Origin: Methanobrevibacter sp.
GTDB taxonomy: Archaea > Methanobacteriota > Methanobacteria > Methanobacteriales > Methanobacteriaceae
Direction: 5' to 3'
Length of the DNA: 36,239 bases
NCBI RefSeq assembly: GCF_030539555.1
Contig: NZ_JAUNXX010000014.1
Span: 1 to 36,239 of the forward strand
The notes under the pieces were generated by a model that was not told the origin of the DNA, made no database searches, and was given only the letters and a program-made list of their open reading frames with translations. Made by a program: the position numbers and the translations under genes. Positions 1 through 36,239 of the stretch are shown here, one piece after another. How positions within the stretch are numbered: position 1 is the first letter of the stretch; each line of letters opens with the position of its first letter.

Positions 1-2
1 AT

Positions 3-2135
3 GTGCTGAAAGATACACCAATCACAGCAAATGTTACTACTAATGGAAACAGAGTCACATTGACTGTTGAAGTTGATGAAAACGCTACCGGATTTGTTCA
101 ACTTCTATTTGGTGATAATGTATTCAACATTGCATTGGAAGACGGAATTGGAACTTTAACAACTTCATTAGCTTACGGAAGCTACAGCCTTGATATAATT
201 TATCTTGGTGATGAAAACTATAACATGAATTACACTAAATGTGATTTCACAATAGAAGAGCCGGGTAAGGAAAACACTCCAATCTCATTGGATATTGTGA
301 CTGATGAAAACTATGTTGGAATGACTGTTATGGTTAGTGGTGAGGCAACCGGTCTTGTCAAATTCCAGGTATCCGGTGAAGAAGACTATGTGGTATACTC
401 TGATGTTGTTAACGGTGTAGCTATTCTTGAGGATGTTCTTGAGACTGGTGATTACACAGTAATTGCAACATATATGGGAGACAGCAGGTTTAATACCAAC
501 ATTACTAATGGCGATTTCACTATTATGGGTCATATTAAGAAGGACACTCCTATTAGTGCCCGTGCTGATGTGATTGGAAACAGGGTTACAATAACTGTGA
601 ATGTTGATGAAAACGCTACTGGTTTTGTAAAACTGACCGTTGGAGGTACTGTTGCTAATATTGAAGTAGAAGATGGTGTCGCAACACTAACAACTGTATT
701 GCCTGCAAACAGTTACTTTGTTGAGGTAGCTTACCTTGGTGACGACAACTACAATATGAACAATACTAAAGTTGCATTTACTGTTGTGGATGTTGCTAAG
801 AAAAACTCTACTATTTCATTGGATGTGGATATTGTCAAAAATGAAAACAAGGTTACAGTCACTGCTGAAGTTGATTCTAAAGCTACAGGTATCGTTAAAT
901 TTGAAGTAACTGGTACTGAAGAGTATTCATTATATGTTGATGTAATAGAAGGTAAAGCAGTCTTTGAATATGTATTGAAAGATGGAAATTACACTGTAGT
1001 TGCTACTTATATGGGTGATTCCGAATTTAATACAAATGTAACTTCATATGACTTCACAATCATCAGCCTTGAAAAACCTGACATTGATATTACAATTCCT
1101 GATATTACTGAAGGAAAAGGTTCTGTAATTGATGTTAAGTTACCTGGCGATGCTACCGGTAATGTATCCGTTTTAGTTGATGGTAAGGAGGTTTCAAATG
1201 CTTCTGTAGTCAATGGTAGTGCTAAAGTGACTGTGCCTGAATTGGTTGTTGGTAATCATACTGTTGAAGTTAAATACTCAGGTGATAGTAAATACGGATC
1301 ACTCAGTAAGACTTCTACTGTGAATGTTAAAATGGATGTTCCGGAAAATAGTACTGCTATTAATGTTACTCTTGCTGTTGGTTCTAAATCACCTAAGTTC
1401 AATATAACTTTACCTGACGATGCTAAAGGTTATGTTGTATTAAGAATTAAAGGTGTAGATTACTATGCTTCTGTTGAAAATGGTACTGCAATTGTCAGTG
1501 TGCCTAGTTTGACATATGGAACTTTTAAAGTAAATGTCACCTATTCCGGTGATGATAAGTACAATTCCTTGATGAAAAATACTACTGTAAAGATTCCAAA
1601 ACCTAAATTTGTAGCTAAAAACATTAGCATACGCTATACCCAAGTGTATAAATACAAAGTACGCTTAACAATCAACGGTAAAGCTGTTGTTAAACAGTAT
1701 GTAACTTTCAAATTCAACGGAAAAACATACAAACGTTTAACTGACTCCAAAGGTTATGCAACTCTTAAATTACCTAAGGTAAAACCTAAGAAAACTAAAT
1801 ATACTATTGCAATGCTTTATAAAGATATAAAAGTATCTAAAAAGGTTAAAGTTAATAGTATTGTTGTTGCCAAAAACCTCAATGCTAAAAAATCAGCCAA
1901 ATTCTTGAAAATCAAAGTTAAATTAAAAACAGTTGCTAAAAAAGTGCAAAAGGGCAAAAAAATAACTTTGAAATTCAATGGCAAAACATATAAAGCAAAA
2001 ACCAACAAAAAAGGCATAGCAACATTCACAATCAAAAAGAATGTTCTCAATAAACTTAAAGTTGGCAAAAAATACGTATACAAAGTAACCTACGGTAAGG
2101 ATATAGTCAAGAAAACTATAAAAATTAAAAAATAA
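3..2135 (+). CDS. Adhesin-like surface protein with Ig-like repeats (5'-partial)
   Basis: The reading frame is open at the window edge, so the N-terminus and any signal peptide lie upstream. The 710 visible residues hold six Ig-like beta-sandwich repeats of about 85-90 residues, each ending in a motif such as YxGDxxYN or YMGDSxFN. Repeats 1 and 3 resemble each other (ending YNMNxTK), as do 2 and 4 (ending FNTNxT), giving an A-B-A-B arrangement with a period of about 530 bases. Residues about 533-710 form two different repeats that are strongly lysine-rich, sharing the motif KFNGKTYK, while the upstream repeats are acidic with many N-x-S/T sequons. This matches the adhesin-like proteins abundant in Methanobrevibacter, which are thought to be exposed at the cell surface. 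A role for the basic tail in holding anionic wall polymer is inference. The ligand is unknown. Confidence 0.85.
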   Translation: MLKDTPITANVTTNGNRVTLTVEVDENATGFVQLLFGDNVFNIALEDGIGTLTTSLAYGSYSLDIIYLGDENYNMNYTKCDFTIEEPGKENTPISLDIVTDENYVGMTVMVSGEATGLVKFQVSGEEDYVVYSDVVNGVAILEDVLETGDYTVIATYMGDSRFNTNITNGDFTIMGHIKKDTPISARADVIGNRVTITVNVDENATGFVKLTVGGTVANIEVEDGVATLTTVLPANSYFVEVAYLGDDNYNMNNTKVAFTVVDVAKKNSTISLDVDIVKNENKVTVTAEVDSKATGIVKFEVTGTEEYSLYVDVIEGKAVFEYVLKDGNYTVVATYMGDSEFNTNVTSYDFTIISLEKPDIDITIPDITEGKGSVIDVKLPGDATGNVSVLVDGKEVSNASVVNGSAKVTVPELVVGNHTVEVKYSGDSKYGSLSKTSTVNVKMDVPENSTAINVTLAVGSKSPKFNITLPDDAKGYVVLRIKGVDYYASVENGTAIVSVPSLTYGTFKVNVTYSGDDKYNSLMKNTTVKIPKPKFVAKNISIRYTQVYKYKVRLTINGKAVVKQYVTFKFNGKTYKRLTDSKGYATLKLPKVKPKKTKYTIAMLYKDIKVSKKVKVNSIVVAKNLNAKKSAKFLKIKVKLKTVAKKVQKGKKITLKFNGKTYKAKTNKKGIATFTIKKNVLNKLKVGKKYVYKVTYGKDIVKKTIKIKK

Positions 2136-2136
2136 G

Positions 2137-2173
2137 TGAGGAATTTATCATTCCTCAAATTTTTCTTTTTTTC
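2137..2173 (+). terminator. Hairpin plus T-tract after the adhesin gene
   Basis: An 8-bp perfect stem (TGAGGAAT at 2137-2144 and ATTCCTCA at 2150-2157, 5-nt loop) begins just after the adhesin stop codon. It is followed by a T-rich run to about 2173. Archaeal termination depends mainly on the U-tract, so the hairpin may instead protect the 3' end. Confidence 0.65.
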
Positions 2174-2343
2174 ATGGTAGATTACATAATTAAAATATTC
2201 TATTTTTATTCAGGCATTTAATTTAATTAAATTTATCTTTGATTTAATCATTATTTTTCACATTTGTTAGTCTAATTATTGACCATTATTTTGTTTATTT
2301 TGATACTTGTAATGGTGTTGATATATTGCCTTTTATTTTGTTG

Positions 2344-2367
2344 TACTGGCCAGTAAATTATAAATAT
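2344..2367 (+). promoter_or_regulatory. 12-bp palindrome abutting the TATA box of the flavoprotein operon
   Basis: TACTGGCCAGTA (2344-2355) is a perfect palindrome placed directly upstream of the TATA-like AATTATAAAT (about 2357-2366). It therefore overlaps the expected BRE position, and a bound repressor would compete with TBP/TFB. The start codon at 2402 lies about 38 bases past the TATA box, with a GTGAGG ribosome site at 2388-2393. The regulator is not identifiable from the sequence. Confidence 0.5.
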
Positions 2368-2401
2368 TTCAAATTCATTAATTAACTGTGAGGTAGTAAA
2401 T

Positions 2402-2947
2402 ATGAAGATTTTAGCTTTACAGGCAAGTCCAAGAAAGAAAGGAAATACTAATCGTGTTTTGGATGAAATGATTAAAGGCGCAGAAGATAACGGTCATGAA
2501 GTTATTAAATACTATTTGGAAAAACTGGATATCAGTCCATGCAGTGGGTGTGAAATTTGTGCTAAAGGAAAAGACTGCAGATATGATGATGACGGTGCAG
2601 AAATCATCAATCAACTTGCAGAAGGTGCTGGTGTTATTTTAGCCTCCCCTATCTACTTCGGCCAGATGACAGCGCAGGCAAAGACAATTGTGGACAGATT
2701 CTACTCCATTTTCAACAATCCTGATAAAAAATTCAATGGAAAAGCTGCCATGATATTTACACATGCCTATCCAGATAAAGATATCTATGAACCTTACATT
2801 AAGCTCACTGAAGCTCAGCCATTTTTAAACAATACAGAACTTGAATATATCGAAACACTGGAAGTTGCAGGAGTCAAATTCATTGGGGATGCTGATAAGG
2901 CTGAGGATGATTTAAGAAAAGCTTATGAAATCGGTCAAAAATTTTAA
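2402..2947 (+). CDS. Iron-sulfur flavoprotein (Isf-like, flavodoxin fold)
   Basis: This 181-residue protein has the NADPH-dependent FMN reductase/flavodoxin fold. The N-terminal LALQASPRKKGNTNRV is the FMN phosphate-binding loop, and SPIYFGQMTAQAKTIVDR (about 80-97) is the second flavin loop. Cys47, Cys50, Cys53 and Cys59 form the compact CX2CX2CX5C pattern that binds the [4Fe-4S] cluster in archaeal Isf proteins. Methanosarcina Isf takes electrons from ferredoxin and can reduce O2 or H2O2; that role here is inferred from the family. The ATG at 2402 has a GTGAGG site at a suitable distance. The flavin reductase gene follows after 8 bases, so the two are very probably co-transcribed. It is cytoplasmic, with no signal peptide or membrane segment. 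Confidence 0.85.
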   Translation: MKILALQASPRKKGNTNRVLDEMIKGAEDNGHEVIKYYLEKLDISPCSGCEICAKGKDCRYDDDGAEIINQLAEGAGVILASPIYFGQMTAQAKTIVDRFYSIFNNPDKKFNGKAAMIFTHAYPDKDIYEPYIKLTEAQPFLNNTELEYIETLEVAGVKFIGDADKAEDDLRKAYEIGQKF

Positions 2948-2955
2948 GTGATTAT

Positions 2956-3534
2956 ATGAAAGCAAATCTAAAGCCACGTTCAATAATGTATCCGTCCCCG
3001 GCTGTTGTTGCATCGGCATTTGATGAGGATGGAAATGCTGACTGCTGTACTTTGGCTTTTGCTACAATGTGCTCCCACCACCCTCCGGCAGTAATGATAG
3101 CCATCAACACAACCCTTAAAAGAAAAACATTGAAAAGCATTCTATATTCTAAAGAGTTTTGCATAGGATATCCTAGTGCTGAACAAGTTATTGAAGCTGA
3201 TTACATGGGTATTGCATCAGGATATGATACGAATAAGATAGAAGATGTCAATTTCACCTACAAAAAAGCTGAAATGGTAAATGCTCCAATCATCAACGAG
3301 TTTAAAGTGTCTGCCGAATGCAGGCTGATGCATGTTGATGAAGTTGGAAGCCACACACAACTTACAGGTGAAGTCGTTAACATTCAGGCTGATGAAGAGA
3401 TATTGGATGAAAAAAATAAGATAGACCTGACAAAACTCGATCCTCTGGCTTATGATGATGGGGGTCATGATTACTACCGATTGGGTGAAAAAATTGAAGA
3501 TTCCCATAAGTGCGGATTAAAGTTCAAAAAATAA
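2956..3534 (+). CDS. Flavin reductase family protein (FMN-binding split barrel)
   Basis: The 192-residue product fits the flavin reductase-like, FMN-binding split-barrel family common in methanogens. The pattern is MYPSPAVVASAFDEDGNADC at residues 11-30, then a C/H-containing loop MCSHHPP, then IAINTTLKRKTLKSI in the region that contacts flavin. Later comes the family strand FKVSAECRLMHVDEVGSH, followed by a C-terminal HDYYRLGEKI. Such proteins bind FMN and often act as flavin reductases or electron-transfer partners. It starts 8 bases after the Isf-like gene, with an AAGTGAT ribosome site inside the gap, so it should work in the same redox unit. The substrate and partner are not determined by sequence. 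Confidence 0.82.
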   Translation: MKANLKPRSIMYPSPAVVASAFDEDGNADCCTLAFATMCSHHPPAVMIAINTTLKRKTLKSILYSKEFCIGYPSAEQVIEADYMGIASGYDTNKIEDVNFTYKKAEMVNAPIINEFKVSAECRLMHVDEVGSHTQLTGEVVNIQADEEILDEKNKIDLTKLDPLAYDDGGHDYYRLGEKIEDSHKCGLKFKK

Positions 3535-3703
3535 TCCTGATTTTGGAAATCCTAATCATTAAATACGGGTAGGATACTCTTTTTCTTAATATTATTCTTT
3601 TTTTTGATTCTGTTAACTTAATTTTCAGTTTAATTTTTAAACAATTATGGGATTAGGAAAAAATTACTTTGATTTTAGTTCAAATTTTTAATATATTCAA
3701 AAC

Positions 3704-3755
3704 ATTTATATATTGATACGAATATATTATTAGTCGGAAGGAAGTTTCCTTCCGG
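3704..3755 (+). promoter_or_regulatory. glnA promoter with two overlapping NrpR-type operators
   Basis: A TATA box (TTTATATATTG, 3704-3714) is followed about 22 bases later by GGAAGGAAGTTTCCTTCC (3736-3753), flanked by a further C/G pair. This perfect palindrome contains the methanogen nitrogen operator GGAA-N6-TTCC twice, at 3736-3749 and 3740-3753. The expected transcription start falls on or beside the operator, which suits repression by NrpR relieved by 2-oxoglutarate when nitrogen is short. The operator consensus is known from Methanococcus maripaludis nif and glnA. Binding here is inference. Confidence 0.85.
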
Positions 3756-3846
3756 TTAGATATTTAATTAAATTCATTTAATCAAAAGTGTTTTTTCCAC
3801 TTCATGTAATTCGACTGGTGGTAATAACTCAAAGAGATGTGAAAAA

Positions 3847-5184
3847 ATGTCAGCAAAAGATAGTAAATTAGACCAAATAATAAAAACAATCGAAGCAAAT
3901 GATATAAAATTTTTGAAATTGGAACTTTCAGACATACATGGATTGCCGAAAAGTATGGCAGTGCCGCTTAAAAAAGCCGATGATGTTGAAGATATTGTAA
4001 ATGATGGATTATTATTTGATGGTTCATCAATAGCAGGATTGGCTTCAATAAATGATAGTGATTTACTTGCAAAACCTGATATTGACACTTTCTCAACAAT
4101 CCCATGGAGACCTGAAGTACAGGGTACCAGCAGATTCATATGTGATATTTTCACAACCGAAGGCAAACCCTATGATGGAGATCCAAGAGGAGTACTTAAA
4201 AAATCATTACAACTTGCAGAAAAAAGAGGATATCAATTTAACATGGGTCCGGAACCTGAATTTTTCATCATAAAAAAAGATGAAAACGGAAATTATGTCC
4301 CTGCAGATGAAGCTGAATACTTTGACGTGGAACCATTGGACCAGGGTACTGACATTAGAAGAGAAATTGTATTGGGTCTGGAAAAATTGGATTTCAATGT
4401 TGAAGTAAGCCACCATGAAGTAGCAGCAGGTCAACATGAAGTCGATTTTAAATATGCAGATGCTTTAAAAACAGCAGATGCTGTTATAACATTCAAAGAA
4501 GCTGTTAAAGCATTAGTTAATAACTTAGGATTTAAGGCAACATTCATGCCAAAACCATTCTTGGGAATTAATGGTAGTGGAATGCATTGTAACCAGAGTT
4601 TATTCAAAGATGGAAAAAACATTTTCTATGACCCAAATACCGAAACCCAAATATCTCAAGAGGCATTATACTTCATTGGAGGATTATTAAAACACGCACA
4701 AGCTTTATCAGCCATTTTATCTCCAACCGTAAACTCATATAAACGTTTAGTGCCGGGCTACGAAGCACCATGCTACATAGCTTATGGTTTCAAGAATAGG
4801 TCAACATTATTAAGAATTCCAGCATCTCGCGGATTGGGTACAAGAATCGAATGCCGATCAGCTGACCCATCATGTAATCCTTATCTGGCATTTGCAGCAT
4901 TGCTTGAAGCAGGTTTGGACGGTATGGATAATAAAATTGACCCCGGTGAACCAACTGAAGAAAACTTATTCGCACTTTCTGAAGATGAAATTGCTGAAAG
5001 GGGAATTAATAATTTACCGACAAGCTTATGGGAAGCATATCATTCATTGGAACATGATGATGTAGTTAAAAATGCTATTGGAGAAAAAGTATTCAATCAA
5101 TTCTACAACATTAAAAGAGCTGAATGGGATGCTTACAGAATACAGGTATTCGATTATGAAAGAGATGAGTATTTGAATGTATAA
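3847..5184 (+). CDS. glnA: Glutamine synthetase, type I
   Basis: The enzyme makes glutamine from glutamate, ammonia and ATP. The 445-residue length is that of type I-alpha enzymes. Visible motifs are FDGSSI (57-62), GPEPEFF (metal-binding glutamates), [25 protein letters not shown] and [12 protein letters not shown]. The adenylylation loop of the I-beta type is absent, so control should be transcriptional and allosteric. Residue 67 is Ser where Bacillus-type and some methanogen enzymes carry the feedback-inhibition Arg (FVRI versus LASI here); this alignment is by eye. The gene has a leader of about 110 bases and a GAGATGTGA ribosome site. It is monocistronic: flanking genes are separated by about 310 and 270 bases. 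Two overlapping NrpR-type operators sit at its promoter. Confidence 0.97.
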
Positions 5185-5452
5185 TCATTCAAATTCGAAT
5201 GTATTGGTGGTCAAATTTAATCAAGTTATTAAATTGGTTGCCAATCAATTTTAAATTTTTTGGAGCTATCGTGAAACTTAAAATGATGATGAGCATATTC
5301 AAAGGATAACTGCCCTTGGGCTGGAAAGCAATGAAACTTTTTCAATAGCTTCACAAAAGGGCATTACATGATTGTTATAAGTTGTGACCTAAATTGTATT
5401 CCATGAGAAATGGGATTTTTAAAAAATTAATAGAATATTGGGAGAAATTGTA
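5185..5452 (+). other. Intergenic region between glnA and the ATP-grasp fusion gene, with a possible coding remnant
   Basis: No intact gene is visible. The frame 5282-5371 reads 29 sense codons (including EHIQRITALGLESNETF) before a stop and has protein-like composition, but it has no start codon and follows a stop. It could be a decayed gene fragment or chance. The end of the region carries the GGGAG ribosome site (5440-5444) used by the next gene. Confidence 0.4.
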
Positions 5453-8095
5453 ATGGCAGCATTCGATAGGATTAAATCAGGGATTCCTGGGCTTGATAAA
5501 GCTTTGGATAATATTCGTTTGGGGGATAATGTAGTATGGAATGTTACGGATTTGAATGAATTTTCTTACTTTGTAGACCCTTATGTAAAGCAGGCAAAAG
5601 AGGATAACAGGAATTTGATATATATTCGATTTGCCAATCATCCTCCGTTAATAGAAATGACTGAGGAAGATTTCAGATTGCTTGAAATCGAACAGAATAA
5701 TTCTGAAACTGAGTTTTGCATGATAGAGCGTGACGGGATTAAAATATATCTTGTAAATCCATATAACCAGTTTGAAACATTCACTTTGGAAGTTCACAGG
5801 ATTATAGAAAAAGAGGGATTTGACGCATTCTATGTTTTTGACTGTTTAAGTGACCTTCAGGCAGTTTGGTCAACTGACTTGATGATGGGCAATTTCTTTA
5901 AGGTTACTTGTCCATTTTTATTTAAACTGGATACTGTAGCATATTTTCCGATTATTCGTGGAAGACATTCCTATGATGCCATAGCCAAAATTCGTGAAAC
6001 TACACAATTATTCCTGAATGTATACTCAAATTCTCCTGAAGAGGTTTATGTTTCTCCATTGAAAGTGTGGAACAGGTATTCCCAAACCATGTTTTTGGGA
6101 CATCAATTCAACGCTAAAACAGGTTTCGTTAAAGTTTTGCAGGATGGTCAGGAAGTAAGCAAATATTACAGGACAATCAATGCTTCAGATAAATATCCTA
6201 ATGGACAAACTTTGGACAGCTGGGAGAGATACATGCTTCAGCTTAGAATGAGGCATGATGAAGGTGAAAATGTCGATGATGAGTGTGACAAACTTTGTGA
6301 GATAATGATGACGAAAGATGAGAAGATGCTTTCTAAAATCAGGGAATACTTTACTTTTGAGGATTATACCACAATTTATGACCGCCGTGTAGGCAGTGGT
6401 TTGGTGGGCGGTAAAACCTGCGGAATGCTGCTTGCAAGAAAGATAATTGAAAAAAACTGTCCGGATATATATGCAAATTTCGAACCCGACGATTCGTTTT
6501 ATATAGGTTCTGATCTGTTTTATACCTATATTGTTTCGAATGATTTGTGGGATATTCGGGTTAATCAAAGAACCAAAGAAGGTTACTATAAATACGGTAA
6601 AGAGTTGGAGGAAGCCCTTAAAAACGGTACTTTTTCAGATGAAATCAAAAAAGAATTCGTACGTATATTGGATTATTTCGGACAAAGCCCAATAATTGTC
6701 CGCTCAAGCAGTTTCCTTGAGGATGGATACGGCAATGCTTTTGCAGGCAAATACGAATCAGTGTTCTGTGTAAATAGGGGCAGCCTTGAAGAACGTTTAG
6801 CTGCTTTTGAAGATGCGGTAAAGATAGTATATGCAAGTACCATGAATATTTCTGCTTTGGAATATAGGGAATTAAACGGCTTGGATGATACTGATGAGCA
6901 AATGGCGCTTTTAGTTCAAAGAGTTTCCGGTTCATATTATGGTGACTATCTGTTCCCGACTGCTGCCGGCGTAGGATTTTCATACAGTCCCTATTCCCCA
7001 CTTCCGGACATGGACAATACTAAAGGCATGTTAAGGCTTGTAATGGGTCTGGGTACTAAAGCTGTTGACAGGACAAAAAAAGATTATCCAAGAATCATTA
7101 ATCTTGATAAGCCTGAAGTGACTATGATGAAGGATATAAAGGAGAAACATAGGTACTCTCAGCATTATCTGGATGTGATTGATTTAAAAAACATATGTCT
7201 TCATGATATTCCTGTTGATGAAGGTTTGGACGTTATTCCAAGATATGCCAAAAGGGTTTTAGTCGAACATGACCATGAGGCAGAGCGACTGTTTCGTGAA
7301 CGTGGCAAACGCCGTGAGATAGTGTTTGTTAATTGTGAGGGAATTGTAAAAAATCAGGAATTCATTGATGAGATGAAAGAAATTTTAAATACGTTGGAAA
7401 CTGCATATGATTATTCCGTTGATATAGAATATACGGTTAATTTCGGTGAGGACGGATCGTTTAATATAAACTTATTGCAATGCAGACCTCTTCAAGTCTC
7501 AACTAATAATGAAGCCATTGAAATGCCTGAAGATAAAAATGTTTTCTTCCATATTAAAGAATCTTCTATGGGCATGTCACGGATGAATAAGATAGATACG
7601 ATCTGTTATGTTCATCCGCATAAATATTATGAATATCCATATGCTCAGAAAAGTTCAATATCTCGGATAATCAGTGATGTGAATGCATATTGTAAAAACA
7701 ATGATAAAACTTCCATTTTAATAGTACCCGGAAGAATTGGTACATCTTCTCCGGAATTAGGTATTCCAGTGGTATTTGCTGATATAAGTCATTTTTCAGC
7801 AATTCTTGAGGAGTCCTACAGTGAAGTCGGTTATATGCCTGAATTGTCTTTCGGAAGCCATATGTTCCAGGATCTGGTTGAAGCGGAGATATATTATGGT
7901 GCAATATTTGAAAACGACAAAAAAATAGAATTCAACAGGGACATGATTTACGGTTATCCTAATATCCTGAAAGATATAAATCCCGATTTGAATGATGAGA
8001 TATATTCCATGATACAGGTTATAGACTTTGATGGGGATAATGCGGAATTTTACCATGATATGAATAAAGATGAAACAATGTGCATTTTCAAGTAA
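5453..8095 (+). CDS. Fusion of KaiC/RecA-like domain lacking a P-loop with PEP-synthase-type ATP-grasp domain
   Basis: The start is ATG 5453, with GGGAG 8 bases upstream; an upstream in-frame TTG at 5438 overlaps that site and is less likely. Residues about 1-220 look like a KaiC/RecA-type domain: KSGIPGLDKAL (8-18) is the family opening and FDAFYVFDCLSDL (123-135) fits a Walker B strand, but the Walker A loop is replaced by NVTDLNEFSYF. From about 300 on comes a pyruvate phosphate dikinase N-terminal (ATP-grasp) domain: SGLVGGKTCGM, then VRSSSFLEDGYGNAFAGKYE, ending with the INLLQCRPLQ strand. A C-terminal module contains VPGRIGTSSPELGIPV. The phosphohistidine TSHxAI motif and the PEP-binding barrel are missing, so it is unlikely to be a true PEP synthase. 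The substrate is unknown. It is probably a single-gene transcript, converging on the next minus-strand gene. Confidence 0.78.
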   Translation: MAAFDRIKSGIPGLDKALDNIRLGDNVVWNVTDLNEFSYFVDPYVKQAKEDNRNLIYIRFANHPPLIEMTEEDFRLLEIEQNNSETEFCMIERDGIKIYLVNPYNQFETFTLEVHRIIEKEGFDAFYVFDCLSDLQAVWSTDLMMGNFFKVTCPFLFKLDTVAYFPIIRGRHSYDAIAKIRETTQLFLNVYSNSPEEVYVSPLKVWNRYSQTMFLGHQFNAKTGFVKVLQDGQEVSKYYRTINASDKYPNGQTLDSWERYMLQLRMRHDEGENVDDECDKLCEIMMTKDEKMLSKIREYFTFEDYTTIYDRRVGSGLVGGKTCGMLLARKIIEKNCPDIYANFEPDDSFYIGSDLFYTYIVSNDLWDIRVNQRTKEGYYKYGKELEEALKNGTFSDEIKKEFVRILDYFGQSPIIVRSSSFLEDGYGNAFAGKYESVFCVNRGSLEERLAAFEDAVKIVYASTMNISALEYRELNGLDDTDEQMALLVQRVSGSYYGDYLFPTAAGVGFSYSPYSPLPDMDNTKGMLRLVMGLGTKAVDRTKKDYPRIINLDKPEVTMMKDIKEKHRYSQHYLDVIDLKNICLHDIPVDEGLDVIPRYAKRVLVEHDHEAERLFRERGKRREIVFVNCEGIVKNQEFIDEMKEILNTLETAYDYSVDIEYTVNFGEDGSFNINLLQCRPLQVSTNNEAIEMPEDKNVFFHIKESSMGMSRMNKIDTICYVHPHKYYEYPYAQKSSISRIISDVNAYCKNNDKTSILIVPGRIGTSSPELGIPVVFADISHFSAILEESYSEVGYMPELSFGSHMFQDLVEAEIYYGAIFENDKKIEFNRDMIYGYPNILKDINPDLNDEIYSMIQVIDFDGDNAEFYHDMNKDETMCIFK

Positions 8096-8126
8096 GTGAA
8101 GCATAATCAAAAGTTTCAATCTTAAT

Positions 8127-8160
8127 TCTCTCTTTTTTTTCGGAGATATTTTTTTTTTAA
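8127..8160. terminator. T-rich/A-rich terminator between convergent genes
   Basis: Runs of eight and ten T (within 8132-8158) follow the ATP-grasp fusion gene and end just before the stop of the convergent minus-strand gene at 8166. U-tracts of this kind end archaeal transcripts on the plus strand. No strong hairpin is seen. Confidence 0.5.
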
Positions 8161-8165
8161 ACTTG

Positions 8166-8615
8166 TTATGCTAATCCGTTTCCAACTATTTCCCGGTTCG
8201 TGAATTTAACATTTTTTACATGGTACACGCTTGGAAGTCCATTGCCCAAATCGTGATTTTCAATTACTTCTGCAGTAAAATAATCATAAATGTACACGTC
8301 GGTTATGCCTGGTTCTGAAGGAATTTTTCCAGCATCAAAACTGCTCATTATAACAATGCTGTCTTCTCCTCTAAAGACTTTCTTGTTTCCCAAGCTTTCC
8401 ATCCATTTTACAGTTTCAGCATCATATCCTTTGTAGTAATTTAATGTTTTGATATTCTTGATGCTTTCACTCAATTCAGACGGGCCTGAAGAAACATTGA
8501 ATGACATGGTTTCGCCGGTGTTATTTATTGCATTTGGATTGTCATCGATGTATGCAACAATAAGTACAAATGCAACCAGCAGCATAACAATTATAACTGT
8601 CCATTTCTTATCCAT
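8166..8615 (-). CDS. Membrane-anchored extracytoplasmic protein, unknown function
   Basis: From ATG 8615, preceded by GGTGAG, the product has 149 residues; a TTG four codons upstream is unlikely. Residues about 5-21 (VIIVMLLVAFVLIVAYI) form one hydrophobic segment after MDKKW, acting as an uncleaved anchor or signal peptide. The rest is hydrophilic and should lie outside the membrane. It contains LNYYKGYDAETVKWMESLG and a strand-rich segment (SIVIMSSFDAGK, GITDVYIYDYFTAEVIE). I recognise no domain. No cysteine lipobox is visible. It stands alone, with about 125 bases to the next gene upstream on the same strand. Confidence 0.7.
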   Translation of the reverse strand: MDKKWTVIIVMLLVAFVLIVAYIDDNPNAINNTGETMSFNVSSGPSELSESIKNIKTLNYYKGYDAETVKWMESLGNKKVFRGEDSIVIMSSFDAGKIPSEPGITDVYIYDYFTAEVIENHDLGNGLPSVYHVKNVKFTNREIVGNGLA

Positions 8616-8740
8616 ATTACTCACCAAGGCATCTGATTTTTCATATGTTGGGGGGGATGTTAAAAAAATAAGTTTTAAAATCAGGTTTTTCGATACTCAA
8701 CAAGGTTTAATATTAAAAAAATAAAAAAAGAATTGCAGAA

Positions 8741-8983
8741 TTATTCTGCTGTAATTTCAGTAACAAAGGTCATGTTTTCAATAGTTTCACTTTCACCGGA
8801 TTTGATGGTGTAGAGTGGTGAGCCTAATAAAATTAAACCGTTGTTAACTTCTCTGATTTTGTTGTCAGCCACTTCTTGCATGTGAGTTCCTTCGTAGGTA
8901 AATCCTGCATCTGCATCGCCTTCTAATGCAAATGAAATTACTTCACCAGATTTTTTATTAGTTGCTTTTACATTTACAATCAT
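8741..8983 (-). CDS. Small protein of unknown function (80 aa)
   Basis: The start is ATG 8983, with GGAG 9 bases upstream; an upstream TTG overlaps this ribosome site and is rejected. The 80-residue product MIVNVKATNKKSGEVISFAL... has alternating polar and hydrophobic residues suggesting a small beta-rich, soluble, acidic domain. There is no Cys, no signal peptide and no membrane segment. A T-rich run on its strand (about 8718-8735) probably terminates it. I recognise no family. Confidence 0.65.
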   Translation of the reverse strand: MIVNVKATNKKSGEVISFALEGDADAGFTYEGTHMQEVADNKIREVNNGLILLGSPLYTIKSGESETIENMTFVTEITAE

Positions 8984-9049
8984 ATAAATAATCTCCAAAT
9001 ATTTTGATATAATTAATTATGTTGGTTAATGCTTTTAAATAATACGGTT

Positions 9050-9619
9050 TTATTTCAGGATTTTCAAATCTATATCCTCATATCTGTTATGTCCCTTGAT
9101 GCCTTTTTTGTATTTCCAACATCTGATTGCATCATCCAATGTTTTGTCACGGTTATTTTCAAAAAAATCTCTGATGTATTGATTGTATTGGAACTGTTTG
9201 TCAATTTCACTTTTCTCTTTTGAGTTTTGAATTTCAAAATATGCACTGATTGCGTCTTTGTATGTTTTATCGGGATTTGCTTTCAACCATTTTTGAAATT
9301 TAACTTTAAATTTGAAGCTTTTTCCAATTTCTTTTTTGAAAAATTCCCGTTTGTCTTCACTGCATCTGAAATTTTCGCCGATTTTTGAATCAAGTGTGAT
9401 TTCTTCAATGGAGCTATTTTTAATAATGGTATTGGCTTTCTGAGGCATTGAAGTTTCACCGGTATCCAGAAAGTGAATAATCCTATCTTCCAATTCATTT
9501 TTTGATCCGCTAACCTTAAGTCCATTCGCTCTTAAAAAATCTTTCAGTTCCTCTTTTAAAAAGTAGTACTCTTTGAATTCTTCGCTGGTTAGATTGCGGG
9601 TTAAATCCGGTCTTGTCAT
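9050..9619 (-). CDS. SAP-domain protein (DUF6434-like)
   Basis: The start is ATG 9619, one base after the cobQ stop codon, giving 189 residues. Residues about 12-50 (LKEELKDFLRANGLKVSGSK followed by NELEDRIIHFL) are a clear SAP helix-extended-helix motif, usually a nucleic-acid-binding module. The rest is lysine/aromatic-rich with two short similar blocks (FQKWLKANPDKTYKDAISAY and IRDFFENNRDKTLDDAIRCW), resembling the DUF6434 arrangement found with SAP domains. The spacing makes it translationally coupled to cobQ, although no functional link to cobamide synthesis is known. Nucleic-acid binding is inference. Confidence 0.75.
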   Translation of the reverse strand: MTRPDLTRNLTSEEFKEYYFLKEELKDFLRANGLKVSGSKNELEDRIIHFLDTGETSMPQKANTIIKNSSIEEITLDSKIGENFRCSEDKREFFKKEIGKSFKFKVKFQKWLKANPDKTYKDAISAYFEIQNSKEKSEIDKQFQYNQYIRDFFENNRDKTLDDAIRCWKYKKGIKGHNRYEDIDLKILK

Positions 9620-9620
9620 T

Positions 9621-11147
9621 TCAATCAAAAAGTAATTTGTCAATGATTTCCATATCAAGGTTTTCTTCCACTATTTCTGCCAATCTATTTAGGGAGTAAT
9701 CTTTTTGAGTTTCGTATGGATCTTCATCGTATTTGGCTTTCAGGCCTTTTTTAACTCGTATGTAGTTTAAAAATTCTCTTCTGAAGTTGTAATTGTGGAA
9801 TATTCCGTGGAAGTAAGTTGCAAAGACATTTCCATTTGAGGCTCCATCAATTTTGCCGTCTTCGTTATTTCCCTGGCCTTTTGTGATGTTTAACAGTGCG
9901 GAAGAAGACATTAACTCGCTGGTTCCTTCGTGTATCTCATAACCGTTCACTTCTTCACCAACAATGTTTGCGAATATTTCACCTGCAATACCTTTCAGAT
10001 TTTCTGGAACTGTTGCGGTTGATTGTGTAACGATTTTTCCGGCTCTTGAGAAGTTGGATTCAATGTCAAGTAATCCTAAACCTTCAATGGTTCCATGTTT
10101 GGATTCACGTTTGTCTTCATCATGAATTATGTTTCCCAGTATCTGCAGGCCTCCACATATTCCGACAATTGGAATTTCAGATGATTTTCCAATAATCTTG
10201 TCTGCAAGACCGCTTTCGCGCAAAGCGAACATGTCCTCTGTGGAGTTGCGTGTTCCAGGTATTATGATTGCGTCAACATCTCCAATGTCATCATTAACGC
10301 CGATCATCTTGAGGGCCACATCGTCCTCGTATTCAAAAGGATCGATATCTGTAAAGTTTGCTATTTTCGGAAGGCGAATGACTCCTATGGTGATGTCCTT
10401 GTTTTCGGCGAATTCATGGGTTGTCAGTGAAGCGGAATCTTCTTCCGGGAGTTTCAATGTTTCGTCATATGGCAAAACTCCCAATACTGGTTCTCCGGTA
10501 ATTTCTTCAATCCTGTCAAGTCCGGGCTTTAGGATATCAAGATTGCCTCTGAATTTATTGATTACAGTTGCCTTTAGACGGGATCTGTCATAATCGTCAA
10601 GCAGTACATATGTTCCCGCAATTGCCGCAAAGACCCCTCCCATTTCAATGTCGGCTATTAGAATCACATTTGCGTCAGCCAAATGGGCAATTTCCATGTT
10701 GGCTATGTCCTGGTCTCGCATATTGATTTCAGCTGGAGAGCCTGCTCCTTCAATGATTATTATCTCGTATTCTTCAGATAAAATCCGGAAACTTTCTTTT
10801 ATGGCATTGAATGCTGTGTCATGGTACTTGTGCTGGTAATCGTAGAAGTTCATGTCTCCAATGGATTTTCCCTGGATGATGACATTTGATGTAAAATCCC
10901 CTTTTGGTTTGAGTAGAACAGGATTCATGTGTATGCTTGGTTCAATCATTGCTGCCTGGGCCTGTAACATCTGGGCTATTCCGATTTCACCGTTTTCTTT
11001 TGTGGTGTATGAATTTAAAGACATGTTTTGGGATTTGAAAGGGGCCACTTTATATCCTCTGTTTTTATATATCCTGCATAATGCAGCTACAAGCATACTT
11101 TTTCCAGCATTTGACGATGTTCCTTGAACCATAATACATTTTGTCAT
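9621..11147 (-). CDS. cobQ: Cobyric acid synthase (glutamine-hydrolysing)
   Basis: The enzyme amidates four carboxylates of adenosylcobyrinic acid a,c-diamide in cobamide synthesis, the cofactor needed by methyltransferases of methanogenesis. I start it at ATG 11147 (MTKCIMVQGTSS), 508 residues; the longer open frame adds 20 untypical residues. The N-terminal P-loop GTSSNAGKS spans 9-17. The C-terminal class I glutamine amidotransferase domain has Cys331 in GICGGLQILG and His447 in FATYFHGIFHN. A TATA-like ATTTATAACA (minus strand, around 11174) lies about 27 bases upstream of the ATG, so the transcript should be leaderless or nearly so. A SAP-domain gene follows after one base. No other cob genes are in the window. 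Confidence 0.95.
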   Translation of the reverse strand: MTKCIMVQGTSSNAGKSMLVAALCRIYKNRGYKVAPFKSQNMSLNSYTTKENGEIGIAQMLQAQAAMIEPSIHMNPVLLKPKGDFTSNVIIQGKSIGDMNFYDYQHKYHDTAFNAIKESFRILSEEYEIIIIEGAGSPAEINMRDQDIANMEIAHLADANVILIADIEMGGVFAAIAGTYVLLDDYDRSRLKATVINKFRGNLDILKPGLDRIEEITGEPVLGVLPYDETLKLPEEDSASLTTHEFAENKDITIGVIRLPKIANFTDIDPFEYEDDVALKMIGVNDDIGDVDAIIIPGTRNSTEDMFALRESGLADKIIGKSSEIPIVGICGGLQILGNIIHDEDKRESKHGTIEGLGLLDIESNFSRAGKIVTQSTATVPENLKGIAGEIFANIVGEEVNGYEIHEGTSELMSSSALLNITKGQGNNEDGKIDGASNGNVFATYFHGIFHNYNFRREFLNYIRVKKGLKAKYDEDPYETQKDYSLNRLAEIVEENLDMEIIDKLLFD

Positions 11148-11801
11148 GTAGAAATATATTGAGTTAATGTTATAAATAATTTTAAATTTAAAAAAAGAAA
11201 AAACCACTTGATTTTTTTAATCTTATTTGAAAGATGCATTTTTGGACCATTACTTTCACAATTTGTTATTTAATTTATCAGGGGGTTTTAATACGTCTGA
11301 TTATAAAAAATATTCTATATTGAGATAATAATGTTTAATACATCAGTCAAATTTGATTAACAAAAATTTATCATTCGATATATTCTTGTAATATTAATTA
11401 TTATAAATTCTTATATATATTTATTACTTTTTATCAATAATTTATCTATTTTATTGGATGTTAAAAGATAATTTTAATTTTCAGTATCAATTAATATTCT
11501 TTATTGATTTTTATAAAATTTGATATGAAACTAAAAAATATTCGTATTGGTTTTGGTTGAATTTTGCATGTTGTTTTCAATAATGATTTCAACATATTAT
11601 TTTATTTTTTCTGTTCTGAATTATTCCTGCATTCATTCGTTTAAACAGATTTTAGAAGTCGCTTTTCAGATTTTATTCTTTTTTTTAAAATCAGTTATAA
11701 ACAACAGTTAAAAACACGCATTTAAATAGTATATCAAAGCTTGCGATTCATCCTGGAGTTAAGAAGATGTATTCTTGCATTTAAATATAAAAAAATAAGG
11801 A
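11148..11801. other. 654-base AT-rich gap between cobQ and the half-transporter pair
   Basis: I see no credible gene on either strand: stop codons are dense and composition is extremely AT-rich. The cobQ promoter occupies about 11150-11180. Near the far end, a TATA-like AAATAGTATAT (about 11724-11734) is followed by GGAG (11755-11758) and a five-codon ATG frame, which could mark a short transcript or a decayed leader. Nothing resembles a tRNA or an origin repeat. Confidence 0.5.
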
Positions 11802-12083
11802 TTATGGGAAAAGAGTTACTCCCATAGCTTCAATCATTGACTGAACACCTAAAATGATAATAGCTACGCCACCGAAAATTTCGATGTAGTCAGCATATTT
11901 GATAGCTACTTTTGTTCCATAAGTTCCAAGTAATAACCAAAATATTACTGCAACTAAACTTAATCCTCCTAATGTATATGGATCTACATGTGCGACCGCA
12001 CCCTGAGATGCTAGAATTAAGTTTTCAATGTTTCCAAAAATAAGTAATCCTGAAAAAGGAGCATAAGCTTTTAAATCCACCAT
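11802..12083 (-). CDS. Half-size membrane protein A, possible LysE/MntP-like half-transporter
   Basis: This 93-residue protein has about three hydrophobic segments (roughly 10-28, 38-55, 68-86). Residues 15-28, IFGNIENLILASQG, contain a membrane-embedded Asn/Glu pair and are identical to a segment of the gene just upstream. The third segment (EIFGGVAIIILGVQSM) recalls the ExxGGxxLxxxG helix of LysE/MntP/CadD-type transporters, which are normally internal duplications of three-helix units. The GGGGGA ribosome site lies in the last codons of the upstream gene, one base away, so translation is coupled. I infer that the two products pair in the membrane. The family name is tentative and the substrate unknown. 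Confidence 0.7.
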   Translation of the reverse strand: MVDLKAYAPFSGLLIFGNIENLILASQGAVAHVDPYTLGGLSLVAVIFWLLLGTYGTKVAIKYADYIEIFGGVAIIILGVQSMIEAMGVTLFP

Positions 12084-12084
12084 A

Positions 12085-12372
12085 TTATTCTCCCCCTTTA
12101 GTAGCTCTAAGGTTTTTTACAGCTCCGGAGACAGATTGAATACCTAATATGAATATTGCAAGTCCACCAATAAATGTGATGTAATTCGCATATTGTATTG
12201 CAACTTCTGTAGCTACAGTTCCGATTATCAACCAGATAGTTACTGCAATAATACTCAATCCACCTAAAATTTTAGGGTTTACACCTTGAACAACACCTTG
12301 TGATGCTAAAATAAGGTTTTCAATGTTCCCAAATATAATTAATCCTATGAAAGGTAAAAATTCTTCTAACAA
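12085..12372 (-). CDS. Half-size membrane protein B, paralogue of the adjacent gene
   Basis: The 95-residue product is clearly paralogous to its downstream neighbour. It shares IFGNIENLILASQG (13-26), the GGLSxxAVxxWLxxGT block, the AxxYAxYIxxxGGxAIxILGxQS block and the same three hydrophobic segments, but has a basic C-tail (KNLRATKGGE). It starts with TTG at 12372, preceded by GGTGAT at the short spacing used by other genes in this window. A TATA-like AATTAATATACTA on the minus strand lies near 12400. The conserved acidic residue within helix 1 is compatible with cation or amino-acid transport of the LysE superfamily type; this is inference from the pattern. Confidence 0.72.
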   Translation of the reverse strand: MLEEFLPFIGLIIFGNIENLILASQGVVQGVNPKILGGLSIIAVTIWLIIGTVATEVAIQYANYITFIGGLAIFILGIQSVSGAVKNLRATKGGE

Positions 12373-12629
12373 TTTATCACCATTAATATTTTTGAAAGAT
12401 TTAGTATATTAATTATTCTAAATAAATCAGGGGAATAAATGTTCTTATCATATTAATCCAAAAAAATACTCCAAATCGTATTTAAGATAACATAACTACA
12501 TTCTAAAAATTAATCTCATAAAACAAGATGTAGCGGTTAATGTTAATTTAAGCCTATCTTTTTTTGTTACCAAATGCTCACTTAAACTTTATATATTCTC
12601 ATGCAGAATATATTTCTGAGGTGTTTTTA

Positions 12630-12893
12630 ATGAACTATGAAAATATGAAATTTTGTCAATCCTGCGCAATGCCTATGGGTGATGATGATTTTGGAAGCGA
12701 AAAAGACGGATCTGCAAGCCAAGACTACTGTAAATACTGCTACCAAAATGGAGAGTTTACCAGTGACATTACCATGGAAGAAATGATAGATTTCTGTGTT
12801 CCAAAAACCGCTGAAGCCACAGGCATGAGTGAAGAGGAAGCAAGAAAAATGTCTGAAGAAATGTTTCCAAAACTAAAACGCTGGATGAAATAA
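12630..12893 (+). CDS. Putative zinc-ribbon protein
   Basis: I place the start at ATG 12630 after a GAGGTG site, giving 87 residues. The longer open frame begins upstream of the TATA box (TTTATATAT, 12588-12596) and cannot be transcribed whole. Residues 7-40 carry CQSCAMPMGDDDFGSEKDGS and CKYCYQNGEF, two CxxC pairs forming the small zinc-ribbon domain often called putative zinc ribbon (PF12674-like). The acidic C-terminus ends in KLKRWMK. Proteins of this type are common in anaerobes and have no established role. It is a single-gene transcript with a T-rich tail at 12901-12913. Confidence 0.8.
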   Translation: MNYENMKFCQSCAMPMGDDDFGSEKDGSASQDYCKYCYQNGEFTSDITMEEMIDFCVPKTAEATGMSEEEARKMSEEMFPKLKRWMK

Positions 12894-13148
12894 TCATCCA
12901 CATTTCTTTTTTTCACAATATCTGCTTTTTAATTCTACTTTCCCGAGCTGTTCTCATTAACAAGCATTTATCTTGTTTTAATCTCAAGGCAGCATATATA
13001 ACAATGCAAGGAAAACAGCTTTTAAATTCTCAATCGTTAACGTTAAATCAGGTTTTACTATCTTGTTTAGTATATGCCTCAAAACATTCACTTTAAACGC
13101 AATTTAATTAAGGTAAAAAAATAATAAAGAATAATATTGTTTCTGAAA

Positions 13149-13171
13149 TGAATATTTCCCAGAAATATTCA
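13149..13171 (+). promoter_or_regulatory. Perfect 10-bp inverted repeat upstream of the small Cys protein
   Basis: TGAATATTTC (13149-13158) and GAAATATTCA (13162-13171) are perfect complements around a 3-base spacer. The element sits 22 bases before the ATG at 13194, near the expected transcription start of a weak TATA at about 13117-13125. Position and symmetry fit an operator for a dimeric regulator; an RNA hairpin at the 5' end of the message is the alternative. Confidence 0.55.
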
Positions 13172-13193
13172 AAATTTCAATGGAGGTTTGTGA

Positions 13194-13358
13194 ATGAGTG
13201 AAAAGAATATTCATGAAGATTGTGAAAACTATGTTAAAAGTAAGGATATGTGCTTAAAATTCTTTGAGATGGGCATCAGCAATGTATCACAGTATGATAC
13301 TTGTGCAGAGAAAGTGGTATACAGTGATGCTGATTTGCAACGAAAATGGTCCAATTAA
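13194..13358 (+). CDS. Small Cys-containing protein (54 aa), unknown function
   Basis: This ORF has a strong ribosome site (GGAGG, 13182-13186) and ATG at 13194. The product MSEKNIHEDCENYVKSKDMC... is 54 residues with Cys10, Cys20 and Cys37 and no membrane segment. It is predicted helical and mildly acidic, and ends in DLQRKWSN. The pattern C-x9-C-x16-C could bind a metal or be redox-active; this is inference. It sits alone between the zinc-ribbon gene and the SpoIIM-like gene, behind a perfect inverted repeat. Ribosome site, operator-like element and composition together support a real gene. Confidence 0.65.
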   Translation: MSEKNIHEDCENYVKSKDMCLKFFEMGISNVSQYDTCAEKVVYSDADLQRKWSN

Positions 13359-13433
13359 AAGTAATGCCATCGAGCAATATGGTGTGATGAGGGTTATCTA
13401 ATACCATCTCGGATTTTCACAGATTTGTATTCA

Positions 13434-13490
13434 AGTTAACAGTACTTGTTAACTCCTTTTTAACTGGTTTGATGGAACCAATTTTATATA
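13434..13490 (+). promoter_or_regulatory. Inverted repeat and TATA box of the SpoIIM-like gene
   Basis: AGTTAAC (13434-13440) and GTTAACT (13448-13454) form a perfect 7-bp inverted repeat with a 7-base spacer, centred about 43 bases upstream of the TATA box TTTATATA (13483-13490). The ATG at 13513 lies at the expected transcription start, so the message is leaderless. The upstream position of the repeat suits an activator site. Confidence 0.5.
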
Positions 13491-13512
13491 TTCAATTGTA
13501 AAATATATTTAC

Positions 13513-14160
13513 ATGAGTAAATTTGATGTTTTTACAAAATTTAAAGATTTGACTGCTGAATCTTTAAAAGATAATAAAAAGCTCATAATTGGTTTATATA
13601 TTATTTTTATTATTTGTTTTATTTTAGCATGGATTCTTTCAGCCGATAAGATAAGTGCTATGGTAAACAGTACGCTCATTGCAAATTCAACTGCACAAAC
13701 TCCGAACATGAGCTCCCAAGTAGGTGCACTCGATCTGTTCATCAGTAATGAAATGGGAGGAATAGTGACCTATTTAGGTTCAATTCTATTCTGCATTCCC
13801 GCAGTTATCATGTTATTATATAATGCGGTTAATCTTGGAGCCATTGGGCAGCTCTTCGCTACAATATCACCAAAAATGGGTATTCTATATCTTGTCTATA
13901 TAATACCTCATGGAATATTTGAAATTACTGCAACAGTTCTTGAATCAGTTGCAGGGATATTGCTGTTTTTGTTTATCTGGAGATTTGTTAAAGCTTGGAG
14001 AACAAGTGATGGAGCTTTCGAAGCATTTGAAAAAACCAAAAAAGGGTTAATTCAAAGTATAGTGATATTCATTTTTTCAACAATTCTGCTGGCTATTGCA
14101 GCTCCTATTGAAGCATATGTTTCAGTTCCATTATCTGCTTTCATATGTGGGGGATTATAA
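13513..14160 (+). CDS. SpoIIM/DUF95 family membrane protein
   Basis: This 215-residue integral membrane protein has about five hydrophobic segments (roughly 24-42, 84-105, 122-132, 138-158, 180-200). The signature IIPHGIFEITATVLESVAG (130-148) is the PHGxxE motif of the stage II sporulation protein M / DUF95 family. Archaeal members are not tied to sporulation and their role is unknown; a part in envelope organisation or transport is conjecture. A soluble stretch with several Asn sits between the first two segments, probably outside the cell. There is no Shine-Dalgarno sequence, and the TATA-to-ATG distance implies a leaderless transcript. A hairpin with a T-loop follows the stop. Confidence 0.83.
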   Translation: MSKFDVFTKFKDLTAESLKDNKKLIIGLYIIFIICFILAWILSADKISAMVNSTLIANSTAQTPNMSSQVGALDLFISNEMGGIVTYLGSILFCIPAVIMLLYNAVNLGAIGQLFATISPKMGILYLVYIIPHGIFEITATVLESVAGILLFLFIWRFVKAWRTSDGAFEAFEKTKKGLIQSIVIFIFSTILLAIAAPIEAYVSVPLSAFICGGL

Positions 14161-14164
14161 AATT

Positions 14165-14188
14165 CTTCAGCTTTTTTTTTAGCTGAAG
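14165..14188 (+). terminator. Hairpin with oligo-T loop after the SpoIIM-like gene
   Basis: CTTCAGCT (14165-14172) and AGCTGAAG (14181-14188) form a perfect 8-bp stem whose loop is all T, starting 5 bases after the stop codon. The T-run itself may be the termination signal. Confidence 0.55.
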
Positions 14189-14289
14189 ATCATTTATTTT
14201 TCAAAAAAGAAGATGAAACTGATTTGATTGAAGTCATCATTAGAGTAGCTATCGGTAAGCACCGAGAGTGAATTCATAAAAGATACATT

Positions 14290-14499
14290 TCAGGATATTA
14301 GGTTGTAGCTGACCTCAACCAGCTTAAAGAGTTTCTCATCACTGATTCTGTCATCTAAAGGAACTGTTATCCAGTTTTTCTTGTTCATGGGATATCCTTC
14401 AAGAATCACATCACCGTCAATGACGTTCGACACATTGTCATTTTTTATGTTGTACGAGATCATTGAAAAGTAATAGTGGGAAGGTGAATATATGTACAT
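14290..14499 (-). pseudogene. Remnant of a MmcQ/YjbR-family protein (C-terminal part)
   Basis: The last 35 or so codons read GYPMNKKNWITVPLDD then SDEKLFKLVEVSYNLIS, which matches the C-terminus of YjbR/MmcQ proteins (a small DNA-binding-like fold, usually about 110-120 residues). The preceding codons (MYIYSPSHYYFSMISYNIKN) do not look like the family N-terminus, the total is only 69 residues, and no ribosome site precedes the first ATG. I read it as a decayed gene that has lost its first half. A real short protein is possible but less likely. Confidence 0.55.
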
Positions 14500-14553
14500 G
14501 AGGTTGAAAACTTGATTCTTTTAGTTACTTTTATTTACTAAAATAGAAACCTT

Positions 14554-14562
14554 TTTATATAT
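14554..14562 (+). promoter_or_regulatory. TATA box of lonB
   Basis: TTTTATATA (14553-14561) lies in the 140-base gap before lonB, predicting a start near 14585 and a leader of about 55 bases with GTGAGG at 14629-14634. Confidence 0.5.
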
Positions 14563-14641
14563 TTAATAAACAATATTTAAATAGTTAGTTAAACTTAATT
14601 TTTTTAACGATGAATTTAATGATTATAGTGAGGTTGATTTA

Positions 14642-16621
14642 ATGAAATTTGAAGAACAAGAATCAATTGATGATTCTTCTAGTGAAGAAATAGTTGAAAC
14701 TGAAGTAAAAGAATCAACTTCTGGTGAAGAAACTAAACCTATGTTAGATTATGATAATATAAAAAGTTCAAAGGATATTGAAGTCCCGCCTTTATTAATA
14801 GACCAGGTTATTGGACATGAGGAATCCATCGAAACTATTAAAAAAGCAGCCAAACAAAGAAGAAATGTTTTGTTGATTGGTGATCCTGGTGTTGGAAAAT
14901 CAATGCTTGCAAAAGGTATGGCACAGATTTTACCTCATGAAACCTTACAGGATATTTTAGTATATCCTAATATGGAAGACAATAATCATCCTTTAATCAG
15001 AACAGTGCCTGCAGGAGAAGGTAAAAAAATAGTGAAGGCAACTAAAGGGTCAGCCAAAGGCCATGAAGAGAGAAAAAGCATAATAACTATGTTTGCTATT
15101 GGTGGGGTATTGGTTATCGGATTTATGTACGGCAGATTGTTGGAATCCATTATCGCAGCTGCATTAATTTTACTTATCTCAATACAGATTAAACCTAAAA
15201 CTAACAATATGTCTCCTAAATTGTTGGTGAATAATGAAGAGTCCAGATTTGCTCCATTCATGGATGCGACTGGAGCTCACGCAGGTGCATTATTAGGTGA
15301 TGTTCGCCACGACCCATACCAGTCAGGTGGTCTTGGAACTCCTGCCCATGAACGTGTGGAAGCGGGTATGATTCACAAGGCTAACAGAGGGGTTTTATAC
15401 ATTGACGAAATAGGTACCATGAGCATGAAAACCCAGCAGGAGCTGTTATCTGCAATGCAGGAAAAGCAATATTCAATCACAGGTCAAAGTGAAAACTCAA
15501 GTGGGGCAATGGTAAGGTCTCAAGCGGTGCCATGTGATTTTGTGCTTGTAGCGTCAGGTAACTTGCAGGTTCTGGAAGGAATGCACATTGCAATGAGGTC
15601 TAGAATCAGAGGATACGGTTATGAGGTTTTCATGAAAGACTACATGGAAGATACCACTGAAAACAGAGAAAAACTGGTTCAGTTCGTTGCTCAGGAAGTT
15701 AAAAATGATGGAAGAATTCCTCATTTTGCTCCGGATGCATTAGATGAAATAATCATGGAAGCAAAAAGAAGATCCGGTAAGCAAAACGCTTTAACTTTGA
15801 GATTAAGGGATCTTGGTGGATTGGTAAGATCTGCAGGTGATGTCGCCATTGAAAAAGGAGCGGAACTTGTAACTGCCGACCATGTATTTGAAGCTAAAAA
15901 ATTCGCAAGAACCTTAGAACAGCAAATTGCCGACAGGTCAATTTTACAAAGAAAAGACTACAGTATGGTTTCTGCTGAAGGTGGAAGAGTCGGTCTTGTA
16001 AATGGACTTGCAGTAATAGGTGACAGAAGCGGAATTGTCTCACCGATTGCTGCTGAAGCCGCACCGACCCAATCCAAAAACGGTGGTCAAATCATCGCTA
16101 CAGGTAAATTGGGTGAAATTGCTCAGGAATCTGTACAGAATGTAAGTGCTCTTATTAAGAAATACACCAACAAGGACATTTCTGATTATGACATTCATGT
16201 CCAATTCATCCAAACATATGATGGGGTTGAAGGGGATTCAGCAAGTGTAAGTATTGCAACAGCGGTTATATCTGCAGTTGAAGAAATTCCAATCGATCAG
16301 ACTGTGGCATTGACAGGTTCACTTAATGTACGTGGGGATGTAATGCCTATTGGTGGTGCAACAGCAAAAATAGAAGCTGCTGCAGAAGCTGGAATGAAAA
16401 AAGTATTAATTCCAAAATCTAACTTAAAAGATGTTATGATTGAGAAAAAATACGAAGATATGATTGAAATCATTCCAACAGAAACTTTAAGGGATGTTTT
16501 AGAAAACATTTTAATCAGTGGTTCCAAAAAGGATACTTTAATTGAAAAAATGAAAAACATCAGTTCCAAAGTCGTTGAAAAAGTTCCGCAAACAAATATT
16601 AAAAATCCAGCTACCAACTAG
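14642..16621 (+). CDS. lonB: Archaeal membrane-anchored Lon protease LonB
   Basis: LonB is the ATP-dependent, membrane-bound protease that degrades regulatory and damaged proteins in archaea. The 659-residue protein has an acidic N-terminus and AAA+ Walker A GDPGVGKS (80-87). A two-helix membrane insertion (about 147-163 and 166-183) between Walker A and B is diagnostic of LonB. Walker B is VLYIDEIG (251-258). The C-terminal protease domain has the Ser-Lys dyad: Ser533 in GDSASVS and Lys576 in [12 protein letters not shown]. It has its own promoter and a GAGG ribosome site. A palindrome and T-tracts follow its stop. It is monocistronic, with the Mur ligase gene downstream under a separate TATA box. 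Confidence 0.96.
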
Positions 16622-16650
16622 TTGGATTATTTTTTAACTTTTTTTTAAGG
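16614..16650 (+). terminator. lonB terminator
   Basis: CCAACTAGTTGG (16614-16625) is a perfect palindrome containing the lonB stop codon, followed by long T-runs to about 16648. The T-runs should terminate transcription; the palindrome can only form a short stem with a four-base loop. Confidence 0.5.
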
Positions 16651-16663
16651 TTTTAACCAAATT

Positions 16664-16694
16664 TTTATATATTTTCATATTCTAATCATTAACT
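16664..16694 (+). promoter_or_regulatory. TATA box of the Mur ligase gene, leaderless start
   Basis: TTTTATATATT (about 16663-16673) lies 22-31 bases before ATG 16695, and there is no Shine-Dalgarno sequence. Transcription should begin at or next to the start codon. Confidence 0.6.
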
Positions 16695-18113
16695 ATGAGT
16701 ATTAAAACTAGTGTTGCAAAATTTATAGCTAAAGTAGGTGGACCATTTTCCAAATTCGGACCGGGAAGTGGTAAAAGTTTTGCAGGAATTTTATTTACAC
16801 GGATTGCAGGTGTTGATGCAGTTTCAGAATTATCAAAAGATTTGGAAATTGGTTCTGTCATTCTTACAGGAACCAATGGAAAAACTACAACTACAACACT
16901 TTTAATTAAATTATTGTCAACCGATACTCAGATTAGAAGCAGTTTTGAGAGCAATACTATTAATGCCATAGCTTCAGCTTTCATTCAGCAAAAAGGAGAA
17001 CTTGGTGTTTTTGAATATGGTATCCGTAATATAAAATATGGGGTTCCGGATACTGTACAGAAGGTTGTTGACCCTGTAGGTGTGGTTTATACGACAATTT
17101 CTCAGGAGCATACTCAGGTTGCAGGTGTAAAGAATCCTTTTGAAGACTATTATAAAGCCAAAAGACTGTTGTCTCAAGGTATGACCAGAGGCGTCATTGT
17201 AACCAATGCTGATGATCCTCGAACTGCTCTGATTGGACTTGATAAAGAAAAGGATGTTACAATAAACTATTATGGTATTGAATGTGATGGTATTGAGGAC
17301 ATAAACGGTGAAGCTATTGAATGCCCTAAATGTGGTGAAACATTAGCATTTTCAAGGCATTTCCTAAATCACAGGGGAATTTATGAATGCAGTTGCGGAT
17401 TCAAACGTCCCGATGCAAATGTTAAGTTAACAAATGCTGAATTCAATCCGGAGTCATGGAAATTAACAATTGAAGGGGATTTGTTCAATTTCACTGTTTC
17501 CAAAAATGTCAAATTTAACATTGATATTGCAGTGCCCCCATTCGGTTTCCACAATATCTATAATACTTTGGCTTCAATAACAGCTTATGCAACATTCACT
17601 CCTAAAGTGGAAAATATTGAATCCACTGTCAAAAGCATATTCAACAATCTGGACATGTCATTCATTCCTCCTGGAAGATTTGAAGTCGTCGACATCGGAG
17701 GCAAGTTCGTTGGTCTTGGTCAGGGAGACAATGGGGATGCTGCCAGAATCAATGCCATGTTCATGAATCAGTATGTTGACGGTCCTCTTGAGTTTATTTA
17801 CACAACTCCTGATGTGGATGAGGAGGAAATCTTTGAAGATCACTTTGAAGTTGTAAAAAGCATGAATCCCGCACATCTTATCGTGGTTCCGGGAAGAAAA
17901 TCAATAGACAAGGCTCATGAGTACTATGAAATAATGAAAAAAGAATATCCGGATGCTGAGTTCTATCCTCTAAGCTATGATGAGATGGATGCACGGATTG
18001 AAAAACTATCTGAGCTTGCTCAAAATTCCAAATACGACTATGTTATCCTGACAGGTTGCGGTGAAGAGCAGGCAATGTGGGAGAAAATAAAACAAAAAAT
18101 GATTAATAGATGA
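16695..18113 (+). CDS. Mur ligase family protein, MurT-like with zinc ribbon
   Basis: The 472-residue protein has the Mur ligase ATP loop GTNGKTTTTT (59-68), the central ligase domain (TTISQEHTQVAG, IVTNADDPRTALI) and an inserted zinc ribbon with Cys210, Cys213, Cys232 and Cys234. The ribbon and the C-terminal PPGRFEVVDIGGKFVGLGQG region resemble MurT, which with the glutaminase GatD amidates lipid II in Gram-positive bacteria. In Methanobacteriales, Mur ligases build the peptide of pseudomurein, so an envelope role is likely; the exact step cannot be read from sequence. No GatD-like gene is adjacent. The gene is leaderless from its own TATA box, and its 3' end overlaps the convergent minus-strand gene by 11 bases. 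Confidence 0.85.
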   Translation: MSIKTSVAKFIAKVGGPFSKFGPGSGKSFAGILFTRIAGVDAVSELSKDLEIGSVILTGTNGKTTTTTLLIKLLSTDTQIRSSFESNTINAIASAFIQQKGELGVFEYGIRNIKYGVPDTVQKVVDPVGVVYTTISQEHTQVAGVKNPFEDYYKAKRLLSQGMTRGVIVTNADDPRTALIGLDKEKDVTINYYGIECDGIEDINGEAIECPKCGETLAFSRHFLNHRGIYECSCGFKRPDANVKLTNAEFNPESWKLTIEGDLFNFTVSKNVKFNIDIAVPPFGFHNIYNTLASITAYATFTPKVENIESTVKSIFNNLDMSFIPPGRFEVVDIGGKFVGLGQGDNGDAARINAMFMNQYVDGPLEFIYTTPDVDEEEIFEDHFEVVKSMNPAHLIVVPGRKSIDKAHEYYEIMKKEYPDAEFYPLSYDEMDARIEKLSELAQNSKYDYVILTGCGEEQAMWEKIKQKMINR

Positions 18114-18585
18114 TTAGCTCATCTATTATCTCTTCTAATTTTTTATAGAAATTTAAATCACTTTTTTCTATTTCCTTAAAAGAAGCATCAATTTTACATC
18201 CGCAAAGGTCCGTGCTTCCAATAATGAAATCTTCAGACTCTTTTCTTATTAAAATTCCAAAAATCCTTTCCTTTTCATTGGCGTATTTGTCAAATTCTTT
18301 CTGTGTTAGTTTAAGGTTATAGTCATTAACAGAGTAGATGTCACATTCATTAATGACTGGTATGAAAACATACATTCCAATAGCCAAAAAGATATTTTCA
18401 TGTTTTAGGATTTTTGAAATTCTCTTTTCAAAGCTGTCATCAGGGATTATGCCATATCCGTCAAATTCTAGAATATTATTTGTTCCCATGTAGTGGTTGT
18501 CATGGATGATTGTAGCAACCAAATCTTTGTCCATGTAATTATCGCAGGAAGCCCTGATATTTTTAATGGTTTCATTAATCTTCAT
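18103..18585 (-). CDS. Protein of unknown function (160 aa)
   Basis: I start at ATG 18585 (MKINETIKNIRASCDNYMDK); upstream codons in the longer frame belong to the overlapping upstream gene. The start lies inside the last codons of the ADP-ribosylglycohydrolase gene (11-base overlap), with GAGG in those codons as ribosome site, so the two are translationally coupled. The protein is soluble and mixed alpha/beta, with FLAIGMYVFIPVINECDIY in the middle and a STDLCGCKID segment. The C-terminal half is Lys/Glu-rich. I recognise no family. Coupling suggests it acts with, or on the same target as, the glycohydrolase; that is inference. Confidence 0.72.
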   Translation of the reverse strand: MKINETIKNIRASCDNYMDKDLVATIIHDNHYMGTNNILEFDGYGIIPDDSFEKRISKILKHENIFLAIGMYVFIPVINECDIYSVNDYNLKLTQKEFDKYANEKERIFGILIRKESEDFIIGSTDLCGCKIDASFKEIEKSDLNFYKKLEEIIDELIIY

Positions 18586-19489
18586 CACAAAACGCCTCGA
18601 ACTTTTCACATAATGAAAGCACCTGCTCAATTTCAGGTATCGAATCAATCCAATCTATAGGTATTTCATCAAAACCGTAATAGATTCCAGCAAGACCGCC
18701 GCAAATGGCCGCCACAGTATCTGTATCTTTACCTAAATTGACAGCCTTCAGGACTGCATCCTTATAGTTGCCTGTGTTTTTCAGACAATAAATCACGCTT
18801 TCGAAAGTGTCAATAACATATCCTCCACTTTTGATTGTGAGGATATCGTCTAAATCATCATCAAAAATTCTTTTGAAGTGTTTCAATTCTTCAGAACCCT
18901 TGTAATACTTTATGATTTTATCACTTGCTCTTTTAATGTGCTCATCAATAGACAAGTCATCATTTTCAATCATTGACTTTGCGATTTCAATGTATAATAC
19001 GCAGGCTATTTTGGATCGTTTGTGGGCATGCGTCAATCCGGAAATATTTTCTATTGTTTCATAATCAATGTTTGGAATGTATGCAAGTGGAAGGATTCTC
19101 ATTAAGGACCCGTTTCCGTTGTCCCTTTCACCACTGCATCCGGATTCCAAAGCGGGCATGTGCTTGTGATGATAGTTGTATAATGCATCTCCAGTAGTAT
19201 TTCCATAATCGAATACATAATATTGAACATATTTTCCATTATAAATCCATTCGCAAAATTCGCTGATTATGTCATCATAATCAATAGCTTTTTTATTGAC
19301 GATGCTTGCCATTGTGGCAATGGTCATTGAGGAATCGTCGCTCCAAGTTCCTTTGGGCATGTTGTATGTTCCATGACCCATCATGGTGGTGACTGGATGT
19401 TCCTGCAGGTATTCTCTTGATTTGAATTCAACCGGAACGCCCAATGCATCACCAATGAGTAAACCGATTATTCCATCTTTAACTTTCAT
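18575..19489 (-). CDS. ADP-ribosylglycohydrolase family protein
   Basis: The 304-residue protein starts with the family opening DGIIGLLIGDALGVPVEF (5-22). It carries the metal-binding TWSDDSSM motif at 48-55 and the C-terminal KDTDTVAAICGGLAG motif supplying further Mg/Mn ligands. This is the DraG/ARH fold that removes ADP-ribose from proteins or small molecules. DraG reactivates nitrogenase in some bacteria, but no nif gene or ADP-ribosyltransferase is seen here, so the target is unknown. It is first in a two-gene minus-strand unit and is divergent from the toxin-antitoxin locus. Confidence 0.92.
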   Translation of the reverse strand: MKVKDGIIGLLIGDALGVPVEFKSREYLQEHPVTTMMGHGTYNMPKGTWSDDSSMTIATMASIVNKKAIDYDDIISEFCEWIYNGKYVQYYVFDYGNTTGDALYNYHHKHMPALESGCSGERDNGNGSLMRILPLAYIPNIDYETIENISGLTHAHKRSKIACVLYIEIAKSMIENDDLSIDEHIKRASDKIIKYYKGSEELKHFKRIFDDDLDDILTIKSGGYVIDTFESVIYCLKNTGNYKDAVLKAVNLGKDTDTVAAICGGLAGIYYGFDEIPIDWIDSIPEIEQVLSLCEKFEAFCDED

Positions 19490-19558
19490 GATTATTAATA
19501 TGGTTTTTTCCGTATATTAATTGTTATTAAATTAAAATAAGGATAATAATATTTATAG

Positions 19559-19585
19559 GGTTAGGAATTTAATATATGGTTAGGA
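19559..19585 (+). repeat. 27-base box upstream of the first antitoxin (copy 1)
   Basis: GGTTAGGA occurs at 19559-19566 and again at 19578-19585, spaced by an AT stretch. The 27-base unit recurs at 19836-19862 with about three-quarters identity. It sits between a TATA-like AATATTTATA (about 19548-19557) and the ATG at 19595, so it is a plausible operator for autoregulation. Confidence 0.5.
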
Positions 19586-19594
19586 AGTGATTCA

Positions 19595-19831
19595 ATGGTT
19601 AGTATTACTAGTATATATGACAAGTTTCAAACAGTAATACCTCAAGAAATAAGGCAGGAATTTAATTTGGACAAATCTTATAAAATAGAATGGCGTATAA
19701 ATGATAATGGAAAAGTAGAATTGGATTTCATTAAAGAATTGTCTCTTGAGGATATGGTTGGAAGATATGTTTCTTCAGAACCGATAAATGCAGTTGAATT
19801 AAAGAATGATTTTAAGAATGGAAAATTGTAA
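19595..19831 (+). CDS. vapB: VapB-type antitoxin (AbrB/SpoVT fold)
   Basis: This 78-residue protein has an N-terminal AbrB-type DNA-binding swapped hairpin (MVSITSIYDKFQTVIPQEIR, residues 1-20, then FNLDKSYKIEWRIN). It has a C-terminal toxin-binding tail, LEDMVGRYVSSEPINAVELK followed by NDFKNGKL. The ribosome site GGAAGTGAT precedes ATG 19595. A shortened second antitoxin and a PIN toxin follow on the same strand, so this is the regulator of a VapBC-type locus. The DNA-binding part should bind the GGTTAGGA repeats just upstream (inference). Confidence 0.85.
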   Translation: MVSITSIYDKFQTVIPQEIRQEFNLDKSYKIEWRINDNGKVELDFIKELSLEDMVGRYVSSEPINAVELKNDFKNGKL

Positions 19832-19835
19832 TTAA

Positions 19836-19862
19836 AGTTAGGTAAATTATATGTAGTTAGGA
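19836..19862 (+). repeat. 27-base box upstream of the second antitoxin (copy 2)
   Basis: This stretch, bounded by AGTTAGG and AGTTAGGA, matches the box at 19559-19585 at about 20 of 27 positions and keeps the distance between the two GTTAGG halves. It shows that regulatory DNA, not only the antitoxin tail, was duplicated. Confidence 0.5.
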
Positions 19863-19887
19863 TATCAATATAAAACTAGGTGGTATT

Positions 19888-20064
19888 ATGCAGATATATA
19901 ATCCTAAAATAAACAGATTTCCGATAAAAAATAATCCTTCAGTTAATCGAATGCCTAATTTAAAAAATCATCTGGATTTGGAGGATATGGTTGGAAGATA
20001 TGCTTCAATTGAACCAATAAACTGCGTCGACTTAAAAAATGAGTTTAAAAGAGGGGAGATTTAA
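19888..20064 (+). CDS. Truncated VapB-like antitoxin lacking the AbrB domain (58 aa)
   Basis: The ATG at 19888 gives 58 residues. Residues 29-56 (LDLEDMVGRYASIEPINCVD, then LKNEFKRG) match the toxin-binding tail of the preceding antitoxin almost residue for residue, and the DNA is also similar (19748-19826 versus 19981-20059). The first 28 residues (MQIYNPKINRFPIKNNPSVN...) are Asn/Pro-rich and replace the AbrB DNA-binding domain. The toxin gene starts at the very next base after its stop, so this truncated protein is the one translationally coupled to the toxin. I infer that it neutralises the toxin without repressing the promoter. Confidence 0.72.
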   Translation: MQIYNPKINRFPIKNNPSVNRMPNLKNHLDLEDMVGRYASIEPINCVDLKNEFKRGEI

Positions 20065-20451
20065 TTGTATTTTTTGGATACGACATTTATTGTAGGTTTG
20101 TTCGTATCGAATGACCCTTGGCATCCTAAGGCCAAAAAAATCTATGAAAGAATTAAAGATGATGAATTGATTATATCTAAATTGGTTATTGCCGAGACAA
20201 TAACTGTTTTGAAGAATAAACTCAAAACCAAGGATATACTCGAAATCTATCGGAATATCCCAAATATCTTTAAAATAATTGAAGATACAAACTTGTTTGA
20301 TGAGGCAATGGATGAATATGTTAAGTACGATTCAGATATCTCTTTTTTTGATGCTATATATGTTACTGTAATGAAAAAGGAGAATATTCATGAATTGATA
20401 AGTTTTGATGAAGATTTTGATAGGGTTGATGGAATTGTTAGAATCCATTAA
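20065..20451 (+). CDS. vapC: PIN-domain ribonuclease toxin (VapC-like)
   Basis: The 128-residue protein is a complete PIN domain. Acidic active-site residues are Asp5 (FLDTTFIV), Glu44 (VIAETITVL), Asp96 (SFFDAIYV) and Asp115/Asp117 (SFDEDFDR). VapC toxins cut RNA, often tRNA or rRNA, in a Mg-dependent way; the target here is unknown. The start is TTG at 20065, immediately after the stop of the truncated antitoxin, with GGGGAG at 20053-20058 as ribosome site. The weak start codon fits a toxin made in smaller amounts than its antitoxins. Confidence 0.9.
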   Translation: MYFLDTTFIVGLFVSNDPWHPKAKKIYERIKDDELIISKLVIAETITVLKNKLKTKDILEIYRNIPNIFKIIEDTNLFDEAMDEYVKYDSDISFFDAIYVTVMKKENIHELISFDEDFDRVDGIVRIH

Positions 20452-20501
20452 TCAATTGCTTTTTTTTAGAATGTCTTTTTGGAGATGGATGTTAATCATA
20501 A

Positions 20502-20531
20502 AATATTAATTTAATATTAATCAATATATTA
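20502..20531 (+). promoter_or_regulatory. Inverted repeat and TATA region of the NifU-like operon
   Basis: AATATTAA (20502-20509) and TTAATATT (20511-20518) are perfect complements around one base, followed by a TATA-like CAATATATTA (20522-20531). The ATG at 20561 follows a GAGGAG site. The sequence is all A/T apart from a single C, so chance symmetry is quite possible. Confidence 0.35.
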
Positions 20532-20560
20532 ATGTCTAAAAAATATTCGAGGAGTAAAAG

Positions 20561-21253
20561 ATGATTTATTCAACTGAAGTAGAGAACATGTGTCCTGTTC
20601 GCAAGGGGGCAAATCATGGTCCAGCACCTATTCCTGAAGAAGGAAAATGGGTCAAATCAAAAGAGATATCTGATATTTCCGGTTTCACCCATGGTATCGG
20701 ATGGTGTGCACCGCAACAGGGATGCTGCAAATTGACATTAAACGTTAAGGATGGTATTATTGAGGAAGCATTGGTTGAAACTTTAGGATGTTCTGGAATG
20801 ACTCATTCCGCAGCTATGGCCGGTGAAATACTAATTGGAAAAACAATATTGGAAGCTTTAAATACAGACCTTGTTTGCGATGCAATAAACACTGCAATGC
20901 GTGAACTGTTCCTGCAAATTGTTTACGGCAGAACTCAATCAGCATTTTCAGAAGGAGGTCTTCAAATCGGTGCCGGTCTGGAGGATTTGGGCAAAGGCCA
21001 CAGAAGCCAAGTCGGTACAATTTATTCAACAAAGGAAAAAGGTCCAAGATACCTGGAGTTGACTGAAGGCTACATTACGGAAATAGGTCTTGATGAAGAT
21101 AATGAAATAATTGGTTATAAGTACATTAACCTTGGCGTGATGCTTGATCAAATCAAGGATGGCGTTGACCCTCTTGAAGCTATCGAAAAGGCAACCGGCC
21201 AATATGGGCGATTCGATGATGCAGTCAAAAAAATAGACCCAAGGAAGGAGTGA
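20561..21253 (+). CDS. NifU/IscU-like iron-sulfur scaffold protein
   Basis: The 230-residue protein contains a NifU_N-like region: KLTLNVKDGIIEEALVETLG followed by CSGMTHSAAMAGE, with Cys77 and the Ser/Thr-rich turn typical of scaffold proteins, then Cys106. An unusual N-terminus carries Cys11, Cys49, Cys55 and Cys56 (GWCAPQQGCCK). The C-terminal part (EGGLQIGAGLEDLGKGHRSQ) is not found in plain IscU. These features match the scaffold-like protein that regularly precedes the GGGtGRT protein in anaerobes. Four bases separate the genes and the downstream ribosome site lies at its end, so they form one operon. Assembly of a specialised Fe-S cluster is the likely role; the recipient is unknown. 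Confidence 0.82.
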   Translation: MIYSTEVENMCPVRKGANHGPAPIPEEGKWVKSKEISDISGFTHGIGWCAPQQGCCKLTLNVKDGIIEEALVETLGCSGMTHSAAMAGEILIGKTILEALNTDLVCDAINTAMRELFLQIVYGRTQSAFSEGGLQIGAGLEDLGKGHRSQVGTIYSTKEKGPRYLELTEGYITEIGLDEDNEIIGYKYINLGVMLDQIKDGVDPLEAIEKATGQYGRFDDAVKKIDPRKE

Positions 21254-21257
21254 TATT

Positions 21258-22259
21258 ATGAGTTTATTTGAAAGTTATGAAAGAAGAATTGATCAAATCA
21301 TTCCTGTTTTGGAAAAATATGATATTGAAGACCTTGAAGAAGCAAAACAGATTTGTCTTGACAAAGGATTTGACCCTTATGAAATCGTTAAGGGTGTTCA
21401 GCCAATCTGTTTTGAAAATGCCTGCTGGGCATATACTCTTGGTGCTGCAATAGCTATCAAACAGGGATGTGTTAAAGCATCCGATGCTGCAAAGGCTGTC
21501 GGCGAAGGTCTTCAGGCATTCTGCATTCCTGGAAGTGTGGCAGATGACAGAAAAGTAGGTTTAGGTCATGGAAACCTTGCATCAATGCTTTTAAGCGATG
21601 AAAGTGAATGTTTTGCATTCCTTGCAGGTCATGAAAGTTTTGCCGCTGCAGAAGGCGCTATCGGTATTGCAAACTCTGCAAATGAGGTAAGGGAAAAGCC
21701 TTTAAGGGTCATTTTAAACGGGCTTGGAAAGGATGCAGCACTAATCATCTCAAGAATTAATGGTTTTACTTATGTTCAAACAGAGTTCGATTACTTTACC
21801 GGAGAAGTTAAGGTAGTCAAAGAAAAAGCATATTCTGATGGTGAAAGGGCAAAAGTCAGATGTTACGGTGCTGATGATGTAAGAGAAGGCGTAGCCATCA
21901 TGCATCTGGAGGCAGTTGACGTTTCAATTACAGGTAACTCAACAAACCCGACACGTTTCCAGCATCCTGTGGCAGGAACATACAAGAAGGAATGCATTGA
22001 ACAAGGCAAGAAATACTTCTCAGTTGCATCAGGTGGCGGAACCGGAAGAACACTTCACCCGGACAACATGGCCGCAGGTCCGGCATCCTACGGTATGACT
22101 GATACTATGGGAAGAATGCACTCCGATGCTCAATTTGCAGGTTCTTCATCCGTACCGGCTCACGTGGAGATGATGGGACTGATTGGTATGGGTAACAACC
22201 CGATGGTTGGAGCAAGCGTTGCTGTGGCTGTTGCTGTTGAAAAGGCAATGAAAAAATAA
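21258..22259 (+). CDS. GGGtGRT protein
   Basis: The 333-residue protein carries SVASGGGTGRTLHPDN (256-270), the motif that names this uncharacterised family, plus conserved glycine-rich and Cys-containing blocks (PICFENACWAYTLGAA with Cys51 and Cys56, GLGHGNLASMLLSDESECF). It ends in a small-residue stretch GMGNNPMVGASVAVAVAVE. No family activity is established to my knowledge. The strict pairing with the NifU-like gene upstream, 4 bases away and with AAGGAGTGAT as ribosome site, suggests it receives a cluster from that scaffold or uses it. It is probably cytoplasmic, and T-rich DNA after the stop closes the operon. Confidence 0.88.
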   Translation: MSLFESYERRIDQIIPVLEKYDIEDLEEAKQICLDKGFDPYEIVKGVQPICFENACWAYTLGAAIAIKQGCVKASDAAKAVGEGLQAFCIPGSVADDRKVGLGHGNLASMLLSDESECFAFLAGHESFAAAEGAIGIANSANEVREKPLRVILNGLGKDAALIISRINGFTYVQTEFDYFTGEVKVVKEKAYSDGERAKVRCYGADDVREGVAIMHLEAVDVSITGNSTNPTRFQHPVAGTYKKECIEQGKKYFSVASGGGTGRTLHPDNMAAGPASYGMTDTMGRMHSDAQFAGSSSVPAHVEMMGLIGMGNNPMVGASVAVAVAVEKAMKK

Positions 22260-22274
22260 ATGGGATTTTAACCC

Positions 22275-22292
22275 TTTTTTTACTTTTTTTTT
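22275..22292 (+). terminator. T-tract after the GGGtGRT gene
   Basis: T-runs of seven and nine (22275-22281 and 22284-22292) follow the GGGtGRT stop and run right up to the next ATG at 22293. A weak GGG/CCC stem (22262-22274) precedes them. Confidence 0.45.
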
Positions 22293-22802
22293 ATGATTTT
22301 TAAAACTGAACGTTTAATTTTAAGGCCATGGAAGGAAAGTGATGCGGAATGTTTATATCATTTTGCAAAAAATCCAAATATTGGTCCTATAGCAGGTTGG
22401 CCTCCTCATCAAAGTATTGAAGATAGTTTGAACATTATTAAAACAGTTTTTGCTAAAAAGGAAACTTATGCAATTACTTTGGATGATGTTCCAATTGGCT
22501 GTGTAGGGCTTTTAATACATCCTGACGGAAATCACTATTGGGGAGACGGATCAGCTGAGCTTGGCTATTGGGTAGCAGAAAAATACTGGGGTCGGGGTTT
22601 GGCTGTAGAAGCGGCAAAACCGATATTGAATCATGCATTTGATGATTTGGATATTCACTGCATTTATGCATCATACAGAATAGAGAACACTCAGTCAAAA
22701 AGAGTTTTGGAAAAATTGGGATTTGAATATTATATAGAACTGGAAAATGTAAATTATCAGGGTGAGGCATTTCGGGAAATAGCTGTGAAAAAAGAAAAAT
22801 AG
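22293..22802 (+). CDS. GNAT N-acetyltransferase (RimJ/RimL type)
   Basis: The 169-residue protein has the family layout: TERLILRPWKESDAECLYHF (5-24), GYWVAEKYWGRGLAVEAAKP with the acetyl-CoA pyrophosphate loop (WGRGLA), and a C-terminal ENTQSKRVLEKLGFEYY strand-helix. Such enzymes acetylate protein N-termini, amino sugars or antibiotics; the acceptor is not predictable. The ATG directly follows a T-tract, with no Shine-Dalgarno sequence and no TATA box at the usual distance. Expression may depend on read-through of the upstream operon. Confidence 0.92.
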   Translation: MIFKTERLILRPWKESDAECLYHFAKNPNIGPIAGWPPHQSIEDSLNIIKTVFAKKETYAITLDDVPIGCVGLLIHPDGNHYWGDGSAELGYWVAEKYWGRGLAVEAAKPILNHAFDDLDIHCIYASYRIENTQSKRVLEKLGFEYYIELENVNYQGEAFREIAVKKEK

Positions 22803-22803
22803 G

Positions 22804-22812
22804 TTTATATAT
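22804..22812 (+). promoter_or_regulatory. TATA box of the zinc-ribbon membrane protein gene
   Basis: TTTATATAT (22804-22812) lies 24 bases before ATG 22836, with no ribosome site between, so the transcript should be leaderless or have only a few leading bases. Confidence 0.55.
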
Positions 22813-22835
22813 TTTAAGATATTAATTTAAATCTA

Positions 22836-23204
22836 ATGACAAGAATTTGTAGTAACTGCGAATATGAAAATAAGGATGAATATGATTATTGTGCTAAATG
22901 CGGCAATCCACTGGTTGAAGGATTAAAACCTAAACAGATTTATGTTTATAATGCACAACAGCCTAGAATCAACAAGAAAGCAGTTATTATTTCTTATATT
23001 ATTACTATTTTTTTATCATGGGGCGGAGTTATTGCAAATCTGCTTGCTAAAAACAATTTCATGACAACTTTCGCATTTTTTGGATTTTTCATGCCATTCT
23101 ATTTAATTCAGGCTCCAGTCAAAGAACTTAGAATACATGGATTTATACAATTGGCAATTTCCGCTTTGGGTGTCGGATTGTCTTTTTACATTATGTTGCA
23201 TTAA
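22836..23204 (+). CDS. Zinc-ribbon membrane protein, unknown function
   Basis: The 122-residue protein begins with a zinc ribbon, CSNCEYENKDEYDYCAKCGN (residues 5-24), which has two CxxC pairs. A linker rich in Gln/Pro is followed by about three hydrophobic segments: 50-70 (AVIISYIITIFLSWGGVIAN), 74-93 and 101-121. Zinc-ribbon-plus-membrane proteins of this shape are common in methanogens and have no assigned role. The stop is followed 18 bases later by the end of a convergent minus-strand gene. Confidence 0.8.
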   Translation: MTRICSNCEYENKDEYDYCAKCGNPLVEGLKPKQIYVYNAQQPRINKKAVIISYIITIFLSWGGVIANLLAKNNFMTTFAFFGFFMPFYLIQAPVKELRIHGFIQLAISALGVGLSFYIMLH

Positions 23205-23222
23205 AAATAGAAAAAAGGGAAA

Positions 23223-23735
23223 TTATACAAAAATGAATTTTATATTTCCCATTAAAATTTGAATAGGAACTTGAAATACGTTCATTCCGTTATTGCTCAT
23301 TGCAGTATCCACAGCATCTCCTCTGTCCATGGTTCCCTGAACATTTTCGTTTCCAGGATAACCGTTGTATGCATCGTTTGCACGGATATCATCTACAATT
23401 GTTGAACCGAATATGGCCTGTGCAGCATCATTATTTACACTGGCAATAATATGAGGGGTATAATTGTAGCTATATGTCATAATGTCACGTGCTGCTCCAT
23501 AAGGGTCTTGAGGATTGTCTATATGGACATTATGCAATGTCTGGCCTTGAGCATTGACAGAACTTCCAGGATATACCCATTCATATCCTGTGAGTGAAAA
23601 TTTTGCAGCCATATCAATACTGGCATCTTCTTCTGAATCTTCAGCGACTATTAAAATTGGACTTGCAATTGTTGCAGCTGCCATAACAACTATTAGCAAT
23701 ATAACCGCTAAAAGTATTAAAGATAATTTTTTCAT
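23223..23735 (-). CDS. Secreted or anchored protein, unknown function
   Basis: The 170-residue protein starts with MKKLSLILLAVILLIVVMAA, a typical signal peptide or N-terminal anchor, with ASP as a possible cleavage context near residue 25. The acidic stretch EDSEEDASID follows. The exported part contains YEWVYPGSSVNAQGQTLHNV, a segment YGAARDIMTYSYNYTPHIIA, and VQGTMDRGDAVDTAMSNNGM near the C-terminus. There is no cysteine, so it is not a lipoprotein. I recognise no family; exposure at the cell surface is inferred from the N-terminus. Its promoter region shares the divergent gap with prs and contains an 18-bp palindrome. Confidence 0.72.
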   Translation of the reverse strand: MKKLSLILLAVILLIVVMAAATIASPILIVAEDSEEDASIDMAAKFSLTGYEWVYPGSSVNAQGQTLHNVHIDNPQDPYGAARDIMTYSYNYTPHIIASVNNDAAQAIFGSTIVDDIRANDAYNGYPGNENVQGTMDRGDAVDTAMSNNGMNVFQVPIQILMGNIKFIFV

Positions 23736-23755
23736 GATTTAATTTTTTAATCTCT

Positions 23756-23773
23756 TTAAGTATTAATACTTAA
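23756..23773. promoter_or_regulatory. 18-bp perfect palindrome in the divergent secreted-protein/prs gap
   Basis: TTAAGTATTAATACTTAA is an uninterrupted palindrome, 21 bases upstream of the minus-strand start at 23735 and about 55 bases upstream of prs. It overlaps the best TATA-like stretch for the minus-strand gene, the position expected for a repressor. All but two bases are A/T, which lowers the weight of the symmetry. Confidence 0.45.
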
Positions 23774-23826
23774 CTTTTTTAATTATCAGAGACATAGTAT
23801 ATTATATATAAATTTTTGGTGATATT

Positions 23827-24738
23827 GTGATTATTGGTGGTTCAGCTTCTCAAGATTTAGCTAGTCATGTCGCTAAAGAACTAGGCGAAGAAGTATGTTA
23901 TGTTGAAACTAAGAAATTTCCGGATGGAGAAAGATATTTACGCATTAATGGCGAAATTGAAGATGAAGTAACTGTTATTCAGTCAACAGGCTATCCTCAG
24001 GATGAAAATCTGATGGAATTGATATTTATCATTTCAACACTCAAGGATTTGGGTGCCAAAAAGGTTAGGGTTGTAGTTCCATATCTTGGATATGCAAGAC
24101 AGGAAAAACGTTTCAATCCGGGTGAGTCAGTATCAGCTAAGATTGTCTGTAACATGATTCAGTCAGCAGGGGCAGATGAATTCATCACATTCAACATTCA
24201 TGAGGAATGTGTGCTTAACTTTTTTGACATTAAGGCAAGAAACATTTCCGCAATGCCGGTAATAGCTGAATATCTGAATAAAAAATTCTTCAGAAAAAGC
24301 GGTGAAAAGCCATTGATTATCGCTCCGGATAAAGGTGCCTATGGATTTGCACAGGAGATTTCTGAAATCATCGGTTGTGACTGTACTTACTTAACTAAAG
24401 TTCGTTTAGGACCTGATAAGGTTGAAACAAGAATTGTGGATGTAAGATGTGACAGTGAAAGCGACAATACTGTTAATATTGACTCAGTGAAAGGCATGCA
24501 TGCCGTTATTGTTGATGATATTATTGCTACAGGAGGAACCATTGTAAATGCAATCAATATCTTAAAACAGTATGGTGCATCCGCTGTAGATGTATGCTGT
24601 GTTCATCCGATTTTGACAAATAACGGTGCTACAAGAATTTATGCTGCCGGTGCAGGTAAAATTATTGGAACTAACAGTTTATCCTCAGATACTTCACGTG
24701 TATCTCTTGCAAAATCTATTGCAGATGCTTTGAGGTAG
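23827..24738 (+). CDS. prs: Ribose-phosphate pyrophosphokinase (PRPP synthetase)
   Basis: The enzyme makes PRPP from ribose 5-phosphate and ATP for nucleotide, histidine and tryptophan synthesis. In methanogens PRPP also feeds methanopterin synthesis. The 303-residue length is normal. Visible motifs are the flexible-loop region YLGYARQEKRFNPGESVSAK, the IAPDKGAYGFAQEI strand, and the PRPP-binding loop VIVDDIIATGGTIVNA. The start is GTG at 23827, with GGTGAT three bases upstream. TATA-like DNA (TATATTATATATAAA, 23798-23812) precedes it. It is monocistronic by spacing. Confidence 0.96.
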   Translation: MIIGGSASQDLASHVAKELGEEVCYVETKKFPDGERYLRINGEIEDEVTVIQSTGYPQDENLMELIFIISTLKDLGAKKVRVVVPYLGYARQEKRFNPGESVSAKIVCNMIQSAGADEFITFNIHEECVLNFFDIKARNISAMPVIAEYLNKKFFRKSGEKPLIIAPDKGAYGFAQEISEIIGCDCTYLTKVRLGPDKVETRIVDVRCDSESDNTVNIDSVKGMHAVIVDDIIATGGTIVNAINILKQYGASAVDVCCVHPILTNNGATRIYAAGAGKIIGTNSLSSDTSRVSLAKSIADALR

Positions 24739-24886
24739 CATTGAAGATTTCTGTTCATCTTTGATTTCAATTTAGTAAGTGATAATGTCTGTTGGGAGTG
24801 TATGATTTTTCATTGTTAAGACAGCTATTGAAAGCTCATCTAAAATAGCTAATGAAATCCAATACATCTATTTTTGAGTGTGAAAA

Positions 24887-25765
24887 ATGTCAATAATGTC
24901 AAAAATCATGGAAACTGTTTTGGATAAAAGGCATCGTGAATATGTTGATGATGCGGCTAAAGCTCGAGAGCATATGATGGAGCGTTCTATTGTAGAAGAT
25001 GAACGTTATGAAATACCAAAATGGATATACCGCACCAAAGTTGAAAGCAGGGACATGTTTGGATGTCAGATGATAATCTTTAATGATGTTGATGATAGTG
25101 AACGTCTGGTCATATATCTTCATGGTGGAATATATGTAAACGAGATTAGACGGCCTCACATTACTTTTTGCGATAAGCTTGCAAAGAATGTTAATGCATG
25201 TGTATTTGCTCCAATCTATCCGCTTGCACCAAAGCATATCTACGAAGAAACCTATGAAATAGTTGAAAAGCTATATAAACATTTGATGACATTGAATAAG
25301 CCAATCATAATCATGGGAGATTCTGCAGGAGGAGGGCTGTCTGCAGCATTTTGTGAATATATCTCTTTTAATGATTTGCCACAACCCGAAAACTTGATTT
25401 TGATATCTCCTTGGCTTGACGTGTCAATGTCTGGAGATTATGATGACGTGGAATTTGATCCAATGCTTGGGGTGGATGGGATTCGTGAAATGGGTGAAAC
25501 CTGGGCAGGTGACCTTGATTCGAAAGACTATAAGGTAAGTCCACTCTTTGGAAAAGTGGATAAACTTCCGAAAACAACACTCTTTGTAGGAACTCATGAA
25601 ATACTCTATCCGGATATAGTTAAATTCTATAATAAGCTAAAGGATAATGGTGTTGATGTGGAGCTTAATGTTGGTGAGAAAATGAATCATGTTTATCCTA
25701 TTTATCCGTTAGTTCCCGAATCAAAGGAAGCATTCAAACATATTGTTGAAATAATTTTAGATTAA
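24887..25765 (+). CDS. Alpha/beta hydrolase, hormone-sensitive-lipase-type esterase
   Basis: The 292-residue protein has the HSL-family oxyanion motif HGG (79-81, in YLHGGIYVNE), the nucleophile elbow GDSAGGG (144-150, Ser146), and a probable acid/base pair Glu238 (GTHEILYPD) and His268 (KMNHVYPIYP). It should hydrolyse short-chain or lipid-like esters; the substrate is unknown. The N-terminal 40 residues are helical and charged, with no signal peptide, so it is cytoplasmic. ATG 24887 follows a GAGTGTGA site. The 148-base gap upstream holds a 7-bp inverted repeat (24823-24829 with 24844-24850) and nothing else I can name. Confidence 0.9.
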   Translation: MSIMSKIMETVLDKRHREYVDDAAKAREHMMERSIVEDERYEIPKWIYRTKVESRDMFGCQMIIFNDVDDSERLVIYLHGGIYVNEIRRPHITFCDKLAKNVNACVFAPIYPLAPKHIYEETYEIVEKLYKHLMTLNKPIIIMGDSAGGGLSAAFCEYISFNDLPQPENLILISPWLDVSMSGDYDDVEFDPMLGVDGIREMGETWAGDLDSKDYKVSPLFGKVDKLPKTTLFVGTHEILYPDIVKFYNKLKDNGVDVELNVGEKMNHVYPIYPLVPESKEAFKHIVEIILD

Positions 25766-25887
25766 ATGTTTAAATTAGATAATTGCAACTGAACGAGGTT
25801 GATAATATTTAATTAATATAATATCCAATAATATAATTATTGAGGACGTAAAGTGAGGGATATTTTAAATCGCAGTGAGGGATTAAA

Positions 25888-26178
25888 ATGGATAAAGAAC
25901 AAATTAAAAAGGAATTAACTGATAAGTCTAATAAGATTTTGGAAAAATATTCTGAGATGGACGTTGTTGAAACAGTGTCAGTGATGAATATGGCTGCCAA
26001 AACCATATTTTTAGGTTCTCTTAAAGTTTATAATACGCAAGTCATTCCCAATATCATTAGGGATTTGGAAAAGGAACTCAAAGGCTATGGGGAACTTGTT
26101 GTCAGAGACCAAAGAGTCACTCCATGCTGTTCTCCAAGTTACACTCATATCAGTTTCAATGTCTCTATTGCAAATTAG
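25888..26178 (+). CDS. Small protein of unknown function upstream of uvrB (96 aa)
   Basis: The ATG at 25888 has GTGAGGGA at 25875-25882, and an identical AGTGAGGGAT block occurs 22 bases earlier (25852-25861). The 96-residue protein is helical at its N-terminus (DKEQIKKELTDKSNKILEKY) and has a central AAKTIFLGSLKVYNTQVIPN. It ends in a Cys pair within VTPCCSPSYTHISFNVS. There is no signal peptide or clear membrane segment, and I recognise no family. Only 6 bases separate it from uvrB, so it is probably the first gene of the uvrB transcript. Whether it takes part in repair is unknown. Confidence 0.72.
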   Translation: MDKEQIKKELTDKSNKILEKYSEMDVVETVSVMNMAAKTIFLGSLKVYNTQVIPNIIRDLEKELKGYGELVVRDQRVTPCCSPSYTHISFNVSIAN

Positions 26179-26184
26179 ATATTT

Positions 26185-28152
26185 ATGAAAGAATTCAAAC
26201 TAAAATCACCTTATAAACCGTTGGGTGATCAACCAAAAGCCATTAACTCTCTAGCTGAGGGCATAAAAAAAGGTATAAAGGAACAGACTCTTTTAGGAGT
26301 GACAGGTTCGGGCAAGACTTTCACAATGGCAAATGTCATTGAAAAAGTCCAGAAACCCACTCTTGTCATTTCACACAACAAAACCCTGGCTGCACAATTA
26401 TATGAAGAATTCAAGGAATTTTTCCCGGATAATGCCGTAGAGTACTTTGTCAGTTATTATGATTATTACCAGCCGGAAGCTTATGTGCCAAGAACTGACA
26501 CATTCATTGACAAGGAAGCATCCATCAATGATGATATCGATATAATGAGGCACTCTGCTACACAATCCCTTCTTTCAAGGGATGATGTTATTGTTGTAAG
26601 CAGTGTAAGCTGTATTTACGGTATCGGTTCGCCTGAAGACTATGGTGAATTTGCTTTCGGCATAGCTGTTGGAGATATTTATGACAGATCTGAAATTCTC
26701 TCACGCCTGGTTTTCATGCAATATGAGCGAAACGACATAGAATTTGACAGAGGTCAGTTCAGAGTAAGAGGGGATGTCATTGAAATAAACCCTGTTCACG
26801 GAACGCCCCCTATAAGAATCGAGCTTTTCGGTGATGAAATCGATGCGATTAGCTTAATCGACAAGGTCACGGGAAAAAAACAGGAGTCCCTTCAAAGATA
26901 CATGATTTTCCCTGCAAAGCACTTTGTTGTCGGCCAGGACAAGATGGATGTCGCCCTTTCCAAAATATCCAGTGAACTGGAAGAAAGGCTTCAGGAACTT
27001 AATCTGACAGGAAAATTGTTGGAAGCCCAAAGACTGGAGCAGAGAACTCGTTTTGATATAGAAATGCTTCAGGAAATGGGATACTGTCCGGGTGTAGAAA
27101 ACTATTCAATGCATTTGTCCGGCCGTAATTGGGGAGACAAGCCTTATTCGCTCTTGAAGTATTTTCCGGATGATTTTTTAACAATTATTGATGAGTCCCA
27201 CGTTACTGTTCCGCAAATCAGGGGAATGTATAATGGAGACCGTGCACGTAAGGAAACTCTGGTTGAATATGGATTCAGATTGCCTTCAGCCAAGGAAAAC
27301 AGGCCGTTAAGGTTTGACGAGTTCGAATCATCAGTCAATCAGGTAATCTATGTCTCAGCAACGCCTGCACAATATGAACTTGCAAAATCAAGGAATGTGG
27401 TCGAGCAGATTATCCGGCCGACAGGATTGGTTGATCCTGAAGTGCTGATTAGACCGGTTACAGGTCAGGTGGAAGACCTGCTTGAAGAGGTAAGAAAAAC
27501 CGCCGAAAAAGATGAAAGGGTGCTTGTTACCACACTGACAAAAAGAATGGCTGAAGACCTGACTGACTATTATGCAAGAATCGGCGTTAAGGTAAGATAC
27601 ATGCACTCTGAAATCGATACATTGGAGAGAATTGAGATTGTGGATGATTTAAGAAGAGGCAAGTTCGATGTATTGGTTGGTGTAAACCTTTTAAGAGAAG
27701 GCCTTGACTTGCCCGAAGTGTCACTTGTAGCTATTCTGGATGCGGATAAGGAAGGATTTTTAAGAAACGAAACTTCTTTAATTCAAACTATTGGGCGTGC
27801 GGCAAGAAACGTCAACGGCCGTGTAATAATGTATGTGGACAACATGACAGATTCTGTTAAAAACGCATATGACATTACACTTAAAAGGCGTAAGCTCCAG
27901 ATGAAATACAATGAGGTTCACGGAATCACTCCAAAATCCACTCAAAGGACTTTAAAGGAGAAACTTGCAGATGAAGATGTAAAATATAAAGGAATTTCAG
28001 GTTCTGAAGTCGAAAATATGCCTAAAGATGAACTTCGTTTGCTGATAAATGATTTGGAAAAGGATATGAAGGATGCAGCTGCAAGACTTGACTTTGAACG
28101 TGCTGCAGACTTGAGAAACAAGCTTTATGCACTGAAAGGCTTTGACAAATAG
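26185..28152 (+). CDS. uvrB: Excinuclease ABC subunit B
   Basis: UvrB is the damage-verifying helicase of nucleotide excision repair; it receives DNA from UvrA and recruits UvrC. The 655-residue protein has Walker [11 protein letters not shown], the beta-hairpin region [20 protein letters not shown] and the [10 protein letters not shown] helicase box. It also has [30 protein letters not shown] and QTIGRAARN, and ends in a C-terminal UVR motif ([20 protein letters not shown]). All are complete. It is a bacterial-type gene, which mesophilic methanogens are thought to have gained by transfer. It follows a 96-residue gene by 6 bases. uvrA lies 610 bases downstream on the same strand under its own ribosome site; uvrC is not in this window. 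Confidence 0.97.
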
Positions 28153-28238
28153 CTTCTTTTGAAGGTGTGTTTGTTCATACAGTCGCACTTCAAAAATTGT
28201 TAAAAATTATTTTTTACATAATGAGCATTATCCATTTT

Positions 28239-28247
28239 GGGGGGGGG
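28239..28247 (+). repeat. Nine-G tract serving as ribosome-site region
   Basis: Nine consecutive G lie 3 bases before ATG 28251. Such a run is striking in AT-rich DNA and would pair loosely with the 16S tail. Slippage during replication could change spacing and so translation of the small gene. Confidence 0.5.
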
Positions 28248-28250
28248 TTA

Positions 28251-28463
28251 ATGTTTGACTATATCTTGGAAGAAGTATTGGATTTGCTCGACAATCTTGA
28301 TGAAACTCAAATTAAAGAGTCCAGACATTTCATTGAATCAAATGTTGATAGATTTGCCGATATCGGTTTGATTTATGATTTGTTATTGAATGAAAAACCT
28401 GTTCAAATTGGCAAAACGAAAACAGGAACGTATAAAGTTGTCTATGAGCATCCTAAACAATAA
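28251..28463 (+). CDS. Small acidic protein of unknown function between uvrB and uvrA (70 aa)
   Basis: I choose ATG 28251 (MFDYILEEVLDLLDNLDETQ) over the longer frame from 28167, whose first 28 residues are not protein-like and precede the G-rich ribosome site. The 70-residue product is helical and acidic for about 45 residues (EEVLDLLDNLDETQIKESRH), then has a short basic beta-like tail (IGKTKTGTYKVVYEHPKQ). There are no cysteines, membrane segments or recognisable motifs. It lies about 100 bases after uvrB and 300 before uvrA. Confidence 0.6.
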   Translation: MFDYILEEVLDLLDNLDETQIKESRHFIESNVDRFADIGLIYDLLLNEKPVQIGKTKTGTYKVVYEHPKQ

Positions 28464-28487
28464 TTTAAAGATATTTATTTGATAATA

Positions 28488-28622
28488 ATGATAATTAATA
28501 GTCAAGAAATAACCCTTTTGATGGAAATTTTAAACAATGATGGGAAGATTATTCAGCCTTTCAGCACTATTGCTAAGAATATAATTAATGTCTCTGAAAT
28601 GGAAGTAATTTGTTCATGTTAA
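28488..28622 (+). CDS. Possible 44-residue small protein
   Basis: The frame MIINSQEITLLMEILNNDGK... runs 44 codons and ends in VICSC, 24 bases after the preceding small gene. A TATTTGATAA stretch precedes the ATG but there is no strong ribosome site. A stem and T-tract start immediately at its stop codon, marking the end of the transcript. This is weakly supported and may not be expressed. Confidence 0.35.
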   Translation: MIINSQEITLLMEILNNDGKIIQPFSTIAKNIINVSEMEVICSC

Positions 28623-28665
28623 TTTTCTTTAAGAGAAAATTTTTTCAATTTTTTTCTTTTTTTCG
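28621..28665 (+). terminator. Stem and T-tract before uvrA
   Basis: AATTTTCT (28621-28628) pairs perfectly with AGAAAATT (28634-28641) around a 5-base loop, and T-rich runs follow to about 28665. This probably ends the transcript carrying uvrB and the small genes, so uvrA is likely transcribed separately. Confidence 0.6.
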
Positions 28666-28762
28666 AGTTTGTTGAAATTTCATATTATTTTTCAAATGCT
28701 CTCTCAAACATTTTATAAATGATTTTGTTCTAATATAATATAACTAAATTAAGGAGATTACT

Positions 28763-31642
28763 ATGGAGTCTAAAAAACAGATTGTCATAAAGGGTGCACG
28801 TGAGCATAATCTTCAGGATATTGATGTCAGTGTGCCCCGTGATGAATTTATTGTAATTACTGGTCTAAGCGGGTCCGGAAAGTCTTCACTGGCATTTGAT
28901 ACAATCTATGCTGAAGGACAGCGTAGATATGTTGAGTCATTATCTGCTTATGCAAGACAATTTTTGGGGCAGATGAAAAAGCCCGAAATGGAATCAATAG
29001 AAGGGTTGTCTCCGGCCATTTCAATCGACCAGAAAACCACAAGGGAAAACCCAAGATCCACTGTAGGTACAATTACTGAAATTTATGATTATTTAAGATT
29101 GTTGTATGCAAGAATAGGCATTCCTCACTGTCCTAATTGTGGAAAGGAAATATCCCAACAGACAATAGGTCAAATTGGAGATTCCATCATCGAAGAGGGT
29201 GAAGGAATCAAAATCCAAATATTGGCACCTATTGTTCGTGACAAGAAAGGTCAATTTAAGGATGTCCTTGAGGATTTGAGAAACAAGGGTTTTGTTCGTG
29301 TCCGTGTTGACGGTGAGATAAGGGACTTGGATGAGGACATTAGCTTGGCCAAGACATATAGGCACAACATTGATGTTGTGGTTGACAGGCTTAAAATCAG
29401 GCGTGACGTTGACTTTAAAAGAAGGCTTGTGGATTCACTGGAAACTGCAGCAGAATTCACCGATGGTCTAATCACAGTACTGTTCGATGACGGCGAAGAA
29501 TATGAGAAAAAATATTCAGAGCACTTTGCCTGCGTTGACTGTGGAATAAACTTTGAGGAGCTGACTCCAAGGATGTTTTCATTCAATGCTCCTCAGGGGG
29601 CATGCCCTGAATGTAATGGTATAGGTTCCAAAATGGAAATCGACCCTGATTTGGTGGTTCCAGATAAATCACTGACATTAAATGAGGGAGCAATTGTGCC
29701 TTGGGCAAGTTCAGCAAAAAGGGAAAATTACTACTTCCAGATGCTTGATGCTGTATCAAAGCATTTCAATTTTTCAATGGATACTCCATTTGAAGAGCTA
29801 CCTAAGGAATACCAGGATACTATTCTTTTCGGATGCAACGAAAAAATCCCATTCAAATTCAAAAGAAGAAACAAATCATACATGGTCAATCGTAAGTTTG
29901 AGGGTGTGGTTCCAAGAATGCAAAGATTATATTTTGAAACCAAATCAAGCTATTCAAGAAAATATCTCTCAAAATTCATGAGTGACAGAAAATGTTATGT
30001 CTGCAACGGCAAACGTTTAAGGCCAGAGGTTTTAGCGGTTACTGTCGGAGGAAAATCAATCATTGACGTGTGTGACTTGTCAATCAAGGATTCATACAGA
30101 TTCTTCCAGGAACTGGAACTTACAGAAAGAGAAAACTTCATCGCAAAAGAAGTCCTAAAAGAGATTAAGGAGCGTTTAAGCTTTTTGGTTGAAGTGGGAC
30201 TTGATTATCTATCAATGTCAAGATCATCCGGTACATTGTCCGGTGGGGAAGCACAGAGAATCAGATTGGCCACTCAAATTGGTTCAGGTTTAGTGGGTGT
30301 TTTATACATTTTGGATGAACCGAGTATCGGACTCCACCAAAGGGACAACATAAAACTCATTGAAGCATTAAAAAGACTTAAAGATTTGGGAAATACTCTG
30401 GTTGTCGTTGAACACGATGAAGAGACAATCCTGTCAGCAGACCATGTAGTGGATATCGGTCCCGGTGCCGGTGAGCACGGAGGTAAGATTGTAGCTCAGG
30501 GAACACCTTTGGACATAATGAACAATCCGGATTCCATTACAGGCCAGTACATTTCAAGAGTCAAAAAGATAGACATCCCAAAAGAGCGCCGTGAAGGCAA
30601 CGGACAGTTCATTACAATTAGGGGTGCAGCTCAAAATAACCTGAAAAATATCGATGTTGACATCCCGCTTGGCAAATTCACATGCGTAACCGGTGTCAGC
30701 GGTTCCGGTAAAAGCAGTTTAATTAATGAAATATTATACAAGGGCGCTAAAGGAAAGTTAACCAAAAAATTCATGTTTGCAGGTAAATATGACAAAATCG
30801 AAGGACTTAATAACATTGACAAGGTCATTGCAATTGACCAAAAGCCAATTGGAAGAACTCCAAGATCAAATCCTGCAACATACACAGGAGTATTTACGGA
30901 TATCCGTGATCTGTTTGCAAACACTCCTGAGTCCAAAGCAAGAGGATACAAGCCTGGAAGATTTTCATTCAACGTTAAGGGCGGAAGATGTGAGGCCTGC
31001 TCAGGTGACGGTATTGTCCAAATCGAAATGCACTTCCTGGCAGATGTTTATGTTCCATGCGAAGTCTGCGGAGGCAAAAGATACAATGAAGAGACTTTAG
31101 ACATAAGATATAAGGGCAAGAACATCTATGAGGTCCTTGAAATGACTGTTGAAGAGGCATTGGAATTCTTTGAAAACATTCCAAAAATCACCAAAAAGCT
31201 TCAGACATTATATGATGTCGGATTGGGCTATATGAAAATAGGCCAGCCTGCAACAACCCTTTCCGGTGGTGAAGCTCAAAGAATCAAGCTTGCAAAAGAG
31301 CTTTCAAGAACAAGCACTGGTAAAACATTATATATCTTGGATGAACCGACTACAGGTCTTCATTTTGCAGATATCAAAAGGCTTTTGGATGTTTTGGCCA
31401 GATTGACAGATGCAGGAAATTCTGTCGTTGTCATTGAGCATAACCTGGATGTTATAAAAACTGCTGACCATATTATTGACCTGGGTCCTGACGGCGGTGA
31501 CGGCGGCGGTGAAGTGATAGCTACCGGAACACCTGAAGAGATTGCAGAAGCCGGAACATATACCGGACAATTCCTGGAGAAAATGCTTGATGAAAACATC
31601 ACTCCTTATGCAAAGGAATTGGTTCAAGATATAGGAAAATGA
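28763..31642 (+). CDS. uvrA: Excinuclease ABC subunit A
   Basis: UvrA is the damage-sensing ATPase that loads UvrB. The 959-residue protein has both ABC cassettes: Walker [10 protein letters not shown] near the N-terminus and GVSGSGKSS in the second half, signatures LSGGEAQRI twice, and Walker [11 protein letters not shown] and [10 protein letters not shown]. Zinc-binding Cys pairs are present (CPNCGK, CVDCG with CPEC, CEAC with CEVC). All expected parts are complete. ATG 28763 follows an AAGGAG site. It shares strand with uvrB but a terminator-like element lies between them. No LexA/SOS-type box is recognisable. Confidence 0.98.
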
Positions 31643-31800
31643 ATTTTTCTTATATCACTTTACTATTTTTTTAATTTTCAATTTACATTTTTATTCTACT
31701 TTTTTTAAATATATTGAACATCTATTATTTAAAATTCTTTTTTAGGTGATTGTTTAACTAAATTTAAATACTTTATTGAATAATTTATAATCATAGGGAG

Positions 31801-31837
31801 CTAGTAAAGTATAAATACTATATAAAATACTTACTAG
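31801..31837 (+). promoter_or_regulatory. TATA box embedded in an imperfect inverted repeat (DUF2193-aquaporin operon)
   Basis: CTAGTAAAGTAT (31801-31812) is complementary to ATACTTACTAG (31827-31837) apart from one unpaired base. The loop between the arms holds the TATA box (ACTATATAA, 31817-31825), predicting transcription from about 31848. The start codon at 31863 is preceded by GGTGAT (31854-31859). A dimeric regulator on both arms would enclose the TATA box. The regulator is unknown. Confidence 0.55.
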
Positions 31838-31862
31838 TGTACTTATCATTAAAGGTGATAAT

Positions 31863-33362
31863 ATGAGAGAGTTATATGAAAAAATGATTAACGAGTCAAT
31901 GGCTGCTCAAAAGGCAGACGTTACAGTTATCTCTGAAAACAGGTACAATGACTTTAAAATCACTGACGCAAAGCCATATGCTGATGCTGTGGCAGGCATG
32001 ACTGCACTTGACAGTCAGGCAGAATCCGTAATTAACTTACACAAGGAATCTGTCAAAAACCACTTTGAGATTTTATCTTCCATTACAGACACCTTGAAAT
32101 GTGAAGATGATCCTTTCATTGAACATTTCCAAACTCCTCCGGTTTTAGAAATTTTATGTGAAGAAGATGGTGAATTTGCAGACAGTTTAGATAAATTTAT
32201 CCAAGCTATTGCAGATAATGAAGCCCTTGTTGCTAAAGAATCCATCAGAAGATACGGTGGTTTTTACGGACCGACATGTGTTGTGGACTTTGCATTGATG
32301 CCTGGAAGTACCAGTAATGTTGTAAACCAAATACTTCAAAAAACAGACATTCCAGTTGCTCACAAACAGGCAATCCTATCCGCTAAATCATGGGGTATGA
32401 ACACTTCATATGGTATAGGTGATGCATTTGCAAACGCTATTGAAGCAGGTGCAACAGCAGCTGAAGCAACCGAAAAGGAAATTGCAGCATTGCAGATGAT
32501 TTATAAAACTCCAATCGAAGGACAGGGCCAACTGATGGATGATGCAGACCACACATCATTTGATGTAAGGGACTACATGAACAAATACAAAAAAGCAATG
32601 ACATCAACCGTTAAAGCAGCAATGGATGATGGAGTGCACTACGGAAACATCGTAACAGTTCCAGCATACTGTGTCGGAGATATCGGACACCACATCGGTC
32701 AGTCCACATACAACATGTGTAAGGATGATGTGACTTTAGCTATCGTTCAGGCAACTGCTGAAGTAATAGGTTCCACATTAACATCCAATCTGGACAATTA
32801 CAAATCAGAGTTTGACGTATTGAAATTGGCTACAGGTTCATCCGCATGCGCAACTGAATTCATATTGGAGCTTGACGGATTCAATGCACCTATGGTAGTG
32901 GATTTATTCTCAAAAAGATTCCACAACTTCGTACAGCAATATCCAACAAGAGGAGCTGCTGCTGAGCTTCACAACTGTGACTTCATGGACATGATTTACA
33001 GAGGATTTAACGCAATCAGCGGAGCCCGCAAATTCAGGGCAGGCACTGGTGGAGAACTGGCTCCTAAAATCAATGGTATGACAGTTGATTTAAGCCCAAT
33101 TTTAGCTAACGAAACAGTAATGAACCCACAAAGGTACACTTATCCTGCATGTGCAATTACAGTAAGGTTCTCATCACTCATGAGACTTGCGGACTACCCA
33201 TGTCTTTTAACTTCAGAACCAATTACAGCAACAATGATGACAAACATTATTGCACTTAACAAGGAAGCTCCGGGATCACCTGTAAGAGGATGTAAAAACT
33301 GTGCTGCAGCATCACTGGTTGACAACAAACACGAATACTGTCAATGGAGAGAATCTGTATAG
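31863..33362 (+). CDS. DUF2193-type protein, unknown function
   Basis: The 499-residue soluble protein matches my recollection of the DUF2193 family, found mostly in methanogens and some anaerobic bacteria and without known activity. The N-terminal 120 residues are helical. The middle has KEIAALQMIYKTPIEGQGQL and a His-rich VPAYCVGDIGHHIGQSTYN. The C-terminal third has GSSACATEFILELDGFNAPM, AELHNCDFMDMIYRG and RFSSLMRLADYPC. It ends with Cys477, Cys480 and Cys493 (GCKNC...YCQW). The many conserved-looking Cys and His suggest a metal or cluster site; this is inference. An aquaporin gene follows after 9 bases with its own GGGGGAAAG site, so the two are one operon. The family name should be confirmed by profile search. 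Confidence 0.75.
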   Translation: MRELYEKMINESMAAQKADVTVISENRYNDFKITDAKPYADAVAGMTALDSQAESVINLHKESVKNHFEILSSITDTLKCEDDPFIEHFQTPPVLEILCEEDGEFADSLDKFIQAIADNEALVAKESIRRYGGFYGPTCVVDFALMPGSTSNVVNQILQKTDIPVAHKQAILSAKSWGMNTSYGIGDAFANAIEAGATAAEATEKEIAALQMIYKTPIEGQGQLMDDADHTSFDVRDYMNKYKKAMTSTVKAAMDDGVHYGNIVTVPAYCVGDIGHHIGQSTYNMCKDDVTLAIVQATAEVIGSTLTSNLDNYKSEFDVLKLATGSSACATEFILELDGFNAPMVVDLFSKRFHNFVQQYPTRGAAAELHNCDFMDMIYRGFNAISGARKFRAGTGGELAPKINGMTVDLSPILANETVMNPQRYTYPACAITVRFSSLMRLADYPCLLTSEPITATMMTNIIALNKEAPGSPVRGCKNCAAASLVDNKHEYCQWRESV

Positions 33363-33371
33363 GGGGAAAGT

Positions 33372-34139
33372 ATGACTTGCAATATTAGAAAAAAATTCTT
33401 TGCAGAGCTTCTGGGAACATTTTTCCTGGTATTTTTCGGTACAGGTGCAGCTGTTGTAACATTATTGATTACCGAAGCATCTGGAGCTACCGGAATCGGA
33501 CCTTTAGGTGGATTAGGTGACTGGATTGCTATAGCTTTGGCATTTGGTCTGACTGTAATGATATGTATTTATGTATTCGGTAAGATATCTGGCGCACACT
33601 TGAATCCTGCTGTAACAATCGGTCTGCTTGTGACCAAAAACATTGATTTAATCGACAGTGTTTGCTATATAATTGCACAGGTAATCGGTGCATGTTTGGG
33701 AAGTTTATGCTTATTCCTATGCCTTGGTGCTCCGGCAGTTGCAATCGGTGGTCTAGGTGCTACCGCTCCGGGACTTGGTGTGACATACTGGCAGGCAATG
33801 TTTGCAGAGTTTTTAGGAACATTCTTCCTCATGATGGTTGTAATGGGTGTTGCAGTTGACAAAAAGGCAGAACCGGGTTTTGCCGGAATATCAATAGGTA
33901 TGACCGTTGCAGCAGTAATTGTAGTATTAGGTGCATTTACAGGCGCTTCAATCAACCCTGCACGTACATTCGGTCCGTACCTGATGGACATGATTTTAGG
34001 CGGTCAAAACCTTTGGGCATTCTTCCCTATTTATCTGGTTGGACCTATTCTTGGAGCAGTATGTGCTGCATTTGCATATGCATATCTTGCAAAAGACAGT
34101 GGAGTCTGTGAACTTCCACAACCTTTCAACGACGAATAA
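33372..34139 (+). CDS. aqpM: AqpM-type aquaporin / aquaglyceroporin
   Basis: The 255-residue channel has six membrane helices and the two NPA half-helices: GAHLNPAVTIG (NPA 78-80) and GASINPARTFG (NPA 195-197, selectivity-filter Arg198). The overall sequence (GGLGDWIAIALAFG, GGLGATAPGLGVTYWQAMFAE) closely resembles Methanothermobacter AqpM, which passes water and, more slowly, glycerol and has been linked to H2S and CO2. By recalled alignment the filter would be Phe58, Ile183, Ala192, Arg198, with Ala replacing a Ser of the known AqpM. It is co-transcribed with the DUF2193-type gene. A strong hairpin overlaps its stop codon. Confidence 0.93.
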   Translation: MTCNIRKKFFAELLGTFFLVFFGTGAAVVTLLITEASGATGIGPLGGLGDWIAIALAFGLTVMICIYVFGKISGAHLNPAVTIGLLVTKNIDLIDSVCYIIAQVIGACLGSLCLFLCLGAPAVAIGGLGATAPGLGVTYWQAMFAEFLGTFFLMMVVMGVAVDKKAEPGFAGISIGMTVAAVIVVLGAFTGASINPARTFGPYLMDMILGGQNLWAFFPIYLVGPILGAVCAAFAYAYLAKDSGVCELPQPFNDE

Positions 34140-34172
34140 TTCTTTTTGAATTATTCTTCTTTTCTTTTTTTT
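34134..34172 (+). terminator. Terminator of the DUF2193-aquaporin operon
   Basis: GAATAATTC (34134-34142, containing the stop codon TAA) pairs perfectly with GAATTATTC (34148-34156) around a TTTTT loop. A T-rich run to 34172 follows. Confidence 0.7.
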
Positions 34173-34332
34173 AATGTCATTTTTACACTCAAAAAACAAT
34201 ATTTATATGGCCTTATTTTTTTAATATTGAAGTAAATATTGCTTTGATTTAATATAGAAGCATTTATATACTGTTAAATATAATATATATTTGTTTAAAT
34301 TGTTTAATTAAAAATTTAAGGATGTAAATATT

Positions 34333-35232
34333 ATGTTGGCAGAAGAGATTAAACCTATTTCAAACGCTATGGACAAATCATTCAGATACACAGGCGACCA
34401 ATGGGCAAGCGATTTTCACTTAAATTTGGAACTGCCAGGAATTTTCAAGGAATTGCTTCAAAATGATGTGGTAATCGATCCAAAGACTGGAATTAGAATG
34501 GATTTGCTTGAATTGGTTGAACTTGAATGTGGAATTGAGATATTAATAAATATTGAACACCAATCTACAAAATTGGATACAATTAAAATCAAAATAATTG
34601 ACGGATACAAAAACTATTCTAAATGCAAACACAAACTTCCATTATTGTCAGTCATCGTTAGTCCATTTCCAAAAGAGGAGCACGAAACAGAATATCGCTC
34701 TACAGAATCTGATGTCCTTCAGCCGGTGTTTGTCACAATCGACGATGAAGAAATTCAAAAAAGATTAAATATTCTAAAGGACAATTATAAAAATAACGAA
34801 ATTGAAAATTATATTGTTTTAAATATTGCTATAATTGCCATTTTTGTCCTCAATAATAAATATGATGTTCTAAAAGAATTGTGTATAATTCTTACTCAGT
34901 CAAATGGAATTAAAGGTGAAATAAGAAGGGATATGACAAAAGTTCTTGAAGAAATGATTAAGTACAAATTAAATGATAATGCAGAACAGGTAATGGAGTT
35001 GTTAGGGATGTTAGAAAAAGATAGGGAAACTGCAAAAAGGGGAATGCGAATTTGGTATGAAGAAGAGTTTGCACAACTGGAAGCGCAACATAAAAAAGAA
35101 CTCAGTATTCAGGAGGCACAATATAAAAAAGAATTGGCTGAGAAGGATGAGTTTCATGCTATTGAGTTGGCTGAGAAGGATGAGAAGATTGATGAGTTGA
35201 ATACATTACTTAAAACAAATGGCATGAACTAA
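34333..35232 (+). CDS. Rpn/YhgA-like PD-(D/E)XK nuclease family protein with coiled-coil tail
   Basis: The 299-residue protein has a PD-(D/E)XK-type core: Asp57 in GIRMDLLELVE and the Glu75-x-Gln77 motif in LINIEHQST, as in Rpn (recombination-promoting nuclease) and YhgA-like proteins. Residues about 60-190 are alpha/beta. The C-terminus from about 240 is a charged coiled coil built from 11-residue units (QHKKELSIQEA, QYKKELAEKDE, FHAIELAEKDE). Rpn proteins cut DNA and some protect against phage; function here is inferred only from the motif. ATG 34333 follows AAGGATG, and a TATA box (TTTATATACTG, 34264-34274) lies upstream. It is a single gene, flanked by unrelated functions. Confidence 0.75.
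   Translation: MLAEEIKPISNAMDKSFRYTGDQWASDFHLNLELPGIFKELLQNDVVIDPKTGIRMDLLELVELECGIEILINIEHQSTKLDTIKIKIIDGYKNYSKCKHKLPLLSVIVSPFPKEEHETEYRSTESDVLQPVFVTIDDEEIQKRLNILKDNYKNNEIENYIVLNIAIIAIFVLNNKYDVLKELCIILTQSNGIKGEIRRDMTKVLEEMIKYKLNDNAEQVMELLGMLEKDRETAKRGMRIWYEEEFAQLEAQHKKELSIQEAQYKKELAEKDEFHAIELAEKDEKIDELNTLLKTNGMN
35086..35184 (+). repeat. Three 33-base tandem units in the nuclease coiled coil
   Basis: Units start at 35086, 35119 and 35152. TTGGCTGAGAAGGATGAG is identical at 35134-35151 and 35167-35184, and CAAxATAAAAAAGAA occurs at 35086 and 35119. Each unit encodes 11 residues, so copy changes keep frame and lengthen the coiled coil by whole hendecads. Confidence 0.75.
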
Positions 35233-35336
35233 GGGTATTTGTGGCTATATAATTATTATCCAAAAAAATAATAGAACTATATAAAATTATTTTAATCAAG
35301 TTACACTAATATTATTAATATAATATAGGTGATAAA

Positions 35337-36206
35337 TTGAATTTTGATGTTAAGGAAGCTATTTTGATATTCATTCGCGGGGTCCTGATGGGTTCTGCAG
35401 ATATTGTTCCGGGAGTTTCCGGAGGAACAATAGCATTGATTACTGGAATTTACGCTCATTTGATAGGAGCCATCAGTAAAATCAAGTTTGGATTTGTAAG
35501 ACCGTTGCTGAAAGGAGATTTAAAAGGTTTTAAAGATGAACTGTTTGATGAAATCGATTTTAAATTCTTCATACCTCTTGTATTAGGTATAGGAGTTGCA
35601 TTTTTAACTCTGGCAAAGGTCGTGACATTCTGTATGGACGCATATCCTGCATGGACATATTCATTCTTTTTAGGTTTGATTATAGCTTCAGCTGTAATCC
35701 TTCTTAGAAAAATAGACAAGATAAACATAAAGCATATTGCCTGTGCAATAGTGGGTTTAATATTGACATATATATTTGTAAGTCTGAATCCTATTGCAGC
35801 CAACCATTCCCTGCCGATACTTTTCATTTCAGGAATGATTGCAATCTGTGCAATGATTTTGCCTGGAATTTCAGGTTCATTTTTATTATTGCTTTTAGGC
35901 CAGTACAAATACATGCTGAATGCCCTTCACACATTAAGCATTGTTGAAATCGTAGTTTTCGTCGTCGGTGCATTGATAGGAATACTTGGATTTTCAAAAA
36001 TCCTGAATTATCTTCTTAAAAACTATGAGGAACTGACAATGGCATTCCTGATTGGGGTAATGCTTGGATCTCTTAAGGTTCCTGGTGTTGAGATTATCAA
36101 CTCTGTAAGTTTGAACTTTGCCGGACTGTTCCCATGCTTTATCGTTGCAGTTGTCGGTTTTGCTCTGATTATAATTTTGGAAACCAGATTTGACTATATC
36201 GAATAG
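35337..36206 (+). CDS. DUF368 membrane protein, probable polyprenyl-phosphate transporter
   Basis: The 289-residue membrane protein has the DUF368 signature twice: RGVLMGSADIVPGVSGGTIA (14-33, PGVSGG 25-30) and AICAMILPGISGSFLLLLLG (PGISGS 176-181), marking two inverted half-repeats. There are about eight hydrophobic segments. Bacterial DUF368 proteins (PopT) return undecaprenyl phosphate across the membrane for reuse in wall synthesis. An archaeal member could recycle the lipid carrier for pseudomurein or glycans; this is inference. It starts with TTG at 35337, preceded by GGTGAT at 35329-35334, the same arrangement as at 12372. It is about 105 bases after the nuclease gene. Confidence 0.87.
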   Translation: MNFDVKEAILIFIRGVLMGSADIVPGVSGGTIALITGIYAHLIGAISKIKFGFVRPLLKGDLKGFKDELFDEIDFKFFIPLVLGIGVAFLTLAKVVTFCMDAYPAWTYSFFLGLIIASAVILLRKIDKINIKHIACAIVGLILTYIFVSLNPIAANHSLPILFISGMIAICAMILPGISGSFLLLLLGQYKYMLNALHTLSIVEIVVFVVGALIGILGFSKILNYLLKNYEELTMAFLIGVMLGSLKVPGVEIINSVSLNFAGLFPCFIVAVVGFALIIILETRFDYIE

Positions 36207-36239
36207 TCAAATTTGAAAACTTTTTTTAGTAAAATTGCT

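What the first reader, a model, noticed from the sequence alone, without database searches (positions are those of the whole stretch)
19559..20451. Toxin-antitoxin locus with a duplicated antitoxin tail that has lost its DNA-binding domain
Two antitoxin genes precede one PIN toxin. The first has an AbrB DNA-binding domain. The second keeps the same toxin-binding tail (LEDMVGRY.S.EPIN..xLKN.FK.G) but replaces the AbrB domain with an Asn/Pro-rich leader, and it is the one fused in translation to the toxin. A 27-base upstream box is also duplicated, so a regulatory-plus-coding unit was copied and then remodelled. This could split repression and neutralisation between two proteins, with conditional cooperativity altered.
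Basis: seen in the sequence. Interest (0 to 1): 0.75.

Follow-up and report, generated by a model that had tools for sequence, protein, structure and literature searches.

The report
Three-gene toxin-antitoxin with headless antitoxin
A methane-producing gut archaeon carries a toxin guarded by two related antitoxins, one that also has a DNA-binding part and one reduced to the toxin-gripping tail; the same arrangement is kept in eight species, so toxin-gripping and gene control have apparently been partly separated by duplication.

Summary
ORF1 (19595-19831) is an AbrB-type antitoxin. ORF2 (19888-20064) carries the same C-terminal tail without an AbrB domain. ORF3 (20065-20451) is a PIN (VapC-like) toxin with intact acidic residues. 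A pair of GTTAGG motifs 19 bp apart precedes both antitoxin genes. Eight of 67 genomes of the genus carry this arrangement; every close relative of the toxin in the genus has it, and these toxins form one clade (95/93 support). The next relatives, in other genera, have the ordinary two-gene form (full AbrB-tail antitoxin overlapping the toxin), so the three-gene form is derived. ORF2's tail is under purifying selection (dN/dS 0.06-0.16 in the two closest pairs); its leader is not, varies from about 15 to 34 residues and is basic rather than Asn/Pro-rich. The exact operator pattern occurs 12 times in the 67 genomes, 11 of them at these loci. ORF2 and toxin are translationally coupled, not fused. 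Most likely ORF1 autorepresses both promoters (and can still bind toxin), while ORF2 neutralises the toxin it is co-translated with. Binding and repression are inferred, not shown. Verdict: new variant of a known kind (VapBC), working like omega-epsilon-zeta or PaaR-PaaA-ParE but made by paralogy.

The parts
19550..19557 (+). putative TATA element of promoter 1 (TATTTATA)
   Evidence: T/A-rich element directly 5' of the first GTTAGG in the eight loci; inferred, no transcript data
19560..19584 (+). operator 1: GTTAGG-N13-GTTAGG
   Evidence: perfect pair at this place in 5 of 8 loci (spacing 19 or 20), one degenerate half-site in the other three
19595..19831 (+). ORF1: full-length AbrB-headed antitoxin (78 aa)
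   Evidence: PF15937/PF04014 sub-threshold matches; only PF04014-like match found in this genome
19739..19828 (+). ORF1 toxin-binding tail (T1)
   Evidence: gapless match to T2; dN/dS 0.05-0.09 in the two closest pairs; toxin binding inferred
19837..19861 (+). operator 2: GTTAGG-N13-GTTAGG
   Evidence: a pair of GTTAGG-like half-sites 19-20 bp apart precedes ORF2 in all eight loci
19875..19880 (+). third, degenerate half-site ACTAGG overlapping the Shine-Dalgarno AGGTGGT of ORF2
19888..20064 (+). ORF2: tail-only antitoxin (58 aa), no DNA-binding head
   Evidence: conserved in eight genomes
19888..19971 (+). ORF2 leader, variable, no similarity to the AbrB head
19972..20061 (+). ORF2 toxin-binding tail (T2)
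   Evidence: constrained tail against unconstrained leader; toxin binding inferred
20052..20058 (+). Shine-Dalgarno-like AGGGGAG of the toxin, inside the last codons of ORF2
   Evidence: sequence
20065..20451 (+). ORF3: PIN-domain (VapC-like) toxin, TTG start directly after the ORF2 stop
   Evidence: PF01850 E 3.3e-19; D5, E44, D96, D115 invariant in eight orthologues; fold matches VapC20 and VapBC structures

Best explanation
A three-gene VapBC-type toxin-antitoxin locus derived from a two-gene one. An ancestral operator + AbrB-tail antitoxin + PIN toxin (still seen in sister genera) had its promoter-antitoxin unit duplicated; the copy next to the toxin then lost its AbrB head and kept only the toxin-binding tail. 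ORF1 dimerises through AbrB and represses both promoter 1 (its own) and promoter 2 (ORF2-toxin) at GTTAGG repeats lying between TATA and start codon. ORF2, made by coupled translation with the toxin, occupies the toxin's groove and active site and so neutralises each new toxin molecule without bringing it to DNA. ORF1 can probably still bind toxin, giving a second layer of neutralisation and feedback. Shown: anatomy, conservation, selection on both tails, locus-specific operator, derived origin. Inferred: tail-toxin binding, ORF1-operator binding, nuclease activity, effect on regulation.
For: Three-gene form in 8/67 genus genomes; every PIN of at least 65% identity in the genus has AbrB + tail-only ORF + PIN. 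One clade of toxins, 95/93, nearest to a two-gene locus of another genus. Two-gene outgroups with AbrB-tail ORF overlapping PIN (L099, L101-L103), GTTAGG upstream in L101-L103. 20 other PIN loci sampled in the genus have an upstream antitoxin with an AbrB- or RHH-like N-terminal region, judged by eye; none is tail-only. ORF2 tail: dN/dS 0.055 and 0.16 in the two closest pairs, codon-position differences 0.33/0.18/0.54, against 0.42/0.39/0.46 in the leader. Operator pattern: 12 hits in 67 genomes, 11 at these loci. PIN acidic residues invariant. AlphaFold2 of the natural in-frame ORF2-PIN readthrough gives the block holding the tail helix mean pLDDT 82 (window) and 87 (G011), so that helix is not modelled as a loose peptide. 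In S. flexneri VapBC the VapB tail after an AbrB head wraps VapC and the complex binds two operator sites (PMC3384007).
Against: No experiment. Solitary ORF1 copies without ORF2 or toxin (G059, G018) also keep the tail, so tail retention in ORF1 need not mean toxin binding. The covariation of T1 and T2 across species is weak (Mantel p 0.04; own-locus against cross-locus p 0.07). The fusion models have a short artificial linker (part of the tail below pLDDT 50) and coordinates could not be inspected. The tail tree cannot resolve one against several origins of T2.
Confidence: 0.7

Rival explanations
1. ORF1 is now only a DNA-binding regulator (a paralogous autorepressor that no longer meets the toxin), and ORF2 + PIN is the whole working toxin-antitoxin pair: complete division of labour as in omega-epsilon-zeta.
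For: ORF2 is the toxin-proximal, coupled partner; solitary ORF1 copies persist without toxin in G059 and G018.
Against: T1 is under purifying selection about as strong as T2 and keeps the same motif.
Confidence: 0.15
2. ORF2 acts mainly as a toxin sponge for regulation: by taking toxin away from ORF1 it blocks toxin-driven assembly of ORF1 on the operators and so weakens or reverses conditional cooperativity; neutralisation is shared.
For: Two operators with repeated half-sites; tail without head; known role of toxin as corepressor in type II systems (stated in PMC8630535).
Against: No data on stoichiometry or on corepression here.
Confidence: 0.08
3. ORF2 is a decaying relic or a mere leader peptide that couples translation to the toxin.
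For: Leader shows no codon constraint; no family match.
Against: Tail constrained at protein level in eight genomes, frame intact in all, start codon and SD conserved.
Confidence: 0.05

Closest known systems
VapBC with SpoVT/AbrB-type VapB (Shigella flexneri VapBC, PDB 3TND; PMC3384007)
   Same: PIN toxin, AbrB head plus C-terminal wrapping tail, two operator sites
   Different: Two genes; here a second antitoxin consists of the tail alone and has its own promoter-operator copy
PaaR2-PaaA2-ParE2 (E. coli O157:H7; PMC8630535)
   Same: Three genes: DNA-binding regulator, antitoxin without DNA-binding domain, toxin
   Different: ParE toxin; no shared tail between PaaR2 and PaaA2 is described in the passages read; the authors ask whether PaaA2 lost a DNA-binding domain. 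Here the headed paralogue sits next to the headless one
omega-epsilon-zeta (pSM19035; PMC4803016)
   Same: Separate repressor and neutraliser
   Different: Different toxin and regulator families; omega is a regulator, not an antitoxin
HipBST (PMC10627512, PMC9325769)
   Same: Tripartite locus in which a small separate protein neutralises the toxin
   Different: HipS corresponds to the N-terminus of the HipA toxin, not to an antitoxin tail; kinase toxin
Two-gene AbrB-tail/PIN loci of sister genera (L099, L101-L103)
   Same: Same toxin lineage, same tail, GTTAGG upstream in L101-L103
   Different: Single full-length antitoxin directly overlapping the toxin

Membership tests
VapBC type II toxin-antitoxin | PIN-domain toxin with conserved acidic active-site residues | tested here: met
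   PF01850 E 3.3e-19; D5, E44, D96, D115 invariant; fold match to VapC20 and VapBC complexes
VapBC type II toxin-antitoxin | upstream antitoxin with N-terminal DNA-binding domain and C-terminal toxin-binding tail | tested here: met
   ORF1, though the AbrB-type matches lie below curated cut-offs
VapBC type II toxin-antitoxin | the antitoxin adjacent to the toxin has the DNA-binding domain | tested here: not met
   ORF2 lacks it in all eight loci
VapBC type II toxin-antitoxin | antitoxin neutralises toxin RNase activity | not testable with these tools
   no bench data
VapBC type II toxin-antitoxin | autoregulation at operator repeats in own promoter | tested here: inconclusive
   locus-specific repeats at both promoters; binding not shown
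omega-epsilon-zeta | zeta kinase toxin and RHH omega repressor | tested here: not met
   PIN toxin, AbrB-type regulator
PaaR-PaaA-ParE | ParE toxin with HTH regulator | tested here: not met
   PIN toxin, AbrB-type regulator

The most novel reading that the evidence does not exclude
A three-component toxin-antitoxin system caught in the act of arising: duplication of the whole operator-antitoxin unit, loss of the DNA-binding head from the toxin-proximal copy, and division of labour between a headed repressor and a headless neutraliser that share one tail and therefore compete for one toxin, giving a new form of feedback.
Probability: 0.35. Interest if true: 0.65.

Novelty: new variant of a known kind. 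Interest (0 to 1): 0.5.

Why it matters
How three-component toxin-antitoxin systems with a DNA-binding-free antitoxin arise is an open question raised for PaaA2 (PMC8630535). Here the headed and headless paralogues lie side by side, the two-gene ancestral form survives in sister genera, and the operator was copied too, so the step from two to three components can be tested directly. It also gives natural material for testing conditional cooperativity, because one lineage makes extra tails that cannot bind DNA.

Tried and rejected
ORF2 as noise or relic: rejected by eight intact orthologues and selection on the tail. Leader as remnant of AbrB coding DNA: no similarity (DNA score below the shuffled mean, protein score 14). 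Asn/Pro-rich leader as a feature: not conserved. Nucleotide-level conservation of the leader: a hint in one pair (p 0.04) not repeated at that level in five others. T1-T2 covariation as proof of a shared partner: weak. Independent tail-only antitoxins in other genera (L083, L084, L121, L122): frames broken, cut by the contig end or beside a disrupted toxin, so not counted. Relatives on viral contigs: none found. No paper found on a paralogous headless VapB, within an open-access library only.

Full report
What is there. The window is from a Methanobrevibacter-like archaeon: the nearest named relatives are Methanobrevibacter MAGs, several from ruminants. At 19550-20451 lie, on the + strand, a TATA-like element, a pair of GTTAGG motifs, an AbrB-type antitoxin gene (ORF1, 78 aa), a second GTTAGG pair with a third degenerate copy over the Shine-Dalgarno, a 58-codon ORF (ORF2), and a 128-codon PIN toxin gene starting TTG immediately after the ORF2 stop. 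The tail of ORF1 (residues 49-78) matches the tail of ORF2 (29-58) without gaps, score 113 against at most 56 in 5000 shuffles. ORF2 has no head: it matches no family, and its first 28-30 residues show no similarity to the AbrB head at protein or DNA level.

Is it conserved? Of 67 genomes of the genus, eight (the window's included) carry a PIN at least 65% identical to the window's, and all eight have the same three genes in the same order. ORF2 is intact in all. Its tail evolves like a coding sequence (differences by codon position 0.33/0.18/0.54; dN/dS 0.16 and 0.055 in the two closest pairs); its leader does not (0.42/0.39/0.46) and varies from about 15 to 34 residues, usually rich in Lys/Arg. 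ORF1's tail is constrained too (0.09 and 0.05). Coupling to the toxin takes three forms: stop followed within a few bases by an in-frame start (window, G014, G042, G011), overlap (G008, G041, G023), or a short out-of-frame gap (G044).

Where did it come from? In sister genera the nearest toxins are preceded by one full-length AbrB-tail antitoxin overlapping the toxin by one to four bases (L099, L101-L103), with GTTAGG motifs upstream in L101-L103. In a tree of 25 PIN proteins the three-gene toxins are one clade (95/93), with two-gene L099 as nearest row (85/76). All 20 other PIN loci sampled in the genus have an upstream antitoxin with an AbrB- or ribbon-helix-helix-like N-terminal region, judged by eye (L031 and L035 longer and less certain); none is tail-only. 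So the two-gene form is ancestral and the headless copy most simply a single derived event; the 29-column tail tree cannot test it. Losses also occur: G059 keeps ORF1 alone, G018 has a solitary ORF1 with a different upstream region, and G051 has a broken ORF1.

The operator. Aligned on the start codons, both units show T/A-rich TATA-like sequence, GTTAGG, 19-20 bp, GTTAGG (or a near match), SD, ATG. In the 67 genomes the exact pattern GTTAGG-N13-GTTAGG occurs 12 times, 11 of them at these loci; the twelfth is elsewhere in G051, and a reversed control pattern is scattered over many genomes without preference for these. This is strong evidence for a locus-specific operator, copied with the antitoxin. 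That ORF1 is what binds it is an inference from its AbrB head.

Mechanism. In S. flexneri VapBC, VapB has an AbrB-type head and a tail that wraps VapC and appears to displace the active-site metals, and the complex binds two operator sites (PMC3384007). By analogy, both tails here should fit the PIN toxin. The PIN acidic residues are invariant, and the fold matches VapC20 and VapBC complexes. Reading through the natural in-frame stop, AlphaFold2 gives the block with the tail helix mean pLDDT 82 (window) and 87 (G011, longer linker), while most of the leader is of low confidence; this is consistent with docking but not proof. ORF2 would neutralise toxin as it is made without tethering it to DNA; ORF1 would repress both promoters and may bind toxin as well. 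With two tails competing for one toxin, toxin-dependent assembly of repressor on DNA should change; this is prediction.

Comparison. It works like PaaR-PaaA-ParE and omega-epsilon-zeta, in which repressor and neutraliser are separate (PMC4803016, PMC8630535), but belongs to neither by toxin or regulator family. It is a VapBC relative in which the toxin-adjacent antitoxin fails the usual test of carrying a DNA-binding domain. The PaaR2 authors ask whether such an antitoxin could have lost its DNA-binding domain; here the headed paralogue and the two-gene ancestral form are both visible.

Limits. No bench data; mostly draft genomes; sub-threshold AbrB matches in Pfam; literature limited to open-access papers; fused-chain models only, coordinates not inspected.

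Noticed in passing
L047 (G059), L048 (G018), L043 (G044:C54:1869-2096, minus): Solitary AbrB-tail genes without ORF2 or toxin keep the toxin-binding tail; G044 has one about 1 kb from its three-gene locus.
   Followed up: partly
L104, L105, L123: Toxins close to this PIN clade are paired with RHH-like antitoxins, so the DNA-binding head appears to have been exchanged.
   Followed up: no
G000:C89 (L002 and L003): Two tandem RHH-like-antitoxin/PIN pairs in the same genome, each followed by a further small ORF that resembles the N-terminal part of the pair's antitoxin.
   Followed up: no
L040, L041, L044, L045, L047: Shared neighbourhood (adhesin-like gene downstream; flavin-reductase-like gene upstream where read) suggests vertical inheritance in that subclade; the window's locus sits elsewhere, between an ADP-ribosylglycohydrolase-like gene and a metabolic gene pair.
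   Followed up: partly

Follow-up and report, generated by a model that had tools for sequence, protein, structure and literature searches.

A conserved archaeal gene module of DUF2193 and an AqpM-type channel and its two-gene form in Methanobrevibacter

The analysed stretch of DNA (36,239 nucleotides, called the window throughout) carries a gene for a DUF2193 protein followed, on the same strand, by a gene for an AqpM-type MIP channel. The same arrangement recurs in two archaeal phyla, with the channel gene lying 3' of canonical DUF2193 on the same strand in 76/76 loci of Methanobacteriota and in 107/109 loci of a second phylum, and a conserved DUF2193-AqpM module is well supported by this gene order. 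Judged from gene content, the locus in the window is a reduced two-gene form of the archaeal module DUF2193-DUF2180-AqpM, since no match to PF09947 (DUF2180) was found in the window's genome. The searched literature (one open-licence library) yielded no description of the DUF2193-AqpM pairing.

The locus and the conservation of the gene pair

The genome that contains the window, as contig C30, measures 2.08 Mb, and the nearest named loci are those of Methanobrevibacter. The features of the locus are as follows.

31763..31770, + strand: TATA-like element TTTAAATA, a likely promoter element (aligned upstream regions of related loci)
31801..31837, + strand: inverted repeat, read as a leader-RNA hairpin (folding compared with that of shuffled sequences and of 108 control leaders)
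31863..33362, + strand: DUF2193 protein of the canonical class, a probable metalloenzyme, 499 residues (PF09959, conserved residues, model)
33291..33341, + strand: codons of the C-terminal cluster C477, C480, H490 and C493, a probable metal site (conservation in three groups)
33372..34139, + strand: AqpM-type MIP channel, 255 residues, filter F58, I183, A192, R198 (PF00230, TIGR00861, alignment)
34140..34172, + strand: T-rich tract after both genes, a possible terminator (sequence)

The open reading frame at 31863-33362 matches PF09959 with 874 bits (cut-off 25) over positions 2-498 of the 498 in the profile, which bears out the full-length DUF2193 gene of the first-pass annotation. The frame at 33372-34139 scores 184 bits with PF00230 (against 25) and 196.5 with TIGR00861 (against 171), and its earlier assignment as an AqpM-type channel agrees with both profiles and with the nearest solved structures, the AqpMs 3ne2 and 2evu/2f2b (265-266 bits), which we take to be those of Archaeoglobus fulgidus and Methanothermobacter marburgensis, respectively. 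The genes are separated by 9 bases (33363-33371), as had been described. A single terminator had also been placed after both genes; a T-rich tract is present 3' of the channel gene (27 T per 40 bases from 34137), but the hairpin-terminator scan has no entry at it. The Rfam search gave no match anywhere in the window. On the strand of the operon, a UvrA gene (28763-31642) directly precedes it; a 299-residue open reading frame (34333-35232; best Pfam E value 0.39, no NCBIfam match) lies 3' of it.

Nearly all PF09959 loci of Methanobacteriota and of the second phylum (that of a Methanoculleus locus, from which 392 genomes were drawn) were retrieved, and their neighbours were scored with profiles. 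The family is present in 82/151 genomes of Methanobacteriota, with 69/151 lacking it, and in 123/392 genomes of the second phylum. The pairing was counted for canonical DUF2193 genes of full length that have 1 kb or more of DNA on their 3' side, the MIP gene being sought within 1 kb on the same strand. The 85 loci of Methanobacteriota comprise 76 linked loci, 4 at a contig edge and 5 with DUF2193 fragments only; the 111 canonical loci of the second phylum comprise 107 linked ones, 2 at contig edges and 2 unlinked (L241 and L170, the latter presumably Methanosarcina acetivorans). These counts exclude three loci of type II (the divergent class described below) that lie at contig ends, as well as six widened duplicates (L296-L301), and the canonical copy of genome G496, in which DUF2193, DUF2180 and MIP lie in a row, was not among the fetched loci. 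For the 80 named loci (Methanobrevibacter, Methanoculleus, Methanothrix, Methanocalculus, Methanofollis, Methanoregula and others), which overlap the other genomes and were not added to the linkage counts, the MIP gene is linked in 77/80 and a contig edge intervenes in 3/80. A missing association at DUF2193 genes elsewhere had been named beforehand as the main observation that could overturn the pairing, and across this survey the link held.

No other neighbour family stood out as fixed among 87 canonical loci, the commonest after MIP being found at 15/87 and at scattered positions, in a survey that relied on crude gene calls and detected MIP itself in only 65/87. At the level of whole genomes of the second phylum, MIP occurs in 109/112 with full-length canonical DUF2193 and in 44/280 without it, a count that takes related genomes as independent. 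In the M. acetivorans control, DUF2193 and DUF2180 are matched and MIP is not, and two M. acetivorans-like genomes, G537 and G341, likewise carry DUF2193 without MIP. Many genomes of the window's genus that have no DUF2193 list a single MIP of ~231 residues, and in a further genus (g12, 20 genomes), which we infer to be the methanol-reducing Methanosphaera, DUF2193 is found in 0, MIP in 19 and DUF2180 in 8. DUF2193 is widespread among methane producers and is found in many Methanobrevibacter of the rumen. Broken or truncated copies, several of them still followed by MIP, were seen at L286, L292 and L295 and in G396, G509, G512 and G494. A second MIP of the window's genome, in a 231-residue open frame at G000:C42:9147-9812, is unlinked to DUF2193.

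Promoter, leader and inverted repeat

The arms of the inverted repeat are CTAGTAAAGTA (31801-31811) and TACTTACTAG (31828-31837); an ungapped repeat search of the window reports other arm pairs and not this one. The first-pass annotation had placed the TATA box in the loop of the repeat. The repeat itself is real, but when the related loci are aligned, the conserved element TTTAAATA lies ~30 bases 5' of it and the AT-rich loop is not conserved. Among these loci the sequence of the repeat drifts and the stem persists. For the window together with 24 close relatives, folding of the leader from -75 to -12 gives a median z of -2.4, with 17/25 at z ≤-2, as compared with a median of 0.1 and 3/108 at z ≤-2 for control leaders from the same loci. 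The repeat is thus more than chance, and it behaves like a leader-RNA element, a candidate hairpin. The idea of an operator for a dimeric regulator found no support. With the conserved TATA-like element 5' of the repeat and a stem that varies in sequence, a regulator-bound promoter operator was rejected as the main reading, and an operator may lie within the leader.

DUF2180 and the DUF2193 protein

In lineages whose DUF2193 and AqpM genes are ~200-300 bases apart, the gap is filled, at many of the inspected loci, by a Cys-rich open reading frame of ~69 residues, which is DUF2180 (PF09947, 125-133 bits against 22.2). Of the linked loci, 88/107 in the second phylum and 12/76 in Methanobacteriota have it between the two genes; in Methanobacteriota, PF09947 matches occur in 21/151 genomes, all outside the window's genus. 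The two-gene system proposed from the window therefore holds for its genus and some others, whereas most other lineages have DUF2180 in between; Methanothermobacter-like genomes, order-level relatives of the window's genus, have the full three-gene module. This distribution suggests that three genes are the ancestral state. The invariant residues of DUF2180 include eight Cys/His arranged as four pairs, which would form a two-zinc cross-brace. Its predicted model has a pLDDT of 92.6, and the fold search gave no PDB match at E ≤0.001, the weak hits being mostly ribosomal proteins. The family is not named in the searched literature (one open-licence library), in which a single paper names DUF2193. 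Tandem DUF2180 pairs are found away from DUF2193 in some genomes of the second phylum (e.g. G537:C1:4611673-4612115), so that DUF2180 has a second context.

The canonical DUF2193 relatives that were kept are 63-99% identical to the protein of the window. Three groups were aligned, the canonical (n=28), the Methanosarcina-type (n=8) and the divergent one (n=16 representatives). All three share conserved residues, among them H67, E87, R129, D142, E206, H276, H277, R352, R363, H370, D373, D376, D444, C447, C477, C480 and C493, and position 490 is H or C. This pattern is as expected for a putative enzyme with a metal site, and since these His, Asp, Glu, Arg and Cys positions are shared, the canonical and divergent classes probably perform related chemistry. 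The predicted model of DUF2193 is all-helical (pLDDT 81.9, pTM 0.85). As regards the Cys/His metal site suggested earlier, C477, C480 and C493 are conserved, but the Cys tail is poorly predicted; judged by conservation, the C-terminal Cys/His cluster could plausibly bind a metal.

No convincing relative of DUF2193 was found in the PDB by sequence, and the Foldseek search gave no PDB match at E ≤0.001. Membrane pyrophosphatase, the best candidate by fold (Z 5.4, 205 residues aligned, rmsd 5.2), was rejected as noise of a helical model. A strong membrane stretch was not found in the protein, and DxHxxG, the corrinoid motif, is present in 0/287 DUF2193 sequences.

The divergent class, the channel and the proposed function

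A divergent DUF2193 (type II) is found at 19 loci (L142-L160), with MIP nearby in 0/16 of those with enough DNA. In the tree, a deep clade with full support unites 15/16 divergent representatives, and L143, which is included in the type II counts, falls elsewhere on a long branch. An MtrH-family gene lies 5' of the divergent DUF2193 on the same strand in 16/19 loci, overlapping it or within 20 bases of it in most of these; relatives of AOR (5), Mer (4), MtrA (3) and MtaA (1) are also found near it in the 19 loci. For comparison, the 87 canonical loci have no MtrH neighbour and one AOR. Over their cut-offs are the MtrH equivalog at L155, the MtrH-family subfamily model at L146, L151 and L153, Mer at L155 and MtaA/CmuA at L153, and the MtrA of L152 falls just below the TIGR01111 cut-off and above that of the subfamily model. 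The sole MtrH match adjoins the divergent DUF2193 in 5/18 genomes (G197, G286, G188, G308 and G241; loci L150, L151, L154, L144 and L146, respectively). One of these, G197, we take to be Geoglobus ahangari, and it additionally has the full DUF2193-DUF2180-AqpM module (L137). For Geoglobus ahangari, the retrieved part of PMC4600277 describes a lone MtrH gene, the one of 8 Mtr subunits present, with no coenzyme M reductase and the rest of the methane pathway lacking.

These neighbourhoods suggest a function, which we put forward tentatively: DUF2193 would be a soluble, all-helical metalloenzyme in C1 or methyl metabolism, and AqpM would be the channel for its substrate or product, a small neutral molecule. 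The divergent class would act with MtrH-family methyltransferases, which transfer methyl groups between tetrahydromethanopterin and corrinoids. What the canonical class uses up or releases would be a small, neutral C1 compound, with AqpM as its route across the membrane, and DUF2180, where present, would be a zinc-binding helper. The C1 chemistry is supported by the MtrH-family gene at 16/19 divergent loci and by its being the sole MtrH in five genomes; for the canonical class it is carried over from the deep sister clade, since 0/87 canonical loci have an MtrH neighbour. In favour of a link between channel and putative enzyme, AqpM follows canonical DUF2193 in 76/76 and 107/109 loci, with no other family standing out as a neighbour. 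Against the C1 reading count the separability of the genes (G537 and G341 without MIP, and MIP in 44/280 genomes without canonical DUF2193) and the fact that no fold relative of DUF2193 backs an enzyme class. CODH/ACS was rejected as a required partner: CdhA is over the cut-off in 25/151 genomes of Methanobacteriota and in 0 of the window's genus, where DUF2193 is common. DUF2193 is tied neither to CODH/ACS nor to all methanogens.

Among known systems, glpF-glpK is a channel-plus-enzyme operon. The pair of the window resembles it in having a MIP gene with a putative enzyme for the solute and an inferred co-transcription, and differs in that the putative enzyme belongs to another, uncharacterised family; to our knowledge, the zinc-ribbon-like DUF2180 has no counterpart in operons of this type. 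MtoA and MtgA are MtrH-dependent methyl-transfer systems in which substrate methyltransferases adjoin an MtrH-family gene, as divergent DUF2193 does in 16/19 loci. Unlike these, DUF2193 is predicted to be all-helical and lacks DxHxxG (0/287), and its canonical class has no MtrH neighbour. Corrinoid substrate methyltransferases of the MtaB/MttB type have a TIM-barrel fold, which the predicted all-helical model of DUF2193 does not share.

The channel has the marks of the AqpM subtype, namely the MIP profile, two NPA motifs and a filter of Phe, Ile or Val, Ser or Ala, and Arg. It does not reach the AqpZ equivalog NF003838 (133 bits against 256). It is of the same type as the AqpMs of Methanothermobacter marburgensis and Archaeoglobus fulgidus, with two NPA motifs, and its filter differs from theirs at one position, Ala for Ser. 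Across 258 aligned MIP sequences from the loci, a set in which named and other loci overlap, F and R are invariant and I is found in 250 (reference positions from the retrieved parts of PMC3287591 and PMC6912568). The same passages describe the AqpM filter as narrow and hydrophobic, with weak passage of water and little of glycerol, and the natural solute as still debated. The narrow, largely invariant filter counts for the C1 reading. Published AqpM work treats the channel alone, with DUF2193 and DUF2180 unmentioned in the passages retrieved; in the parts retrieved, the module was not found in PMC9012536, PMC1852104 or PMC10846266, and PMC3087415 yielded only an unrelated passage for AqpM/MTH103.

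Two expression results bear on the solute. In a Methanocalculus strain at 25 MPa, a condition that the authors read as CO2 limitation, AqpM rises from 2.17 to 9.19 normalised RPKM, about fourfold, the known carbonic anhydrase being unchanged (PMC12727201, in part). In Methanococcus voltae, DUF2193 (Mvol_0354) is more abundant on FeS2 (PMC9431491, in part). These hints point in different directions and neither decides the solute.

The pressure response would fit the acquisition of CO2, with AqpM passing CO2 in or out and DUF2193 as a new CO2-handling enzyme, for instance a helical carbonic anhydrase. CO2 is listed among the possible AqpM solutes (PMC3287591, in part), and DUF2193 is absent from all 20 genomes of the inferred Methanosphaera. 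We nevertheless regard this explanation as unlikely: pressure confounds the expression result, the retrieved table of PMC12727201 does not contain DUF2193, some CO2-reducing relatives apparently lack the gene, no carbonic anhydrase match was obtained in Pfam or PDB sequences, and the MtrH link of the sister class favours methyl over CO2 chemistry. The same response, in which AqpM rises along with many other genes, could also reflect shared stress regulation, the channel serving water or turgor balance and DUF2193 being co-expressed with no common molecule. The weak water passage reported for AqpM (PMC6912568, in part) and the few genomes in which the genes are separate agree with this, but an identical gene order across two phyla, with the other neighbours shuffled, is hardly expected from it and a highly conserved, enzyme-like protein is left with no role, so it too appears improbable.

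The FeS2 result suggests instead an iron or sulfur module, with DUF2193 carrying an Fe-S cluster or dealing with sulfide and AqpM letting in H2S; the C-terminal Cys motif of Mvol_0354 resembles that of an ApbE-like protein proposed to act in sulfide assimilation (PMC9431491, in part). This is the least probable of the three, as AqpM is said not to transport H2S (PMC3287591, in part), neither the aquaporin nor the DUF was found in the retrieved part of the paper on the pyrite proteome of M. barkeri (PMC10846266), and the divergent class has C1 genes as its neighbours. The earlier proposal of a channel and an enzyme serving one small neutral molecule stays our best guess, with H2S disfavoured among its candidates.

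Taken to its full extent, the C1 reading would make DUF2193 a new all-helical class of C1 enzymes, whose divergent members partner the orphan MtrH of Archaeoglobi and whose canonical members, with DUF2180, feed a C1 exchange through AqpM; in this complete form we consider it rather doubtful. If true, AqpM would be a C1 channel and not a water channel. The question of its solute can now be tested via the substrate of DUF2193, its near-constant conserved companion, and the sister class is a candidate partner for the lone MtrH of Geoglobus ahangari. At four of the divergent loci (L152, L153, L155 and L160), MtrH, Mer and a tungsten-type AOR are clustered with DUF2193, together with MtrA at three and MtaA relatives at one, and these clusters look like an undescribed C1 pathway.
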